Below are positions 1 to 64,000 of a stretch of DNA of 64,000 bases, in pieces. The position numbers and the translations under genes were made by a program. Position 1 is the stretch's first letter, and each line of letters begins with the position of its first letter. Location of the stretch: the NCBI GenBank assembly GCA_021325675.1, contig JAJTCM010000002.1, positions 62,001-126,000 of the forward strand, in the 5' to 3' direction. A model generated the notes under the pieces. It was not told the origin of the DNA and made no database searches. It saw nothing but the letters and a program-made list of their open reading frames with translations. This DNA comes from Crocinitomicaceae bacterium (GTDB taxonomy: Bacteria; Bacteroidota; Bacteroidia; Flavobacteriales_D; Crocinitomicaceae).

Positions 1-1
1 A

Positions 2-3000
2 GCGCCGCGTACGCCAATTGATAAATTGGTGTTGAATTACAAAACCAATGGCTTTGCCCTGACCCAATCGGAAGCGATTGATTTTCGCCAGGACCTGAAT
101 GCTGTCAGAATAGATTCCTTATACACGGCAACTCCTGTTTATTCAAGTGGGGCAGCTAACCAGTTTAACGGCTGGAAACGGTACAACCATTGCGAAAAAA
201 CAGGCTCTCCATCAAGCATGTCAGGAAGTTCAAACCCTTATCAAAGCTCCAATGGCTTTTTTCGTGATTTCGTTCCATCTGTTAACAAAATCCCATTCGA
301 CCATGGTTACCTGGAAAGTGAACGAATTCCGTCTGCGGAGCTTTTTCCGGGTGATATTTATGAAATCAGGACAAGGCTTACCCGGAATAACAATGATGAA
401 ACCATGGGAAATGGAACATTGGATATCGCTGTTGTTACGGGAAATTATGAAAGCAACTATGCTTCACCAAACGGTGCAACTATATCAGATGCAGGCAATA
501 ATATTTCCTCTGAAAACTATAATAAAATCAGGGGAATTGAATTGTATTCTACTTTCAATATGGCCCTGAAATGGCAAATGTCAAATGGGGAGAATGCAAA
601 GCAAACCTCCAACTTTTTTGTCATGCCCAATATTCCGGAAAGTTTCAAAGGAATTAATATCCAGGTTGGTCCGGGAAATTCGGATACTGATTACGGCTAC
701 AACACCCAATCACAATTTTACAATGATTTCCTGCTTCGCGAAAATAACACTACGGTACACTATAATGCTGTTGTTCCTTATTCGTTTGTAACACTGGGAA
801 GCGGCTTGAAATCCGCAGCAACTATTCCCCATAATTTTGGAGTTGGCTTGCCGTGGAGTAACATGCTCCCTTTAGTGAAACGAATGGCGCAGTCCATTCC
901 GCAGGTAACGGAAAATATATTTGAGCCGATCCATCCTTATTTTGATTTCTGGTGGACCCATAATGCGCAGGATATCGCTAATGGGAATAACAGGCCTACC
1001 AAATTTGATAACCAGACATTCCTGGACGAATTTGAGCTGATCCGCTATTCTAAGAACCCGTTTATGTTGGAAAGCGTTGAGATGTACCATTTGAACGGTG
1101 ACGAACAAGCAGGTGGATGGGTGCTGACAGGTAAAAAGCAATTCACATACGATGTCAACCGTATTCAGATGGCCGAAAACTTTGCTTACCCTTCAAATGA
1201 TAATGTTGCCCGCCCGCTGTATCTCAATTCCCATTTCCAGGTACAAATTCTATTAAAAAGTATCAGTGAAGTGCCGATTGATTACAATTATACAGCAAAC
1301 GATACAACTTTGCTGCAAACGACCTTTTTTGGCTATGAGAAATTTATCAAAGACGTAACGACTTACTATAAGCTATTGCCAAACACGGGATACCCGGGTA
1401 TGGTGCTGAACACGGTGGTAAACCCTTTGGGTGGGATCACCAGGATCATATATTACAATTACAACAATGCCCTGACGTATTCCAATTTTAATTTCACCCG
1501 CCCTCAATCTTGTGGAAACCCAACGCCTCCTTATGGTTATAGCGAAGTAGTGGATGTTCATCCCGTAGTGCATTATATTGTTGAGAACGACCAGGACAAC
1601 CGGGATTTGACCCAGTTTTCCAATCATCCGCTTTCAAACAGGACGGAGTATATTTTTGATAATAGCACCGTTACCGCAATTGATAAAAAACTGAATTACA
1701 CAAACAATTCCTTCCGCAACCGGAGCAACCATAATAATTATACAGGATTCGGGAAGGTAATTGTAAAAACCGCCAAATTGAATTCCGGGGAACAAAACGA
1801 AACCCATTATGAGCATTTCACGGACCTGGATCCTGATCCACTGGACCCTGATCTAAGCGAATTGGAAAAGTACCTCTATTTCGGAAAAATGAAATCCATT
1901 AAAAGTTATGATTCAGATGGGAAAATCCATGAGGAAAAATTATATCGTTACGAAAATACCCTTGCTTTTGAGAACGGTTATCTGCGCCCGAACCCTTACC
2001 GGGAGCATATTTCGTATGAAGAAAAATACTACGATCCGCTGCTTAATCCTTACGAATACCGCGATTATTACCTACAGGAATTTGTAACACAAAGCGGTTT
2101 AACAGGTGAAACTGCTTATCCTTTGCTGGATATTCCTCGTTTCCGTGGATCAGGAGAGGTGCTCGAAATGCCAAAATTCCTGGAATTTGAATATTTCCGC
2201 ATGCTTGAAACCCATAATCCGGCCTATAAAATGAATTCTTATTTTGTTCGTATGGCCGAAGAAATCAACAAAACGTATGAAAATTTCCTGTGGAGGGCCA
2301 GCCAGGGCGTTGTTAACCCGAATGGACCGGGAACTACTCAAATCAGCAACCCCAATGGAAACGGGCATAGCAATACGACCAACGCTAATAATGATGTAAC
2401 ACAGCTAGCCTTACTGACAGGAAATAATCCGAGTGCAAACAGTGCAAGCGCAACGTTAATTGCAGCTTCACCCTTGTCGGAAACCGTACTTGAGGGCGTT
2501 ATGAACACGGTGAAATTTAACGCCCAACAGAAAACAAATATCCTGCTGGCACAAAACGGATTGTCGAATAACTTGTGGGAGAAAGTTCTGTTAAATGAAA
2601 AACGTTTCACACCGCCACAACTGCTTTCGTTGATTGACAGGCAAAGTTATTTTGCGGACGCTACTCTACTTAAACTGATCGAATTAAACCACAAAAACCT
2701 CGATCCGAAAGTATTTGAAGCCATGCTGCTCAAAAAAGAATTTCTTTCCAACCAGGTGATGCTGGCCATGCTGAACACGCAAGGCTATATGGGAAGCAAA
2801 TCTTTCACGGAAGTTTTCATTAAGCAGCCGCACATGACAGAAGAAATTTTGGTGAAGCTGGTAGAAAGCCCTTACGTTGTAGTAAATTCTTTGCCGGATG
2901 CTTTGAAGCCGCAGAACATCACCGATCTTGTCTATCAAAAACTGGTTGATCGAACAGATGTTCCCGGAAACGTATTGGCAACAATTATTGAAAACGACCC

Positions 3001-6000
3001 GGTTTTCCCAAGTGAACAGAGCTTGTTGCATTTACTGGACCGTACGCCAAAAGTTGAACACGAAAATCTTAAACGCATTTTTGCAACTGCCAACCGCGAA
3101 ATTGAAGCTTCGGTAGAACAAAAGCTGAAAATCAAAGAACCGAACGAAAATAAACAAAAGGAAATTCTTGGACAGACGGTACGCCTAAACCCACTGAACC
3201 TGTATTGCAACAACGAATTGCAGCTAACCCGTGAGTTTATTGAAACGAAAACAACTTACGAGTATTACGAAGCGGACTACAAAGGCTCAACTACCGGAGA
3301 AGCTTACAAGACTCTTTTAGCGTTGGGTGAATTCCCACGCACGATCGATATGTCTGATATGCCTTTTGGTGACAATTCAACGCGTGTTATTGACAAGGTT
3401 TACCTGAAGCATGAGCCTTCGTTCCAGCTTTTCCGCAAGAAAACAACTTCCATTCATCAACCCGGAGCTTATAATGAAGAACAGCATTTTTATACCTATG
3501 ACCTGAAAAACCGCTATGACCGGTATTGGTTTAATTATGATGTTTTGAATGGAGGTAACTCCAAAGCGGGCGTTGATATTTACTCTTCCGGGGATTTGCA
3601 GGATACGTTGGGTTATAACCTCAACTGGGATCAGGATTACTGGAGAAACCTGGATCATATTTACATTTTGCCGAAATTTGATGCCATGACCCATTCCCAG
3701 GAAAGGAACATGCGTAACCTGCCTTTCCAGACAACGGTTTTCACTAAAAATGCCACCGATCAGGAAGCAGTTATGAAATCGGAATATTTTCATTATGATT
3801 CACGCGTTGATGTGAACATCAATTATACCTTTTTAGAAGAACATACCGATGGCCCGGACTGTCCGACAGAAACACCTGACCCGGTAACAGGCTGTGACGC
3901 CTGCCGCCAGGAAAAATATCCTCATACGGACTATTTCGAAGGGCTGCTGATGGCTGATTTACCTTACAATTACTGCTTGTGGGAAGCCCCAAATGTCGGG
4001 TATTACATTTGCCCGGCTGAATATACGATTAACCCATGCGATCCGCAGGCCATAAAATTGAATTGTAATCCTTCCATCCTGGAGGAAGAACCTTCCGGGA
4101 TCGGAGAAAATGAGGGCCCGAATAAAATGATCTTACTGGGAACTGGCGTAAAAAATACGCTACAGCTTAAACGAAGATACATGCAGGTAGACGATGTTTC
4201 CAGTGACCAGCCTGACTTCCTGGAAGACCGGATTGATTCGGATAACAATTATATCATGGAACTTTATATCGGCGCGCCGAATTCCATCGATGAAAACGGT
4301 TATGCGATAGATTACAAAGAACGTCTTCCGTTTGCTAATCTCAAGACAAGTGAAATCACGAAGCGTAACGCTTTCCTGCAGCCGGAAATTACGGTGAACC
4401 AGGTAGGGCTGAAAACCAGGTTTTATTATAACGAGCCGGTTCAAACGAGACACATTAATGATAACTGTGCAGCACAGAATTATACAACGGTTAATTTTGA
4501 AAACATCGGTAAACCGGTTCGCGTTACAATCGGTTACGGAAGAGCGGATTCGATTTCAACAACCTATGCTTACAGCCTGACAGATCAGCTTTCTAAAATC
4601 ACGCTCCCTTCCGGACATTATACGGAATATACCTTTGATGGTTTCCTGCGCCTGAAACAAGTTATGGAAAACGGTACACGTTTGTTATCCCGCACGGAAT
4701 ACAAGCAATGGAAGCACAATTTTAACCTGAATTTCCAGCAGCGAACAACTCAGAATTATGTGCATTCGATCCAGTACAACGAATACATCAATACGACAGA
4801 CCTGGTAGATACCAACCAGCGGGAAATCGCCAAAGCTTTTGTTGATCCATTAGGCAGGGAATATTCCGTTTCCCGCAATTACGGCTTGAATTACCTGTAC
4901 TCAGGAACAATCCGCTACGACAGATGGGGACGGGTTATTAAAAGCAACAAGCCAACCGCCCTGTTTGATAACGGCGGAAATATGACATTGGAGTTAAGGG
5001 ATGATACTAACACAGCATCGAGCGAAACGCTCTATGAAAACACACCGAAAAACAGGGCGCTCCGCTCATCTGACTTTGGAATGAATGTACAAGGACCAAA
5101 CACGGTGAGATCAGAGTTTTACTTTGCAAACAATGTCTTTACTTCGTGTGAGCTTGGACTGAGCCGGGATGAGCTTGCCATGCTTATGAAACAAGGCTCA
5201 ACTACGTATTTCCGTTTCCGCAGAACGAAGCTCATCGACCAGGATGACAAGGAAGTGATTGAATACAGTAACGCCTTCGGACAAAAAGTAGCAACTTTGA
5301 GCTACGATGATAACAATGCTAAAATCGTAACGCTGTTTGGATACGACAGCTACGGCAATGTAATCAAGGTGATTAATCCCGAAAAGCAGGAAAGCACCTA
5401 CGAGTATAACCTGATCGGTAAGCTCGTGCGTGAAAAAACAGTGGATGCAGGCGAAAAACGCTATATGTACAACAAGCATTTACAGATTTCGGCCATCCAG
5501 GACCAATTGCACAGGGATTACCGCGACCAGGGCGATAATTTTATCCCCTCCTACCGCAGCTTTAGCTATGACGATTATGGCAGGTTGCTCGCTCAAGGGA
5601 CAGCTGAACTGGAACGGATCATCAACCCTCAGAACCCGGGAGTTTCACCGGGACATTACGATATTTTCGCCTATGAAGACAAAATCGTTGCTTTACCGAC
5701 CTCAGACTACCGTTTCGAATATGTTTATTCAAACAAGAGCAGTTTGGACTGGCTGGCGACGTATAAGCGCAAAACGTCTAATTCTCCTTATAATATCATT
5801 ACGGTACAAGTGCAGCCGGTAATCGACGTATTAGAGAAAAAATACGAATATAGCATTGATGGAACTGCACCAACTGTTGGTAAACTCCTTACTTCCAAAA
5901 GCTATGATATCAGTGGAGACATGATCCAGCAAATTGATTATACCTACGATAGTGAAGATCGCGTAGCCAGCCAGGTTTTCCGGTTTGACAGCAATGGCTT

Positions 6001-8041
6001 GTCGGGAAATAGTTCTCCAGTCGCAACGATTTATTACCCGAAATACAATTTCAGGGGATCGCTGATGGAGGAAAAAATTGATTTGGGTTCGAACGGCACT
6101 ACGGATATGCATTACCATTATACGTATGATGAGCTGAACCGCCTGGTCAAAGTAGCGGCTTCCCAGGGCGAAGCGGTTAAGGCTTTGGATGCAACTTTAC
6201 TTGCCAGTTACGAATACGACAACGCCACCGGGCTGGTTAGTTTTGAACGCCATCATTTGGGACAAAATACCGAAGTGCTGAAAATTGAGCAAAAATACGA
6301 TGTGCGTGACCGTTTGAAACAACTTAGCTCAGAATTGCTGCGCTACGACCTGTTTTATGACGCAGATCAGCCGCCGGGATTTGATGGTCAGCAAGTGGAT
6401 TTTGGACGCAACTTCAACGGAAACATCAACGGAATATCCGCGACTTACCAATTTGCGGGAACGCAAAACCAACCCTCGAATTTTGACAGGCCAACGATTT
6501 ACGGTTACCAGTACGACAAGCTGAACCGCTTAACGAAAGCGGATGCGCTTTCCGGGGATTTTATCGAAGATGCAAGCGATCTGCAACAGCAGGAAAGCTA
6601 CCTGATCGGGGATGAACGCTATAGCTACGACCGGATTGGGAACATTAAAAACCTCGAGCGTCATAAAAAATCAATGACGTCAGGTGCGATGGCCGAACTG
6701 GAATCCTGGACTTACGCCTATATCACAGGAAAAAACCGTTTGGTGACTGCGATCGGTGCGCCGGGAACAGCTAACCGCGGATATACGTATGATGCGAACG
6801 GAAATCTTCTCCGGGACAATTTCAAGAACATGGATGTAGAGTTTATCACCCGGGGCGCGTATCCATCTGAACTAAAAAAAGACAATCAATATATCACTTA
6901 TTTGTATGATGTGAATGATTTGCGTATTTTTAAAAACTCAACTGTCTCCGGGCAACAGCAAAAAGAGTATACGCTGAAAGATATGATGAACCGCGATATC
7001 GCCACATACGACTACAATACTAGCTCCTGGACATTTAATGTTTACGGGAGTGCATTGGTATCGCGGGTGACGGCAGGCAGCGGTCAAATCAGCAACGGAG
7101 AAGCGACTTTTTATGTGTATGACCATTTGGGTAACTCACGGGTAACTTACCAGCCGAGCGCGCAGGGAACGATCGTGAACCGGACTATTATGTTCGCAGG
7201 AGACTATTTCCCTTACGGCAAGGTGTTGAGAGAGTTTGCCAATGGAGAAATCGAGCGTTACTTAACAACTTTCCATGATCGCGACCAGGAAACGGGATTA
7301 GATTATCGTGGGGCTAGGTATTATGACTCAGATATTGCAAGGTTCTTAAGTACCGATCCGTTACAAAATGAATATCCGAGCTACAGCACTTATAATTATG
7401 TAATGGGTAATCCAGTTGCCTTCGTTGATCCAACAGGAATGGCAACGGAAGATCCACCGAATAAAAAATTACTGAGCACAATCAGTGGAGGAGCAACAGC
7501 ACTGGGTTTTGAATTCGGAATGAGGATGCTTAATCAGGTGGATGTGAGTGCAGAAACCACTCCAAAGTTAACAACAGAAGAAGTTGGCGCAAAATTGAAA
7601 GCATTTACTGCTGCAATAGATCATTCACCGGATAATCCAATGAATATGCATTCAGGAGCTGCTGGTGAAGCTGATTGGTTCTGGCAAATGTTTATGCCGT
7701 TGCCGAAAGTTGGTGGATTTGGAACATTGACAACCAACAGCAGAGTTTTTTGGTCGGGCGGTGCGGCGGCAAAAACCACAGCAGCAAGTTATGCCAAAAA
7801 AGAAGGGATGAAAACTCTTGAAATGACCATGTCAGGACGAGTTATGAACACTTTAAATCCTATAATACCTCGTTCAATCTCAAACCCAATATGGAAGAAT
7901 TTGTCGGAAAATTTCGCTAGAGGTGCCTCTGGCGAAGCTCATCTCTTTACGAATGGATTGGTGCCTAAGCCAACAAGTATTTGGATGACAGTTGAAAAAC
8001 CTATATTAGATAAGAGTTTGGTTAATATATTAATTCATTAA
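2..8041 (+). CDS. Rhs/YD-repeat polymorphic toxin, 5' partial
   Basis: The reading frame is open to the window edge, so the true start lies upstream; 2679 codons are visible. Tyr-Asp repeats of the Rhs type recur in the second half (YTYDELNRL, YQYDKLNRL, YSYDRIGN, YTYDANGN). The Rhs core ends with DYRGARYYDSDIARFLSTDP and closes at FVDPTGM (7421-7441), the usual boundary before a variable toxin tip. The tip (7442-8041, about 199 residues) carries FWSGG (7748-7762), then W..LSENFARGASGEAH and E.PIL. This spacing resembles ADP-ribosyl cyclase/NADase-like toxins, but that is a weak inference. A poly-Asn/Gly linker and about 240 helical residues (2305-3175) interrupt the shell region. Rhs shells are known to encapsulate and deliver the tip to competitors. 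The immunity gene should be immediately downstream. Confidence 0.93.
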   Translation, partial: APRTPIDKLVLNYKTNGFALTQSEAIDFRQDLNAVRIDSLYTATPVYSSGAANQFNGWKRYNHCEKTGSPSSMSGSSNPYQSSNGFFRDFVPSVNKIPFDHGYLESERIPSAELFPGDIYEIRTRLTRNNNDETMGNGTLDIAVVTGNYESNYASPNGATISDAGNNISSENYNKIRGIELYSTFNMALKWQMSNGENAKQTSNFFVMPNIPESFKGINIQVGPGNSDTDYGYNTQSQFYNDFLLRENNTTVHYNAVVPYSFVTLGSGLKSAATIPHNFGVGLPWSNMLPLVKRMAQSIPQVTENIFEPIHPYFDFWWTHNAQDIANGNNRPTKFDNQTFLDEFELIRYSKNPFMLESVEMYHLNGDEQAGGWVLTGKKQFTYDVNRIQMAENFAYPSNDNVARPLYLNSHFQVQILLKSISEVPIDYNYTANDTTLLQTTFFGYEKFIKDVTTYYKLLPNTGYPGMVLNTVVNPLGGITRIIYYNYNNALTYSNFNFTRPQSCGNPTPPYGYSEVVDVHPVVHYIVENDQDNRDLTQFSNHPLSNRTEYIFDNSTVTAIDKKLNYTNNSFRNRSNHNNYTGFGKVIVKTAKLNSGEQNETHYEHFTDLDPDPLDPDLSELEKYLYFGKMKSIKSYDSDGKIHEEKLYRYENTLAFENGYLRPNPYREHISYEEKYYDPLLNPYEYRDYYLQEFVTQSGLTGETAYPLLDIPRFRGSGEVLEMPKFLEFEYFRMLETHNPAYKMNSYFVRMAEEINKTYENFLWRASQGVVNPNGPGTTQISNPNGNGHSNTTNANNDVTQLALLTGNNPSANSASATLIAASPLSETVLEGVMNTVKFNAQQKTNILLAQNGLSNNLWEKVLLNEKRFTPPQLLSLIDRQSYFADATLLKLIELNHKNLDPKVFEAMLLKKEFLSNQVMLAMLNTQGYMGSKSFTEVFIKQPHMTEEILVKLVESPYVVVNSLPDALKPQNITDLVYQKLVDRTDVPGNVLATIIENDPVFPSEQSLLHLLDRTPKVEHENLKRIFATANREIEASVEQKLKIKEPNENKQKEILGQTVRLNPLNLYCNNELQLTREFIETKTTYEYYEADYKGSTTGEAYKTLLALGEFPRTIDMSDMPFGDNSTRVIDKVYLKHEPSFQLFRKKTTSIHQPGAYNEEQHFYTYDLKNRYDRYWFNYDVLNGGNSKAGVDIYSSGDLQDTLGYNLNWDQDYWRNLDHIYILPKFDAMTHSQERNMRNLPFQTTVFTKNATDQEAVMKSEYFHYDSRVDVNINYTFLEEHTDGPDCPTETPDPVTGCDACRQEKYPHTDYFEGLLMADLPYNYCLWEAPNVGYYICPAEYTINPCDPQAIKLNCNPSILEEEPSGIGENEGPNKMILLGTGVKNTLQLKRRYMQVDDVSSDQPDFLEDRIDSDNNYIMELYIGAPNSIDENGYAIDYKERLPFANLKTSEITKRNAFLQPEITVNQVGLKTRFYYNEPVQTRHINDNCAAQNYTTVNFENIGKPVRVTIGYGRADSISTTYAYSLTDQLSKITLPSGHYTEYTFDGFLRLKQVMENGTRLLSRTEYKQWKHNFNLNFQQRTTQNYVHSIQYNEYINTTDLVDTNQREIAKAFVDPLGREYSVSRNYGLNYLYSGTIRYDRWGRVIKSNKPTALFDNGGNMTLELRDDTNTASSETLYENTPKNRALRSSDFGMNVQGPNTVRSEFYFANNVFTSCELGLSRDELAMLMKQGSTTYFRFRRTKLIDQDDKEVIEYSNAFGQKVATLSYDDNNAKIVTLFGYDSYGNVIKVINPEKQESTYEYNLIGKLVREKTVDAGEKRYMYNKHLQISAIQDQLHRDYRDQGDNFIPSYRSFSYDDYGRLLAQGTAELERIINPQNPGVSPGHYDIFAYEDKIVALPTSDYRFEYVYSNKSSLDWLATYKRKTSNSPYNIITVQVQPVIDVLEKKYEYSIDGTAPTVGKLLTSKSYDISGDMIQQIDYTYDSEDRVASQVFRFDSNGLSGNSSPVATIYYPKYNFRGSLMEEKIDLGSNGTTDMHYHYTYDELNRLVKVAASQGEAVKALDATLLASYEYDNATGLVSFERHHLGQNTEVLKIEQKYDVRDRLKQLSSELLRYDLFYDADQPPGFDGQQVDFGRNFNGNINGISATYQFAGTQNQPSNFDRPTIYGYQYDKLNRLTKADALSGDFIEDASDLQQQESYLIGDERYSYDRIGNIKNLERHKKSMTSGAMAELESWTYAYITGKNRLVTAIGAPGTANRGYTYDANGNLLRDNFKNMDVEFITRGAYPSELKKDNQYITYLYDVNDLRIFKNSTVSGQQQKEYTLKDMMNRDIATYDYNTSSWTFNVYGSALVSRVTAGSGQISNGEATFYVYDHLGNSRVTYQPSAQGTIVNRTIMFAGDYFPYGKVLREFANGEIERYLTTFHDRDQETGLDYRGARYYDSDIARFLSTDPLQNEYPSYSTYNYVMGNPVAFVDPTGMATEDPPNKKLLSTISGGATALGFEFGMRMLNQVDVSAETTPKLTTEEVGAKLKAFTAAIDHSPDNPMNMHSGAAGEADWFWQMFMPLPKVGGFGTLTTNSRVFWSGGAAAKTTAASYAKKEGMKTLEMTMSGRVMNTLNPIIPRSISNPIWKNLSENFARGASGEAHLFTNGLVPKPTSIWMTVEKPILDKSLVNILIH

Positions 8042-8045
8042 AGTG

Positions 8046-8396
8046 ATGAGTATTTTTAAATTCATTTATCCGAAATCGTCTTTAAAACGTAAAATATTGA
8101 ATGTTGAAGATGATATCAAAAAGATAATCACGCTTAATTGTGAGGAATCCTTTTTTATTAATCGGTATGGCGCTTATGACATTGACCCTAAAAATTTGGT
8201 TTTTTGGATTTGTGTTAAGTCTGATGCTCAAAAATTAAATCTTTCCACCAATAAAGATTTAACCGGTACATTATATAATTTGTTAACTAAATATGATTAT
8301 CCTAAAGAAGCAATACCATTTGTACATATAGGATTTGAATCACAAGAAACGGTTGATAGAGAGTCTGGAGGTGATTGGTATCTACATTTTAAATAA
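8046..8396 (+). CDS. putative immunity protein to the Rhs toxin
   Basis: A 116-residue acidic cytoplasmic protein starts four bases after the toxin stop. A GTG lies one codon earlier, but the ATG at 8046 is preferred. There is no signal peptide or membrane helix. The sequence ends in GFESQETVDRESGGDWYLHFK, a small alpha/beta protein pattern. No named immunity family is recognised. The function is inferred from position alone: the gene directly after a polymorphic toxin tip is normally its cognate immunity protein. Base composition is more AT-rich than the Rhs core and similar to the toxin tip. Confidence 0.6.
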   Translation: MSIFKFIYPKSSLKRKILNVEDDIKKIITLNCEESFFINRYGAYDIDPKNLVFWICVKSDAQKLNLSTNKDLTGTLYNLLTKYDYPKEAIPFVHIGFESQETVDRESGGDWYLHFK

Positions 8397-8400
8397 TACG

Positions 8401-8688
8401 ATGATTACAGCAGATAAACTCAAATTATTTGAGAAATATTCCGGTGATATTGACGCTTGGGCAAGAATTGGCTCGAAAAAGGAGCAATTAATAATCATGG
8501 ATAACGATTGGTATATAATCGACGATCTGATTCAAGATTTAAATTTAATCCGAAAGGGCATTACTTCTGAAGACTTTCAAGATAAATTTAAGCTAAAATT
8601 AAAGACAAACTGCGATAGCGAGGAAGCTATAAAAAAGCTTGAAAGTATTGCAAATAAAATAAATCAAAACCTCAAACATGACGGTTAA
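8401..8688 (+). CDS. small hypothetical protein of the immunity array
   Basis: This 95-residue protein begins with MITADKLKLFEKYSGDIDAW and contains DNDWYIIDDLIQDLNLI. An upstream in-frame start inside the previous gene is possible, but the ATG at 8401 falls four bases after that gene's stop and is the natural choice. It is soluble, charged and predicted helical. The motif style (FEKYSGDIDAWAR...W..ID) recurs in small proteins encoded beside Rhs genes in Bacteroidota, so an immunity or accessory role is likely but unproven. Confidence 0.6.
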   Translation: MITADKLKLFEKYSGDIDAWARIGSKKEQLIIMDNDWYIIDDLIQDLNLIRKGITSEDFQDKFKLKLKTNCDSEEAIKKLESIANKINQNLKHDG

Positions 8689-8835
8689 CGAAAGACTGTT
8701 TGCAAGCGGTTTGCTTGACAGTTTTGATTATGCAGTAGCAATTAAAGATGTAGATAAGTTACAAAAATTCTGCAATCGGTTGAACTAACTGCGGAAAATG
8801 TTGATGCAATACTTAAGCACTATGATCTAAAGTAA
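8678..8835 (+). pseudogene. frameshifted small Rhs-associated gene
   Basis: The ATG at 8678 overlaps the end of the previous gene by 11 bases. Frame one reads MTVNERLFASGLLDSFDYAV and stops at 8786-8788 after 36 codons. At the A-run 8763-8767 a one-base backward shift continues as KILQSVELTAENVDAILKHY and stops at 8833-8835, giving a coherent 52-residue helical protein. The expected product therefore needs six A's where five are present. This could be an inactivating deletion, a sequencing error in a homopolymer, or a slippage site. The intact form looks like a small protein commonly seen in Rhs immunity arrays. Confidence 0.65.
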
Positions 8836-8874
8836 ACTTCCAGGATTATGATATACATTAGCAATTGACACTTA

Positions 8875-9270
8875 ATGAATCTGTATTATAAAATAGCCGT
8901 AAGCACCATTTACACAATGCAAACAGGCAGTAATCGTGACATTTGGAAAGCTATGTCAATATTTATTTTAACCATAAATTACATGTATTATCTACTGACG
9001 ATATGGCTAATATTATATCACGTATGTTTTAGAGGCTTTACAGATTTTTTGGCTTTGGATTATGGTTTTGGGCGCTATAATGGTCTCTTTTACCTTTTTC
9101 TTTACATTTTTTTTCCTATTTTGATTGTAAACTATCTGTTAGTGTTTAGGAGAAAAAAATATGATCAATTAATGGAGAAATTTCCAGAAGCAAAAACCAA
9201 GAAATTATTTTTAATACACTTTATTAGTAGTTGGGCTTTAGTTTACATTGTATTTATTTCGATTTTTTAG
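8875..9270 (+). CDS. small integral membrane protein
   Basis: A 131-residue protein with about three hydrophobic helices (roughly residues 28-48, 68-90 and 110-130) and a basic loop RRKKYDQLMEKFPEAKTKK between the last two. No catalytic motif is visible and the family is not recognised. It sits in the array of small genes behind the Rhs toxin, so it may be an immunity protein for a membrane-acting toxin or cargo left from an earlier toxin-immunity exchange. Its 3' end overlaps the next open frame by 40 bases. Confidence 0.55.
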   Translation: MNLYYKIAVSTIYTMQTGSNRDIWKAMSIFILTINYMYYLLTIWLILYHVCFRGFTDFLALDYGFGRYNGLFYLFLYIFFPILIVNYLLVFRRKKYDQLMEKFPEAKTKKLFLIHFISSWALVYIVFISIF

Positions 9271-9845
9271 GTAAACTAAAATCAAAAATCTTGAAAGAAT
9301 TCGCAGAAAAACTAAATGGGGATTATATTGAGGGCGTAGCCTGGCATGGTGACCGTGTTGAAATTCAACATGATAAATGGATCATTATTTTTGACACACA
9401 CACTTTTTATTCTGCTGCGGGTTCTATGTCTGTAAGTAAAAATATTACCAGGGTGCGAGCTCCGTTCCAATCTCAACAAGATTTCAGATTCCTTTTATTT
9501 CGAAATACTCTTTGGGGCAGTCTCAGTAAATTGTTCGGCGCTCAGGATGTAATAGTTGGAGATCCTGCATTTGACAAAGCATTTGTCATTAAGGGAAATG
9601 ACGAAAGTAAAATCAGAGAATTGTTTTCAAATGCCCGATTGAAAGAATTGATCCAGGCACAAGATAACATTCACCTTGAAATAACTACTCAGGAGGGATA
9701 TTTTGGCGAAGATTTACCCCAAGGACAATATGAATTGTTTTTTATGACGGATGGTGTTGTTAACGATATTAGGCAACTGGAATTGCTTTATGAGTTGTTC
9801 AAAGAAGTAATGGATCAGTTTCAAAAAATGGGTTGGACTGAATGA
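9231..9845 (+). CDS. DUF3137-like cytoplasmic protein
   Basis: The frame encodes up to 204 residues. The first ATG (9231) lies inside the previous gene; the recognisable protein begins around FLGKLKSKILKEFAEKLNGD (from about 9264), so the true start may be a non-ATG codon or the 5' end may be rearranged. Visible motifs are WIIIFDTHTFYSA, then GDPAFDKAFVIKGNDESKIREL, which matches the pattern of DUF3137-type proteins (D..FD..FvvkG.d). No signal peptide. Similar genes are frequent in Bacteroidota toxin/immunity arrays. The biochemical role is unknown. Confidence 0.55.
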   Translation: MGFSLHCIYFDFLGKLKSKILKEFAEKLNGDYIEGVAWHGDRVEIQHDKWIIIFDTHTFYSAAGSMSVSKNITRVRAPFQSQQDFRFLLFRNTLWGSLSKLFGAQDVIVGDPAFDKAFVIKGNDESKIRELFSNARLKELIQAQDNIHLEITTQEGYFGEDLPQGQYELFFMTDGVVNDIRQLELLYELFKEVMDQFQKMGWTE

Positions 9846-9878
9846 ATATAAGCTGAAAAATAATTAATTTGCAACGAT

Positions 9879-10232
9879 ATGATTAAAAATATCATAGACC
9901 TTCCTGAAAAATTTTATGCATTGGGAAATGTTTCCATTTACTCTTTATTGAAAGAAACCGGATACTTTGAAATACATAGCAAGGTCACCGAAGAAAATAT
10001 TATTTTTGAGCTTAGTCAATATCCTGAATATGTTGATCACTGGCTGGGTTGGTCTAATGACAAACGTTCGGGCGGGTGGTATTTCCAGGTAAAGAATAAT
10101 GGAAAATATCTCGTAGGGCATTATCCTTTAAGCGAAGCTTTCAAACAAATGGAATTCAATGATCCAAAAGAAGCTTGTGCAGCGTTCATTAAGCGGGAAA
10201 TTGAAGAGATCAGATTGCGCCACATTTCTTAG
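9879..10232 (+). CDS. hypothetical protein of the immunity array
   Basis: A 117-residue soluble protein beginning MIKNIIDLPEKFYALGNVSI. The centre contains WLGWSNDKRSGGWYFQ and the C-terminus is a charged helix. The combination of an N-terminal helical segment, a W-rich beta centre and small size is typical of cytoplasmic immunity proteins, but no named family is recognised. It lies 33 bases after the DUF3137-like gene on the same strand. Confidence 0.55.
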   Translation: MIKNIIDLPEKFYALGNVSIYSLLKETGYFEIHSKVTEENIIFELSQYPEYVDHWLGWSNDKRSGGWYFQVKNNGKYLVGHYPLSEAFKQMEFNDPKEACAAFIKREIEEIRLRHIS

Positions 10233-10258
10233 CTAGTATAAACCAAGTTCTAATTAAA

Positions 10259-10561
10259 ATGGTAACATTCCTTTTTTTCTTTTCCCAGATCTTACTTACA
10301 ATTGGTTTATTCTATTCGTTCTACCGTATTCAAAAGAAAGTCGGAGCGATTCCCTGGTATATCGTACTCACATTATTGCTTCTTGCAGCAGTTTATGGCT
10401 TAGGAGAAATTTTTTTGAGCCTGGATTTCTGGCTGATGCATAAACAAATTTACATCGAATCGGGACACGCGTCGCTGCTCAATGTTATCATCCTGTTTCT
10501 ATCGCTTGTTGGAACATTTGTTTTGGCTCTCTTATTAGGAATTAAAAAAATGGAAAAATGA
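10259..10561 (+). CDS. small three-helix membrane protein
   Basis: A 100-residue protein that is almost wholly hydrophobic: helices at about residues 3-21, 32-54 and 70-92, ending in the basic tail GIKKMEK. The stop overlaps the start of the next gene (ATGA arrangement, 10558-10561), implying translational coupling with the lipoprotein. No family is recognised. Confidence 0.55.
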   Translation: MVTFLFFFSQILLTIGLFYSFYRIQKKVGAIPWYIVLTLLLLAAVYGLGEIFLSLDFWLMHKQIYIESGHASLLNVIILFLSLVGTFVLALLLGIKKMEK

Positions 10562-10971
10562 AAACGATTATTATTTTGAGTGCTATATTGGTGTTGAGTT
10601 GTAGTGGTAACAGTAAAATTGTTCCCCAACCCACAAAAGTTGACATAGCCGGAAAAACGTATGTGGATTTCTTTGACGGAATGGAGTTAAACAAACTTAT
10701 ATTTTCTAAAAGCAGCTATGTCTATTTTAACAGAGAAATGGAAGTTGAAGAATATGGTCATTATCAATATGATTTGAATAATCATTCCCTACGGATCAAA
10801 CAAGATTCAATCAAACATCCAAGCGGCGAAATTGAAATTGACCGTACCAATTTTATTGTTGAATTGCCTAATGACACAACATTAGTTTTTACAACGCGAA
10901 TTGAGTATTTTTCACGAAACAAAGAATACAGCACGAAGAAATTAAATCATGTAATGTATTTGAAAAGGTGA
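10558..10971 (+). CDS. small lipoprotein
   Basis: A 137-residue protein with a lipoprotein signal: MKTIIILSAILVLSC, with the lipobox cysteine at residue 15 followed by SGN. The mature part is beta-rich (DIAGKTYVDFFDG, SSYVYFNRE) and ends basic. It is expected to be anchored in the periplasm or outer membrane. Coupled by a four-base overlap to the upstream membrane protein gene, so the two probably act together. Function unknown. Confidence 0.6.
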   Translation: MKTIIILSAILVLSCSGNSKIVPQPTKVDIAGKTYVDFFDGMELNKLIFSKSSYVYFNREMEVEEYGHYQYDLNNHSLRIKQDSIKHPSGEIEIDRTNFIVELPNDTTLVFTTRIEYFSRNKEYSTKKLNHVMYLKR

Positions 10972-11054
10972 CGTTAATTCGCCTCAGCATAATTCACCTC
11001 CCACCCGATTGATTCTGAACGTGGTTCACTTTAGTGTTAGCGCAAATATTCTCC

Positions 11055-11085
11055 AAGGGTTATAAAACCCCTTATTTTTGAGGGG
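11055..11085 (+). other. mutually exclusive hairpins
   Basis: AGGG (11056-11059) can pair with CCCT (about 11069-11072), or CCCCT (11068-11072) can pair with AGGGG (11081-11085). The two hairpins share the C-run, so they cannot form together. This lies 115 bases upstream of the next gene. It could be a simple terminator for the immunity array or an attenuator. Confidence 0.3.
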
Positions 11086-11092
11086 GAAATAG

Positions 11093-11121
11093 CACGTATA
11101 AATACGTGTTTTCCGACCAAA
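11093..11121 (+). repeat. palindromic element, copy 1
   Basis: CACGTAT-AA-ATACGTG (11093-11108) is a perfect seven-base-pair palindrome followed by TTTTCCGACCAAA. A second element with the same plan is at 17839-17883. Both stand about 90-120 bases upstream of genes for secreted proteins on the + strand. Possible roles are a terminator for the preceding unit, an operator, or a mobile repeat. Confidence 0.5.
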
Positions 11122-11199
11122 TTACCTCATTATCAATTTTTTTATTAAAATTTGTATTTCAGGTATTCAATGATTACTAACTTAATTTATTCACTGTCG

Positions 11200-12369
11200 A
11201 TGAAAACCTCATTCATTTCTTTATTGGTTTTATTGAGCTTTAATTCAATTGCTCAAACTGAAGTAACCCAATTAACACCGGTTTCCCTTATTGAGGAACG
11301 TGTACATGAATTGGATGGTGGTACATTTATCGTTTTTGGTCAATCACGTGTTGTTATTCCAATAGATTTACCTAAAAATACGGTTGAATGGTATTACGTC
11401 TTTACATCATTTTCTAATACCGATGTGGTTGCAAGCAGATCAAATACGATCGATTTATTTTCTCAGATTTCAAAATTAATAGATCGCACCGGAACTACTT
11501 CTAGCGTTATAAGTGGCATTTTTGCACCAAATGGTTCTGCCGCGTCTAATGTATACATTTTAGGGTCAGAGAAAGATGCTTACAATTTTAAGATGAAAAC
11601 AGATTATGATCTTATACCGATTTATTGGAACGTTTATAATGATTTTTGTATCACAGCCGCAAGGCAAGGTAAAATGCGGATAAATGCGAATTTGGGAAAT
11701 AGGGTTTATCTGGGAATTAAAGCTGGTGATTCACCTGTTGTGGTCAAAATAGAAGTTGTTGCCATTGTGAAGGAAAAAACCGTTGATTACTCGACCTGGT
11801 CCGACGAGACAATTACGTTATTAAAAAATGCAATGATGGAATCTTTAGCCTCAGAAAATATTGAGAAAGATGTAGCCCGTCAGTTAACAGAGTGTACAAT
11901 TACTAAAGTGAAAAGCGAGTTTGCTCCCGATTTTTTTTCAGATTATCCTGAAAATAAAATTGGTGAAATTTTGGAAGGTTTTTATACAAAATGCTACGAA
12001 GACCTCTCAGGCCAGAAGTTAGGTCAAAATTATTCAAAAGCAGAAACTTTAGGTAATATGTCTTGGGAAACATATTTAACAGGAAACATTGATAAGGCTG
12101 TTGAACTCAGCTTGAAAGCCCTTGAATTAAATGCAGATTTAGCATACGTAAAAGGAAACTTAGGTCTTTACTACCTGGTGCAAGGTAAGGGTGATTTAGC
12201 GATGGATACATACATCGATGCGATTACTTTATTCAAAAACGATAAGCTACAGGGGAAAGAACTGTTTAAGGCTGCCCACGATGACCTTAAAGAAGCAGTT
12301 AAAAAATATCCTAACATGACCGGCTACCAGGCTATTTTGGCAGAGCTGGGGAGAGGGATGGAGAATTAA
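11200..12369 (+). CDS. secreted TPR-containing protein
   Basis: The start at 11200 gives a 389-residue protein with a standard signal peptide (MKTSFISLLVLLSFNSIAQ). An in-frame start at 11152 would put 16 residues before the signal peptide and is rejected. The middle is beta-rich and unrecognised (VVIPIDLPKNTVEWYYVFTS). The C-terminal third carries tetratricopeptide-type repeats (NMSWETYLTGNIDKAVELSL, then VKGNLGLYYLVQGKGDLAMD). It is expected in the periplasm, probably as a scaffold. It is preceded by a 228-base non-coding stretch containing hairpins. Confidence 0.65.
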   Translation: MKTSFISLLVLLSFNSIAQTEVTQLTPVSLIEERVHELDGGTFIVFGQSRVVIPIDLPKNTVEWYYVFTSFSNTDVVASRSNTIDLFSQISKLIDRTGTTSSVISGIFAPNGSAASNVYILGSEKDAYNFKMKTDYDLIPIYWNVYNDFCITAARQGKMRINANLGNRVYLGIKAGDSPVVVKIEVVAIVKEKTVDYSTWSDETITLLKNAMMESLASENIEKDVARQLTECTITKVKSEFAPDFFSDYPENKIGEILEGFYTKCYEDLSGQKLGQNYSKAETLGNMSWETYLTGNIDKAVELSLKALELNADLAYVKGNLGLYYLVQGKGDLAMDTYIDAITLFKNDKLQGKELFKAAHDDLKEAVKKYPNMTGYQAILAELGRGMEN

Positions 12370-12424
12370 TTCAATGAAGACAATCACCTTCATTTGTAAG
12401 TTGAAAAAACAAATAATCTAAATC

Positions 12425-13366
12425 ATGGCTCATAATTTATATTTGGGAATGTACACATATTCCGTTAAGAAAAAAAGAACAAGAAATGCGTCAATAATTG
12501 ACAACAATGATTTTTTAGAATTAGCATATCCTTCAGTTTCTGACAATAAATTTTCCAATGGCTTTGTTCAAGAGATTATTTCTCTTTTAGATGCAAAGGC
12601 GTATAAAAACTCGCAAAATACACATGGGGCAATGCTAGACGATTACAAAATAGATCAAACAGAAAGAACATTAGATATTTTAATAGATGGAGGACTGACT
12701 GGTATAAAGCAATTCATCATTGACGATGAAGGTACAAAAAGCGAGTTATCTGATGAAGATATAGTTGGTCCAAAATTCTTTGCAAGATTTTGGATGCCAG
12801 CTGGAACTAAAACGGTCTATGTTTTCATTCAGAAATATGGGAGTATGAGTATTAAACCAATTTTTGATTCTATTGTATATGATTTGCTTGATAAACACGG
12901 TTTTTCAATTACTGATAAATTAAAGGCAACCACCACAAAAAAGCGATTAAACACTTTTTTAAAGAATGCAGCATTAAAAAATATTACTGTCGTTAGTACT
13001 TCAGGCTTAAATGCAACTGGTGAAGCAGAAGCTTCAACCGTGGAGGTGAAATTAAGAAATTTTAAAGCTTTAAAAAAAACAGATAAATTGACTGATGTTT
13101 CTAATATAAAAGAAGCTTTAAAAAAACATGGATTTACAATGGGGAATAGAAAGTATGACATTAAAGGTACTTACGAATATTCTCATGATGGAATTAATGA
13201 AGAAAGAACGGTTAAGCTGGATGCAACAGAAGAAACTATTAATATCATTCCCAATATAGTTATTCCTCCGTATTGTATTGACTCAGATAATTATCCAATC
13301 TTTGATGAAATGATAAAATTGGTTATTGACGAAATGAAACAGGTTAAAATTGAAGCAAAAATGTAA
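12425..13366 (+). CDS. unrecognised cytoplasmic protein, first gene of a two-gene operon
   Basis: A 313-residue soluble protein, AT-rich in codon use, with no signal peptide or membrane helix. The N-terminal half contains FARFWMPAGTKTVYVFIQKY followed by SIKPIFDSIVYDLL. The middle is lysine-rich (KATTTKKRLNTFLKNAALKN), and the C-terminus has a beta segment ending IIPNIVIPPYCIDSDNYPIF. No catalytic motif is seen and the family is not recognised. The stop lies three bases before the start of a four-helix membrane protein. A cytosolic protein paired with a small multi-helix membrane protein inside a variable island is the layout of sensor/effector abortive-infection pairs. That role is inference only. 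Confidence 0.6.
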   Translation: MAHNLYLGMYTYSVKKKRTRNASIIDNNDFLELAYPSVSDNKFSNGFVQEIISLLDAKAYKNSQNTHGAMLDDYKIDQTERTLDILIDGGLTGIKQFIIDDEGTKSELSDEDIVGPKFFARFWMPAGTKTVYVFIQKYGSMSIKPIFDSIVYDLLDKHGFSITDKLKATTTKKRLNTFLKNAALKNITVVSTSGLNATGEAEASTVEVKLRNFKALKKTDKLTDVSNIKEALKKHGFTMGNRKYDIKGTYEYSHDGINEERTVKLDATEETINIIPNIVIPPYCIDSDNYPIFDEMIKLVIDEMKQVKIEAKM

Positions 13367-13369
13367 ATT

Positions 13370-13915
13370 ATGCTAGATGTTAAAGTTTTATTAAAAGTTC
13401 GCAAGGAAGCAATTGAAAGCATTAAAAAAGATAGCGAAGGCGAATTTATTGGAAAATGGTATAACCGTATATTTTTTTATATATTATGGTATATTCTGCC
13501 TCTCATAGGTGTTTCAGTTGTGATTTATAAAGGAATAAAACTAACTAATTTAGAAAATTATATAGGAGCAAGTATAGCATTATTCACCGGTCTGTTTTTC
13601 TCATTACTTCTTAGTTTAGGAGATAAATTGAGAACTGAAAAAGCAAATGTTAATGTAGACACTAACAATTATAATAAGTTCAAAGAAAATATGAGACAAA
13701 TTTCTAGAATTACTCAATTTATTATTTTAAAAGGTATTTTGATTTTTGTTTTACTTCTAATAAATTCTCTTGTAAAAACATCAGATTATTTATGTGTTGA
13801 GAATATTCTTACTGCAATTGCTATCTATATTTTAATACAATATACCATCTCAATAGGTTTTTTATTGCAACGCTTTCATCATACTATGAAGGATGAACTG
13901 AATAATACAATTTGA
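13370..13915 (+). CDS. four-helix membrane protein, putative membrane effector
   Basis: A 181-residue protein with an amphipathic charged N-terminus, then hydrophobic helices at about residues 33-53, 63-84, 121-139 and 147-168. A charged cytosolic-looking segment (GDKLRTEKANVNVDTNNYNK) separates helices 2 and 3. This two-plus-two plan is compatible with SLATT-like or other pore-forming defence effectors, but no signature motif proves it. It is co-transcribed with the 313-residue protein and ends at a shared terminator facing the reverse transcriptase gene. Confidence 0.6.
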   Translation: MLDVKVLLKVRKEAIESIKKDSEGEFIGKWYNRIFFYILWYILPLIGVSVVIYKGIKLTNLENYIGASIALFTGLFFSLLLSLGDKLRTEKANVNVDTNNYNKFKENMRQISRITQFIILKGILIFVLLLINSLVKTSDYLCVENILTAIAIYILIQYTISIGFLLQRFHHTMKDELNNTI

Positions 13916-13923
13916 AAGTGAAA

Positions 13924-13970
13924 TAGACAATCCTGCCCTACATCTAGAGTTTCTAGTGTTTTTTTGTCTA
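13924..13970. terminator. bidirectional terminator between convergent genes
   Basis: An outer stem, TAGACAA (13924-13930) with TTGTCTA (13964-13970), encloses CTAGA-GTT-TCTAG (13944-13956) followed by a T-run (13958-13965). It lies between the + strand membrane protein gene and the - strand reverse transcriptase gene. Confidence 0.6.
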
Positions 13971-13975
13971 AACAC

Positions 13976-15550
13976 TTATGATATTCTTATCTTAGAACGA
14001 ATTGGAGTATTTAAGTGCTTCTGAATTGCTTGATTAAACACACGCTTTTCTCCTTTAATCTGATTTAAGATTGCCGGCTCCTCCATGATTTCGGCAGCTC
14101 TTCTGGCATAACTAAAATAATTTCCTCTAAAAGGAATGGTTTTCTCTTTAGAAATTACTCTAAATTCACCGGTTTCAATTTTTGAAAAGGTTTTAAATTT
14201 TCTTTTGGTATTTGCTTTATCTAAATCAATATTTCTGTAAATTTTGTAAAGTTGTCTTTTAAATAAAATTGGTTTTGTTCCATTTAACTCAGCAATTTTC
14301 TTGGCGCGTTCACATTTCTTTTTTACAGAATAAATCATCCTTCTGTAAAGCTTCGATAAGTTGCTAGACTTAATCAACGTTTTGTTTCCATAAAACTCAA
14401 ACCCAAGATAAATGAAAGGCAAATTAGGTGTCTCAACATTGTCTATTATTTTGTGAGATACAATCTTTTTATTTACAAATTTAAAGATGAATTTTTCGGT
14501 TTTTTCTTTACTTATTGAAACAAAACATTTTTCCATCTCATCTATGACAACTTTTTCAACATCTTGTATTATGTTTTTGTCACACACAATGACAATATCA
14601 TCAGAATATCTGCTATAATAACAATTTTTACGATTAACTAATGTGTTAAGAATACTCGAATCAAAATCAAGCAAATATAAATTTGCTAATATCGCACTAA
14701 TCGGTAATCCCTGGGGAATTCCAATCATTTTTTTAGTCTTCTTATCCTTAAAATTGTTTTTGTAAATTCTAACACTCCCATTATTGACGTTTTCTCTGAA
14801 TTCTCTAGCAGATTCAAAAAAAGCATTAAACCCTTTAACATTTCTGATCTTAGCTAACTGTTTTTCATCAAATTCTGATTTTTTTCCATTACTATGAGCA
14901 TATTTTCTTAAATCATTTTTGTAAATGAATGAAAAATTTGTTGCTGAATTAAAAACATTCAAATGATCTTTTGGCAATGCTTCTTTTTGAATTAGCATTT
15001 TCCATTTATCATAGAGGTATTGATGATTCAAAGAAGAAAAGAAACTTTTAATATCAAAGGCTAAAACTGCACATTCTCCATTTTCTAAAGTTCTTTTTTG
15101 TATCTCTTTAAATGCATCATCTGCAAAATGAATAGTACCCTTATTTTTTTCATTACCATCAATAGAGATTTTTCTATAGGCGGTAATACATTCAGAAAGT
15201 CCTGGTGTTTTATTTAATTCCTCTTCATAAAGCGTTTGTAATTCAGATGCATAATAAGAATAAATTAAAGCATCCATGTGGTTAGCATAATGCAAAGGTC
15301 TGATTTTTTCTGTTCTAACCCATTTACCATCTTTGAAGTATGAATGTGTTCTTACCTTTTCATTATAAGGATGTTTTTTGTACTTTCTTTCTTTAAGATT
15401 GACATGTAGAAATGGGAAAAAAGCATAATTTTCCACATATTTTGAATTGGTTACTTTTTGAATAATACGTTTTTCATCCCTCCAATCACTACTAATTTGA
15501 GATGAAATATGATAGTATCCTTTTATTTTAAGCCAATTTGGTTTCCCCAT
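13976..15550 (-). CDS. group II intron/retron-like reverse transcriptase of unknown defence class
   Basis: A 524-residue reverse transcriptase from the ATG at 15548-15550. A TTG at 15646 would add 32 residues, but these cover the non-coding leader and the right arm of an inverted repeat, so it is rejected. RT motif A is FDIKSFFSS (about residues 165-173), motif B is GIPQGLPISAILANLY (PQG 279-281), the catalytic motif C is YSDD (315-318, encoded at 14597-14608) and motif E is YLGFEF (about 380). The N-terminus reads WLKIKGYYHISSQI. No group II intron maturase or HNH domain is seen. The NAxxH and VTG motifs of typical retron RTs were not found, and retron RTs are usually 300-350 residues. It is best placed among DRT/UG (unknown group) or abortive-infection RTs. 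The gene is AT-rich and lies in an accessory island. Confidence 0.88.
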   Translation of the reverse strand: MGKPNWLKIKGYYHISSQISSDWRDEKRIIQKVTNSKYVENYAFFPFLHVNLKERKYKKHPYNEKVRTHSYFKDGKWVRTEKIRPLHYANHMDALIYSYYASELQTLYEEELNKTPGLSECITAYRKISIDGNEKNKGTIHFADDAFKEIQKRTLENGECAVLAFDIKSFFSSLNHQYLYDKWKMLIQKEALPKDHLNVFNSATNFSFIYKNDLRKYAHSNGKKSEFDEKQLAKIRNVKGFNAFFESAREFRENVNNGSVRIYKNNFKDKKTKKMIGIPQGLPISAILANLYLLDFDSSILNTLVNRKNCYYSRYSDDIVIVCDKNIIQDVEKVVIDEMEKCFVSISKEKTEKFIFKFVNKKIVSHKIIDNVETPNLPFIYLGFEFYGNKTLIKSSNLSKLYRRMIYSVKKKCERAKKIAELNGTKPILFKRQLYKIYRNIDLDKANTKRKFKTFSKIETGEFRVISKEKTIPFRGNYFSYARRAAEIMEEPAILNQIKGEKRVFNQAIQKHLNTPIRSKIRIS

Positions 15551-15557
15551 ATTAAAA

Positions 15558-15571
15558 AATGTCCTGCAAAC
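15558..15571. repeat. inverted repeat arm next to the RT start
   Basis: This is AATGTCCTGCAAAC on the + strand and is perfectly complementary to 15857-15870. It ends seven bases upstream of the RT ATG when read on the minus strand. Confidence 0.85.
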
Positions 15572-15856
15572 TAGTAACGAATTATTGAATACATAACATC
15601 TTTCGACCGAACCGACACTCAAATTCTTGAGACACTTAAATTTCAATTTAATATATAATAATATGCAACAGGCAATAACCTTGACTCTTCCAATTATATT
15701 TCATATATTTGCTATTGTCATATCAGACTTAGTCGCTTCCCTTATAGAGGACTGGACGGAGGTCATCATGAACAATCTTTTTCCCTTTTCAGGTACATGA
15801 CAATGTAATAAATCACAAAGCCACCAAATGGTTCTTGTCAGACGTACTCATCTGTT

Positions 15857-15870
15857 GTTTGCAGGACATT
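15857..15870. repeat. inverted repeat arm distal to the RT
   Basis: This is GTTTGCAGGACATT on the + strand and is the perfect reverse complement of 15558-15571. It lies 59 bases before the divergent gene at 15930, so the promoter for the RT-side transcript should be in that gap. Confidence 0.85.
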
Positions 15871-15929
15871 GTAAATTTAATGTTTTTTGTTTAATTTTAA
15901 CACATTGTTGAACAAACTGACTTAATCAT

Positions 15930-17267
15930 ATGACTGAAAAAGAAAAATTGTCTGTTAACATAGGCAAAATTGTGAGCTTAAAATCAAATCATTTAAGAAC
16001 AACTAACCAGTATGATGAAATAAAGCTTGCTGGGGAACCGAATTACATCACGCCATTGATGGTTATTAAAGAAGTATTAGATTCAAAATCTGATAAAGTT
16101 GATGAAGAAACCGGAGAACTAAAAAATGTAAAAGGAAATCTTCAATATAGATGTATTTGGTTTTCAAACAAATCATTTAAATTTGAGGAGGGTTGGTTTT
16201 TTCATAATGAATTACTTTTTGTTAAATTAGATAATGCTGAAACACCAACTTTAAAATTTGGTGACAATGTTGTTTTAAAAACAAACTTTTTAGAACTTAA
16301 AAAAAGAAAAACATATCTTGAAATTGACAAAGACAAGTCAAACAACAAAATATCTGGATTATTAAATTTTTGTTCTCCAGTGTTTATTTTTTTAGGGTAT
16401 TCTTCCGTAGAAAAAAAGGAAGCATTAATAGATCCTAATACCGGGAAATCCAAAAGAGCATATTGTTCCAAATTAGTAAAGCTTAAATCTTTTAATGTAA
16501 AGGAAGATAAGTACTCTGAGTTTTTAGTTCCTATTGAAGCTATTGAAAAGGTTCTTATTCAGGAAAAGTTAATTAATGACATTTCAATAGCCCTTGAAGA
16601 AAATAAAAAGGAAAAAACAAATAGCCATTACATGATAGAAAAAGATGAAAACTTTGGTGTTTACAGTCCTAAGTCTATTTTGTCTGTTAGCAACTTCTAT
16701 ACTTTAGAGTGTGTAAATATATTCAAACAAAGTCATTTTGAAATTTCATTGAACGATACTAAATTAAAAAAAATTGAACTTCCTTTTCACGTTGAATTTT
16801 ATCCAGATATTCAGTCAGTTTCTGGTGGATTTATTATTGAAACCATACTAAACCATTTGCAAGAGGGAGATAGCAAAAATTTGCGTGGGCTATATAGAAA
16901 TATTTACCTCGATGAGGAGAATCGAAAAAGCAATATTGAGAAGTTACTTGGTCAATTGCATATTTATAAGATTGGTTATAAAAATAAACATGAAAAATAC
17001 ACAAATCGATTTGTTATTCCATTGAAATTAGTAGAGATCAATATTGAGAAAAGTAGTGAAAAGGACAAAATTAATGATTTTGATATGTCTAAAGAAAAAG
17101 ATCAAAAACAGGTTGAATTTTATCTCTATTCTTTTTGTCTATTAAGAAATGATTATCGATTTTTCAAAATTGATCGAATGCAATACCTTGAAATCCATAA
17201 CACACCTGAATTAGTCGAAAGTGCGATTAATTTTTGGCTTATATCTCAAGCTAAATATAAATTATGA
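15930..17267 (+). CDS. 445-residue protein with SH3-like modules and a WYL-like C-terminus
   Basis: A soluble, lysine-rich protein divergent from the RT. The N-terminal segment (GKIVSLKSNHLRTTN...PLMVIKEV...CIWFSNKSFKFEEGWF) follows the pattern of the small SH3-like DUF2158/YodC fold (G..V.LKSG.P.M.V...C.WF). A second, weaker copy follows (FGDNVVLKT to VKLKSFN and FLVPIEAIEKV). The C-terminus has YLYSFCLLRNDYRFFKIDRM, close to the WYL-domain ending (LR..YR.F.lDRi). These assignments are by eye and uncertain. The stop overlaps an ATG (ATGA, 17264-17267) that opened a now-decayed second gene, so it was the first gene of an operon. WYL proteins often regulate defence operons. Confidence 0.6.
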   Translation: MTEKEKLSVNIGKIVSLKSNHLRTTNQYDEIKLAGEPNYITPLMVIKEVLDSKSDKVDEETGELKNVKGNLQYRCIWFSNKSFKFEEGWFFHNELLFVKLDNAETPTLKFGDNVVLKTNFLELKKRKTYLEIDKDKSNNKISGLLNFCSPVFIFLGYSSVEKKEALIDPNTGKSKRAYCSKLVKLKSFNVKEDKYSEFLVPIEAIEKVLIQEKLINDISIALEENKKEKTNSHYMIEKDENFGVYSPKSILSVSNFYTLECVNIFKQSHFEISLNDTKLKKIELPFHVEFYPDIQSVSGGFIIETILNHLQEGDSKNLRGLYRNIYLDEENRKSNIEKLLGQLHIYKIGYKNKHEKYTNRFVIPLKLVEINIEKSSEKDKINDFDMSKEKDQKQVEFYLYSFCLLRNDYRFFKIDRMQYLEIHNTPELVESAINFWLISQAKYKL

Positions 17268-17359
17268 CAATCCCGAATTACAATCCAAAAACTTTGCTAA
17301 AAAGAATTTAAGGAGATGAAAGTTTTAAAGACGAACAAATTAAAAGTATAAGGGATTAG
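17264..17359 (+). pseudogene. decayed 5' end of a possible RecQ-like helicase gene
   Basis: The ATG overlaps the previous stop by four bases. The frame reads MTIPNYNPKTLLKRI, then a TAA (17309-17311), then GDESFKDEQIKSIRD and a second stop at 17357. LLKRI.GDESF..EQ resembles the start of RecQ-family helicases (LK..FG..SFR..Q..i). Nothing recognisable follows, so only the first ~30 codons survive. The operonic overlap shows that the 445-residue protein once had a partner. Confidence 0.35.
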
Positions 17360-17450
17360 TTATGGTTTTTAAAGTTTACTCTTAGGTTCTCAAAGTACAA
17401 TCTAAATTTAAAACTCATAAACCCTTGCCCTTATTCTGACCCCTAAGTCT

Positions 17451-17723
17451 TTAAGTTATTCCAGAAGCCTTATATATACTCAGCCTAGTAAACGCTGAAG
17501 GTATCGCATTTTGTGACATCAAGATTTCGAACTCATTCTCTGTGAGCTGAAACATGAAATCAGCGGGGAAACGATCTTCATTTCGTTTAACAGCCTGATT
17601 TATTTGCCTGGTTTCAACTCCATACAGTGACGCGAGATCGCTGTCAAGCATTACTTTTTTTCCGCGAAAAAGATAAATTTTACTGATGACCAGCTCATCA
17701 GGAATAATAAAAGAATCGTACAT
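17451..17723 (-). pseudogene. truncated ORF6N-domain (KilA-N-like) gene
   Basis: Ninety residues match the ORF6N domain: IPDELVISKIYLFRGKKVML, DLASLYGVETRQINQAVKRN, EDRFPADFMFQLTENEF. After LMSQN the normal continuation (a GGxR segment, then P.AFTEQGVAMLSSVL) is replaced by AIPSAFTRLSIYKASGIT and a stop, so about half of a typical protein is missing. ORF6N proteins are DNA-binding and common in phages and mobile islands. This copy is probably non-functional or a domain remnant. Confidence 0.7.
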
Positions 17724-17838
17724 AGGGTAGGTTTTTGAATAATGATTAAGTCTGTTTGATTACCAAATATAAACTTTTTCATACTTATTTACAAATCAGT
17801 TCGGTTTTTGTGTAAAAAATCAGGCTCAAACACTTAAT

Positions 17839-17883
17839 AAACAGGTATATATACCTGTTTTTTTCCGAATATTCGACCAAACC
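17839..17883 (+). repeat. palindromic element, copy 2
   Basis: A 22-base perfect palindrome (17839-17860, centred on GGTATATATACC) is followed by TTTTTTCCG and, after AATATTCG, ACCAAACC. It shares the plan hairpin-TTTTCCG-ACCAAA with 11093-11121. The rest of the 258 bases between the ORF6N remnant and the next gene is AT-rich with no other visible feature. Confidence 0.5.
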
Positions 17884-17981
17884 AACGGAATGTTCATTCA
17901 TCCAATAGTTTTTGTTTTTCCATACGGGCTTCCGGTTCCGGATTTCACTAAATTTAGGCATTACACTTAAACCTTTATAAC

Positions 17982-18293
17982 ATGAAGCGATCTATCTTGT
18001 CACTTTGTTTGTTAGCGTGCGTCTCAGCGTACGGACAGCAAAATTCAAAACCTTACAAATACGATCTCCGGATCGAAGATGTAACAAACCCGTCGGAAGC
18101 CAAAATGGTAACTGATATCCTTCGGGTGTATATCAATAAGCCAGAAAAGCCTTTCACTTATTTTCCCTCATTTATCGATGAGCGTGATAATTTTATTTTT
18201 AATTCAGAACGCGAAATCAGTGAAGATGAATTTCGGACTTACCTGAAAGACAAACATGATTTAACATTAATATATTGCAAAAAAGTGAACTAA
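17982..18293 (+). CDS. small secreted hypothetical protein
   Basis: A 103-residue protein with a clear signal peptide (MKRSILSLCLLACVSAYGQ). The mature part includes YKYDLRIEDVTNPSEAKMVT and a C-terminal charged segment. The pattern of a short periplasmic protein with VTNPSEAK..td.lr suggests a variant of a heavy-metal-associated or SPOR-like alpha/beta fold, but no family is claimed. Codon use returns to the GC-richer style of the core genome. Confidence 0.6.
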   Translation: MKRSILSLCLLACVSAYGQQNSKPYKYDLRIEDVTNPSEAKMVTDILRVYINKPEKPFTYFPSFIDERDNFIFNSEREISEDEFRTYLKDKHDLTLIYCKKVN

Positions 18294-18366
18294 AAACCAG
18301 ATTACCTTACAAAACCGACAGGGCCTGACCGCTTGCGAGCAAGACTTACAAACTAAAACCAGAATT

Positions 18367-19713
18367 ATGAAAGCACTTTTATCAGCTATCCTGTTTAACC
18401 TATTGTGCCTGCAACTATTTGCGGCCTTCTGTAATCCCGGAACTTCCCAGGGAGCGATTACACCAACCACTGTCAATCAAACAACTGCCGCTATGGGCAA
18501 TGGCGTCCGTCCTTATTTCACTTTCCCGGTCCAGGCCGGCTGTGAATACACCTTCAGTACCTGTGGATCAAACAATGGCGTTGATACCTACATCCGTATT
18601 TATGATGGGGTAAACGGTAACTTCCTGATCGGAAACGATGATGGGGCAGGCTGTGCCGGCGGTGCCTCCAGGCTTACCTTCCTGGCTAACGTAACCGGTA
18701 ACTGGGTAGTGTTCATTTCCCGGTATCAAAGTTTCGCAAACCAATGCGCCAACCTTTCAGCTAATATCCAGCTGCAGTATTCCCGTAATTGCGCACACGG
18801 AACGTCAGAATGCTGGGGCGGGACACAGATTTGTAACGACCAGACTTTCACCGGAAACAATGACGGGCCGGGAGATTACCAGGAATTAAATGCTTCCAAT
18901 GCAGGCTGCCTGACCAACCTTTTCGGATCAACGGAACACCAGTCTTCGTGGTATTATTTTATACCGACAGCGAACGGAAATATTGATTTTACCATCGAAA
19001 CGGGCGTCGATTACGATTTTGCTGTCTGGTCCGGGCCTGGCGTGAACTGCGGGGCACTCGGTCTGCCAATCCGCTGTTCTTATGCTGCTGACCCCGGCTT
19101 TACAGGCCTGGGAAATGGCGCTCTTGATCCTTCCGAAGACGCAGCCGGCGACCGGTATGTTTCCACACTGAACGTGAATGCAGGGCAGTTTTACATTCTG
19201 CTAATCGACAATTTTACGGCTGACAACACTCCTTTTACGATTAATTTCAGCTTCTCAGCGCCAAACCTGCTCAATTGCAACCCGATTCCCCTGCCGGTTA
19301 CTTTATTTTCCTTTGAAGGCGAGCATCAATCCGGTGGCAATAAGCTGTCCTGGCTTGCTTTGAATGAAAATAATAACGCCTATTATACACTGGAACGCTC
19401 TACAGACAACCTCCTCTGGGAATTTGTGACTGAATTGGAAAGCATACCGCCCGACTCGAAGCTCAATCCGAAATATGAGGTCTTTGACCAGAATTTCCAC
19501 CGCAACCAGCTGAACTATTACCGGCTTTCACAAACGGACGTGGACGGCAACAAAACTATTTTTGAGGACAGGATCGTTGTTATCGACAATACGATAGATT
19601 TGACGTCACCTGTCAAAATCGTCAATATGCTCGGACAGGAAATCCAGGATGAGTATAAAGGCTGGGCCATTGAAATTTATTCCGACGGAAGCACCCGGAA
19701 AATTTTCCGGTAA
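18367..19713 (+). CDS. secreted cell-surface protein with T9SS-like C-terminus
   Basis: 448 residues with a signal peptide (MKALLSAILFNLLCLQLFAA). Two beta-sandwich segments rich in Cys, Gly and Asn follow. The first has YTFSTCGSNNGVDTYIRIYD, the pattern of pre-peptidase/PPC-like binding domains; the second has WYYFIPTANGNIDFTIETG. The C-terminal region (LERSTDNLLWEFV, YYRLSQTDVDGN, then VKIVNMLGQE...IEIYSDGSTRKIFR) matches the fibronectin-like plus sorting-domain ends of proteins secreted by the type IX system. Probably a surface adhesin or matrix protein. Confidence 0.75.
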   Translation: MKALLSAILFNLLCLQLFAAFCNPGTSQGAITPTTVNQTTAAMGNGVRPYFTFPVQAGCEYTFSTCGSNNGVDTYIRIYDGVNGNFLIGNDDGAGCAGGASRLTFLANVTGNWVVFISRYQSFANQCANLSANIQLQYSRNCAHGTSECWGGTQICNDQTFTGNNDGPGDYQELNASNAGCLTNLFGSTEHQSSWYYFIPTANGNIDFTIETGVDYDFAVWSGPGVNCGALGLPIRCSYAADPGFTGLGNGALDPSEDAAGDRYVSTLNVNAGQFYILLIDNFTADNTPFTINFSFSAPNLLNCNPIPLPVTLFSFEGEHQSGGNKLSWLALNENNNAYYTLERSTDNLLWEFVTELESIPPDSKLNPKYEVFDQNFHRNQLNYYRLSQTDVDGNKTIFEDRIVVIDNTIDLTSPVKIVNMLGQEIQDEYKGWAIEIYSDGSTRKIFR

Positions 19714-19746
19714 ACATACAGCTTAAACAACTACTTAATGCAAGAG

Positions 19747-19780
19747 ACTGCCCTCGTTCTTTGACAGGGCAGTTTTATTT
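19747..19780. terminator. terminator between convergent genes
   Basis: ACTGCCCT (19747-19754) pairs with AGGGCAGT (19766-19773), followed by TTTATTTT. It separates the secreted protein gene from convergent cdsA. Confidence 0.75.
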
Positions 19781-19792
19781 TGAACTAATGAT

Positions 19793-20605
19793 TTATACGA
19801 AAAATAACCGGTAAGCCACAACCCAGCAAAAGAAAAAAGGAACGGCAAACAAGGTGGCGTCAAAACGGTCGAGGATCCCGCCGTGGCCCGGTAAAATCGA
19901 ACCGGAATCCTTGATGTTCAGGTTGCGCTTAAACAAAGATTCAAGCAAATCACCAACGATGGCTGCCGGTGCGACGATTGCTGCAGCCACAAGCCAGAAA
20001 ACAATTGTTCCTTCCCCGTTCAGGCTCAGTAAAAAAGCTGTCAGGAAAGTAAAGGCGACTCCTCCGAGCGTTCCTTCCCAGGTTTTTTTGGGTGAAATGC
20101 GCTCAAACAATTTTGTTTTTCCAATCAATCTTCCGCTCAGGTAAGCAAAAGTATCATTCGTCCAGATCAGCAGGAACATACCTATCAACAGCCATTTAAC
20201 AGACGTATCTGTTAAAAAAAGCATGAGGCTGAAAGGAAGCAGAATATAAAGCAGACCGAGCACCCCGGCTGAAATGTTGTAAATCGGCTCTTTCTTGTTC
20301 CGCCATAATTCCGAAACCATAAACAGGAAAAACAAAGGTAGAAGAAACAGAAAGTAGCCCGGGTTTTTGCCTTCAAGCGTCACAAAAATGACCAAAGCGA
20401 AAGACAAAAAAGCCGTGAGTAAAAAACCTGTTTTAAAAAAGCTTATTTGCTCATGCTTATTAAATAAATTGGAGTATTCGATAACGGATGCAACAAAGAA
20501 AACGGAAAATACAGCTATCGCGGCATACAGGTTGAACCAAACAGACAGGAGAATACTTGCTACAAAGAAAAAACCCGTAATTGCCCTCAGCAGTAAATTA
20601 TTCAT
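19793..20605 (-). CDS. cdsA: phosphatidate cytidylyltransferase
   Basis: A 270-residue inner membrane enzyme that makes CDP-diacylglycerol from phosphatidate and CTP, the branch point of phospholipid synthesis. About seven or eight hydrophobic helices are visible. The family signature is present near the C-terminus: LFKRNLNIKDSGSILPGHGG followed by DRFDA (about residues 228-252). It is the last gene of the rsfS-ftsH-DUF2007-like-cdsA minus-strand unit and overlaps the previous small gene by four bases. Confidence 0.92.
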   Translation of the reverse strand: MNNLLLRAITGFFFVASILLSVWFNLYAAIAVFSVFFVASVIEYSNLFNKHEQISFFKTGFLLTAFLSFALVIFVTLEGKNPGYFLFLLPLFFLFMVSELWRNKKEPIYNISAGVLGLLYILLPFSLMLFLTDTSVKWLLIGMFLLIWTNDTFAYLSGRLIGKTKLFERISPKKTWEGTLGGVAFTFLTAFLLSLNGEGTIVFWLVAAAIVAPAAIVGDLLESLFKRNLNIKDSGSILPGHGGILDRFDATLFAVPFFFCWVVAYRLFFV

Positions 20606-20856
20606 TTATCCTTTAAAATTTCTTTGGCCTGGGCCAGGTATTTTTCCGGGATCCTCAGGATAATTTTTTCCGAGCTGGAATCATTTGATTTCTGGTGGTC
20701 AATTTCATACACCGGGATTTTGAATTTCTCCAGCCGGTTTTTAACTGAACTGGCCAGTTCCTTATCCGTTGTTCTCAGGATTTCAATAAAATTGCGGGCA
20801 TTGTGCTGCTTTTTATCCTTCCTGAATATCCCCTTCAAGATCCTCATTAATCCCAT
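20602..20856 (-). CDS. DUF2007-like small protein
   Basis: An 84-residue cytoplasmic protein. After a basic N-terminus, FIEILRTTDKELASSVKNRL followed by IPVYEID and RIPEKYLAQAKEILKDK fits the DUF2007 pattern (an eA..ik..L...gIp core and a C-terminal eA.eiL). The start overlaps the end of ftsH by 44 bases, or 35 if the second Met (20847) is used. Location between ftsH and cdsA is typical of Bacteroidota. Function unknown. Confidence 0.7.
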   Translation of the reverse strand: MGLMRILKGIFRKDKKQHNARNFIEILRTTDKELASSVKNRLEKFKIPVYEIDHQKSNDSSSEKIILRIPEKYLAQAKEILKDK

Positions 20857-22879
20857 CTTCGTTCATTTGTTCGTTCTCGGTATACGATTCATTTTGAGTA
20901 GTGGATTGTCCGGTAATTGTTTCCTGTCCTTCTTCACCTTTGTCCCAGGCGCGTTTTCCAAAAATATGCTCTAAGTCTTCCTTGAAGATCACTTCTTTTT
21001 CAAGTAATTTTTCCGCCAGCAAGGTCAGCTTGTCCTGGTTATTCCGGAGCAGTTCCAAAGCACGCTGGTATTGCGCTTCGATCAGGATGCTTACTTCTTC
21101 GTCTATAATGCGCGAAGTTTCCTCGGAATAAGGCTTCGTAAAGCTTTCCCTTCCCTGTGAATCATAATACGAACGGTTACCGATACGCTTGTTCAAACCG
21201 TAAATGCTCACCATGGCATAGGCTTGTTTGGTTACCTTCTCCAGGTCACTCAAAGCCCCCGTTGAAATTCTACCGAAAACCAGCTCTTCTGCTGCACGGC
21301 CGCCAAGGGCTGAACACATTTCATCGGAGATTTGTTCCGTTGTGGTAATACTGCGTTCCTCCGGCAAATACCAGGCTGCACCCAGCGACTGACCGCGCGG
21401 AACGATTGTTACTTTCACCAGCGGCGAAGCATGCTCGAGCAACCAGGAAGTTGTAGCGTGCCCTGCTTCGTGGAAAGCGATGGCGCGTTTTTCTTCTTTA
21501 GTGATGATTTTGTTTTTCTTTTCCAAACCACCCACGATCCGGTCAACAGCATCCAGGAAATCCTGCTTTTCTACCTGTTTTTTCTCGTGACGGGCCGCAA
21601 TCAAAGCAGCTTCGTTACACAGGTTGGCAATATCCGCACCTGAAAACCCAGGTGTTTGCTTGGCTAAAAAGTCAACATCAACATTTTTGCTGTCGAGCTT
21701 CAACGGCTTGAGGTGCACTTTGAAAATTTCCTTGCGCTCGTTAATGTCCGGCATATCAACGTAAATCTGGCGGTCAAAGCGTCCGGCGCGCAGCAAAGCG
21801 CTGTCCAGTACATCAGCACGGTTCGTCGCAGCGAGGATGATTACCCCGGAGTTGGTACCGAAACCGTCCATTTCCGTCAAAAGCTGGTTCAATGTATTTT
21901 CGCGCTCGTCGTTAGCGCCGAAACCGTTTCCGCGGCTGCGTGCACGACCGATAGCATCGATCTCATCAATAAAAATGATCGCCGGGGCTTTTTCTTTCGC
22001 TTGTTTAAACAAATCGCGGACACGGGACGCACCCACACCAACGAACATTTCAACAAAGTCAGACCCGGAAAGGGAGAAAAACGGCACTTTGGCTTCCCCT
22101 GCCACGGCTTTCGCCAGCAAGGTTTTACCTGTTCCCGGAGGACCTACCAATAAAGCGCCTTTCGGGATTTTCGCACCCAATTCTGTGTATTTGCGGGAGT
22201 TCTTCAAAAACTCGACAATTTCCTGGATTTCTTCCTTGGCGCCTGTTAAACCGGCAACATCCTTGAACGTTACGTTAGTCGTTTTTCCTTTTTCGTAAAC
22301 CTGGGCTTTCGATTTCCCGATATTGAAAATCTGGCCGCCGCCACCTCCGCCGCCACCGGTCATCCTGCGCATAACGAACATCCAGATGATAATCAGGATG
22401 ATGATCGGAAGCAAAAAGCTGATGATATTTCCCAGGTAATTAACGTCTTCACGCTCCTGGTAGTTGATAATCGGCTTGCCTTGTGCCTGGAGCTTCTCAT
22501 TGGTTGCTTTCAGCTCTTCCTCAAAATTGCCGGCATCAACAATATCCACTTCGATAGTCGGGTTTTTCGATGCCATCATCGTATTCCCGGTGGATTTCAA
22601 TGCGTTCTGGACGGAGGTAAACTGCTTGTCCTTGCTCTTGCTGACATATTCCCGGCCTTTCTCGTTCAGCTTGAATTCCACCCAGTCTTTGTTCACCACG
22701 TAAACGCTGGTGACGTAGTTGGAATCAGCCAAAGCAAAGAAAGTAGACTGGTATTTCAATTTGATATCGCCCGATCCGCTCATGAAAAGCTGGAAAGCGA
22801 TGATCGAAACGCCAATCAACCCGTAAATCCAGTAAATGGAAAACGGGCTTTTCTTTTTATCTTGATTATTTTCGCTCAT
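20813..22879 (-). CDS. ftsH: ATP-dependent zinc metalloprotease FtsH
   Basis: A 688-residue membrane AAA+ protease that degrades misassembled membrane and regulatory proteins. Helix 1 lies near residues 13-30 and helix 2 near 150-168, followed by a run of glycines. The AAA module shows Walker A GPPGTGKT (about residue 246), Walker [10 protein letters not shown] and the second region of homology ([20 protein letters not shown]). The zinc site is HEAGH (about residue 468). The C-terminal tail is acidic and extended ([20 protein letters not shown]). It sits directly downstream of rsfS on the minus strand. Confidence 0.97.
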
Positions 22880-22892
22880 TGTTATTTCTTCT

Positions 22893-23270
22893 TTAGTCTA
22901 AATTGGGGATATCCGTCCGCTCAGCGTCTGCCCACAAATCCTCCAAATCGTAAAAGCCGCGGGCATCCTTATAAAAAATATGCGCCACAACGTTTACATA
23001 GTCGAGCAAAATCCACTCGGAATTCTGCTTGCCTTCCTGGTGCCACGGCTTTTCCTTCAGCTCCTTGCGTGTAAAACGCATAACGGAATTGCTGATACCA
23101 TCCACCTGGGTGGACGATTCACCGGAACAAATGATAAAAAAATCGGTAACCGCGGAATGAATATTTCTTAAATCAAGAACGACAATATCTTTGGCTTTGT
23201 TTTCCTGCATTCCTTCAACAATTGCTTTGCAAAGGATCTCGGAATCTATTTCTTTTTTGACTTTATACAT
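22893..23270 (-). CDS. rsfS: ribosomal silencing factor RsfS
   Basis: A 125-residue Iojap-family protein that binds ribosomal protein uL14 and blocks subunit joining in starved cells. Visible hallmarks: DIVVLDLRNIHSAVTDFFII followed by CSGESSTQVDGISNSV, and WILLDYVNVVAHIFYKDARG with the usual FYDLEDLWADA end. First gene of the ftsH/cdsA unit, divergent from birA with an 83-base promoter gap. Confidence 0.93.
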   Translation of the reverse strand: MYKVKKEIDSEILCKAIVEGMQENKAKDIVVLDLRNIHSAVTDFFIICSGESSTQVDGISNSVMRFTRKELKEKPWHQEGKQNSEWILLDYVNVVAHIFYKDARGFYDLEDLWADAERTDIPNLD

Positions 23271-23353
23271 TAATATTGGAAAGTTTTACAAAACTAATTT
23301 AATTTTTAAATTTACAAGCATCTTTCTGATGTTTCTTTAACAAAAATTCGCAC

Positions 23354-24094
23354 ATGATCGGCAGAAAAATCATTTATCAGGATACGCTGGAATCAACGAA
23401 CAATTATACTGCCAATCTGCATTTGGAGGGCAAAATAGAGCATGGCACTGTAATTTTGGCAGGAAATCAGACAGCAGGCAAAGGTCAGCGCGGTGCTCAA
23501 TGGGACAGCGAACCCTATAAAAACATAGCTTTCAGCTGTTTTTTGAAGCATGACAATTTAGCAGTTCACCGGCATTTTTACCTCAATCAGGTTATCAGCC
23601 TGGCCTGTGCCGGGTTTTTAAATGAAATCCATCCGGGTTTCAGCATCAAATGGCCCAATGATTTGGTGTTCCACAGCGCGAAAACAGGCGGGATCCTGGT
23701 GGAAAACCAATTGGGTGGCGAATCCATCAAAAGCAGCATCGCCGGGATCGGGATCAACGTCAACCAAACGGAATTCGGGGAATACAATGCTACGAGCCTG
23801 AAACTGCTCACCGGCAAAGAATACGAGATCCGGGAATGCGCACTGATGCTGTGCAGCCATCTCAATTCCTGGTATAACGAGCTCAAGCTGGGGAAACTGG
23901 ATTTTATCCGTGAATCGTACCTGGAACAGTTGTGGCTGCTGAACGAAAAAACGCGTTTCCGGGACACAGAAGGCGAATTTGAAGGGAAAATAACAGGAAT
24001 TGATGAGCTTGGCCAGCTTTTAGTGGAGCGTGAAAACGGGATAAAAGCGTATCAGAATAAGGAAATTACTTTCCTCGAACGTTACCTGGCGTAG
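23354..24094 (+). CDS. birA: biotin-[acetyl-CoA-carboxylase] ligase, catalytic domain only
   Basis: A 246-residue biotin protein ligase that attaches biotin to carboxylase carrier domains. The ligand loop GKGQRGAQWDSEPYKNIAFS and the central SIKWPNDLVF and GGILVENQ segments are conserved. A short C-terminal SH3-like cap follows. There is no N-terminal helix-turn-helix, so unlike E. coli BirA it should not be a repressor. The 3' end overlaps the convergent SRPBCC gene by 13 bases. Confidence 0.92.
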   Translation: MIGRKIIYQDTLESTNNYTANLHLEGKIEHGTVILAGNQTAGKGQRGAQWDSEPYKNIAFSCFLKHDNLAVHRHFYLNQVISLACAGFLNEIHPGFSIKWPNDLVFHSAKTGGILVENQLGGESIKSSIAGIGINVNQTEFGEYNATSLKLLTGKEYEIRECALMLCSHLNSWYNELKLGKLDFIRESYLEQLWLLNEKTRFRDTEGEFEGKITGIDELGQLLVERENGIKAYQNKEITFLERYLA

Positions 24095-24486
24095 CGCTCG
24101 CGCAGCTTCTCAGACATGAAATTGAAGAGGTTATCCAAGGGGTTCTGGATCATCATTTTAAGAAACATATTGACTTCTCCTTCAAAACGCAGGTAACCTT
24201 TGGTGTGGTGACCGTCCTTCTCTTCGAGGTTAATCGTCAGCGTAAACGGGAAAGGGGCTTTTTCGCCTGACTTAAGAAAAATCCGCGTTGGGTTTGTCGT
24301 TTCTACCTGTACAAAAGAAATTATAAAGCCTCCCTGGACTTTGAAAGAGCACGAAGTTTCATCCGATTTCCAATCCGAAATTTTATCCTGCGGCATCAAC
24401 TCCAGGATGTTATTGGTGTCTTTCAGGAAGTCGAAGACCTCGCGAATCGACTGGTGAACGGTCACATGTTTACTTTCAATTACCAT
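24082..24486 (-). CDS. SRPBCC/START-like domain protein
   Basis: 134 residues forming a helix-grip pattern: VTVHQSIREVFDFLKDTNNI at the N-terminus (a hydrophobic ligand-binding entry), a beta-rich middle, and a long C-terminal helix NPLDNLFNFMSEKLRERYAR. It is cytoplasmic, with an unknown ligand. It lies 11 bases after pyrE on the same strand, the usual pairing in Flavobacteriales, so it is probably co-transcribed. Confidence 0.8.
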   Translation of the reverse strand: MVIESKHVTVHQSIREVFDFLKDTNNILELMPQDKISDWKSDETSCSFKVQGGFIISFVQVETTNPTRIFLKSGEKAPFPFTLTINLEEKDGHHTKGYLRFEGEVNMFLKMMIQNPLDNLFNFMSEKLRERYAR

Positions 24487-24497
24487 ACGCTGTTTTT

Positions 24498-25139
24498 TTA
24501 CTGCATCCAGGCAGCCGGATTTTTACGCCATTCGATGAGGGATTCTGTATCGCTCTCGCCGATGTACTTTTTCTTTACCGCCTGCTCCATCAGGAAATCA
24601 TAATTCGTCAGGGTTTCAAAAGGACATTTTACCTGTTTGAAGTTCGCTACCGATTCTTCAAATCCATAGGTGAAGATCGCCGCAAGGCCTTTGACGTTCA
24701 ATTTGGCCTCTTTCAAAGCTTTTACGGCTTCCAGGCTGCTTCCTCCTGTTGAAATCAAGTCTTCGATCACCACAACTGACTGGCCTTCTTCGAAATAACC
24801 TTCGATCTGGTTGCCCAGTCCGTGCCCTTTCGGGGTACTGCGCACATAAACAAACGGCAGGCCCAAATCCTGTGCAACAAGCACACCGTGGGCAATTCCA
24901 CCGGTTGCAACGCCGGCAATGATGTCCGGTTTCCCGAACTTTTCAACGATCATTTCTGAAAAAGACTGGCGAATATAAGTCCTCACCTTAGGAAAGGAAA
25001 GGGTTTTACGGTTATCACAATAAATAGGGGACTTCCATCCGGATGCCCAAGTAAAAGGATTTGTCGGTTGTAATTTAATTGCTTTAATTTGTAATAAAAA
25101 TTCGGCTAGTTTATATGCCCGGTCGTTGTTCAATTTCAT
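24498..25139 (-). CDS. pyrE: orotate phosphoribosyltransferase
   Basis: A 213-residue enzyme of pyrimidine synthesis, orotate + PRPP to OMP. The PRPP-binding motif is VVVIEDLISTGGSSLEAVKA. Upstream are the WASGWKSPIYCDNR orotate-site segment and the flexible loop VRSTPKGHGLGNQIEG. The start is seven bases from the divergent Nudix start at 25147, so the promoters must overlap the coding starts. Confidence 0.95.
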   Translation of the reverse strand: MKLNNDRAYKLAEFLLQIKAIKLQPTNPFTWASGWKSPIYCDNRKTLSFPKVRTYIRQSFSEMIVEKFGKPDIIAGVATGGIAHGVLVAQDLGLPFVYVRSTPKGHGLGNQIEGYFEEGQSVVVIEDLISTGGSSLEAVKALKEAKLNVKGLAAIFTYGFEESVANFKQVKCPFETLTNYDFLMEQAVKKKYIGESDTESLIEWRKNPAAWMQ

Positions 25140-25146
25140 AGTGCAA

Positions 25147-25776
25147 ATGTATAAAGTTTTTATTCAAGATGACCCATTATTTTTCGTGAATGTTGAAAAA
25201 ATTCACTCGCTGGACGGGATTTTCATTCGGCAAAGTCTCGCAAATGCCAACCGGGAATACATTTTTTCGCTTTTGGCCAACAGCTCAGGCAATACGCCCG
25301 TCATTCTCTTCTCCGATGACCCGGAAGCGGGGATTTCAACTTTTTTCGAAGATTACGATTTTGTCGCAGCTGCCGGCGGGATTGTAAAGCGCAAGCAAAA
25401 ATACCTTTTCATCAAGCGGCTCGGAAAATGGGACTTACCAAAGGGGAAAATCGATGACGGCGAAAACCCGGAAGAAGCTGCTATCCGCGAAATACACGAG
25501 GAATGCGGCGTTTTGTGCGAAAAAGTCAACGAGCTGATCACAATAACTTACCACACTTACGAATACGAAGGCCGGCCGACGATCAAAAAAACGTATTGGT
25601 ATTCACTGGATTACGACGGTGACAAGGAACTAACAGCCCAGCAGGAAGAAGGGATTACCAAGGCAAAATGGTTCGGACGGAAAAAAGCCGGAAAAATACG
25701 CCAGGAAACTTATCCTTCAATCGTTGATGTGCTCGATTCCTATTTCACGGAACCCGACAGCGAATTAGACAGTTAA
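25147..25776 (+). CDS. Nudix hydrolase
   Basis: A 209-residue protein when started at the ATG 25147 (an upstream ATG at 25126 would overlap pyrE and is rejected). The Nudix box is complete: GKIDDGENPEEAAIREIHEE followed by CG. A distinct N-terminal domain of about 70 residues (YKVFIQDDPLFF) precedes it. The substrate is not predictable, though a nucleoside-diphosphate derivative is likely. Divergent from pyrE. Confidence 0.88.
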   Translation: MYKVFIQDDPLFFVNVEKIHSLDGIFIRQSLANANREYIFSLLANSSGNTPVILFSDDPEAGISTFFEDYDFVAAAGGIVKRKQKYLFIKRLGKWDLPKGKIDDGENPEEAAIREIHEECGVLCEKVNELITITYHTYEYEGRPTIKKTYWYSLDYDGDKELTAQQEEGITKAKWFGRKKAGKIRQETYPSIVDVLDSYFTEPDSELDS

Positions 25777-26430
25777 CTAAACTAAGCGCTGTTTCGTTGC
25801 CTTTTGGATAGCTTCCACTTTGTTGTGCACCTGCAGTTTCTGGTAGATATTCTCAATGTGTTTGCGCACCGTTGCCGGGGAAATATTCAGAAATTCAGCA
25901 ATTTGCTTGTATTCAAAACCTTTGCAAAGCTGCTCCAGGACATCAATTTCACGGGCAGTCAAGTCCGCTTTTTCTGACGCGTCAAATTCTTCTGTATCCG
26001 TCAGCGGGTTACGCAGCAATTTCATAGCTTTAAGCGCAATTCCTGCCGACATGGGCGCTCCTCCCTTGAGGATTTCCTGGATTCCGTCTAACAGGCGCTT
26101 TGGCGGTTCATCTTTCAGGATATAGCCGTTCGCTCCCGCCTGGATCGCTTTGAAAATATGGTTTTCATCGTCCAAAACCGTCAGCATGATGACTTTAATA
26201 TGCGGAAATTTGCGTGAAACGATCTCTGTCGCTTCAATCCCGTTCATTTCGGGCATCTGGATATCCATAAGGATGACGTCGATATTGGAGTCCTGTTCGA
26301 GTTTCTGGATCAGGTCTTTACCATTGATACCCCTGAATTTATAACGGATCTGCTCCGGGAAAAAGCCTAATTTTTCTTCGATACTTTTTGCTAAAAGCGA
26401 GTTGTCTTCTGCTACGGCTACTTTAATCAT
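25777..26430 (-). CDS. NarL/LuxR-type response regulator
   Basis: 217 residues. The receiver domain has the phosphoacceptor in VILMDIQMPEMNG, the T/K switch in MLTVLDDENHIFKA and GANGYILKD. The C-terminal LuxR-type helix-turn-helix is LTAREIDVLEQLCKGFEYKQ and on through ISPATVRKHIENIYQKL. No histidine kinase is adjacent. The two-component partner is probably elsewhere, possibly the HisKA_2-type kinase at 33369, though this is speculative. Confidence 0.92.
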   Translation of the reverse strand: MIKVAVAEDNSLLAKSIEEKLGFFPEQIRYKFRGINGKDLIQKLEQDSNIDVILMDIQMPEMNGIEATEIVSRKFPHIKVIMLTVLDDENHIFKAIQAGANGYILKDEPPKRLLDGIQEILKGGAPMSAGIALKAMKLLRNPLTDTEEFDASEKADLTAREIDVLEQLCKGFEYKQIAEFLNISPATVRKHIENIYQKLQVHNKVEAIQKATKQRLV

Positions 26431-26595
26431 GTTCTTGCTATGGATTTAGGATACAAAGCTACGTCAAAGCGCAGAAACGTTACATACGTCAGATTGCTTA
26501 TATTTGCCTGCAAGCCTGTTTTTGTTATTTTTTTGTCAAATTTCAACTAAGTTACAAAATAATGTGCTAATCTTGTGTTATAAATATCAGAAACT

Positions 26596-27015
26596 ATGAA
26601 ATCATTATTCTTAATCTTATTGACTTTCGGCTTTGCATTTGCTGGGATGTCGCAGGAAGCAACTAAAAAAACGAAGCAGCCTAAGAAAGAAAAGCCGGCT
26701 GTAGTTTTCACTCAAACAGTGATTGAGCGCAACGGGATCAATTACGGAGCGGATGAAACGTTTACGTTTGAGTTTAAAAACAAAAGCAAGCAGCCTGTTA
26801 TCGTAACTAACGTAGGAACTTCCTGCGGATGTACAACGGCAAAGAAACCGGAAGAGCCAATCAAACCGGGAAAAACAGGTGTGATTGTTGTGAAATACGA
26901 CACGAAGCGTGTAGGGAATTTTACTAAAGACATTAACGTTACCACCAACGCAACCGCCGAACCGATCAAATTACAGATCAAAGGAAGCGTTAACCCGGAG
27001 GGAACGACAAACTAG
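26596..27015 (+). CDS. DUF1573 secreted protein
   Basis: 139 residues with a signal peptide (MKSLFLILLTFGFAFAGMSQ), a lysine-rich linker and one immunoglobulin-like DUF1573 domain: FTFEFKNKSKQPVIVTNVGT, SCGCTTAKKPEEPIKPGKTG and VKYDTKRVGNFTKDI. Periplasmic or surface-associated, function unknown. A TATATTTG box (26500-26507) lies 89 bases upstream. A strong terminator follows. Confidence 0.9.
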   Translation: MKSLFLILLTFGFAFAGMSQEATKKTKQPKKEKPAVVFTQTVIERNGINYGADETFTFEFKNKSKQPVIVTNVGTSCGCTTAKKPEEPIKPGKTGVIVVKYDTKRVGNFTKDINVTTNATAEPIKLQIKGSVNPEGTTN

Positions 27016-27040
27016 AATTTTAGAATTGAAAATTAAGAAT

Positions 27041-27070
27041 GGAGAATTAGAAATAGTTCTCCTTTTTTTT
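27041..27070 (+). terminator. terminator of the DUF1573 gene
   Basis: GGAGAA (27041-27046) pairs with TTCTCC (27057-27062), followed by eight T's. Confidence 0.8.
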
Positions 27071-27085
27071 TATTCGAAAATTCAG

Positions 27086-27122
27086 GATTCGAAGATTTAG
27101 CAGTGAACCACATCTTCGAATC
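27086..27122. repeat. 11-bp hairpin downstream of dapD
   Basis: GATTCGAAGAT (27086-27096) and ATCTTCGAATC (27112-27122) are perfect complements. TTCGAA-containing fragments recur at 27990-28045 on the other side of dapD. It may act as the dapD terminator or be an intergenic repeat. Confidence 0.55.
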
Positions 27123-27152
27123 TTTGAATGTACGCAGCACGGAATCATCGAA

Positions 27153-27962
27153 TCAGACAGCAACATTGTGCTCCCGCAGCGCATCATTCAGCGAAGTTTT
27201 CAGATCCGTGCTCGCCTTACGCTTACCGATGATCAGCGCGCAGGGAACCTGGTATTCGCCCGCAGGAAATTGTTTTGTATATGAACCCGGGATCACGACA
27301 CTGCGCTCCGGAACGTAACCTTTGATCTCAACCGGCTTATCGCCTGTAACATCGATAATTTTGGTCGATTTTGTCAGGACAACGTTTGCACCCAGAACAG
27401 CTTCTTTTCCAACGCGCACTCCTTCCACCACAATGCAGCGGGAGCCGATAAACGCATCGTCTTCGATAATCACAGGAGCTGCCTGCAACGGCTCAAGTAC
27501 ACCGCCGATCCCAACACCGCCACTCAAATGTACATTTTTACCGATCTGGGCGCAGGAACCTACCGTTGCCCAGGTGTCAACCATCGTACCGGAATCCACG
27601 TACGCACCGATATTGATATAAGAAGGCATCATAATCACGCCCGGGGCTACGAAAGCTCCGTAACGGGCAACTGCATGGGGAACAACACGCACACCCAGCT
27701 CTTTGTAATTTCGTTTGAGCGCCATTTTATCATGAAATTCAAACGGGCCAACTTCAATCGTTTCCATCTGGCGGATAGGAAAATACATCACCACGGCTTT
27801 TTTGACCCATTCGTTCACCTGCCACTCGCCGTTCGGAAGCGGTTCAGCCACACGCAAACGTCCTTTGTCAATTTCTTCGATCACCTGTTCAATCGCCTGA
27901 ACGGTTTCTTTTTCTTTCAATAATTCACGGTTTTCCCATGCCTGCTCAATGATCGATCTCAT
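27153..27962 (-). CDS. dapD: tetrahydrodipicolinate N-succinyltransferase
   Basis: A 269-residue enzyme of the succinylase branch of lysine/diaminopimelate synthesis. The left-handed beta-helix hexapeptide region is clear (VAPGVIMMPSYINIGAYVDS, then GTMVDTWATVGSCAQIGKNV and GGVGIGGVLEP). The length matches the family. Monocistronic on the minus strand and divergent from ruvX (97-base gap). Confidence 0.95.
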   Translation of the reverse strand: MRSIIEQAWENRELLKEKETVQAIEQVIEEIDKGRLRVAEPLPNGEWQVNEWVKKAVVMYFPIRQMETIEVGPFEFHDKMALKRNYKELGVRVVPHAVARYGAFVAPGVIMMPSYINIGAYVDSGTMVDTWATVGSCAQIGKNVHLSGGVGIGGVLEPLQAAPVIIEDDAFIGSRCIVVEGVRVGKEAVLGANVVLTKSTKIIDVTGDKPVEIKGYVPERSVVIPGSYTKQFPAGEYQVPCALIIGKRKASTDLKTSLNDALREHNVAV

Positions 27963-28059
27963 ACGTAACTTAATTTGGCACCAAAAGTATTGAAAAGATT
28001 CGAAAATTCGAATTCGTATAACGGGTAATCTTCGAATATCTTCCTAATTTTACAGCATT

Positions 28060-28470
28060 ATGGGAAAAATCATCGCGCTCGATTTTGGGCTGAAACGCAC
28101 CGGCATTGCCATCACCGACGAATCGGCCACTTTTGCTTTCGGACTCACAACCATCGAGAGCCGCCAACTGGAAGATTTTCTCCGGAAAACCATCCCCAAA
28201 GAAAAGATAGAAATCATCGTCATCGGCGAGCCGAAAAAGCTCAGTAACGAAGACACCCACATCACAGAAAACGTGCGCCTGCTCAAAACCCATCTCGAAA
28301 AAACCTTTCCTTTGCAAAAAGTCTTGCTGTATGACGAGCGCTTCACCTCCAAACTGGCTTCGCAGGCCATCGCAGGCAGCGGCCTGAACAAAAAAGCCCG
28401 CCAGAGCAAAGAGCTGATAGACGAAGTAAGCGCCACGATTTTGCTGCAGTCTTTTTTAGCGAGCAGATAA
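28060..28470 (+). CDS. ruvX: Holliday junction resolvase-like RuvX/YqgF
   Basis: A 136-residue RNase H-fold protein involved in pre-16S rRNA 5' maturation and possibly recombination. The first acidic residue is in IIALDFGLKRTGIAITDES, the second in YDERFTSKLA, and the last in KELIDEVSATILLQSFL. Length and motif order match the family. Confidence 0.93.
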   Translation: MGKIIALDFGLKRTGIAITDESATFAFGLTTIESRQLEDFLRKTIPKEKIEIIVIGEPKKLSNEDTHITENVRLLKTHLEKTFPLQKVLLYDERFTSKLASQAIAGSGLNKKARQSKELIDEVSATILLQSFLASR

Positions 28471-28527
28471 ATCCTTTGAATCCAAAAAAATATTTTAAAT
28501 TGCAGGAATAAAAGAAACACTTCTGCT

Positions 28528-29064
28528 ATGAAAGGATATAAAATCTTACTGTCCTGGCTGATCACGGTTATTGTCGGGAGCCTGGGACTGCCTGTTTGGG
28601 CAACAATAATTGATTCGGGCAATTTCCGGACTGACTTTACGGATGAGCTTTTGTTAATGGGCTTTCTCTGCATGCTGGTGAGCGGCGTTTTATCTGCGCC
28701 AACGCTCATTGTACTGCTCGTCCGGAATTTCCTGCTGAAGCGCAAAAAATATCCTATCCGAACACATTTCCGGAAAATCAACCTGACGCATATCCTGATG
28801 GCATTGGTGACGCTTTTCGTTATGGAAGGCTATTTTTTCCTGGACGCCATGCAGGGCTATAATCTGCTGGACAACGGCAACTACGGCGTTAAGCCCGATT
28901 TGATGCAAATGGTGCTGATGCCTATGATCTGGATCGGTTTGCTGATCGCCTGGTACATGTTCTGCGCTGTTCCGGCCTGGTTTCTCCTGTTCCGGAAAGA
29001 GTTGCGGGAAGCCGCCGCTGATCCGGAAAGTGAGGACTCAACCGTTTTAGACAGTCTCAATTAA
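28528..29064 (+). CDS. hypothetical inner membrane protein
   Basis: 178 residues with about four hydrophobic helices (roughly residues 5-27, 36-62, 86-106 and 127-155) and a charged C-terminal tail. No conserved motif is recognised. Lies 57 bases after ruvX and 25 before purT, so it may be part of the same transcription unit. Confidence 0.6.
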   Translation: MKGYKILLSWLITVIVGSLGLPVWATIIDSGNFRTDFTDELLLMGFLCMLVSGVLSAPTLIVLLVRNFLLKRKKYPIRTHFRKINLTHILMALVTLFVMEGYFFLDAMQGYNLLDNGNYGVKPDLMQMVLMPMIWIGLLIAWYMFCAVPAWFLLFRKELREAAADPESEDSTVLDSLN

Positions 29065-29077
29065 GTAATTTTCCTCG

Positions 29078-29085
29078 TATCTTTG
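29078..29085 (+). promoter_or_regulatory. putative -7 box of purT
   Basis: TATCTTTG fits the Bacteroidota -7 consensus TAnnTTTG and lies four bases before the purT ATG. No clear -33 TTTG is present, so the call is weak. Confidence 0.35.
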
Positions 29086-29089
29086 CCGC

Positions 29090-30250
29090 ATGAGAAAGAA
29101 GATTTTACTGTTGGGCTCCGGTGAGCTGGGAAAAGAGTTTGTCATTGCATGTCAGCGTTTGGGCCAGTATGTTATTGCTGTCGATTCCTACGAAAATGCG
29201 CCGGCAATGCAGGTTGCACACGAAGCTGAAGTCATTAATATGCTGAACGGCGCCGAGCTGGACCGTATTGTTGCCAAACATCAGCCCGACATCATTGTAC
29301 CGGAAATCGAAGCCATCCGCACGGAGCGCTTTTACGATTACGAACAACAAGGGATCCAGGTGGTTCCAAGCGCAAAAGCAGCTAATTATACAATGAACCG
29401 CAAAGCCATCCGTGATCTCGCGGCAAAGGACCTCGGAGTGCGCACGGCGACATACCGTTACGCAACTACGCTGGAAGAATTACAGGCCGGAGTAGCTGTT
29501 TGCGGCATGCCTTGCGTAGTAAAACCACTCATGTCGAGCTCCGGTAAAGGACAATCCGTTATCAAATCCGGGGAAGATATCCAAAAAGCATGGGATTACG
29601 CCATGGAAGGCTCCCGCGGCGATCTGAAAGAAGTGATCGTAGAAGGCTTCATTGACTTTGATTTCGAGATCACTCTACTGACAGTAACCCAGCAAAACGG
29701 CAAAACGTTATTCTGCCCGCCCATCGGTCACCGCCAGGAGCGCGGCGACTACCAGGAAAGCTGGCAGCCAATGCCGATGGAAGAAAAACATTTACTCGAA
29801 GCACAGGAAATGGCGGCGAAAGTAACCCGGGCCCTCGGGGGCAACGGGATCTGGGGCGTTGAATTTTTCATCACGCAGGAAGGCGCTTATTTCTCAGAAT
29901 TATCTCCGCGACCGCACGACACCGGCATGGTAACGCTCGCCAATACCCAGAATTTCTCTGAATTTGAGCTTCATGCCCGCGCTGTCCTGGGTCTTCCGAT
30001 CCCGGAAATTACGCTCGAACGGGCTGGAGCAAGCGCTGTGATCCTTAGTGAAGTAGAAAGCAGCGGGTTTCCCGTTTTCAAAGGTCTCGAGCTCGCATTA
30101 AACGAACCGAATTCCGATATCCGCTTGTTTGGTAAACCTGCCTGCAGACCATATCGCCGCATGGGTGTTGCGCTCAGCTACGGCAACGAAGAAGTTTCTG
30201 CGCTTGTTGAAAAAGCGAAAGCCATTGCAAAAAAAATTGAACTGAATTGA
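29090..30250 (+). CDS. purT: formate-dependent GAR transformylase PurT
   Basis: A 386-residue ATP-grasp enzyme that converts glycinamide ribonucleotide, formate and ATP to formyl-GAR in purine synthesis. N-terminal nucleotide fold: [23 protein letters not shown]-grasp segments: [18 protein letters not shown] and [20 protein letters not shown] followed by PHDTGMVT. Length equals the E. coli enzyme. Confidence 0.96.
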
Positions 30251-30291
30251 ACCTTTTTAAATAAAGGCTGTACCGGCTAAAAATATAAGTA

Positions 30292-31470
30292 ATGAAAGTC
30301 CATCTTATCATCGGTTTTTGCTTCCTTTTCTCTGCCTTTTTTGCGCAGGGCCAGGAAAACACGATTAAAGTGCCGGCTACGAACAACAGCATGAACAATT
30401 CGGTTTCAGAGCCAAAGCAGGACACAACAGTGATCGAATTTGAAAATGTGAATAAAAGCACTTACAAAAAAAACGACACGAAAACCCCGGTAAAAACCAA
30501 GGAAAAAAGTAAACTGGAACAAAGCGAGCAAAGCTTTGACAAAGAATCTTCTTCCTTCAAGCAGGTAAAATACAATGCTGCAACGCAAAGCACACAGCGT
30601 TCTCCTTCACCCGAGCAGCAGCTTGAAATGAATAAAACCGTGAATTTTTACGGAAACAATGCCCCCAATTCTTTTGAATATCACTATTTTAAATATGCTG
30701 CAGGCAATTACAATGTTGCGCTGATCGACAACCTGCTGGCCGCTCAAAAGCTCAAGCCCAACAGTGTAGACGTTCACGTGCAACTGGCGGCTTACCATTT
30801 CATTAAAGAGGAAAACAAGGCGTTGAAAGAAGACCTCGAATTCCTGCTGAAAAACAAAAAAATCGAAGAAGAAGTTTTGGTTTACGCAACAGATATCCTC
30901 AACAGTGTGGAAGAAAACGGTACGCTTCTTACCCATGGTTTCGACGACACGTACAGCGTGATGTACCTGCAGGAAGTGAAAAAAATACGCACGGACGTCA
31001 GGCTCATTTCGGTTGATTTCATGCAAAGCGAATTTTACCGGAATGTCTTGAAAAAAGACAAGTTCAGCTTGCCGGCAGAAACGGTGATCGACGTGGCTTA
31101 CCTGGAGAAATTCTGCAGGCTCAATGCTTCCCGCAACCTGCAGCTCAGCATGACTTTTCCGAAACCTTACCTAAAAGAAATCCTTTCCGATCTGCAAATC
31201 CTCGGCCTGACCTTCGCTTACAAAAAAGAAGCAGCGAACCTTTTCGAAAAAAACCAAACTTTTTACCTGAACAGCTTCCAGGCAAACAAGGTAAGCAAAT
31301 ACAAAACAGAGAAGTGTAAAAAGCTATCTTCCAATTACCTGCCTTTCCTGCTTAGCCTGGAAGAAGGTTATGAAAAAACCCAGGACAAGGAGCAGCTGAA
31401 AGAAATCCGCGAGCTGATCTCGAAAATCAAAACGCAGGCAAAGGTCACTAAAAGCTTAAACAGTTATTAG
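30292..31470 (+). CDS. secreted hypothetical protein upstream of an ECF sigma factor
   Basis: 392 residues with a signal peptide (MKVHLIIGFCFLFSAFFAQG). A Ser/Thr/Lys-rich linker of about 80 residues is followed by a helical domain resembling one or two TPR units (YNVALIDNLLAAQKLKPNSV, VHVQLAAYHFIKEENKAL), and a mixed alpha/beta C-terminus (YLQEVKKIRTDVRLISVDFM). Four bases before the sigma factor gene, so probably co-transcribed. It may be a periplasmic component of that signalling unit, by context only. Confidence 0.6.
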   Translation: MKVHLIIGFCFLFSAFFAQGQENTIKVPATNNSMNNSVSEPKQDTTVIEFENVNKSTYKKNDTKTPVKTKEKSKLEQSEQSFDKESSSFKQVKYNAATQSTQRSPSPEQQLEMNKTVNFYGNNAPNSFEYHYFKYAAGNYNVALIDNLLAAQKLKPNSVDVHVQLAAYHFIKEENKALKEDLEFLLKNKKIEEEVLVYATDILNSVEENGTLLTHGFDDTYSVMYLQEVKKIRTDVRLISVDFMQSEFYRNVLKKDKFSLPAETVIDVAYLEKFCRLNASRNLQLSMTFPKPYLKEILSDLQILGLTFAYKKEAANLFEKNQTFYLNSFQANKVSKYKTEKCKKLSSNYLPFLLSLEEGYEKTQDKEQLKEIRELISKIKTQAKVTKSLNSY

Positions 31471-31474
31471 AAAG

Positions 31475-32071
31475 ATGCTGGATTGGCGCAAGAAATATAG
31501 CTCGATGACTGACGAGGAATTGATGGCCTACCTGTCCAAAGGGGACAAGAATGGCTTCGATGAGCTGTATAAGCGCTATGCAAAAGCGATGCTTCTTTAT
31601 TTCAAGCGGATGCTATGGAACGACACCGAAAAAGCGGAAGATTTTGTACACGACCTATTCGCCAAGATTATCCAGAAACCGGATTCCTTTGACCGGGACC
31701 GCTCGTTCAAAACCTGGTTTTACTCGGTAGCGAACAATATGTGCAAAAACGAGTATAAGAAGCAGGAAATCCGCAAAAACACGTCTTACTCGCTGGAAAC
31801 AACTTTCCATGTGAAGGACGAAAACAGGAATGTACTGAACGAAGTACAGGATGCGTTTTTCGGCGAAGCTTTCGAGCTACAGCTGAACAACCTGGAACAA
31901 AAACACAGCGAAGTATTCAAGCTGCGCCATTTTGAAGGACTTTCCATCAAAGAGATTGCAGAAGTACTGGGAGCAAACGAAGGTACGATCAAATCACGCC
32001 TGTTTTACGCCACCAAATACCTCGCCGAACAATTAAAAGAATTTAATCCGCTCATAAACAGACAAATATGA
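31475..32071 (+). CDS. ECF-type RNA polymerase sigma factor
   Basis: 198 residues. Region 2: FDELYKRYAKAMLLYFKRML followed by AEDFVHDLFAKIIQKP. Region 4: HSEVFKLRHFEGLSIKEIAE followed by VLGANEGTIKSRLFYATKYL. The downstream gene overlaps its end by four bases and looks like its anti-sigma partner. Confidence 0.92.
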   Translation: MLDWRKKYSSMTDEELMAYLSKGDKNGFDELYKRYAKAMLLYFKRMLWNDTEKAEDFVHDLFAKIIQKPDSFDRDRSFKTWFYSVANNMCKNEYKKQEIRKNTSYSLETTFHVKDENRNVLNEVQDAFFGEAFELQLNNLEQKHSEVFKLRHFEGLSIKEIAEVLGANEGTIKSRLFYATKYLAEQLKEFNPLINRQI

Positions 32072-32817
32072 AAGCGACCGATTTTGACAGCATTTTTGAG
32101 AAAAACTTCCATGAGCTGACGGACACAGAACGTGCGGAGATGCAGGAGCTGTTTACAAATGAAGAAGAATTTAACCAGATGAAATTTGTGATGCATTCCG
32201 TCAATGCCACAATTTTGCAGCAGCAGCAAAAAAACGAGCCTTCTACGGAGCTGAAAAACCGCCTGGACCACCTTTATACGCAAACTTACCGGAACAAAGG
32301 GATTTTGTGGTACAATTCCGTGGGTACTTTTTTCCTGTCCGGTGAGAAAAAATGGCATCAGCAAAACCTGCTTCGCATTGCGGCCCTTCTTATCCTTTTC
32401 TTTAGCATTTATCCTTTCTGGAACAGCAAGCTCACTGACGAAAAAGTGCAGCTGAGCAAAAACGAGCAGGTACAGGAAGAAAATGAAGCAAAGCAGCAAA
32501 CGGAAGACAGCGAAAGTCCGGCTACAGGCTTTACGCAGCCATCCGTTCAAAGCGCAGACCAGGTGGCAGCTTTGGAAAAGGCGCCGATGATGGAAGAAAC
32601 TATTATGGATAAGCTCGCCGAAGCTGATTATGAAGCAAGGGCGGAAACTATTTCTTTCGATTCAGCGATAGAAACAGATGAAAAACCGGTATCTCTTACG
32701 GGCAACACCCATCCGGACGGCATTTTCAACTTCCAGACTGAGCTGAAGGACCAAAACAGCGAATTTTCGGCGGCCCGGCACAGCGATGTACTTGATATCC
32801 TGACGGCAACCTATTAA
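32068..32817 (+). CDS. putative membrane anti-sigma factor
   Basis: 249 residues. A cytosolic N-terminal part of about 100 residues (FEKNFHELTDTERAEMQELF) precedes one transmembrane helix (LLRIAALLILFFSIYPFW, about residues 102-119) and an acidic periplasmic tail rich in Glu and Gln. The ATG overlaps the sigma stop (ATGA, 32068-32071). This cytosol-helix-periplasm layout and coupling are typical of anti-sigma factors, although no zinc-finger motif is seen. Confidence 0.7.
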   Translation: MKATDFDSIFEKNFHELTDTERAEMQELFTNEEEFNQMKFVMHSVNATILQQQQKNEPSTELKNRLDHLYTQTYRNKGILWYNSVGTFFLSGEKKWHQQNLLRIAALLILFFSIYPFWNSKLTDEKVQLSKNEQVQEENEAKQQTEDSESPATGFTQPSVQSADQVAALEKAPMMEETIMDKLAEADYEARAETISFDSAIETDEKPVSLTGNTHPDGIFNFQTELKDQNSEFSAARHSDVLDILTATY

Positions 32818-32818
32818 A

Positions 32819-33250
32819 ATGCAGCAATTTAATATCCGGGTTTACGGCCTGCTAATTAATGATAAGCGCCAGGTTTTGGTTTCAGATGAACAAATCCGTG
32901 ATTTCCGTTTTACCAAGTTCCCGGGCGGCGGACTGGAATTTGGCGAAGGACTGATTGATGCGCTCAGGCGTGAATTCATGGAAGAACTCGGAATCGAAGC
33001 CGAAGTGGGCGAATTATTTTACCTCACGGAGTTTTTCCAGCAATCGGCTTTTCACCCCAAACACCAGGTAATTTCAGTTTATTACCGCGTATCAGTTAGT
33101 GACTGGACACAGATCGCCGTACAGGATCAACCCGTTTTTCAGCCGGGAAAGGAAAACCACCGCTGGATTGCGGTTTCACAGCTCAGCTCCGAAGACCTGG
33201 ATTTTCCGATTGACCGCGTTGTAGCTGAAAAACTGCGTTCTGTGGAATAA
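32819..33250 (+). CDS. Nudix hydrolase, small
   Basis: A 143-residue single-domain Nudix protein. Box: GGGLEFGEGLIDALRREFME followed by ELG. It starts one base after the previous stop, so it is translationally close to the anti-sigma gene. Substrate unknown. Confidence 0.88.
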   Translation: MQQFNIRVYGLLINDKRQVLVSDEQIRDFRFTKFPGGGLEFGEGLIDALRREFMEELGIEAEVGELFYLTEFFQQSAFHPKHQVISVYYRVSVSDWTQIAVQDQPVFQPGKENHRWIAVSQLSSEDLDFPIDRVVAEKLRSVE

Positions 33251-33368
33251 AACAGTAACTTTTTAATTTTCAAAGTGTAAGCCAATACGCGGCTATTGAA
33301 ATTTATATCCGCTTTTCTTGCTTAATTGATATATAAGTTTTAGATTTGGTTACCCAAAGTTTAAGCTA

Positions 33369-35564
33369 TTGCAGACCACCAGGATTGATATCAATAAAAA
33401 AATAGAACTTCTCGAACAGGAACTGGCCCAACTCAAAGGACAGCTCGCCAAAGAAAAGACGGTCAGCGTGCCCGAACCTTTCCAGGCGGTTTTTGACGAA
33501 GCTGAAAGAAAGGTTTCGGATTATTTCAGCGGCCTGAAATTCAACCCGCAGGAAGGAACAATCCAGATTGATGACGAACGCTATATCCTGGTGCGCGCCT
33601 CTTCCCTTTCCAATGAATTTTTTGAAAATTTCGCCGGCAACCTGCCTGACAAAACCAAAGAAGAAGCTTTTTCACTTGCCCGCGATTTCCTCTTTGATAT
33701 CGGTCACCTGATCGGAATGGAAGACGCAAAACGGGTACACAATAAAATCAATTTAAACGATCCGATTGAAAAATTGTCGGCCGGACCGGTTCATTTTTCA
33801 CATGCAGGCTGGGCTTTCGTGGAACTTTTGCCGGAATGTAACCCAAGCCCGGACGCGAATTTTTTCCTGAAATACCACCACCCTTATTCTTTTGAAGCGG
33901 ATTCCTGGATCAAATCGGGAAAAAAAGCCGAAAAACCGGTTTGTATCATGAGCGCAGCCTATTCCTCCGGCTGGTGTGAGGAAAGCTACAACATGCCGCT
34001 CACCGCCGTTGAAATTTCCTGCCGTGCGAAAGGCGATGAACACTGTACTTTCATCATGGCGCAACCCGACCGGATTACTCATTTCCTGGACGAGATCGGA
34101 AAAGGATCGAAGCTTTCGGAAACAATAGAAATACCTTACTTCTTCGAACGCAAAACCATCGAGGAAAAGCTTAAATCCAACCAGAAATTATTAGAAGAAG
34201 CGCAGGCGATTGCCAAGCTTGCTGCCTGGGAGCTGGACCTCGAAACACGCGAGCTGGTGTGGTCCAACGAGCTGAAACGGATTTACGGTTTGGAAGACCA
34301 GCCGAATTCCCCGGAAGTATACCAGGGTTTTCTCGATATGATGAACGAAGACGACCTCGCCCAGCACCGCAAGCTTGTTGAACGGGCCGCCAGGTTTGGA
34401 ACAGAATATCACTTTGAACACCAGATCAGGCTTAGGGACAACTCCATCAAATGGATCGCTACGAACGGCATTCCGGTGACGGACAAGGAAGGCAAAATTT
34501 ACAAAATAAAAGGTATAACGCAGGATATCACGAGCCAGAAAGACGTTGAAGAGCTCATGCTCCGTAATGACAACATGCTTAAAACGGCACAGAAAATTGC
34601 TAAAATCGGCAGCTGGGAATTCGATATCGCTTCCGGCACACTCACCTGGTCCGATGAATTGTATGATATTTGTGAAATCGACAAAAATAACGTCACAGAC
34701 CTGCGCGGGGAATTCCACTCCAAAATAAGCGAAGACGACCTGGAAACCATGAACCTCCGTTTCCAAAAGTGTATCAGCGACGGAACAACTTACAACATCG
34801 AATTTGACATTACGCTCGATCCCAACCGTAAAAAAACGGTCTATGGTATGGGCATGGCGCATTATAACCGTAAAAAGGAAATTGTAAAAATTTACGGAAT
34901 TGCCCAGGATATCAGTGAGAGTAAGCGCCAGAACAAGGCTTTGATCGAAAACATCAAGGAGAAAGAAACCCTGCTCAAAGAAGTTCACCACCGGGTGAAG
35001 AATAACCTGCAGATCATTTCCAGCCTGCTCAACCTGCAATCCAGCTTCATCGAAAACGAAGAGATGCTCCGGCTCTACCGCGAAAGCCAGAACAGGATCA
35101 AATCGATTGCTTCCGTGCATGAGCTGCTTTACCAGTCGGACGATTTATCAAAAATCTCATTTGACAAGTACCTCAAAAAACTGGTAGACGACCTGATTAT
35201 CTCCTATTTCGGCACCGAAAATAAAGTCAAGCTGTTCATTAATACCAAGGAATTTTTCAATATTGACACTTCAATTCCGCTGGGGCTTTTGATCAATGAA
35301 ATTGTATCCAATTCACTCAAGCATGGCCTTAAGAACGAAGCCAATGAATTCATTTACATCGATATTTTCAAGGTAAAATACAAAACCTACCAGCTGAAAA
35401 TCGGCGATAACGGTCGTGGATTTGTCTCTTCCAGCTCAGACGAAGACCCTGAATCGCTCGGTTTGATGCTCATCAAAGAGCTTTCCGAACAATTAAACGG
35501 GGAAATCATAAAAAATACGGAAAACCAGGGTACGCACTACGAATTGGTTTTCAAGTCCAATTAA
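33369..35564 (+). CDS. V4R-PAS-PAS sensor histidine kinase (HisKA_2 type)
   Basis: 731 residues from a TTG start; no ATG lies before the first domain. A short coiled-coil leads into a XylR-N/V4R-like sensor (about residues 40-235) with the Cys-containing end YSSGWCEESYNM followed by CRAKGDEHCTFIMA. Two PAS/PAC units follow (LLEEAQAIAKLAAWELDLET and MLKTAQKIAKIGSWEFDIAS). The phosphoacceptor helix is EVHHRVKNNLQIISSLLNLQ. The ATPase has an N-box (LLINEIVSNSLKHGL) and G-box (IGDNGRGF). No membrane helix: a soluble cytosolic kinase. V4R domains bind small hydrophobic ligands, so it probably senses one. No response regulator adjoins it. Confidence 0.88.
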   Translation: MQTTRIDINKKIELLEQELAQLKGQLAKEKTVSVPEPFQAVFDEAERKVSDYFSGLKFNPQEGTIQIDDERYILVRASSLSNEFFENFAGNLPDKTKEEAFSLARDFLFDIGHLIGMEDAKRVHNKINLNDPIEKLSAGPVHFSHAGWAFVELLPECNPSPDANFFLKYHHPYSFEADSWIKSGKKAEKPVCIMSAAYSSGWCEESYNMPLTAVEISCRAKGDEHCTFIMAQPDRITHFLDEIGKGSKLSETIEIPYFFERKTIEEKLKSNQKLLEEAQAIAKLAAWELDLETRELVWSNELKRIYGLEDQPNSPEVYQGFLDMMNEDDLAQHRKLVERAARFGTEYHFEHQIRLRDNSIKWIATNGIPVTDKEGKIYKIKGITQDITSQKDVEELMLRNDNMLKTAQKIAKIGSWEFDIASGTLTWSDELYDICEIDKNNVTDLRGEFHSKISEDDLETMNLRFQKCISDGTTYNIEFDITLDPNRKKTVYGMGMAHYNRKKEIVKIYGIAQDISESKRQNKALIENIKEKETLLKEVHHRVKNNLQIISSLLNLQSSFIENEEMLRLYRESQNRIKSIASVHELLYQSDDLSKISFDKYLKKLVDDLIISYFGTENKVKLFINTKEFFNIDTSIPLGLLINEIVSNSLKHGLKNEANEFIYIDIFKVKYKTYQLKIGDNGRGFVSSSSDEDPESLGLMLIKELSEQLNGEIIKNTENQGTHYELVFKSN

Positions 35565-36634
35565 CCCGGCAAATGCAGCACGCCACCGACCACATCGCGG
35601 CTGGCACCGGTCACCGAGCTCAGGCAATTGGCCGTATCTTCGAGATACAATGCACCTAAAAAAGCAAAAATGAGCGCTTCCTTGAACTCGATAATTTCCC
35701 TGGACGGAAGTACAATTTCTCCTTTAAAATAATGTTTGATCCGTTCGATCAGGAAAAGGTTCAGTGCGCCTCCGCCCGAAATCATCACTGATTGCAGCGC
35801 ATGACTGTTTAAAACCTGGGCGATTTGCACCGCTTCATGCTCAATCACTGTGCGCAGGTTGTTTTCGATGTCCTTGTCAAATTTCAACAGGGGATAAAAC
35901 GCTTGTTCCAGCCACTCTACGCCAAGCGATTTCGGCGGGGCTTCGCCATAATATTCAAGCTCATTGAGCATATCCAGCAGGAAAAAATTGATCTCTCCCG
36001 TGCGCGCCAATTCGCCGTTTTTATCGTATTCCATGCCCTTCACTTTTGCGAGCTTATTCAGCGGCAGGTTGCCCGGGCAAATGTCAAAAGCAATAATCTC
36101 CTTGTTCAGCTCAAAAGAAATATTGGCGATTCCCCCGATATTCAGGAAAGATTCTGCCTGGCCGCGAAAGAGGTGAAAATCCCCGATCGGGACTAAAGGC
36201 GCTCCTTGCCCGCCCATAATAACGTCCTTTGTTCGGTAATCGTTGATCACTTTCAGGCCGGTTTTCAAAGCGAGCGTGCTCCCGCAGCCGATCTGTACCG
36301 TTAATCCTTTTTCCGGCTGATGAAATATCGTTTGCCCGTGGGAAGCAATGGCGTCAATTTCTGATTTATCGATGCCGTTTTTAGCAATGAAGTCATTCAC
36401 GCATTCCGCATAAAAAGAACCGATCTCTTTATCCAGCAATAATAAATTGACGGATGAAACCTCCATCGCCTCGCGGATTTTCTCTGTTAATTCGCCCGTA
36501 TATTTATAGGTTTGAAATCCAATTAATTCGAAAGACCAGCCGCCTGGATCCGGGTGGGATAAACGCGTATATACGATATCCAGGCCGTCCAGCGAGGTCC
36601 CTGACATTAAGCCGATCAAATTGTAAGATTTCAT
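35561..36634 (-). CDS. anmK: anhydro-N-acetylmuramic acid kinase
   Basis: A 357-residue kinase of murein recycling that converts 1,6-anhydro-MurNAc to MurNAc-6-phosphate. N-terminal signature GLMSGTSLDGLDIVY; ASHGQTIFH and the NIGGIANIS nucleotide site follow, and SGGGALN lies near the end. Convergent overlap of four bases with the histidine kinase gene. Confidence 0.94.
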   Translation of the reverse strand: MKSYNLIGLMSGTSLDGLDIVYTRLSHPDPGGWSFELIGFQTYKYTGELTEKIREAMEVSSVNLLLLDKEIGSFYAECVNDFIAKNGIDKSEIDAIASHGQTIFHQPEKGLTVQIGCGSTLALKTGLKVINDYRTKDVIMGGQGAPLVPIGDFHLFRGQAESFLNIGGIANISFELNKEIIAFDICPGNLPLNKLAKVKGMEYDKNGELARTGEINFFLLDMLNELEYYGEAPPKSLGVEWLEQAFYPLLKFDKDIENNLRTVIEHEAVQIAQVLNSHALQSVMISGGGALNLFLIERIKHYFKGEIVLPSREIIEFKEALIFAFLGALYLEDTANCLSSVTGASRDVVGGVLHLPG

Positions 36635-36721
36635 AACGAAGTGTGAATAAAAGTGGAAAAATAAAATAATAAGATTAAATTTGCAACTAAATTAATGTGA
36701 AAACTAATTAAAAATTTAAAC

Positions 36722-37864
36722 ATGAACTTTGAATTAACCGAAGAACAATTGGCCGTACGTGACGCTGCAAGAGATTTTGCGCAAAACATTCTGAAACCGG
36801 GGGTAATCGAAAGAGACCGTGACCAGAAATTTCCGCACGAAGAGATCAAACAATTGGGTGAGCTTGGCTTTATGGGAATGATGGTTGATCCAAAATACGG
36901 CGGCGGCGGAATGGATACGATTTCATACGCATTAGCGATGGAAGAAATCTCCAAGATAGATGCTTCGGCTTCAGTTTGCATGTCTGTTAATAACTCATTG
37001 GTTTGCTGGGGATTGGAGAAATTCGGTTCCGAAGAGCAAAAACAAAAATACCTCGTTCCGCTTGCTACGGGTGAAAAAATCGGCGCTTTCTGTCTTTCTG
37101 AGCCGGAAGCCGGTTCCGATGCAACATCCCAGCGTACCACAGCAATCGACATGGGTGACCATTACCTGCTGAACGGAACTAAAAACTGGATTACGAACGG
37201 ATCAACTGCTTCCGTTTACCTGGTGATTGCCCAAACAAACGTTGAAGCAGGCCACCGCGGGATTAACGCTTTTATTATCGAGCGCGGCATGGAAGGCTTT
37301 ATCGTAGGCGCCAAAGAAGATAAATTAGGGATCCGCGGAAGTGATACGCACACGCTGATGTTCAACGACGTAAAAGTTCCGAAGGAAAACCGCATTGGCG
37401 AGGACGGCTTCGGCTTCAAATTTGCGATGAAAACCTTGTCCGGCGGCCGTATCGGAATTGCTTCCCAGGCTTTGGGAATTGCTTCCGGGGCCATGGAGCT
37501 GGCGGTTGCTTACTCCAAGGAGCGTAAAGCTTTCGGAAAAGAAATCAGCAAGCACCAGGCGATTGCTTTCAAAATTGCGGATATGGCAACTAACATCGAT
37601 GCTGCCCGCTTACTCGTTTGGAGAGCTGCCGCAGATAAAGATGCAGGAAGAAATTATGATCAGTCCGGCGCGATGGCGAAGCTTTTCGCTTCCCAGGTTG
37701 CGATGGATACAACTGTTGAAGCTGTTCAGGTTCATGGTGGTTACGGTTTCGTAAAAGAATACCACGTAGAGCGCCTGATGCGTGATGCTAAAATCACCCA
37801 GATCTACGAAGGAACTTCCGAAATCCAGAAAATCGTTATTTCAAGAAACGTATTGGCTGATTAA
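36722..37864 (+). CDS. acyl-CoA dehydrogenase
   Basis: 380 residues, the usual length for soluble FAD-dependent acyl-CoA dehydrogenases. Signatures: GAFCLSEPEAGSDATSQRTT and the C-terminal QVHGGYGFVKEYHVERLMRD. The catalytic base is the Glu of IYEGTSEIQ. Resembles short/medium-chain enzymes such as butyryl-CoA dehydrogenase. Divergent from anmK; followed by a terminator. Confidence 0.93.
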   Translation: MNFELTEEQLAVRDAARDFAQNILKPGVIERDRDQKFPHEEIKQLGELGFMGMMVDPKYGGGGMDTISYALAMEEISKIDASASVCMSVNNSLVCWGLEKFGSEEQKQKYLVPLATGEKIGAFCLSEPEAGSDATSQRTTAIDMGDHYLLNGTKNWITNGSTASVYLVIAQTNVEAGHRGINAFIIERGMEGFIVGAKEDKLGIRGSDTHTLMFNDVKVPKENRIGEDGFGFKFAMKTLSGGRIGIASQALGIASGAMELAVAYSKERKAFGKEISKHQAIAFKIADMATNIDAARLLVWRAAADKDAGRNYDQSGAMAKLFASQVAMDTTVEAVQVHGGYGFVKEYHVERLMRDAKITQIYEGTSEIQKIVISRNVLAD

Positions 37865-37889
37865 TCAGCTATCAAACTCATAATCAGAA

Positions 37890-37919
37890 AACTGTCTTCT
37901 CCGGGGGACAGTTTTTTTT
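37890..37919 (+). terminator. terminator of the acyl-CoA dehydrogenase gene
   Basis: ACTGTC (37891-37896) pairs with GACAGT (37907-37912), followed by eight T's. Confidence 0.8.
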
Positions 37920-38019
37920 GTTTTTACACATCCGGATTGACCTGGAATTCGTACTTTCGTATGATCACTGCTTTATCCTCCTTCAGGGCGGACATTCCGG
38001 AACTCAAATTTTTACACCC

Positions 38020-38550
38020 ATGAAAAAACTCCTCATACTCCTTTTCTTAGCCTGCACTGTAAGCAGCTTCGCCCAATCCATCCATTCCTACAAAGCCACG
38101 GACATCAACGGGAATACAGTAGATTTCGCAAAATTCAAAGGCAAAAAGCTGCTGATCGTCAACACGGCTTCCGAATGCGGATACACCCCGCAATATGAAG
38201 ATTTAGAAAAGCTGCACAAGGAATACAAGGATAAAGGATTAGTAATCGTTGGTTTCCCCTGTAATGATTTTGGCGCACAGGAACCCGGAACTGAAAAGGA
38301 AATTGCCGCTTTTTGCCAGAAAAACTATGGTGTCACTTTCCTGATGATGTCAAAAATTTCCGTTAAAGGGGATGACAAAGCGCCTATTTACAGTTTCCTG
38401 ACTGAAAAGGAGAAAAACGGGCTCGAAGATTCCGAAGTTAAATGGAATTTCCAGAAATACCTGCTCGATGAGAACGGAAAACTGGTGAAGCACCTCTCTT
38501 CAAAAGTCAAACCGCTCAGCCCTGAAATCACGGAATGGATCGGAAAATAA
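38020..38550 (+). CDS. glutathione peroxidase-like thiol peroxidase, exported
   Basis: 176 residues from the ATG at 38020, which opens a signal peptide (MKKLLILLFLACTVSSFAQ). An upstream in-frame start (37918) is rejected because it precedes the signal peptide and overlaps no domain. The peroxidatic Cys is in NTASECGYTPQYEDLE, and FPCNDFGAQEPG and KWNFQKYL supply the Gln and Trp/Asn of the GPx tetrad. A second Cys in FPC allows thioredoxin-type recycling. Probably periplasmic. Confidence 0.88.
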   Translation: MKKLLILLFLACTVSSFAQSIHSYKATDINGNTVDFAKFKGKKLLIVNTASECGYTPQYEDLEKLHKEYKDKGLVIVGFPCNDFGAQEPGTEKEIAAFCQKNYGVTFLMMSKISVKGDDKAPIYSFLTEKEKNGLEDSEVKWNFQKYLLDENGKLVKHLSSKVKPLSPEITEWIGK

Positions 38551-38976
38551 GCTTGTTTTCCTAATGTGAACAAATTGTTAAGGTTCTGCGGACGCTTTTC
38601 GGATTCCACGGACTTAAATCTCGTCTCTTTTTTATTCCGGGCGGACTTATTTTTTTGAGCCCCGCCGGTTTTGAAGAATGCTTCACCCCGGATTTGTGTA
38701 AAAATTCAAGCTCAATTGTAAATATTTAATTTACAACAATATAATTAAAACTTACACTAAACTTATGAACCTTTTCCGGACAAAAATGTACGGCTTCAAA
38801 ATAAAGCGCGTATTTAAACAATATATAATGGAATCATTAAAATAAACGAAGCATACACATCAGACAAAAAAATTTCACTTTTTGAAAAAACTAACCATCT
38901 AAATTTGAACTTTTAAAACTTTTCATGTATGTTTGTGGAGAAAATTGTAAAACAATAAAATTTAAATTTTAAAGTA
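38551..38976. other. 426-base intergenic region before the exb operon
   Basis: AT-rich in its second half. Apart from the promoter at 38904-38935, no open frame of convincing size, RNA gene or strong hairpin was seen. The length of the leader suggests additional regulation. Confidence 0.5.
38904..38935 (+). promoter_or_regulatory. Bacteroidota-type promoter of the exbB-tonB cluster
   Basis: TTTG (38904-38907), a 20-base spacer, then TATGTTTG (38928-38935) match the -33 TTTG and -7 TAnnTTTG consensus of primary sigma factors in this phylum. The start of transcription would fall near 38942, about 35 bases before exbB. Confidence 0.75.
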
Positions 38977-39783
38977 ATGAGCACAAAACAAAAGACATCA
39001 GGTGGATTTACCTCCTTAATGGCATCAATTGCTATCGTAATTTCATTAGTAATCGGTATTGTAGTTTACAAATACGTTTTCGGTGATCCGGGAAATTTCG
39101 TAGACAATGACCCAAATGGGGAGCCTTTGGAAGGTAATTTCATGGGAATCATCTATAAAGGGGGTATCATCGTACCTGTCCTGGTTGCAATGAACATTAT
39201 CGTAATTATTTTCTCTATTGAGCGTTTCATTACTTTGTCCCGCGCAAAAGGACGTGGAAGCATCGACAAATTCGTTGAAAAAATCCGCGTAATGCTGGAA
39301 AACAAACAAGTACACGAAGCAATCGAAGCTTGTGACAGACAAAGAGGCTCATTGGCTAACGTTGTTCGCGCCGGTTTGGAGAAATACGAGCACATAGGGA
39401 ACGATACAACTATGACGAAAGAGCAAAAAGTGGAAACGTTGAAAAAAGAGCTGGAAGAAGCTACTTCCCTTGAGCTGCCAATGTTGTCCAAAAACTTAGG
39501 TGTATTGTCTACAAGTGCTTCCGTTGCTACTTTGATCGGTCTGATCGGTACGGTATTAGGTATGATCCGTGCATTTGCCGCGATGTCCCACGGTACTCCT
39601 GATACGTCCGCACTTGCAACAGGTATCTCCGAGGCCTTGATCAACACGGCATTTGGTATCTTCGCATCTACAATGGCGATTATCCTTTACAACTTCTTCT
39701 CTACGAAGATCGATGCTATGACTTACAGCATGGATGAAGCAGGGTTCTCTATTGTTCAGGACTTTACTGCAAAGCACAAGTAA
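38977..39783 (+). CDS. exbB: MotA/TolQ/ExbB proton channel protein
   Basis: 268 residues with three membrane helices: one near residues 14-30, one near 53-73 and the C-terminal pair region TSASVATLIGLIGTVLGMIR and GISEALINTAFGIFASTMAI. Forms the channel that energises TonB with the proton motive force. First gene of the exbB-exbD-exbD-tonB-tonB cluster. Confidence 0.93.
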   Translation: MSTKQKTSGGFTSLMASIAIVISLVIGIVVYKYVFGDPGNFVDNDPNGEPLEGNFMGIIYKGGIIVPVLVAMNIIVIIFSIERFITLSRAKGRGSIDKFVEKIRVMLENKQVHEAIEACDRQRGSLANVVRAGLEKYEHIGNDTTMTKEQKVETLKKELEEATSLELPMLSKNLGVLSTSASVATLIGLIGTVLGMIRAFAAMSHGTPDTSALATGISEALINTAFGIFASTMAIILYNFFSTKIDAMTYSMDEAGFSIVQDFTAKHK

Positions 39784-39872
39784 GAACTTTTCGTCAGCTG
39801 ACGAAGGTTAAGCAAACGGTAAACCCGTTTGGTAAATTCATTAGTTAATCGAATTTAAAACAGAAATTAGTA

Positions 39873-40535
39873 ATGCCAAAAATCAAAATACCAAAGAATT
39901 CGCCATCCATAGACATGACGCCGATGGTTGACCTGGCATTCCTGCTTGTGACTTTCTTTATGCTTGCGGCCAATTTCCGTTCCAATGAACCGGTAGACGT
40001 GGAAACGCCTTCCAGTATCAGTGACAAGATCATCCCGGACAACGTCCTGCTGGTGACCATTGATAAAGGAGGACGCGTGTTCATGAACCTCACCGACCCG
40101 GAGGCGCGTAAAGAAATGCTGCAAAACATGATGGGAAAATACAAAGTCGGCTTAAATGAAGAACAGATTGAAATGTTCAGCTTTATGACCAGCTTTGGAT
40201 GTACCATGCAGGAATTACCGCAATACCTCAATATGTCCGGCGAAGAGCGTAAACGCTTTGAAACGAAGGGAATTCCCACCGATTCAACGAACAACCAGCT
40301 GAAAGACTGGATCTTCTACGGAAACATTGCAGCCTTAAATTCCGGTAAAACGGCGTTTGAAGAAGCCAAACTGAAAGGCGAAAGCCCGGACCCGAACGAC
40401 TTCAAGCCTAAGTTTACTTTAAAAGTAGACGGTAAAGCAGTTTATGTTCATGCCAAGAATGTAATTGACATCTTTAGGGATTTACATTTGAACAACTTGA
40501 ATTTTATTACATCATTGGAGCAGGCTCCAAATTAA
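39873..40535 (+). CDS. exbD: ExbD/TolR biopolymer transport protein, first copy
   Basis: 220 residues, longer than the classic ~140. The N-terminal membrane helix carries the conserved aspartate: SIDMTPMVDLAFLLVTFFML. The periplasmic part is enlarged by an insertion (about residues 75-150). Lies 89 bases after exbB; pairs with ExbB and TonB. Confidence 0.92.
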   Translation: MPKIKIPKNSPSIDMTPMVDLAFLLVTFFMLAANFRSNEPVDVETPSSISDKIIPDNVLLVTIDKGGRVFMNLTDPEARKEMLQNMMGKYKVGLNEEQIEMFSFMTSFGCTMQELPQYLNMSGEERKRFETKGIPTDSTNNQLKDWIFYGNIAALNSGKTAFEEAKLKGESPDPNDFKPKFTLKVDGKAVYVHAKNVIDIFRDLHLNNLNFITSLEQAPN

Positions 40536-40548
40536 AAATTACTGACAA

Positions 40549-41190
40549 ATGGCAGAAATAGCAGAAGGTGGCGGCGGCGGCGGCCACAAAGGAGGTAAAA
40601 AAAGGGCGAAGAAAAGCTCTACCCGCGTCGATATGACGCCGATGGTGGATTTGGCCTTCCTCTTATTGACTTTCTTCGTCTTGACATCTACATTCAGCAA
40701 GCCTAAGGTAATGAGTTTGGTATATCCTGCAAAACCGGATCCGAATGATCCTGCAGTTGATCAGCCAAAAATCAATAATGCAATTACCTTCTTATTGTCT
40801 GAAGATAAAATCTTTTATTACCAGGACCAGTTTTACCCTGCGGACAAACCCGGACCAAACGGACCGACTGTTTTGGAGGAAACGAATTTCGGGCCTAACG
40901 GGCTGCGCAAGCTGCTCGCTGACCGCAATGCTTACGTATTGCAAAGGAAAGAAGGACTGGATGAAAAGTTAAAAAAGAAACAAATTCAGGACACCACTTA
41001 CGAGCGCTTGATGATTGATTACAAAAAGCATAAAGAAGCCCTTAAAGTCCTGATTAAAACAGATAGCAAAGCAACTTGTAAAAACTTCATCGATCTGATT
41101 GATGAGCTGAAGATTGCCCAGATTGGTGTTATCGCACCTGTAGACCTGACGAAATCTGAAGAAGAGTTGATGAATGCTAAACTTAAATAA
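40549..41190 (+). CDS. exbD: ExbD/TolR biopolymer transport protein, second copy
   Basis: 213 residues. Starts with a Gly/Lys-rich cytosolic tail (EGGGGGGHKGGKKRAKKSST), then the helix DMTPMVDLAFLLLTFFVLT with the same channel aspartate as copy one. The periplasmic domain is again extended and charged. Thirteen bases after the first exbD; the two may form heteromeric complexes. Confidence 0.92.
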   Translation: MAEIAEGGGGGGHKGGKKRAKKSSTRVDMTPMVDLAFLLLTFFVLTSTFSKPKVMSLVYPAKPDPNDPAVDQPKINNAITFLLSEDKIFYYQDQFYPADKPGPNGPTVLEETNFGPNGLRKLLADRNAYVLQRKEGLDEKLKKKQIQDTTYERLMIDYKKHKEALKVLIKTDSKATCKNFIDLIDELKIAQIGVIAPVDLTKSEEELMNAKLK

Positions 41191-41199
41191 TTTAAAGTT

Positions 41200-42054
41200 A
41201 TGGAAGTAATTTTAGGAATTGTCGCACTGATTGCCGGGGTATCGTTATACGACTACTTCACGGCGAGAAGGTGGCAGCAGGTAACTTCGGTACAAAGAAA
41301 CGAAATCGTTTTTGAGAACCGTAATCAGCAGTACGGCGCATACACGCTGCGTAAGAACTATGACAAGAACATGGTGATTATTATGGCGAGTGTTGCTGTA
41401 GGGATCGGCCTGGCTTTCGGAACATTCTGGTATATCAAAAATATGCCTGAAGAAGTTGTCGAACCGCCAAAAATCGATCAGCAAACCTTTGCAATCCCGG
41501 CACCACCGGAAGAAGAGGTTCCACCACCACCAAAAGAAGAGCTTCCTCCACCGGAAGAAAGAACAGTAGCTTTCCTACCTCCTGTTGTTGTGGATATTCC
41601 CGTTGAAGACGAGATTCCGCCGCAGGAAGAAATGGAAGATACCAAAGCAGATACGAAGACCAACGAAACAGACAATGTAAGCTGGGAAGCGCCTGTAGTA
41701 GGTGAAGAGAAGAAACCTGAAGTGGTTGAGAAAAAAGAAGAAGAAGTTTTAACGTTCGTTGATGAAGAAGCCCAGTTTAACGGGAACATGAACGAATACA
41801 TTGTTAAAAAACTCGTTTACCCGCAAACAGCGATTGAAATGGGCTTATCCGGTAAATGCTACCTGAAGTTCATCGTAAATGCTGACGGATCAGTTACCAA
41901 CGTATCTGTTGTCCGTGGAGTTCCTGACTGCCCTGAGTGTGACAAGGAAGCCGTGCGTGTAATTAAGTCTATGCCAAACTGGAAGCCAGGAAAAATGAAT
42001 GGTAAAGCTGTTCGTACCTGGCTGCAAATTCCGATCAACTTTACTTTGCAATAA
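41200..42054 (+). CDS. tonB: TonB-like energy transducer, first copy
   Basis: 284 residues. An N-terminal hydrophobic segment (MEVILGIVALIAGVSLYDYF) and a second helix (about residues 66-84) precede a Pro/Glu-rich stretch and the C-terminal TonB domain (YIVKKLVYPQTAIEMGLSGK to MNGKAVRTWLQIPINFTL). Transmits ExbBD energy to outer membrane transporters. Ends in a terminator-like hairpin. Confidence 0.92.
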   Translation: MEVILGIVALIAGVSLYDYFTARRWQQVTSVQRNEIVFENRNQQYGAYTLRKNYDKNMVIIMASVAVGIGLAFGTFWYIKNMPEEVVEPPKIDQQTFAIPAPPEEEVPPPPKEELPPPEERTVAFLPPVVVDIPVEDEIPPQEEMEDTKADTKTNETDNVSWEAPVVGEEKKPEVVEKKEEEVLTFVDEEAQFNGNMNEYIVKKLVYPQTAIEMGLSGKCYLKFIVNADGSVTNVSVVRGVPDCPECDKEAVRVIKSMPNWKPGKMNGKAVRTWLQIPINFTLQ

Positions 42055-42062
42055 AACCAATA

Positions 42063-42084
42063 AGCGTTCTTTTGAACGTTTTGC
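42063..42084 (+). terminator. hairpin after the first tonB
   Basis: CGTTC (42065-42069) and GAACG (42074-42078) enclose TTTT and are followed by TTTT. A short stem, so termination may be partial and could set the ratio of the two tonB genes. Confidence 0.5.
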
Positions 42085-42139
42085 AAAGTAGGTTGTATAA
42101 AAACCTGATAAGTACTGGTTAACACCGGGAACCCTGCCC

Positions 42140-42263
42140 TCCGTTCCGATTGGACGGCAGGTTTCCCGAATCGGTTGTAGTTGCTCAGTCAGTGTCAAGC
42201 AGGCCAATCTAAATTGGTAAAATGCCCAAAAACAAAAAATGAATAGAGGACGATCCGTCGTCC
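42140..42263 (+). other. structured spacer between the tonB genes
   Basis: The 267-base gap holds CCTGCC...GGCAGG (about 42136-42163) and GGACGA-TCCG-TCGTCC (42248-42263), the second a perfect six-bp tetraloop hairpin. No reading frame with a credible start is seen. It may encode an attenuator or small RNA. Confidence 0.35.
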
Positions 42264-42321
42264 CCGAATTCAGGCATGCTATGTGAGCTAGAGTGAATTA
42301 TTAACCTTAAATTGTAGTGTT

Positions 42322-43185
42322 ATGGAAGTAATCTTAGGAATTGTCTTTCTCATAGCTGGAGTATCGTTATACGACTACTTCACCTCCAAGAGATGGCAGC
42401 AGGTAACATCGGTTGAACGAAACGAAATTGTTTTTGAAAACCGCAACAGGAAGTACGGCGCTTATGTTTTACGGCGCGATTACGACAAAAGCATGGTGTA
42501 TATCATGGCTGGCGTTTTAGTCACCTTTGGAATAGGATTCGGGTCTTTTATTTATGCCCGCTCCCTCCCGGACGAAACAATCAGTCTCCCAAAAAACGAC
42601 ATCACAACAACTATTGAAACCCTTGATGACAAAGAGGAAGAAATTGTTGAGCCACCAGTGAAGGAAGAAGTCGTTGAGCCCCTGACAAAAACAACAGCAT
42701 TTGTAGAGCCGGTTGTAACAGATGACGACAAACTGGTAACCGAGCTGCCGGTTGACGGTGAAATCGATGACAAAAACATCGACACAAAAAACCGGGACGG
42801 CGAGGAAATCGTTTGGACGCTTCCAGATGATAAAGATCCTATAGACAAAGTTATCGAGAAGGATGACGATGACAAAATTATTCCCTGGGTGGATGAGGAA
42901 GCCACATTCAAAGGAAGCATCAACGAATATATTGTCAAAAAGCTGGTTTATCCGCCAATTGCAATTGAAACGGGTGCGCAGGGAAAATGCTACCTGAAGT
43001 TTGTGGTCAACACAGACGGTACCGTTTCCAATGTAGCAGTTGAGCGCGGAGTGCCGGATTGCCCGGAGTGTGACGCAGAAGCTATTCGTGTGATCCGCTC
43101 CATGTCAGGCTGGAAACCGGCAAAACATAACGGCAAGCTCGTCCGCAGCTGGATGACCATACCGATTAACTTTACTTTAGAATAA
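42322..43185 (+). CDS. tonB: TonB-like energy transducer, second copy
   Basis: 287 residues, a paralogue of the preceding gene. The first ~60 residues are nearly identical (MEVILGIVFLIAGVSLYDYF), and the two genes remain alike at the DNA level over the first 120 bases. The Pro-rich spacer is replaced by an Asp/Lys-rich one. The C-terminal TonB domain matches (KLVYPPIAIETGAQGKCYLK). Probably a recent tandem duplication with divergent linker, possibly serving different receptors. Confidence 0.92.
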   Translation: MEVILGIVFLIAGVSLYDYFTSKRWQQVTSVERNEIVFENRNRKYGAYVLRRDYDKSMVYIMAGVLVTFGIGFGSFIYARSLPDETISLPKNDITTTIETLDDKEEEIVEPPVKEEVVEPLTKTTAFVEPVVTDDDKLVTELPVDGEIDDKNIDTKNRDGEEIVWTLPDDKDPIDKVIEKDDDDKIIPWVDEEATFKGSINEYIVKKLVYPPIAIETGAQGKCYLKFVVNTDGTVSNVAVERGVPDCPECDAEAIRVIRSMSGWKPAKHNGKLVRSWMTIPINFTLE

Positions 43186-43255
43186 AATTTACATTTTTAA
43201 GCTTCACAGTTCATGGCCTTTAGAATAAGCTGAGCGAAGAAGTTATATTTTCAGG

Positions 43256-43290
43256 ATCCCCGATTGAACATTCTTTTGGGGATTTTTTTT
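43256..43290 (+). terminator. terminator of the exb-tonB cluster
   Basis: ATCCCC (43256-43261) pairs with GGGGAT (43278-43283), followed by an eight-T run. Confidence 0.85.
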
Positions 43291-43301
43291 AACTTTATAC
43301 G

Positions 43302-43511
43302 ATGAAACAGATTTCTGTCTTGCTAGCGTCTTTCAGCGTGGTCATGTGCCTGGTACTCTCCTATTTCCTGATCTTTACCGAATTGATGCGTGATCGCTTA
43401 TATGGGACCAACCGCCAGATTTTGGTTGCAATCCTCCTTTTTTATTGTGTTTTCCGGATTTTCCGCATCTATAAACTGATTAAAAACAAACAAAATGAAC
43501 CTGAAGTATAA
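43302..43511 (+). CDS. small two-helix membrane protein
   Basis: 69 residues with two hydrophobic segments (about 5-27 and 41-58) and a charged tail KLIKNKQNEPEV. The 3' end overlaps the PstS-like gene by 17 bases, so the two are probably co-translated. Small proteins of this kind recur in the tonB clusters of Bacteroidota. Function unknown. Confidence 0.7.
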   Translation: MKQISVLLASFSVVMCLVLSYFLIFTELMRDRLYGTNRQILVAILLFYCVFRIFRIYKLIKNKQNEPEV

Positions 43512-44418
43512 AATAGCGCTGAGCTTCATTCCGCTGTTTGCTTTTTACGCCTGCAACTCGAATGATAACCCGCTGGCGTACCAAACAGACACCCACGGAC
43601 GGGGAAAAGCAACCGTTCTCATTGAAGAATCGTTCAAAAAGCTCTTCGATACGAGTATCTACACCTTCGAAAGCCAGTTTCCGAAAGCTGATATCATGCC
43701 GAAATATATGGCTGAAAGCAAAATCATTGAGGACTTCTTCAATAATAAGGCTAAGACGATCGTCATTTCACGTGATTTTACCAAAGAGGAAAAAGCGATT
43801 CTCAAAAAGAAAAACGTTGAGGTCAGAAGTGACAAAGTGGCAATTGATGCGATTGCAATTATCATTAACCCGGCCAACAAAGACACGCTGATGACAGTCG
43901 ACCAGCTGAAGGCAATCCTTACGGGCAAACAACCGACATGGAAAAGCTTGGGCACAAAAATCAACGTAGTATACGACCAGGCAAACTCGGCCAATTTCAA
44001 TTACCTGAAAGAATATGTCGGGAAAGAAGAAATGAACAAGGAACTTTTCGCAGTGAATTCCAACGAAGAAGTGATCAGCTATGTCAAGAAAAACCCGTCT
44101 GCCATGGGCGTGATCGGCCTCAACTGGATCAGTGACCAGGATGACTTCGATGTGCTGGATTTCCTCGACGGGATCAAGGTTGTGGCCTTAGCCGAAGAAG
44201 AAAACGGCAAATATTTCCAGCCTTACGCCGGGTTTATGTATACAAAGGAATATCCGCTGACACGGGATATCTGGATAATCAACAAAGGAAGAAAAGCAGG
44301 CCTGCACACCGGCTTTGTACTTTTTATGATCAGTGAAACCGGTCAGACCATCGTGCAAAAATCATCGCTTGTTCCAGCCAACGCCCCGGTGCGTCTTATT
44401 CAAATGACAACAGAATAG
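43495..44418 (+). CDS. PstS-like phosphate-binding lipoprotein
   Basis: 307 residues with a lipoprotein signal (MNLKYKIALSFIPLFAFYAC, Cys about 20). The body follows the PstS/PBP-like pattern: GKATVLIEESFKKLFDTSIY, KTIVISRDFTKEEKAIL, MTVDQLKAILTGKQPTWKSL and NEEVISYVKKNPSAMGVIGL. A TonB-cluster location suggests it captures substrate after outer-membrane uptake, or acts as a phosphate-type sensor. Confidence 0.8.
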   Translation: MNLKYKIALSFIPLFAFYACNSNDNPLAYQTDTHGRGKATVLIEESFKKLFDTSIYTFESQFPKADIMPKYMAESKIIEDFFNNKAKTIVISRDFTKEEKAILKKKNVEVRSDKVAIDAIAIIINPANKDTLMTVDQLKAILTGKQPTWKSLGTKINVVYDQANSANFNYLKEYVGKEEMNKELFAVNSNEEVISYVKKNPSAMGVIGLNWISDQDDFDVLDFLDGIKVVALAEEENGKYFQPYAGFMYTKEYPLTRDIWIINKGRKAGLHTGFVLFMISETGQTIVQKSSLVPANAPVRLIQMTTE

Positions 44419-44579
44419 TTAAGCTTAACTTTCATCAGCTGATCGGATATCTTTTGATAGAAGATGCTTATATTTGTGCGCCCTTAAGAAAAAATAACAA
44501 CTTTCAGGCCCTGTTCCAAATTTTCGGCAAGGCTTTTGCATAGGGTGATAGTAACAACAAAACAGTAAAAATAAAGACA

Positions 44580-46193
44580 ATGAAAATCAACAAAATAGTA
44601 GCTTTTGCTTTGTTAATCAGCGGCGCTTCTTTTGGTCAGAATTTACAAAATGCCGTACGCAACACAGACAACGAACAATTTGTTTTGGCGGATCAGGAAT
44701 TCCGTAAATTAATTAAGGCAGAACCGGCCAACGGATCCCTGTATTTTTACCTCGGTGAAAATTTCCAGGCCCAGGGCGAATTGGATTCAGCTATGGTTTA
44801 CTGGCAAAAAGCAGCCGATAAGGCCGTTGAAAAAGAATCTTCTACAGCTATGTCATCCGTTGCTGCAGGTAAAATCCTGTGGATTAAAGGAAACCAGGCT
44901 GCAGCGAAAGAGCAGTTCACGAAGGCAATGACTTTGACGAAAAACAAAAATGCCGAAGTGATCCGCAACATCGCGAAAGTGTATATTACTTCTGAGAAGA
45001 AAAACCTCGACGAGGCGATTACTTTGCTCGAAACGGCTATCAAGCTGGACGCTAAAAACGAAGACGGATACATCCTTTTGGGAGATGCCTGGAACGAGAA
45101 AACGCCTGAAAACGGCAGTAACGCCATCAAGCAATACAACAAGGTGCTGGATATTAACCCGAAATCGGCGCGTGGAATTGTACGTGTAGCTAAATTGTAT
45201 CAGCGTGCACAAAACTACGAGCTGGCAAACCAGAAATACATGGAAGCCCAAACGCTTGACCCGACTTACGCTCCTGCATACCGCGAAAATGCTGAGTTGA
45301 ACCTCAAATTCAACCAGTCTAAAAAAGCGATCGAAAACTGGAGAAAGTACCTGGAGCTGAACAACAGCATCGAAGCACGTTACCGTTTTGCTACGGCTAT
45401 GTTCCTCGGAAAGCAGTACTGCGAAGTGATCCCGGAGCTTGAAGGCTTGAAAAGCGGTGGCTTAGACAACTTCTACATCGAACGTATGCTGGCTTACTCT
45501 TATGCTGAGTGTGCAAACGACAAGGAAGCTTCCCTGAAAGGCTTGAAAGCCAGCGACGAGTTCTTCAAAATTGCACCGGCTGACAAAGTGATTTACCTGG
45601 ATTACAAATACAAAGGTTTATTGCTGGGCAACAGCGGACAGGATTCCCTGGCGCTTATCGAGCTGGAAAAAGCTTCCGAGCTGGACGAAACAGCGAAAAA
45701 AGAGCTTGCCGGACAAATTGGTAAACTCTACATGAAGGCGAAAAATTATGACAAAACGATCGCCATCTACGAGTATAAACTGGCAACAAACGGCCTGACA
45801 GCGACAGAAAACTTTGAATTGGGACGTGCATATTATTTCGGCCCTAAAAACTACGCCCTGGCTGACAGTGCGTTTACAAGACTTGCAGCTGCTTCCCCGA
45901 CCTATGTACCGGCTTACTTCTGGAAAGCGCGTACGGCCTTCCAGTTTGACCCGAAAAACGAAAAATGGCTCGCACAGCCTCATTACCAAAAAGTAATGGA
46001 GCTCATCAAGCCGGAGGAAAGAGCGACAGGAGCCAACAAATCCATGGCGCTGGAAGCTTCCCGCTACCTGGGTGACTATTATGTAAGCTCACCTGCAAAA
46101 GACATTACTAAAGCAAGAGAATACTGGACGATCGTAAGAGAACTCGAACCGAACGACCCGCAGGCGAAAGCTTTCTTTGCGAAGAATAAATAA
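44580..46193 (+). CDS. exported TPR-repeat protein
   Basis: 537 residues with a signal peptide (MKINKIVAFALLISGASFGQ) and about ten tetratricopeptide repeats (for example LYFYLGENFQAQGELDSAMV and GIVRVAKLYQRAQNYELANQ). A periplasmic scaffold; such a TPR protein commonly follows ExbBD-TonB genes in Flavobacteriales. Followed by a terminator at 46211. Confidence 0.9.
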   Translation: MKINKIVAFALLISGASFGQNLQNAVRNTDNEQFVLADQEFRKLIKAEPANGSLYFYLGENFQAQGELDSAMVYWQKAADKAVEKESSTAMSSVAAGKILWIKGNQAAAKEQFTKAMTLTKNKNAEVIRNIAKVYITSEKKNLDEAITLLETAIKLDAKNEDGYILLGDAWNEKTPENGSNAIKQYNKVLDINPKSARGIVRVAKLYQRAQNYELANQKYMEAQTLDPTYAPAYRENAELNLKFNQSKKAIENWRKYLELNNSIEARYRFATAMFLGKQYCEVIPELEGLKSGGLDNFYIERMLAYSYAECANDKEASLKGLKASDEFFKIAPADKVIYLDYKYKGLLLGNSGQDSLALIELEKASELDETAKKELAGQIGKLYMKAKNYDKTIAIYEYKLATNGLTATENFELGRAYYFGPKNYALADSAFTRLAAASPTYVPAYFWKARTAFQFDPKNEKWLAQPHYQKVMELIKPEERATGANKSMALEASRYLGDYYVSSPAKDITKAREYWTIVRELEPNDPQAKAFFAKNK

Positions 46194-46210
46194 ACAGGAC
46201 TAAATAACAG

Positions 46211-46239
46211 AAGCCTTCCCGAAACGGAGGGCTTTTTTT
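46211..46239 (+). terminator. terminator of the TPR gene
   Basis: AAGCC..TCC pairs with GGA.GGCTT around GAAAC, followed by seven T's. Confidence 0.75.
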
Positions 46240-46250
46240 ATGTTATGTTC

Positions 46251-46300
46251 GCCACAAATTTACACAAGTGATTAATCGTGTGATCTCTGTAATTCGTGGC
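46251..46300. repeat. GCCAC/GTGGC intergenic repeat, copy A
   Basis: GCCACAAATTTAC at the left and GTAATTCGTGGC at the right are imperfect inverted repeats around CACAAGTGATTAATCGTGTG. A second relative is at 51590-51666. Confidence 0.55.
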
Positions 46301-46414
46301 TAAACAGGGTTCCACTAAGCGGATCTGATGGATTACATCAATTGCCGCTTTTTTAAACATACTTCTTTTGGATATTTCACCAAAAAAATTATCTTTGTTA
46401 TTCTGATCCAATTT

Positions 46415-46798
46415 ATGAGAAATTACGCTGCTTGTGCCGCACTTTTGATTTTGTTTGCTTCCTGTGGCATCAGTGGTGAAGCCGTCCTGAACGAAACGGA
46501 AAATACGGCAGCGCATCCCCGGGAAGAATTACAGGGAACATTTACAAGTAAAAAGGGCGTGATGCATCCCGTCAGCTGCTACGGATACAACATTGGCTTT
46601 TTGAAGACCGAAGGCGCGGAAAATATCATCGTTTGTTTCGACAGGATCAGCAACAGCATGGATCTCGAGATTCCTTCCCAGTCGATTTATGTCAAAGGCC
46701 ATTCCGAAAACAAGACCATCGAAGCAATTCCTGACAATCCCTGTGAATCCGGAACGCGTAAGGTTTTCTACGTGGAAGAATGGCATATACTTAATTAA
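46415..46798 (+). CDS. small lipoprotein
   Basis: 127 residues from the ATG at 46415, opening a lipoprotein signal (MRNYAACAALLILFASCGIS). An upstream in-frame ATG at 46328 lies inside the repeat region and is rejected. The mature part has several Cys and a beta-rich end (GTRKVFYVEEWHILN). TATCTTTG-like boxes precede it. Function unknown. Confidence 0.65.
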   Translation: MRNYAACAALLILFASCGISGEAVLNETENTAAHPREELQGTFTSKKGVMHPVSCYGYNIGFLKTEGAENIIVCFDRISNSMDLEIPSQSIYVKGHSENKTIEAIPDNPCESGTRKVFYVEEWHILN

Positions 46799-46804
46799 TC
46801 TGAA

Positions 46805-47461
46805 ATGAAAAAAATACTTGGTTTCCTTCTTTTTGCTTTCTGCCTGGCGACAAATGCCCTGGCAGATTCCCCGTTGACTTCGACCGAATTTTTCCGGGCT
46901 TATCTGGAGGTGAAAGAAGTGAAATACGCAAGTGAAAATTCCCTGGATAAAAAACTGCTTGATTTCCTGGGTTCGGCTAAAGCTGATCCGGTGCATAAAC
47001 TGGCTGTGATCAACGCGCTTTCGTGGGGAAAAACAGAATATGCAACTACCTTCGAAGAATATCTTTTGAAGAAACGCAAAGGCCTCAAAAAAGAAGTGTT
47101 CGATTACCTGCGTATGACCGAAAACAGTGAAACACCCCAGGAAACGGAGCAAACACGCTTACTCACAGCTGACGACCTGATGTGCTGGTCTTACCTGCAG
47201 ACGATGGGCGATTATTTTCAGCCGGCGATGGGCATGCGCGGGGCATATTTCGGTTACGCCCGCAACCCGCAAAGCATGGCGCACATTACTTCTTTTTCCC
47301 TGATTGCCGCCCAGCAGGCTTTTGATACGGATTGGTGCCAGGTTTACATGATCCCGAAAACCATGCTGGAAGACACGGCTTATACCCAAAACCTGCTGAA
47401 GCCTGAAGCAGTTACTATCATTATGGAATATATCGGCCTCTATGCCGCTGAATGCGAATAA
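46805..47461 (+). CDS. exported hypothetical protein
   Basis: 218 residues with a signal peptide (MKKILGFLLFAFCLATNALA). Helical throughout; contains LTADDLMCWSYLQTMGDYFQ. No family recognised. Six bases after the lipoprotein and two before the DinB gene, so all three may be one operon. Confidence 0.65.
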   Translation: MKKILGFLLFAFCLATNALADSPLTSTEFFRAYLEVKEVKYASENSLDKKLLDFLGSAKADPVHKLAVINALSWGKTEYATTFEEYLLKKRKGLKKEVFDYLRMTENSETPQETEQTRLLTADDLMCWSYLQTMGDYFQPAMGMRGAYFGYARNPQSMAHITSFSLIAAQQAFDTDWCQVYMIPKTMLEDTAYTQNLLKPEAVTIIMEYIGLYAAECE

Positions 47462-47463
47462 CT

Positions 47464-47976
47464 ATGATCACGAAACCAGATATTACGACTATCCCGGACT
47501 ATTTTGTCTATTATACCGGGCTGGTACAACAGAACAACCTCGTTGAAGCACTCGCGAAAAATTACGGGACAAACCTGGAATTGTTTGCTTCCATCCCGGT
47601 GGAAAAAGAAAATTTCGCCTATGCTCCCGGAAAATGGACCGTCAAACAAGTGCTCAGTCACCTGATTGATACAGAACGCGTATTCAGCTACCGCGCCCTG
47701 CGTTTTTCGCGCCGTGACAGCACCGATTTGCCCGGCTACGACGAAAACCTCTTCGCGGACAATTCAAACACGGAAAACATGATGCTCGAACGCCTGATGG
47801 AAGAATACCGCTGTGTCCGCAAATCAACGCTCAGCCTTTTCGAGGCGATGAACGACGAGATGCTGGATTTTCGCGGGACCGCCAACCAGATGGAATGTTC
47901 TGCCCGATCCCTCGGCTTTATGATCGCAGGCCACGAGATCCATCATTGCAATGTATTGAAGCAGCGCTATCTGTAG
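47464..47976 (+). CDS. DinB-family protein
   Basis: 170 residues from the ATG at 47464; a start at 47452 overlaps the previous gene. Four-helix bundle pattern with the metal-site motifs WTVKQVLSHLIDTERVFSYR (first His) and GHEIHHCNVLKQRYL (last two His). DinB proteins include bacillithiol-dependent or metal-dependent hydrolases; the substrate is unknown. Confidence 0.88.
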   Translation: MITKPDITTIPDYFVYYTGLVQQNNLVEALAKNYGTNLELFASIPVEKENFAYAPGKWTVKQVLSHLIDTERVFSYRALRFSRRDSTDLPGYDENLFADNSNTENMMLERLMEEYRCVRKSTLSLFEAMNDEMLDFRGTANQMECSARSLGFMIAGHEIHHCNVLKQRYL

Positions 47977-48062
47977 GAAAGGCTTTAGACAAGCAGACAA
48001 AAGACCGGTTCAGAACTTTCTAATGTCTTTTATCTTATGTCTTATAGTCTTCTCAAAATACC

Positions 48063-48070
48063 TATCTTTG
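48063..48070 (+). promoter_or_regulatory. putative -7 box of tyrS
   Basis: TATCTTTG matches the phylum's TAnnTTTG box 17 bases before the tyrS ATG. The region just upstream has GTCTT repeats rather than a clear -33 box. Confidence 0.4.
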
Positions 48071-48086
48071 CCCCAAATTTTCAGAT

Positions 48087-49382
48087 ATGTCATCAAATTT
48101 AATTGCAGAATTGCGTTGGAGAGGAATGATCCAGGATATCATGCCCGGAACAGAAGAACAACTGTTGAAGGAAATGACAACCTTGTATGTGGGCTTTGAC
48201 CCAACGGCGGATTCCCTGCATATCGGAAGCTTAGTGCCCATTATTTTACTCGTTCACGCGAAAAAATGCGGCCACAAATCCATCGCATTGGTGGGCGGCG
48301 CAACCGGGATGATCGGCGACCCCTCCGGGAAATCCGATGAGCGCAACCTGCTTGATGAAGCAACCCTTGAGAAAAATGTCAACGGGATCCGCAATGTATT
48401 AAGCCGTTTCCTGGATTTCAATTCGACGGAAAAAAATGCTCCGATTCTCGTAAATAATTATGACTGGATGAAAGAGTTTTCCTTCATTGATTTCGCACGC
48501 GAAGTCGGGAAACGCATCACGGTCAACTACATGATGGCGAAGGATTCTGTAAAAAAACGCATTGCCGGCGAAGGAGAAGGCATGTCTTTTACGGAATTTA
48601 CTTACCAGCTGATCCAGGGCTACGATTTTCAGCATTTATACAAAAATTACAACTGCCTGCTGCAAATGGGTGGTTCCGACCAGTGGGGAAATATCACTAC
48701 AGGAACGGAATTGATCCGCCGCATGAACGGTGAGGGCGCCAAAGCTTACGCAATGACCTGTCCGCTGATCACGAAAGCTGACGGCACGAAATTCGGTAAA
48801 TCCGAAGGCGGAAACGTGTGGCTCGACGCCGACAAAACATCTGTTTACGATTTTTACCAGTTCTGGCTCAACACCAGCGACGAAGATGCAGAAAAATACA
48901 TTAAGATTTTTACTTTCCTGGACGAAAAAACGATTACGGATTTAATCGCCAAACACCGCGAAGAACCGCACATGCGAACACTTCAAAAACGTTTGGCTGA
49001 GGAAGTAACGATTTTTGTCCACTCGGAAGACGCACTTCGTCAGGCCATTTTAGCTTCGCAGATCCTTTTCGGAAAATCCAGCGCGGAGGATATCAAATCC
49101 TTATCGGATGCTGATTTTCTGAGCATATTCAACGGTGTTCCACAGGCTCAGATTTCCAAAGCCGATTTCAATGAGCTAACGATCATCGATGCACTGTCCG
49201 GCAAAACGGGCTTCCTGCCATCCAACGGCGAAGCCAAGCGTGAGCTGAAAGCCAATGCAGTGACGGTTAACAAGGAAAAAGTAGGTGAAGGATTCGTTTT
49301 TTCCGCAGATAACCTCATCAACGGGAAATATGTGCTGATCGGGAAAGGGAAAAAGAATAATTACATCATCGAGGTACGGTAG
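48087..49382 (+). CDS. tyrS: tyrosyl-tRNA synthetase
   Basis: A 431-residue class I synthetase. HIGH motif: GFDPTADSLHIGSLVPI. KMSKS motif: KADGTKFGKSEGG. The C-terminal S4 RNA-binding part is KAELKANAVTVNKEKVGEGF-like (residues about 375-431). Full length. Followed by an inverted-repeat spacer. Confidence 0.97.
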   Translation: MSSNLIAELRWRGMIQDIMPGTEEQLLKEMTTLYVGFDPTADSLHIGSLVPIILLVHAKKCGHKSIALVGGATGMIGDPSGKSDERNLLDEATLEKNVNGIRNVLSRFLDFNSTEKNAPILVNNYDWMKEFSFIDFAREVGKRITVNYMMAKDSVKKRIAGEGEGMSFTEFTYQLIQGYDFQHLYKNYNCLLQMGGSDQWGNITTGTELIRRMNGEGAKAYAMTCPLITKADGTKFGKSEGGNVWLDADKTSVYDFYQFWLNTSDEDAEKYIKIFTFLDEKTITDLIAKHREEPHMRTLQKRLAEEVTIFVHSEDALRQAILASQILFGKSSAEDIKSLSDADFLSIFNGVPQAQISKADFNELTIIDALSGKTGFLPSNGEAKRELKANAVTVNKEKVGEGFVFSADNLINGKYVLIGKGKKNNYIIEVR

Positions 49383-49384
49383 TT

Positions 49385-49609
49385 GTCTCCCGCAGATCAC
49401 GCAGTTTTTTTTCGCTGATCCGCTAAAGCGGTCGCTGATAAGTTATTTACTTTTCTGTAGATATTTTCTGAAATTTTATCGCAGTTGAAATTAACCAAAA
49501 TCCTAATTTCAAGTGTGATAATTTCAAATAAAAAAATTGTCTTAAAACAAACCAAAAAAGAAAAATTAGCGCCCATCTGCGAAAAAAATCCGCGCAATCT
49601 GCGGGAAAC
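49385..49609. repeat. intergenic element bounded by ~31-bp imperfect inverted repeats
   Basis: The left end (49385-49415) and right end (49579-49609) match in about 26 of 31 positions as inverted copies (CCCGCAGAT core). The AT-rich middle has no reading frame. It fills the whole gap between convergent tyrS and yggS, so it could act as a bidirectional terminator or be a MITE-like repeat. Confidence 0.6.
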
Positions 49610-50268
49610 TATCTCCCGCCGAAAATCGAGCTTCCGACGCGGATCATGGTACTTCCTTCGGCAATGGCAATTTGGTAATCGCCGCTCATACCCATGGAAA
49701 TTTCTCTGAATTCGGGATTGAACTTGAAATGGTGGCTTTTGATGATGTGGAAATAATTGTATAAAGTCCGGAATTCATCTTCGACCTGTTCGGTGTTGTC
49801 TGTGAAAGAAGCCATGCCCATCACACCGGCAATACGCACGTTTTCCATTTCAAAATAGCTTTCGCTCTTGAGGATTTCCGTTGCTTCATCGAAATCAAGC
49901 CCAAACTTGGTGTCTTCCTGCGCAATGTGGAATTGCAGCAAACAATCGATCACGCGGTTATTTTTTTTAGCTTCCTTGTTGATTTCCTGCAGCAGCTTCA
50001 GGCTGTCTACCGCATGAATGAGACTTACGAACGGCGCCATGTATTTCACCTTGTTCGTTTGCAAATGGCCGATCAGGTGCCACTGGATATCTTTGGGAAG
50101 CGCTTCGTATTTGTCGCACATTTCCTGGACCTTATTTTCGCCAAAAACGCGCTGCCCGGCTTGATAAGCCTGTAAAATATCCTCCACGGGCTTCGTTTTG
50201 GAAACGGCAACCAGCGTTACGTTTGCCGGCAATTCCGATTTGAGCTTCAGGATTTTTTCGGCAATCAT
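49609..50268 (-). CDS. yggS: YggS-family pyridoxal phosphate homeostasis protein
   Basis: 219 residues. The PLP-binding lysine is in TLVAVSKTKPVEDI. FGENKVQEMCDKYEALPKDI, WHLIGHLQTNK and the C-terminal SMGMSGDYQIAIAEGSTMIR are diagnostic. It is overlapped at its start by the end of the DUF1015 gene. Confidence 0.94.
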   Translation of the reverse strand: MIAEKILKLKSELPANVTLVAVSKTKPVEDILQAYQAGQRVFGENKVQEMCDKYEALPKDIQWHLIGHLQTNKVKYMAPFVSLIHAVDSLKLLQEINKEAKKNNRVIDCLLQFHIAQEDTKFGLDFDEATEILKSESYFEMENVRIAGVMGMASFTDNTEQVEDEFRTLYNYFHIIKSHHFKFNPEFREISMGMSGDYQIAIAEGSTMIRVGSSIFGGR

Positions 50269-51500
50269 TCTTTTATATTGTAAATCGTTAAACCACTTCG
50301 CAGCTTGGGCTCAACCCACGTTGATTTCGGCGGCATGATCAAGTGGTTATCGGCTACGCGTTTGACTTGCTCCATGGTGATCGGGTACAGCACAAAGCCC
50401 AGCTCGGCTTTCTGATTAGCGATCGGATCGGAAATTGCCTCAATCCCAAGATTCCCGCTGATAAATTCGATATTTGAATCGGTTTTGAGATCTTTGATCC
50501 CCAACAGCGGGGTCAGGATATATTGGGTCAGGATTTCTGCGTCCAGGCAAGCTACGGGATGATTATCATTGACTGTTTCCGGCTTGCAGGTCAGCTTGTA
50601 CCATTCGCTGCGCAGGTTCATCGTAATTTCATGCTCTTTTTGCGGCTTTTGGGCTGAATCCAGTTTTTCGACCGTAAAATGTTCACTCAACTGATCCAGT
50701 ATAGCTTGCGAGCCCAAACCTTTCAGCGATTTCACCAGGCGATTGAATTCAAGGATTTTCATCCGGCTGTCGTCCATCAGGAAAGCAAGGAAATAGTTAT
50801 GGTTTTCAGTTTTGATCGCTGGATTAGACCGGTATTTTTCTGCTAAGCGGGCTGAAGATGCCGAACGGTGATGACCATCGGCAATATAGATTTCCGGAAT
50901 TTTATCGAAGAGCTCCAATACCTGCTTTTCGTGCTCTTTGTTTACCAGCCACAATTCATGTTTCACCAGGTCGGTGGTCGAAAATTCATATTCCGGGCGG
51001 TCCTGCATGATTTTTTCATACAAAGCGTTTAAGCCGTCATTTTTCGGATAGGAAAGCAATACCGGCTCTGCATTAAAACCAACGAGGTCGAGGTAATTGG
51101 TAAACATTTCCTCGCGGGAAGTGAGTGTAGCTTCGTGCTTTTTCACCAGGTCGCGGTCGTATTCATCCACGCTCGCGCCGGCAATGATCCCAACAAATGC
51201 GTGATCGTTTTTAGTTTGGCGGTAAAGATAGAGATGCTCTTCTTTGTCCTGGATTAAAATCCCGGCTTCACAAAATAATTCGAACTGGTGCTTGACATTC
51301 AGGAAACGCTCCCGCGAATTCGGCCTGGTTTTCACCTCCTCCTTGTATTCCGGGTTAATGATCCGGATAAAAGTATACGGATTTTCCTCCAGCTTGGCTT
51401 TGAGGATTGATTTTCTATAAGTGTAAACCGGCCGTGTGGCAACGAGATGAGCCTTGTCGCGCGTCGGACGGATTGCTTTGAAGGGTTTTAATTTCGCCAT
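50265..51500 (-). CDS. DUF1015-family protein
   Basis: 411 residues. Contains the family motif IYIADGHHRSASSARLAEKY and the N-terminal FKAIRPTRDKAHLVATRPVY. Function unproven; the family is often placed next to serine-biosynthesis genes in Bacteroidota. The stop overlaps the yggS start by four bases, so the pair is an operon. Confidence 0.9.
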   Translation of the reverse strand: MAKLKPFKAIRPTRDKAHLVATRPVYTYRKSILKAKLEENPYTFIRIINPEYKEEVKTRPNSRERFLNVKHQFELFCEAGILIQDKEEHLYLYRQTKNDHAFVGIIAGASVDEYDRDLVKKHEATLTSREEMFTNYLDLVGFNAEPVLLSYPKNDGLNALYEKIMQDRPEYEFSTTDLVKHELWLVNKEHEKQVLELFDKIPEIYIADGHHRSASSARLAEKYRSNPAIKTENHNYFLAFLMDDSRMKILEFNRLVKSLKGLGSQAILDQLSEHFTVEKLDSAQKPQKEHEITMNLRSEWYKLTCKPETVNDNHPVACLDAEILTQYILTPLLGIKDLKTDSNIEFISGNLGIEAISDPIANQKAELGFVLYPITMEQVKRVADNHLIMPPKSTWVEPKLRSGLTIYNIKE

Positions 51501-51589
51501 GGGTAAAAAACGTAGGCGAAGATAAAAAATAATCCTGAATCTGGGATTCAGGGCATTTTACGAATGCAAGAATTATTTCACAATCAGAT

Positions 51590-51666
51590 AATTCACAAGT
51601 GATTAATTCGTATAATTTTAACTTTCTAATTCAAACCGGGATAATTTGTGCATTCGTGGCTAAAAC
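51590..51666. repeat. GTGGC intergenic repeat, copy B
   Basis: CACAAGTGATTAATTCGT (from 51594) and ATTCGTGGCTAAAACA (51652 on) correspond to the two halves of copy A at 46251-46300, with extra bases between. The rest of the 252-base gap before the hexosaminidase holds only a TACTTTTG box (51741-51748). Confidence 0.55.
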
Positions 51667-51752
51667 ACTCTTAATCGACTTATTTCTGTTTGCGGTCATC
51701 ATCAAAACCTGTTAAGCGTCCCGGATTTTCTCAAAAAGCTTACTTTTGTTTC

Positions 51753-54041
51753 ATGAAAAATCTATTTGCCGGACTTTTTTTCGTTTTATCGGCCGCTTTG
51801 CTTTCCGCACAGTGCCCTGTAATCCCGGCGCCAACAAGCTATACCAGTCAGAAAACGCAATTTGAGCTGAAGGAAACCGTATTGGTCAATTTTGGCGATG
51901 TTCCTGTAAATATTCAACAGCACCTGGAACATATGCTGCTGGAAAATTACGGCTTGAAGCTGATTAACGCAAATGATAAAATACCTCAGATTACATTCAG
52001 GGAAGTTGATCCTGTTGATCATAACGATTTTTATTCCATTGAGGTCCGTGAACAAACTGTTTCCGTTGATTACACTTCCGAAGCTTATTGTTTTTATGCC
52101 GTCAATTCTTTGTTTCAACTGATAGAAAATTCCGGGAAAAGCTATTTTATCCGTTCCGGCAAATTAATTGATTATCCCAAGTTTTCCTGGCGTGGACTGC
52201 ATCTCGACGTGAGCCGTCATTTTTTCACCGTGGACGAAGTGAAACGCTACATCGACCTGATGGCTTTTTACAAGTTCAACACGTTTCACTGGCATTTAAC
52301 GGATGACCAGGGATGGCGGATTGAGATCAAACAATTTCCTAAACTCACCGAAACCGGGGCCTGGCGCGACAGTACCGTAAATAAACATTACACTACTGTT
52401 CCGAGAACATATACCGTTGAGAAATACGGCGGGTTTTACACCCAGGAACAGATCAAAAATGTGATTAAATACGCCGCCGACCGTTACATTACTGTTGTTC
52501 CTGAAATCGAAATGCCCGGACATGCCCGCGCAGCTTTGTCAGCCTATCCTGAGCTTTCCTGTACCGGTAAACGACAGGGCGCAGAAGGATTGTGGGGCGT
52601 TTTTGACGATATTTACTGCTCCAAAAAAGAAACTATTGATTTCAATAAAGCTGTGTTAGACGAAGTTGCGGCTTTATTTCCTTCACCTTACATTCACATT
52701 GGCGGAGACGAAGCGCCGAAAGAACGCTGGAAAAAATGCCCGGACTGCCAGCGCGTGATCCGGGAAAACGGACTGAAGGACGAACATGAGCTACAGAGCT
52801 ATTTTATCCGGCAGATAGACGCCCATTTGACTTCGAAAGGTAAAAAACTGATCGGCTGGGACGAAATTCTCGAAGGCGGGCTTTCTCCTAATGCCAGTGT
52901 AATGTCGTGGCGCGGCTTTGAAGGTGGTATTGAAGCTGTCAAACAAGGCCATGCGGTGGTCATGAGCCCGGGATCACATTGTTATTTCGATCATTATCAA
53001 AGCAGCCACCCGAATGAGCCAATCGCTTTCGGAGGCTTCACCCCTATTGAAAAAGTCTATGCTTTTGATCCGGTTCCTCCGGGTTTAAGTGAACAGGAAA
53101 GCGAGTTGATTTTGGGCGCGCAGGCCAATCTCTGGACGGAATACATTCCCGATATGAAACAGCTGGAATACATGGTTTACCCGCGGGCTTTGGCTTTGTC
53201 GCAGGTTTTGTGGAGCGTTAACAAACCATCCTATGAAGATTTTCAGCAGGTTTTGGTTGACAAGCATTTACCGCTGCTGGAGCGCAAAGGCGTCAATTAT
53301 TCCAAAGCTATGTTTTACCCGCAGCTGACAATTGTTCCGGGCGAAAAGCAAAGCAGCTCTTTGTCTTATCAATTTAACAAACCGCAAAATAAGCTGTCGT
53401 ATTTTTATTCAGAGGAAATCAACGGGAAGCGCATCCTTTTGAAAGACAGCAAAAATAAGGCGATAGATTCCTTGCCGGTAGCGGGAAACTTTGCAAAATC
53501 ATTCGAAAAATATCCTTCGGAACAGGATTATACAGCGCACTTGTCTGTATTTGATGGCAAGAACTTCCTGAATTACGCTACGTTTACATATCACATTCAC
53601 GCAGGGCTCGGCTTGCCTGTAAAATTCATCACTCCACCCAACAAACGCTACGCGGGAAAAGAGCTGACACTTGTTGACGGTGTGATTGGCCGCATTCCCT
53701 GGAACTCATCTGAATGGATTGGTTTCGATACTTCCCGGATCGTGCTGGAAATGGACCTCCAGGAGAAAAAAACAGTAAAATCGCTGGGATTACGTTTCCT
53801 CGACGATGAATCTTCGTGGATCCATGTACCCGAAAATGTAGAGGTACAGCATTCCACAGATGGCAAAAAATGGGTAAGCCTGCAGCAAAAAACCCAGGTT
53901 AAAACACAGCTTGAAATACAGCAAAGCTGCAGATATCTGCGTTTTATCATCACTTCAAAAACCCAAATCCCGGACGGGAAACCCGGCGCAGGACATGTTC
54001 CGTGGACGTTTATGGACGAGATTATTGTGCTAATTGAGTAA
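51753..54041 (+). CDS. beta-N-acetylhexosaminidase (GH20)
   Basis: 762 residues from the ATG at 51753, which opens a signal peptide (MKNLFAGLFFVLSAALLSAQ). The upstream in-frame ATG at 51690 is rejected. N-terminal GH20b-like domain, then the catalytic barrel: FSWRGLHLDVSRHFF, FHWHLTDDQGWRIEI, EIEMPGHARAALSAYPELSC, and the Asp-Glu pair in YIHIGGDEAPKERW. A C-terminal carbohydrate-binding-like region ends VPWTFMDEIIVLIE. Hydrolyses terminal GlcNAc/GalNAc, for example from chitin or glycans. Probably periplasmic. Confidence 0.93.
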   Translation: MKNLFAGLFFVLSAALLSAQCPVIPAPTSYTSQKTQFELKETVLVNFGDVPVNIQQHLEHMLLENYGLKLINANDKIPQITFREVDPVDHNDFYSIEVREQTVSVDYTSEAYCFYAVNSLFQLIENSGKSYFIRSGKLIDYPKFSWRGLHLDVSRHFFTVDEVKRYIDLMAFYKFNTFHWHLTDDQGWRIEIKQFPKLTETGAWRDSTVNKHYTTVPRTYTVEKYGGFYTQEQIKNVIKYAADRYITVVPEIEMPGHARAALSAYPELSCTGKRQGAEGLWGVFDDIYCSKKETIDFNKAVLDEVAALFPSPYIHIGGDEAPKERWKKCPDCQRVIRENGLKDEHELQSYFIRQIDAHLTSKGKKLIGWDEILEGGLSPNASVMSWRGFEGGIEAVKQGHAVVMSPGSHCYFDHYQSSHPNEPIAFGGFTPIEKVYAFDPVPPGLSEQESELILGAQANLWTEYIPDMKQLEYMVYPRALALSQVLWSVNKPSYEDFQQVLVDKHLPLLERKGVNYSKAMFYPQLTIVPGEKQSSSLSYQFNKPQNKLSYFYSEEINGKRILLKDSKNKAIDSLPVAGNFAKSFEKYPSEQDYTAHLSVFDGKNFLNYATFTYHIHAGLGLPVKFITPPNKRYAGKELTLVDGVIGRIPWNSSEWIGFDTSRIVLEMDLQEKKTVKSLGLRFLDDESSWIHVPENVEVQHSTDGKKWVSLQQKTQVKTQLEIQQSCRYLRFIITSKTQIPDGKPGAGHVPWTFMDEIIVLIE

Positions 54042-54134
54042 TGAAAGGTAAAAATGAATTGCGACGGACTTATGCGACCGCACTGGCATATTCAACTATT
54101 AGCATATTATCCCATTAAGCATTAACTTCGCGTT

Positions 54135-55280
54135 ATGAAAAAAATCATCACCATCATCGGCGCCCGGCCGCAGATTATCAAAGCTTCTGCAATCAGCAGG
54201 GCGATTAAAACCCGGTATGCCAACGAAATTGAAGAGATTATTGTGCACACCGGGCAGCATTACGATGAAAACATGTCTGAGATTTTTTTCACGGAAATGG
54301 ATATTCCCAAGCCGAAATACAACCTGCAGGTAGGAAGCGCATCACACGGCGTTCAGACGGCAGAAATCATCAAGGGGATCGAAGAGCTTTGCACCGAAGA
54401 AAAAGTGGACGGCGTTTTAATTTACGGAGACACGAACTCCACCCTGGCCGGCGCGATTGCCGCTTCGAAGATTGAAATCCCGGTGATCCACGTGGAAGCA
54501 GGTTTACGCAGCTACAACAAACAAATGCCCGAAGAGATCAACCGGATTTTGAGCGATCACGTTTCCACCTTGCTTTTCTGCCCTACCCAAACTGCAGTCG
54601 ACAACCTCCAAAAAGAAGGCTTTTCGGTGGATAAAACCAAAAAAGCAAGCAAAGACCACCCGCATGTATATATGTGCGGCGATATCATGTTTGACAACAG
54701 CCTGTTTTTTTCTATGAAGTCCGACACGCAGTCGTCTATCCTGGAAGAACTTGAGCTTGAGAAAAACAAATATATCCTGTGCACAATCCACCGGAATGCA
54801 AATACGGACGACAAGCAAAATATCAACGCCATTTTCCGTGCTTTGGAAAGCATTCAGCGCGATCACGATTTAACGATTGTTCTGCCGCTGCACCCACGCA
54901 CGAAAAAAATGATGGAGGAATTGCTGAAGCCGGAGCTTGTGAAAGCCATCATGGAAAACCCGAATATCAAGATCATTCCGCCGGCTGGTTTCCTGGATAT
55001 CATCGCTTTGGAAAAACACGCCCGCCTGATGGTCACTGACAGCGGTGGTTTGCAAAAAGAGGCATTTTTCTTTAAAAAGCCCTGCGTGATCCTGCGCCCT
55101 CAAACGGAATGGGTGGAAATCGTTGCGAACGGAAATGCGATCCTGGCTGATGCCGATTATGACCGGATCCTGAAAGCGACCCACGAGCTGCTGCTGAAAA
55201 ACGATTTTACGTATCCGCCGCTTTTTGGCGATGGAAAGGCTTCTGAATTTATTGTTGGAAAAATCATTGAGCAGATTTAA
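54135..55280 (+). CDS. wecB: UDP-N-acetylglucosamine 2-epimerase (non-hydrolysing)
   Basis: 381 residues. Conserved N-terminus IIGARPQIIKASAISRAIK, HTGQHYDENMS, GDTNSTLAGA and HVEAGLRSYNKQMPEEINRI; C-terminal TDSGGLQKEAFFFKKPCVIL. Makes UDP-ManNAc for surface glycans. It stands alone rather than in a glycan cluster. Confidence 0.93.
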   Translation: MKKIITIIGARPQIIKASAISRAIKTRYANEIEEIIVHTGQHYDENMSEIFFTEMDIPKPKYNLQVGSASHGVQTAEIIKGIEELCTEEKVDGVLIYGDTNSTLAGAIAASKIEIPVIHVEAGLRSYNKQMPEEINRILSDHVSTLLFCPTQTAVDNLQKEGFSVDKTKKASKDHPHVYMCGDIMFDNSLFFSMKSDTQSSILEELELEKNKYILCTIHRNANTDDKQNINAIFRALESIQRDHDLTIVLPLHPRTKKMMEELLKPELVKAIMENPNIKIIPPAGFLDIIALEKHARLMVTDSGGLQKEAFFFKKPCVILRPQTEWVEIVANGNAILADADYDRILKATHELLLKNDFTYPPLFGDGKASEFIVGKIIEQI

Positions 55281-55300
55281 TTACCGCTTCAAAGCTAAAA

Positions 55301-55852
55301 TCACCGCAAGGTCCGGTATTTTTTAATCCAATCCGGGTCCTGAACATCCCGCATGATCTGCCAGAAAGCACTGTCGATGAAGAAACCGAGGTCGATGTCA
55401 TCCACACCATATTTTTCATGGAGATAAATCAGCTGTTTGCTGGACGGCTTGTACAATCCCTGGCTCCAGCCCTTGTCGGAAGCAGTATTGAAAGGATAGT
55501 CCGAAAAACGCAGCTTCCAGAGCGAATCCAGCGGGGAACAGAAAACGATGTCTTTTTTTGTGATTGAATCCTGGCCAATGCCGCACAGGATTTTGTTTTC
55601 TTCCAGCATGTTTTTGCGTGAAGGATTATAGATGCTTGGCCATTTTCCGGTGGCATATTTTACAAAATCATCGCGGGTGAGCCTTTTTTGATGTGTCAGC
55701 GCCCGGCCGTTATGCAAATAAACTGTGATCGAATACAACTGGGAATTGGGCTGCATGCTCACCTGCACGGAAAAAACCGTACGCACAGCCGGGTTAAAAA
55801 CCACTGAGCTGCAAACAAGCCAACAGGTCGCAAGGACAAGCAAAAATCTCAT
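55301..55852 (-). CDS. exported hypothetical protein
   Basis: 183 residues with a signal sequence (MRFLLVLATCWLVCSS). Mixed alpha/beta with KILCGIGQDSITKKDIVFCS and YLHEKYGVDDIDLGFFIDSA. No family recognised. Convergent with wecB, 20 bases apart. Confidence 0.6.
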   Translation of the reverse strand: MRFLLVLATCWLVCSSVVFNPAVRTVFSVQVSMQPNSQLYSITVYLHNGRALTHQKRLTRDDFVKYATGKWPSIYNPSRKNMLEENKILCGIGQDSITKKDIVFCSPLDSLWKLRFSDYPFNTASDKGWSQGLYKPSSKQLIYLHEKYGVDDIDLGFFIDSAFWQIMRDVQDPDWIKKYRTLR

Positions 55853-56027
55853 TTCTAAGTTGTTCGATGAACGAATTTACGGAAGTTTGTACGAAAAACC
55901 AAGCCAAATGTTACCATACAGCTTAATTGGTTGAATCAGTTGTTGATCCTGCCTGCCGCAGACATGGCCCAACGTATACAAAGTTTTACAAAGTCCGCAG
56001 AGCGAAGGAAATTTCTCTGTTTAAGTT

Positions 56028-56597
56028 TTAGTCAAACCAATACAGGCCTTTCGGGGTAATACAGGCGTGCATCCGGACATCGGTTGGCAGGACGTCGGAA
56101 ATTTCCTCTTCGAACTCGTCAAATAAGTGCAGGCCGATGAACCTGCAGGACGGGGAGCATTTTTTGAGAAAACGGTCATAAAAACCTTTTCCGTAGCCCA
56201 CGCGGTTGCCTTTTTTATCAATGGCAAGCAAGGGAACAAATACATATTCCAGGCGATCGGCGGCAATAACTTTTCCTTTCTTAGGTTCGGGAATCCCCCA
56301 TTCGCTGAGCTCCAGCTGATCTTCGGAATCAAATAAAATATGGCGGATTTCCAGCGTGTCGAAATTCGACTTCGGAACGGCAACCTTCACATCAAAGGAA
56401 AGCGCTTTTTCCCAGATAAGATAGGTATTGATCTCGTTCTGGCGCTCAATCGGCAAAAAAAGGCTGATGAACCGGTTCTCAAGGTTGAGGTGCGTAAACA
56501 GGTTGGCACAAACCGCCTCGGAAATACTTTGCAGCTGTCCCGGTGCAAGCTCCCTGCGTTTTTGAATATATACCGGCCTGAGCGCTTTTTTATCCAT
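56028..56597 (-). CDS. 5-formyltetrahydrofolate cyclo-ligase
   Basis: 189 residues. ATP and folate motif RVGYGKGFYDRFLKKC near the C-terminus and the N-terminal YIQKRRELAPGQLQSI. Converts 5-formyl-THF to methenyl-THF. Six bases after ybaB on the same strand. Confidence 0.93.
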   Translation of the reverse strand: MDKKALRPVYIQKRRELAPGQLQSISEAVCANLFTHLNLENRFISLFLPIERQNEINTYLIWEKALSFDVKVAVPKSNFDTLEIRHILFDSEDQLELSEWGIPEPKKGKVIAADRLEYVFVPLLAIDKKGNRVGYGKGFYDRFLKKCSPSCRFIGLHLFDEFEEEISDVLPTDVRMHACITPKGLYWFD

Positions 56598-56603
56598 AAA
56601 TTC

Positions 56604-56903
56604 TTAAAGTCCGGGCATAAACTGCCGCGCGGAGTTTGACATTTCGAGCTCATTCACGCGATTGGCTTCTTCCAATGCTTTGGAGAGAGCAATGGCGATA
56701 AAATCTTCGAGGTCTTCTTTGTCTATCTGTGCCAGGTCGGCGTTAATTTCCAGGGAAGTCAGCTTGCGGTTTCCATCCAGCTCGATTTTCACCAGGCCGC
56801 CGGCCGCTTCGCCCAACACTTTGATCTGTGACAAGCGGGCTTTGCTCTCCTCCAGGGATTGCTGCATCTTTTCCAACATGTCTTTTTGATTCAATCCAAA
56901 CAT
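56604..56903 (-). CDS. ybaB: YbaB/EbfC nucleoid-associated protein
   Basis: 99 residues: MLEKMQQSLEESKARLSQIK with VLGEAAGGLVKIELDGNRKL and a C-terminal helix. Size and GG.V.v..dG...l.sl pattern match YbaB. First gene of the pair with 5-formyl-THF cyclo-ligase. Confidence 0.9.
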   Translation of the reverse strand: MFGLNQKDMLEKMQQSLEESKARLSQIKVLGEAAGGLVKIELDGNRKLTSLEINADLAQIDKEDLEDFIAIALSKALEEANRVNELEMSNSARQFMPGL

Positions 56904-56969
56904 ACTCTCAGTAATTTGTTGGGTAAAGATATTAAATTTTTTCTTGTTCCGAAATTACGTATGATTTTT

Positions 56970-57090
56970 GCCCCCAAGGCACGGACACACAAGGATGCAC
57001 AGAGGAAAGCATTCTATATAACCCGTACCTGTGTGGTTAAAGTTTATACGCTTGGCTACTATGAGCCTTAGCGTCCTGGTGGCCTTTTAC
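56970..57090. repeat. degraded intergenic repeat
   Basis: CAAGGCACGGACACACAAGG on the left and CCTTAGCGTCCTGGTGGCCT on the right are loosely complementary, the style of dispersed Bacteroidota intergenic repeats. The 266-base gap before the cytochrome gene has no other feature except AT-rich DNA. Confidence 0.35.
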
Positions 57091-57169
57091 CACGCATAAA
57101 TTTTTGATTTTTTCACCAAATAGCATAAAAAATACTATTTTAGCGATAGTTAAAACTACGGGAACCCTT

Positions 57170-58213
57170 ATGTACAGACTGGCTTTGTCTTTCTTTTTGT
57201 TAACCACGGTCATGCTCATTAACCTGGGCCTGCAAGGACAGCCGAACCGTGTTTCCAAAGATGAAGTTGACCTGGAAAACCTGCCGGTTGAGCTCGTTTT
57301 GACAAACCTCGGCGTCCCGAAATCAAAGCATTCCATCACGAAGCTGGATATGGAAAAAGCCGAGATCGGCAGGCAGCTGATCTTCGATGGAAGGGTCCGG
57401 ACTAAAACTCATAAGAGCAAACGCATTTCCCCTTATTTCCGCTGTACCGATTGCCACAACATGGTGAAGGAAAACGACAACCCGACAGATCTGGACCCGG
57501 AAAACAGGCTGGCTTACGCCGAAAAAAACAAGCTGCCTTTTCTACCTGCATACAGCTTGTGGGGCGTGTATAACCGTACTGCTTTTTACACCGGCGGCTA
57601 CGGCAAAGTATATGGTGATAAGCTCAAATCTGCGAAAGATTCCATCGGGAATGCGATCCAGGTGTGTACGAAACATGCGGCTTCCGGGCGGCGGCTCGCT
57701 GACTGGGAAATAGAGGGCTTACTTCATTATTTCAAACAGCACGAGCTGCGGATCAAAGACCTTCCTTCCTTAAACGCGTCGGACAAGAAAAGTATCTTAT
57801 ACTGGCAAAAGCTGGACGAAGAAGAAAAGAAAGCCCTGCGCGAAAAGATCCGGGCGGCTTTTATACAGGTTTATCCCGCAACCCTGGCACCGGTTTTAGG
57901 CCTTGACCAGCGCCAGTACGGCGAAGGTGGAAATGCTGCCCGAGGAGAGCTGGTTTTCAACAAAAGCTGCCTGCACTGCCATTCCGGAAAACGCGTCAGC
58001 AATTACAACCTGGATAAAAGCAAACTCACAGCCCGTTTTTTTGTGCAAAACCTGGAGGGCTTCGGTCATTCGAATTTATACCAGGTCATCCGCTGGGGAA
58101 CATTTACCAAAAAAAGAAGAAAACAAACAATGCCGCTGTACACCAAGGAACAGATGAGCGATCAGCAAATAGAAGATTTAGTTGCTTACATGAAACAATT
58201 GAGTAAAAAATGA
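57170..58213 (+). CDS. di-haem c-type cytochrome
   Basis: 347 residues from the ATG at 57170, which opens a signal peptide (MYRLALSFFLLTTVMLINLG). Two CxxCH sites: CTDCH (about residue 93) and CLHCH (about residue 268), with QTMPLY as a possible distal Met ligand. Periplasmic electron carrier. First of a cluster of haem proteins; four-base overlap with the next gene. Confidence 0.88.
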   Translation: MYRLALSFFLLTTVMLINLGLQGQPNRVSKDEVDLENLPVELVLTNLGVPKSKHSITKLDMEKAEIGRQLIFDGRVRTKTHKSKRISPYFRCTDCHNMVKENDNPTDLDPENRLAYAEKNKLPFLPAYSLWGVYNRTAFYTGGYGKVYGDKLKSAKDSIGNAIQVCTKHAASGRRLADWEIEGLLHYFKQHELRIKDLPSLNASDKKSILYWQKLDEEEKKALREKIRAAFIQVYPATLAPVLGLDQRQYGEGGNAARGELVFNKSCLHCHSGKRVSNYNLDKSKLTARFFVQNLEGFGHSNLYQVIRWGTFTKKRRKQTMPLYTKEQMSDQQIEDLVAYMKQLSKK

Positions 58214-59079
58214 AAAAAGTAATCTTGAATTTGAGCGTATTTTGCCTGGCGTATGCCGCTTATGCGCAGGAAGCAGTGGAAGAAGGGCCTGCTTTGGTTT
58301 CGGAAACGTTTAACTCCTCCCGGATCATCAGCGGACATTCTGTTGAAACCCTTGAGAAAAAGGAGTGGGAATACCGCATCGAGCACCGTTTTGGTAATAT
58401 AGGAACGGGCAGCGGAGTGGATGAAAGCTTAGGCTTCGACCAGGCGGCAGATATCCGGTTTGCTTTTGAGTACGGAATTACTGACAAGCTCATGGTTGGT
58501 TTGGCGCGCGACAAAGGGAGCACAACGGCTTACCGCAGTATTGTGGATGGCTTTATCAAATATCGCCTGCTGCAGCAAACGGAAAAAGGAATGCCGCTTT
58601 CCATGACAGTGATCGGCTCTTCCCTGATCTCCTATGCCAAGGCTACGAGCGATATTTCGGCGGTGTCACACTACCCGAAATTTGCCCACCGTTTAGCCTA
58701 TTCTACCCAGCTGAACATCGCCCGTAAATTTTCCGAGCACATCAGCTTTTCTCTGATGCCAACCTGGGTACACCGCAACTACGTGGCAAGCTACGATGTG
58801 AACGATTTGTTTGCTCTCGGTGCCGGACTGAGTGTCAAGCTCACCAAAAAATGGGCTTTTATTTCCGAATATTACCACACTTTTCATGAGAGCACAGTTT
58901 TGCCGGATTTACAAAACAGCCTGGGATTTGGTGTGGAATGGAAGACATACGGACACAATTTTCACCTCACAATGAGCAATTCAAGCTTGTTCAATGAAGC
59001 ACAGTTTATTCCTTTTACAACTGAAAAATGGGGTGAAGGACAATTCCGCATCGGCTTCAGTATTACAAGAAGTTTTTAA
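58210..59079 (+). CDS. DUF5777-like outer membrane beta-barrel
   Basis: 289 residues with a signal peptide (MKKVILNLSVFCLAYAAYAQ). Alternating beta strands (WEYRIEHRFGNIGTG, ADIRFAFEYGITDKLMVGLA) end in an aromatic C-terminus FRIGFSITRSF, typical of outer membrane barrels. Matches the DUF5777 pattern that accompanies cytochromes in Bacteroidota. Confidence 0.8.
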   Translation: MKKVILNLSVFCLAYAAYAQEAVEEGPALVSETFNSSRIISGHSVETLEKKEWEYRIEHRFGNIGTGSGVDESLGFDQAADIRFAFEYGITDKLMVGLARDKGSTTAYRSIVDGFIKYRLLQQTEKGMPLSMTVIGSSLISYAKATSDISAVSHYPKFAHRLAYSTQLNIARKFSEHISFSLMPTWVHRNYVASYDVNDLFALGAGLSVKLTKKWAFISEYYHTFHESTVLPDLQNSLGFGVEWKTYGHNFHLTMSNSSLFNEAQFIPFTTEKWGEGQFRIGFSITRSF

Positions 59080-59125
59080 GCTGAACCAACTATTTTGAAT
59101 TTTAAACGTTTTAGATTGCAACACT

Positions 59126-59470
59126 ATGAAAAAACTTGTTTTCATTTCTTTCGCGCTTTTTCTCGCTGCCAGCTGTACGAAGGCAAAGGCGCCTGTATCG
59201 ATCATAACAGCTGATTGCCAGGATACGATTAAATTCAGTACCCAGATCCTGCCGATGATCACGGAAAATTGCTTTTCCTGCCACGACGAAGGCATGGGAC
59301 AATCGCCTGTATTGAGCAATCATGCAACAATTATGAGCCACGCAGAGCTCATGCTGAAAGCTATGAAAGGCGAAGGAGCGCCACAAATGCCGCAGGGAGC
59401 TGATCCGCTGCCGGATAGCCTTATTCAACAATTTTCCTGCTGGATTGCGCAGGGCAAACAAGATAACTGA
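59126..59470 (+). CDS. mono-haem cytochrome-like lipoprotein
   Basis: 114 residues. Lipoprotein signal (MKKLVFISFALFLAASC). One haem site ENCFSCHDEG (CxxCH). C-terminus GAPQMPQGADPLPDSLIQQF followed by SCWIAQGK. Paralogue of the next gene. Probably surface or periplasmic electron transfer. Confidence 0.82.
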   Translation: MKKLVFISFALFLAASCTKAKAPVSIITADCQDTIKFSTQILPMITENCFSCHDEGMGQSPVLSNHATIMSHAELMLKAMKGEGAPQMPQGADPLPDSLIQQFSCWIAQGKQDN

Positions 59471-59489
59471 TAATAAATTAAAATAATTC

Positions 59490-59849
59490 ATGAAAAAAAA
59501 CCACGTATTCCTATTTGTGCTGGTTTCCCTGGTGGGACTGGCCTTTACCAAAATGTCTCCTTCACAAAGCGTTTCCAGCTACACAGGAAAAGCAGGAACA
59601 AAATCCGGCGACCCGGTCTGCGATACGATTTCTTTTAATGCACAAATTGCTCCCGTTTTCTATAAAAACTGCGCAGGCTGCCACGAAGGCATCAGTGAAT
59701 TTAAAAGCGTTTCTGAATACTCAGACCATATTCTTAAAACACTTACAGGCAATGGCGCACCACAAATGCCGAAAGACGCCGATCCGCTGCCAGATAGCAT
59801 TATCCGTCAATTTACCTGCTGGATTGAACAAGGAAAACTGAATAACTAG
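59490..59849 (+). CDS. mono-haem cytochrome-like exported protein
   Basis: 119 residues. Signal segment MKKNHVFLFVLVSLVGLAF, haem site KNCAGCHEG, and the same C-terminal half as its upstream neighbour (GAPQMPKDADPLPDSIIRQF). A tandem duplicate of that module fused to a new N-terminus shared with the downstream gene. Confidence 0.82.
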   Translation: MKKNHVFLFVLVSLVGLAFTKMSPSQSVSSYTGKAGTKSGDPVCDTISFNAQIAPVFYKNCAGCHEGISEFKSVSEYSDHILKTLTGNGAPQMPKDADPLPDSIIRQFTCWIEQGKLNN

Positions 59850-59871
59850 ATAAAACCAGATAAAAACACCC

Positions 59872-60759
59872 ATGAAAAAAAATTACGTATTTGTTTTGAT
59901 GGCGGCTTCCGTTATTGGAGGACTTGCCTTTACCAAAATGTCAAAAGAAGTTGAAATTGCGAAGTACGCAAAAGAGAAATCACATATCAATGCAAATGGT
60001 GCGCCGACTGGAAAAACAGGAGCGCCAGGCGAAAGTACTTGTACACAATGTCATTCCGGTACTGTTCAGAATGGCACAGGATTCAATAATGTGATGCTTT
60101 TAGATCAGGATAATATTATGGTAACAGAATATACGCCCGGAGAAACATATGATGTATTAGTTACGATGAATACACCTCAAGCCAAAAATGGCTTCCAAGC
60201 TACTGCACGTATTTTGAGCAATAATACAACTGCCGGAACAATGACATCAGTCGCTGGATCAACACAACTTCAATCACCCGCAGGAGGTAAAAGATATGTT
60301 ACACATACTAATAGTTCCAATACTTCTCAAACGGGCTGGGCATTCACTTGGGTAGCGCCTTCTACAGACGTTGGGGATGTAGTTTTTTATGTTGCAACCA
60401 ACGCAACGAATAGCAATAATACTGCTTCAGGAGATATAATTCGTACGTCTTTACACACTTACACAGCAGTAGACAACGCAGGAATCAAAAAAGAAGAAGC
60501 AAAAGCTCCTTTTACGGCCTCTTTTAATGCTGCAAAAAACACCATCAACCTCGGATTGAATGCCAAACAAGGTTCGGTTTATTCCCTGAACCTGGTGGAC
60601 CTGACCGGGAAATCCGTGATGTTCAAACGTTTTTCTAACCTGGAAGGCGAAAGCAAGGAAGAAATTTACCTGCCTGAAAACGTTAAAGGCGGTATGTATA
60701 TCCTTCATTTCTTCGAGGACAACAATTCCTTTGCAAAGCAGATTTATATTGCGAAATAA
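59872..60759 (+). CDS. haem-binding surface protein with T9SS-like sorting end
   Basis: 295 residues. Signal sequence MKKNYVFVLMAASVIGGLAF, CTQCHSG haem site (about residue 57), a beta-sandwich domain (YTPGETYDVLVTMNTP) of the Reelin-like/choice-of-anchor kind, and a C-terminal sorting-type end (LPENVKGGMYILHFFEDNNS, QIYIAK). Predicted to reach the cell surface through type IX secretion. Followed by a terminator. Confidence 0.82.
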   Translation: MKKNYVFVLMAASVIGGLAFTKMSKEVEIAKYAKEKSHINANGAPTGKTGAPGESTCTQCHSGTVQNGTGFNNVMLLDQDNIMVTEYTPGETYDVLVTMNTPQAKNGFQATARILSNNTTAGTMTSVAGSTQLQSPAGGKRYVTHTNSSNTSQTGWAFTWVAPSTDVGDVVFYVATNATNSNNTASGDIIRTSLHTYTAVDNAGIKKEEAKAPFTASFNAAKNTINLGLNAKQGSVYSLNLVDLTGKSVMFKRFSNLEGESKEEIYLPENVKGGMYILHFFEDNNSFAKQIYIAK

Positions 60760-60782
60760 ATAACCCTGTTTTTAATATTGAG

Positions 60783-60812
60783 AATCCGGTTGTTCACTCA
60801 GCCGGATTTTTT
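60783..60812 (+). terminator. terminator of the cytochrome cluster
   Basis: AATCCGG (60783-60789) pairs with CCGGATT (60802-60808), followed by TTTTTT. Confidence 0.8.
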
Positions 60813-61000
60813 GTTTATTTGAACCTCATAAGATGTTTTAGAAATGCTAACTTACAAGAACATATAAGTAAAATAATAGGTGCTCTTAATAGCAAACATC
60901 TTATCTGACCTTCATCAAAAGCCAGCGCTTTCACATATGGTTCAAAACGTTGATTACATTATTTAACAAAATTTATTTACCGTGGTAATTATTTTTTATT

Positions 61001-61008
61001 TAACTTTG
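61001..61008 (+). promoter_or_regulatory. putative -7 box of the dioxygenase gene
   Basis: TAACTTTG fits TAnnTTTG exactly and lies seven bases before the ATG, predicting an almost leaderless mRNA. The -33 box is only a weak TTTA. Confidence 0.4.
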
Positions 61009-61015
61009 TTCAACG

Positions 61016-61894
61016 ATGGATCGCAAACAATTTTTACAGACAACGATTATGGGAAGCGGGGCAATTTTAGGCTTAAGCTCACTGAGCTGGCTTTTGGACG
61101 GGAAAGAAACGGATAGCACGATGCCGGTATTATTTATCGGGCACGGCTCACCGATGAATGCGCTGGAAAGTAATATCTACACGCAAAACTGGAAAAAAAT
61201 TGCCGGTGAAATCGAAAAGCCAAAAGCGATTATTTGTGTTTCGGCACATTGGCTCACGAAGGGAACGTTTATCACCGCGGTGGAAAATCCGTTGACGATC
61301 CATGATTTTGGCGGTTTCCCGGATGAATTGTTTGCAACTCAATATCCCGCTCCGGGTTTGCCTGAGCTGGCGAAAGAAACGCAGGCTTTGTTTCCAAACG
61401 ATTTGCTGCACCTCGACATGGAATGGGGCCTGGATCACGGCACCTGGTCGATCCTGAAGCAAATGTACCCGCTGGCGGATGTGCCGGTACTGCAGCTGAG
61501 CATTGATTACAACCAGCCTGCAAGCTATCATTTTGAGCTGGCACAATACCTTCAAAAGCTGCGCAAAAAAGGCGTGCTGATCATTGGAAGCGGAAATATG
61601 GTGCACAATCTCGGTATGGTAGCCTGGGACAAGCTCAACCAGGAAAGTTACGGCTACGATTGGGCGATTGAAGCAAACAGCTTATTCAAAAAACACATTC
61701 TCGACCGCAATTTCAAAGCCTTTTTCGATTACAAAGCCCTCGGGAAAAGCATGCAGCTTTCCATCCCTACCCCGGACCATTTTTACCCGCTGATGTACGT
61801 TTTAGGTTTGATCGGTGCACAGGAAGAAATTACGCTTTTTAACGATTACACGATGGGCGGCTCGCTCAGCATGACTTCGGTGAAGGCGGGATAG
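61016..61894 (+). CDS. ygiD: DODA-type extradiol aromatic ring-opening dioxygenase
   Basis: 292 residues. N-terminal export-like stretch (MDRKQFLQTTIMGSGAILGL). LigB-fold metal ligands in LFIGHGSPMNALE, CVSAHWLTKG and GLDHGTWSILKQMYPLADVP. Matches the 4,5-DOPA extradiol dioxygenase family (YgiD). Substrate in this organism unknown. Confidence 0.9.
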   Translation: MDRKQFLQTTIMGSGAILGLSSLSWLLDGKETDSTMPVLFIGHGSPMNALESNIYTQNWKKIAGEIEKPKAIICVSAHWLTKGTFITAVENPLTIHDFGGFPDELFATQYPAPGLPELAKETQALFPNDLLHLDMEWGLDHGTWSILKQMYPLADVPVLQLSIDYNQPASYHFELAQYLQKLRKKGVLIIGSGNMVHNLGMVAWDKLNQESYGYDWAIEANSLFKKHILDRNFKAFFDYKALGKSMQLSIPTPDHFYPLMYVLGLIGAQEEITLFNDYTMGGSLSMTSVKAG

Positions 61895-61912
61895 GTAAGA
61901 TCCTGGATTGCT

Positions 61913-63394
61913 TCAGTGAGCCTCATTTGTTTTCCAGATTTCAATGTACTCATTCGTGTTGCGTGGATTGAGCTTGCGCAGTAAAACGTCGAGATTGCTC
62001 GGATAACACTTTTTGACGAGCTTCATGTTGGGGTAGGCTTGCTTATAAATTGCAATCCGTTTTTGCAGATCCGTATCGCTGAAAAAATAAATGTAATCGA
62101 AAGGATCGGTTTTGACGTTTGGGACGGCTTCCGTTCGGGGAACGAGCATTGTTTTCCAGCTTTGGGCGTAAAAAAGCGGCAGGAGTGAAAAATCGTTATT
62201 GCCTGTTCCTTCCAGTAAAACAAACGCAGGTTTTGCCTTTTGTTCGTATAAATAATACATGGATTCCACGCGCGATTTTTTGGTATACATTGTCGTCGCG
62301 AAAAGCAAAAGCGGGATATTCAGCACCCAAAACGCAATGATGGAAACGCGCCAGAGCTTTCTCTTAAAACCCGATTCCTTAAACAGCTCATATCCCATGA
62401 CGCCCAGCATGATAAACAGTGGCAGGACTGTCAGGATAAAACGTTCCTGGCGGTTAGGATAAATCGTATGAAATAAAATGAATGCCATTGTCGGGACAAA
62501 AAGCACGGCATATTTTTTAAACGAGCGGAAAAAACCGGCGCCAAGCAGCAAGCCCATCGGAACGAGCGTACTTCCCATGAGCACAAAAAAGTACATCAGG
62601 TAGTTGGAATTGGGCAAATACGCTGCACCTTCTTTCATGTTGTAAGTCACATAAGAAATCAGCTCTGCAAACGGATAGCCCCAGATACAATAATCGACAA
62701 TTCCCTGTGTGAGGCAAAAAATCAGGATGATCCCGAGGGAAAAGGAGAAAAAGAATTTGAACTGCCACCTGAAAAAATAATACGCCGCGACTGCCATGGC
62801 AAAAATTCCAATCTGGTAACGAAACGATACTGACATACCAATCAACAGGCCGGCAATGAAAACAGATTTAACGGTAGGATTTTTAATCATCTGCCAGAGC
62901 CCCAGCATCAAAAACGGGATTGCCGCCACTTCCACCAGGTTTCGTACCGAAAGAAAAGGAAAAATCCATAATAAAGCGAGGATCCAACCCACTTTAACCG
63001 CGTTTTCCCGGCTGGAGAGCTTTTCCGTGATTTTTATACCGAGCCATACAACAAGCATTGAAGCCAGCGCGTGCAGCAGGCGGTTCACGATCATCAATAT
63101 TTTAGGGTCCATGACGCCCAGGAATTTCATAACAGAGAAATAGATGAAATTCAGTCCGACATAAGTAAAACTGTGTCCTTCCGGCACTCCCGTATTTTTC
63201 GCTGACCAGGGCAGCCAGCCGTTATAATCAAAACCATTCGCCCAGGAAGCAGAAGATTCGATCACCAGGAAATGATCGTCGTGCATTCCGTAACCCTGGG
63301 AAAAAAGCACGGCAATTAAACGAAAAATAAGTGCAAACAGCAGGATTGTTTTGAAAGACCGCAGATTTTCAGCCTGAAATACATTTAATTTCAT
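61913..63394 (-). CDS. GT-C fold glycosyltransferase, Alg9/GT22-like
   Basis: 493 residues from the ATG at 63394; an upstream start at 63463 adds a non-conserved tail and is less likely. About nine membrane helices. Acidic loop motif YGMHDDHFLVIESSASWANG after helix 1 and YPNRQERFILTVLPLFIMLG in a later helix match GT22-type mannosyltransferases (H/N.EeRF..p..pl). Uses a lipid-linked sugar donor. Convergent with ygiD. Confidence 0.8.
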   Translation of the reverse strand: MKLNVFQAENLRSFKTILLFALIFRLIAVLFSQGYGMHDDHFLVIESSASWANGFDYNGWLPWSAKNTGVPEGHSFTYVGLNFIYFSVMKFLGVMDPKILMIVNRLLHALASMLVVWLGIKITEKLSSRENAVKVGWILALLWIFPFLSVRNLVEVAAIPFLMLGLWQMIKNPTVKSVFIAGLLIGMSVSFRYQIGIFAMAVAAYYFFRWQFKFFFSFSLGIILIFCLTQGIVDYCIWGYPFAELISYVTYNMKEGAAYLPNSNYLMYFFVLMGSTLVPMGLLLGAGFFRSFKKYAVLFVPTMAFILFHTIYPNRQERFILTVLPLFIMLGVMGYELFKESGFKRKLWRVSIIAFWVLNIPLLLFATTMYTKKSRVESMYYLYEQKAKPAFVLLEGTGNNDFSLLPLFYAQSWKTMLVPRTEAVPNVKTDPFDYIYFFSDTDLQKRIAIYKQAYPNMKLVKKCYPSNLDVLLRKLNPRNTNEYIEIWKTNEAH

Positions 63395-63571
63395 GTAAGA
63401 TCGTTTGATAGCCCAAATGTATTGCTTTATTTTGAATCTTATCCCGCAGCATTGAAAGTTCACAAACCGGTTCTTGTTTACGGTGTCATAAATTCTGCCA
63501 AAAAGTCATTTATTTTTGACGAAAACGAGCTTTATAAGTCCAAAATGTCATTTTTTGCCCCAAAATCCCGG

Positions 63572-63588
63572 CTGGCATACAAATTGAC
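63572..63588 (+). promoter_or_regulatory. sigma-54-like element upstream of dnaK
   Basis: CTGGCATACAAATTGAC keeps the GG of the -24 box and a -12-like TTGA ten bases further (consensus TGGCAC..TTGC). It lies 38 bases before the dnaK ATG. One mismatch at the -12 GC. Tentative. Confidence 0.35.
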
Positions 63589-63619
63589 TTAGAGAAAGAA
63601 ATTCAAATTCGAAAATTAA

Positions 63620-64000
<381 letters not shown>

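Follow-up and report, generated by a model that had tools for sequence, protein, structure and literature searches.

Relation to described systems

The closest described system is DRT2 (UG2) of Klebsiella pneumoniae (structure 9c0i). According to the parts of PMC12039810 and PMC11100668 consulted here, its reverse transcriptase (RT) copies a 120-nt template lying between two ACA words and jumps back, and the product is a repeating gene with an endless frame (Neo). The units of homologues measure 111, 117 and 129 nt, and the promoter is split across the repeat junction. The same parts of PMC11100668 report one shared start site in Klebsiella, leave open the step that parts the non-coding RNA (ncRNA) from the RT mRNA, and describe the published DRT2 systems without further genes. 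For divergent DRT2 clades they note that Neo is harder to annotate and suggest alternative mechanisms. DRT9, in the part of the literature consulted, is reported to make homopolymers.

The locus described here lies in a window of 64,000 nt, by which we mean the whole stretch of DNA that was analysed. It shares with Klebsiella DRT2 the RT family and an ncRNA directly upstream of the RT. It also appears to share a word-bounded unit that is divisible by three and endless in antisense, and the 129 nt predicted for the window is among the published lengths. Unlike in Klebsiella DRT2, the window RT is about 100 aa longer, the candidate word is ATTG and not ACA, and the locus has a WYL-YodC neighbour. 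A closing stem with a T-run separates the window from the Klebsiella-like loci tested. Retrons are similar in layout only, with a1/a2-style inverted repeats enclosing an RNA before the RT, and differ from the window in RT family and motifs. DRT2 itself is already known; our comparisons suggest as new a closing stem that bounds the ncRNA and jump words that are specific to clades. Neither was found in the parts of PMC12039810, PMC11100668 and PMC12596737 consulted, and an earlier description is possible.

The reverse transcriptase

13976..15550, minus strand: reverse transcriptase of the DRT2 family with a YSDD active site, 524 aa (open reading frame, HMM, sequence and fold searches)

A first, sequence-only reading of this DNA had described an RT of 524 residues. 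Its coordinates were exact (ATG at 15550, end at 13976, minus strand) and the motifs it named were found, with PQG from residue 279, YSDD at 315 and FDIKSFF also present. NAxxH and VTG are motifs of retron RTs, and pattern searches of the 524-aa protein gave no match to either. The view that the protein is no retron RT agrees with these searches, with the HMM scores and with the fold.

Among the best 25 of 44 PADLOC matches, two Drt2 models came on top (410.8 and 270.9 bits) and the next family was RT_UG17 (89.4 bits). The NCBIfam Drt2 model was covered over its full profile with 319 bits, which is below its equivalog cut-off of 390 bits, an annotation threshold, and so places the RT outside the narrow Klebsiella-like group. 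The nearest solved structures by sequence were DRT2 chains (E 4e-40), followed by Drt3a (E 1e-8). A fold search with a structure model built from six relatives (mean pLDDT 72) returned DRT2 9c0i first at E 2e-27, whereas DRT9, which like the window locus is a Class 2 DRT with an ncRNA, formed the second group at E 5e-11. Judged by its profiles and modelled fold, the window RT is a divergent DRT2 (UG2) in the broad sense. The earlier reading is upheld in so far as it proposed an RT of the defence type preceded by a structured RNA element, but membership of the RT in the known DRT2 family means that the locus is no new system.

The nearest relative of the RT, in a Bacteroidetes MAG (L001), is 68% identical. 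Among 99 near genomes, only the window's own had a match at E 1e-20. The phylum gave matches in 12 of 395 genomes and the class in 10 of 395, with the window's own counted in both, and three other families gave them in 26 of 397, 17 of 331 and 21 of 320; all these counts depend on the E limit of each search. The protein scan of viral contigs with the window RT gave no match, and the scan with the RT alignment gave seven distant loci.

Leader and closing stem

15857..15870, minus strand: 5′ arm of the closing stem, AATGTCCTGCAAAC (pairing, relatives, shuffle test)
15558..15571, minus strand: 3′ arm of the closing stem, GTTTGCAGGACATT, in minus-strand sense (pairing, relatives, shuffle test)
15551..15870, minus strand: predicted ncRNA of about 315 nt with putative ends, from the 5′ arm to the T-run (kept in L001; folding; positions of box and T-run)
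15554..15559, minus strand: terminator-like run of six T where the 3′ arm ends (sequence)
15872..15879, minus strand: TAAATTTA, candidate −7 element in a promoter for the ncRNA (match to the consensus)

The two arms pair over 14 of 14 nt at a spacing of 285 nt, and the RT start codon follows 7 nt past the 3′ arm, all of which had been read correctly from the sequence. In the 380-nt leader, 14 bp is the longest perfect inverted repeat, and one of 2000 dinucleotide shuffles reached this length, so the earlier estimate of a chance in the order of one in several thousand was about right. The −7 promoter consensus of Bacteroidota is TAnnTTTG. In L001 the arms are kept and flank an alignable leader, and when the leaders of the window and L001 were folded the arms formed a closing stem (z −3.0 and −3.7). 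An Rfam search of positions 12000–18500 gave no match up to E=1.

We scored closing helices by pairing the 40 nt that precede the RT start with the region upstream, taking mispaired loci as the null. The mean best-helix score of 29 Bacteroidota DRT2 leaders was 13.30 against 10.00 (sd 0.31) for mispaired loci, a value reached in 0 of 20000 permutations (z 10.8). At the same settings, 22 later-fetched loci of the window clade scored 14.69 against 10.24 (0 of 20000, z 11.2). Thirteen DRT2 leaders from elsewhere, nine of them from named bacteria or plasmids and four from viral contigs, gave no closing-stem signal (10.14 against 10.20), with two weak negatives among them: L053, with a start defined by the match instead of a start codon, and L057, with an annotated start far upstream of the match. 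The 29-leader test left out close kin of kept rows (L029, L031, L034, L037, L045 and L047) as well as L010 (no stem, rank 20 of 40), L020 and L024. The 22 loci were picked by eye from 35 new ones against near-duplicates, and some kept rows are still kin. Rows without a usable start codon or leader (L011, L013, L016, L017, L048 and L049) were removed, together with the incomplete L026 and L055 and with L060, which duplicates L019.

The stem also shows compensation. In an alignment of clade A made from sequence alone, both partners had changed in six of 12 pairs and pairing held in 91.7% of cells, each matched in 0 of 500 shuffles, and shifting the alignment by one column lowered the pairing to 71.5%. 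The covariation in further pair types was not in excess over shuffles (109 of 500). Rather than being lost where the RT is kept, which the sequence-only reading had named as a refuting observation, the arms are conserved with compensating changes. The stems in DRT2 loci measure about 7–17 bp, and a convincing one is absent in a few loci (L010, L012 and L089).

Sequences flanking the arms were also counted. With the weak-helix loci L012 and L089 omitted and A/T trimmed at the arm ends, so that the result is somewhat favoured, 31 of 49 loci carried a TAnnTTTR box in the 30 nt preceding the 5′ arm, a box that occurred in 40 of 855 control windows, and the T content was 80% over the 7 nt past the 3′ arm and 45% over the final 25 nt before the start codon. 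As far as comparison of the loci goes, the arms close a DRT2-type leader in most of the Bacteroidota DRT2 loci tested; for this reason they are no sign of msr-msd chemistry, and the suggestion that they are retron-like repeats has to be abandoned. Because of the box upstream of the 5′ arm, the stem probably marks both the start and the end of the ncRNA transcript. For the Bacteroidota branch, it is a concrete candidate for the element that sets the ncRNA ends.

Predicted template units in clades A and B

The longest antisense open frame of the 29 Bacteroidota leaders had a mean of 78.0 codons, compared with 55.6 in sense and 46.8 after shuffling, and reached an individual p<0.05 in 20 of them in antisense and in four in sense. 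In 12 leaders from elsewhere the antisense open frame was without significance. As a control, all seven Klebsiella-like loci yielded 117-nt units bounded by ACA words and having an endless frame, the ACA pair being one of four column pairs that passed in 7/7.

A scan of six clade B loci left two adjacent column pairs that passed in 6/6, with the words ATTC or TTTC. Across the whole clade the units at these columns span 114 to 162 nt, and 16 of 16 have a length divisible by three and one common endless antisense frame; ten of the 16 loci had no role in the choice of columns. The words at the two ends match in four letters in 12 of the 16 (ATTC, TTTC, ATAC, ATTT) and in three letters in three, and L050 has a matching ATTC three bases further along; this word identity was above all 20000 permutations. 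Clade A loci have GTA as the word (GTT in L033), identical at both ends in 10 of 12. Their units run from 171 to 189 nt; each of the 12 has a length divisible by three and is endless in antisense, with three frame phases among them. Within this clade (L006, L027–L037), the phase of the endless frame varies by sublineage and the length stays divisible by three, which looks as if the Neo frame had turned over.

By word identity alone, the pairs chosen in the two clades rank first of 13750 and of 11500 column pairs. Column pairs that are endless in antisense in all loci are not rare as such (110 of 13750 and 472 of 11500), and in sense no column pair was endless in all loci in either set (13750 and 11500 pairs). 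As the loci are related, the counts in clades A and B are not independent trials, and it is the differing unit lengths and words across related loci that carry the weight. The codon positions of substitutions in 13 close pairs showed no bias (112/105/126) and no signal of selection on Neo residues, and two of the 13, the window pair included, gave nothing because the chosen frames were mismatched. Scanned alone, clades A1, B1 and B3 each gave several competing column pairs, and word searches in single loci returned many chance repeats.

Taken together with the window, these patterns suggest that the published ACA jump word is replaced by repeated words specific to each clade, namely GTA, ATTC/ATAC and, in the window, ATTG. 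We consider it fairly probable that template jumping has no fixed word and that the ends need only match and co-evolve (ACA, GTA, ATTC, TTTC, ATAC, ATTG), so that Neo genes would be present in divergent Bacteroidota clades, with an ncRNA bounded by its own closing stem and a Neo frame that may turn over as long as length and openness are kept. If true, the way in which the family chooses what to copy looks more flexible than published. The matching-word rule would also make Neo genes in Bacteroidota easy to test for, and it names the bases that should shift or break the jump.

Predicted template unit in the window

15648..15776, minus strand: predicted 129-nt template unit in the ncRNA (window/L001 comparison)
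15773..15776, minus strand: ATTG word 1, the opening letters of the template unit (window/L001 comparison)
15644..15647, minus strand: ATTG word 2, directly past the template unit (window/L001 comparison)
15648..15776, plus strand: predicted Neo repeat of 43 codons, without stops across junctions in one of three frames (window/L001 comparison)
15681..15711, plus strand: TTG-N20-TATATTTG, candidate promoter within the unit in the Neo direction (motif search)

In both the window and L001, one ATTG directly follows the conserved block on the 5′ side and another directly precedes the one on the 3′ side. Both units measure 129 nt and are endless in exactly one antisense frame. Two column pairs passed with a 4-nt word in both loci; one is the ATTG pair, whose basis is four letters in two loci. 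In the window alone the antisense open frame has p=0.25, and in a scan of L001–L005 the best column pair passed in only two of five loci.

In the wider window clade we analysed 39 ungapped loci, with one gapped row of 40 (L083) omitted. At the aligned columns, 28 lengths are divisible by three and 11 are not; the 28 divisible units are all endless in antisense, seven of them in sense too. Words match at these columns in only three of the 39 loci because they are offset by three bases in the alignment. The shifted pair, with L001 and L002 omitted, is third of 2325 by word (18 of 35) and gives 25 of 35 units that are divisible and endless; the two pairs that outrank it by word are other conserved bases, and the highest count of endless units (26 of 36) is shared by a neighbouring column pair. 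Since the word and length results are weaker in the wider clade, the 129-nt unit of the window is a good prediction but no proof. Neo-type gene synthesis is likewise predicted for the window locus.

Regarding the Neo promoter, L001 and L003 have a site of the TTG-N20-TATATTTG type at equal spacing, and none occurs on the sense strands of the 29 leaders. A junction promoter was sought by eye only. The promoter-like site in the window sits whole within the unit; the Neo promoter may lie inside it, unlike the split one of Klebsiella.

Two other features noticed by eye were dropped. One was GATAT as a shared Klebsiella primer site, which the E. coli leaders seem to be without; the other was TGTACC as the 5′ boundary, after TGT-ACA, for which no matching second word was seen.

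Proposed mechanism and alternatives

On balance, we think that the window holds a divergent Bacteroidota DRT2 locus for phage defence, with Neo synthesis and the closing stem as a terminator. The phylum is the one indicated by the relatives L001 and L018. Transcription would start at the 5′ arm, and the closing stem with its T-run would end most transcripts and set the 3′ end of the ncRNA, with the RT mRNA arising by read-through past the stem. The RT would hold the ncRNA as in Klebsiella DRT2. Upon phage infection it would copy the 129-nt unit, jump from word 1 to word 2 and make a concatemeric cDNA. This cDNA would then be transcribed, perhaps from the Bacteroidota-type promoter within the unit, and the resulting endless, hydrophobic Neo reading frame would stop growth. 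Three elements of this account emerge directly from comparison: the DRT2 family of the RT; a conserved structured leader closed by the arms, flanked in many relatives by a promoter-like box and a T-run; and, in the middle of the leader, a unit of a length divisible by three that has the same word at its ends and an antisense frame free of stops.

The main rival agrees on DRT2 and Neo and takes the stem as a processing site, for example for RNase III, that splits the ncRNA from the RT mRNA, with no terminator. The parts of PMC11100668 consulted report a single start site and a processing step in Klebsiella, and stems of some 7–17 bp are in keeping with such a site. The T-run past the 3′ arm, however, points to termination, and the Klebsiella-like loci tested have no such stem, so processing in loci of the window type need not equal that of Klebsiella. 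We regard the processing site as possible but rather unlikely.

Less likely again, and in our view improbable, is a DRT2-family RT with some other cDNA function and no Neo, in which base composition or RNA structure would produce the open antisense frame incidentally. The absence of codon-position bias and the varying frame phase among clade A sublineages speak for it, as do the alternative mechanisms that the consulted parts of PMC11100668 propose in divergent clades. It is difficult to reconcile with unit lengths in clades A and B that vary and are nevertheless all divisible by three, with an antisense frame free of stops, and with the lack of any column pair that is all-endless in sense.

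A retron or retron-like element, with the arms as a1/a2, an RT primed on a branching G and msDNA as the product, would explain inverted repeats enclosing an RNA directly before the RT, but retron identity is ruled out, to the extent that we give it next to no credence, by HMM scores (43.6 bits for the best retron model among the best 25 of 44 PADLOC matches and 52 bits in NCBIfam, against 411 for Drt2), by the missing motifs and by the DRT2-like fold. A chance origin of the repeat is just as implausible, for although an equally long one arose in a single shuffle of the 2000, closing stems of differing sequence recur in two separate sets of loci.

Genomic surroundings

15930..17267, plus strand: divergent neighbour, RT-associated WYL-YodC protein, 445 aa (PADLOC profile)

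The neighbour of the leader matches the PADLOC profile RTasWYL-YodC with 221 bits over most of the profile, and is the one match in the genome; the association of WYL-YodC proteins with RTs is, by the existence of this profile, already catalogued. Of 16 clade W and A loci, 14 have a WYL-YodC relative adjoining the RT, the exceptions being L030 and L037 with none in the available flanks; of the 16 clade B loci, mostly viewed with 1.5-kb flanks, none has one. No paper linking WYL proteins to DRT2 was found in the literature searched. A role of the neighbour in sensing or regulation would be a guess. In L001, positions 809-3289 next to the WYL-YodC gene encode a 628-aa protein, which matched restriction-enzyme and AAA-type defence models weakly, and one of 193 aa that had no matches.

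Positions 8–18 kb of the window have a GC content of 29–35%, and the remainder 40–49%. The low GC suggests transfer, and the stretch with the DRT2 locus is probably an acquired island. Downstream of the RT, positions 12425–13915 carry two adjoining genes for proteins of 313 and 181 aa, without family matches at the cut-offs used. An ORF6N-domain gene of 90 aa (17451–17723) is located near the right edge of the low-GC stretch, and an open reading frame of 2671 aa (26–8041) lies directly ahead of it.
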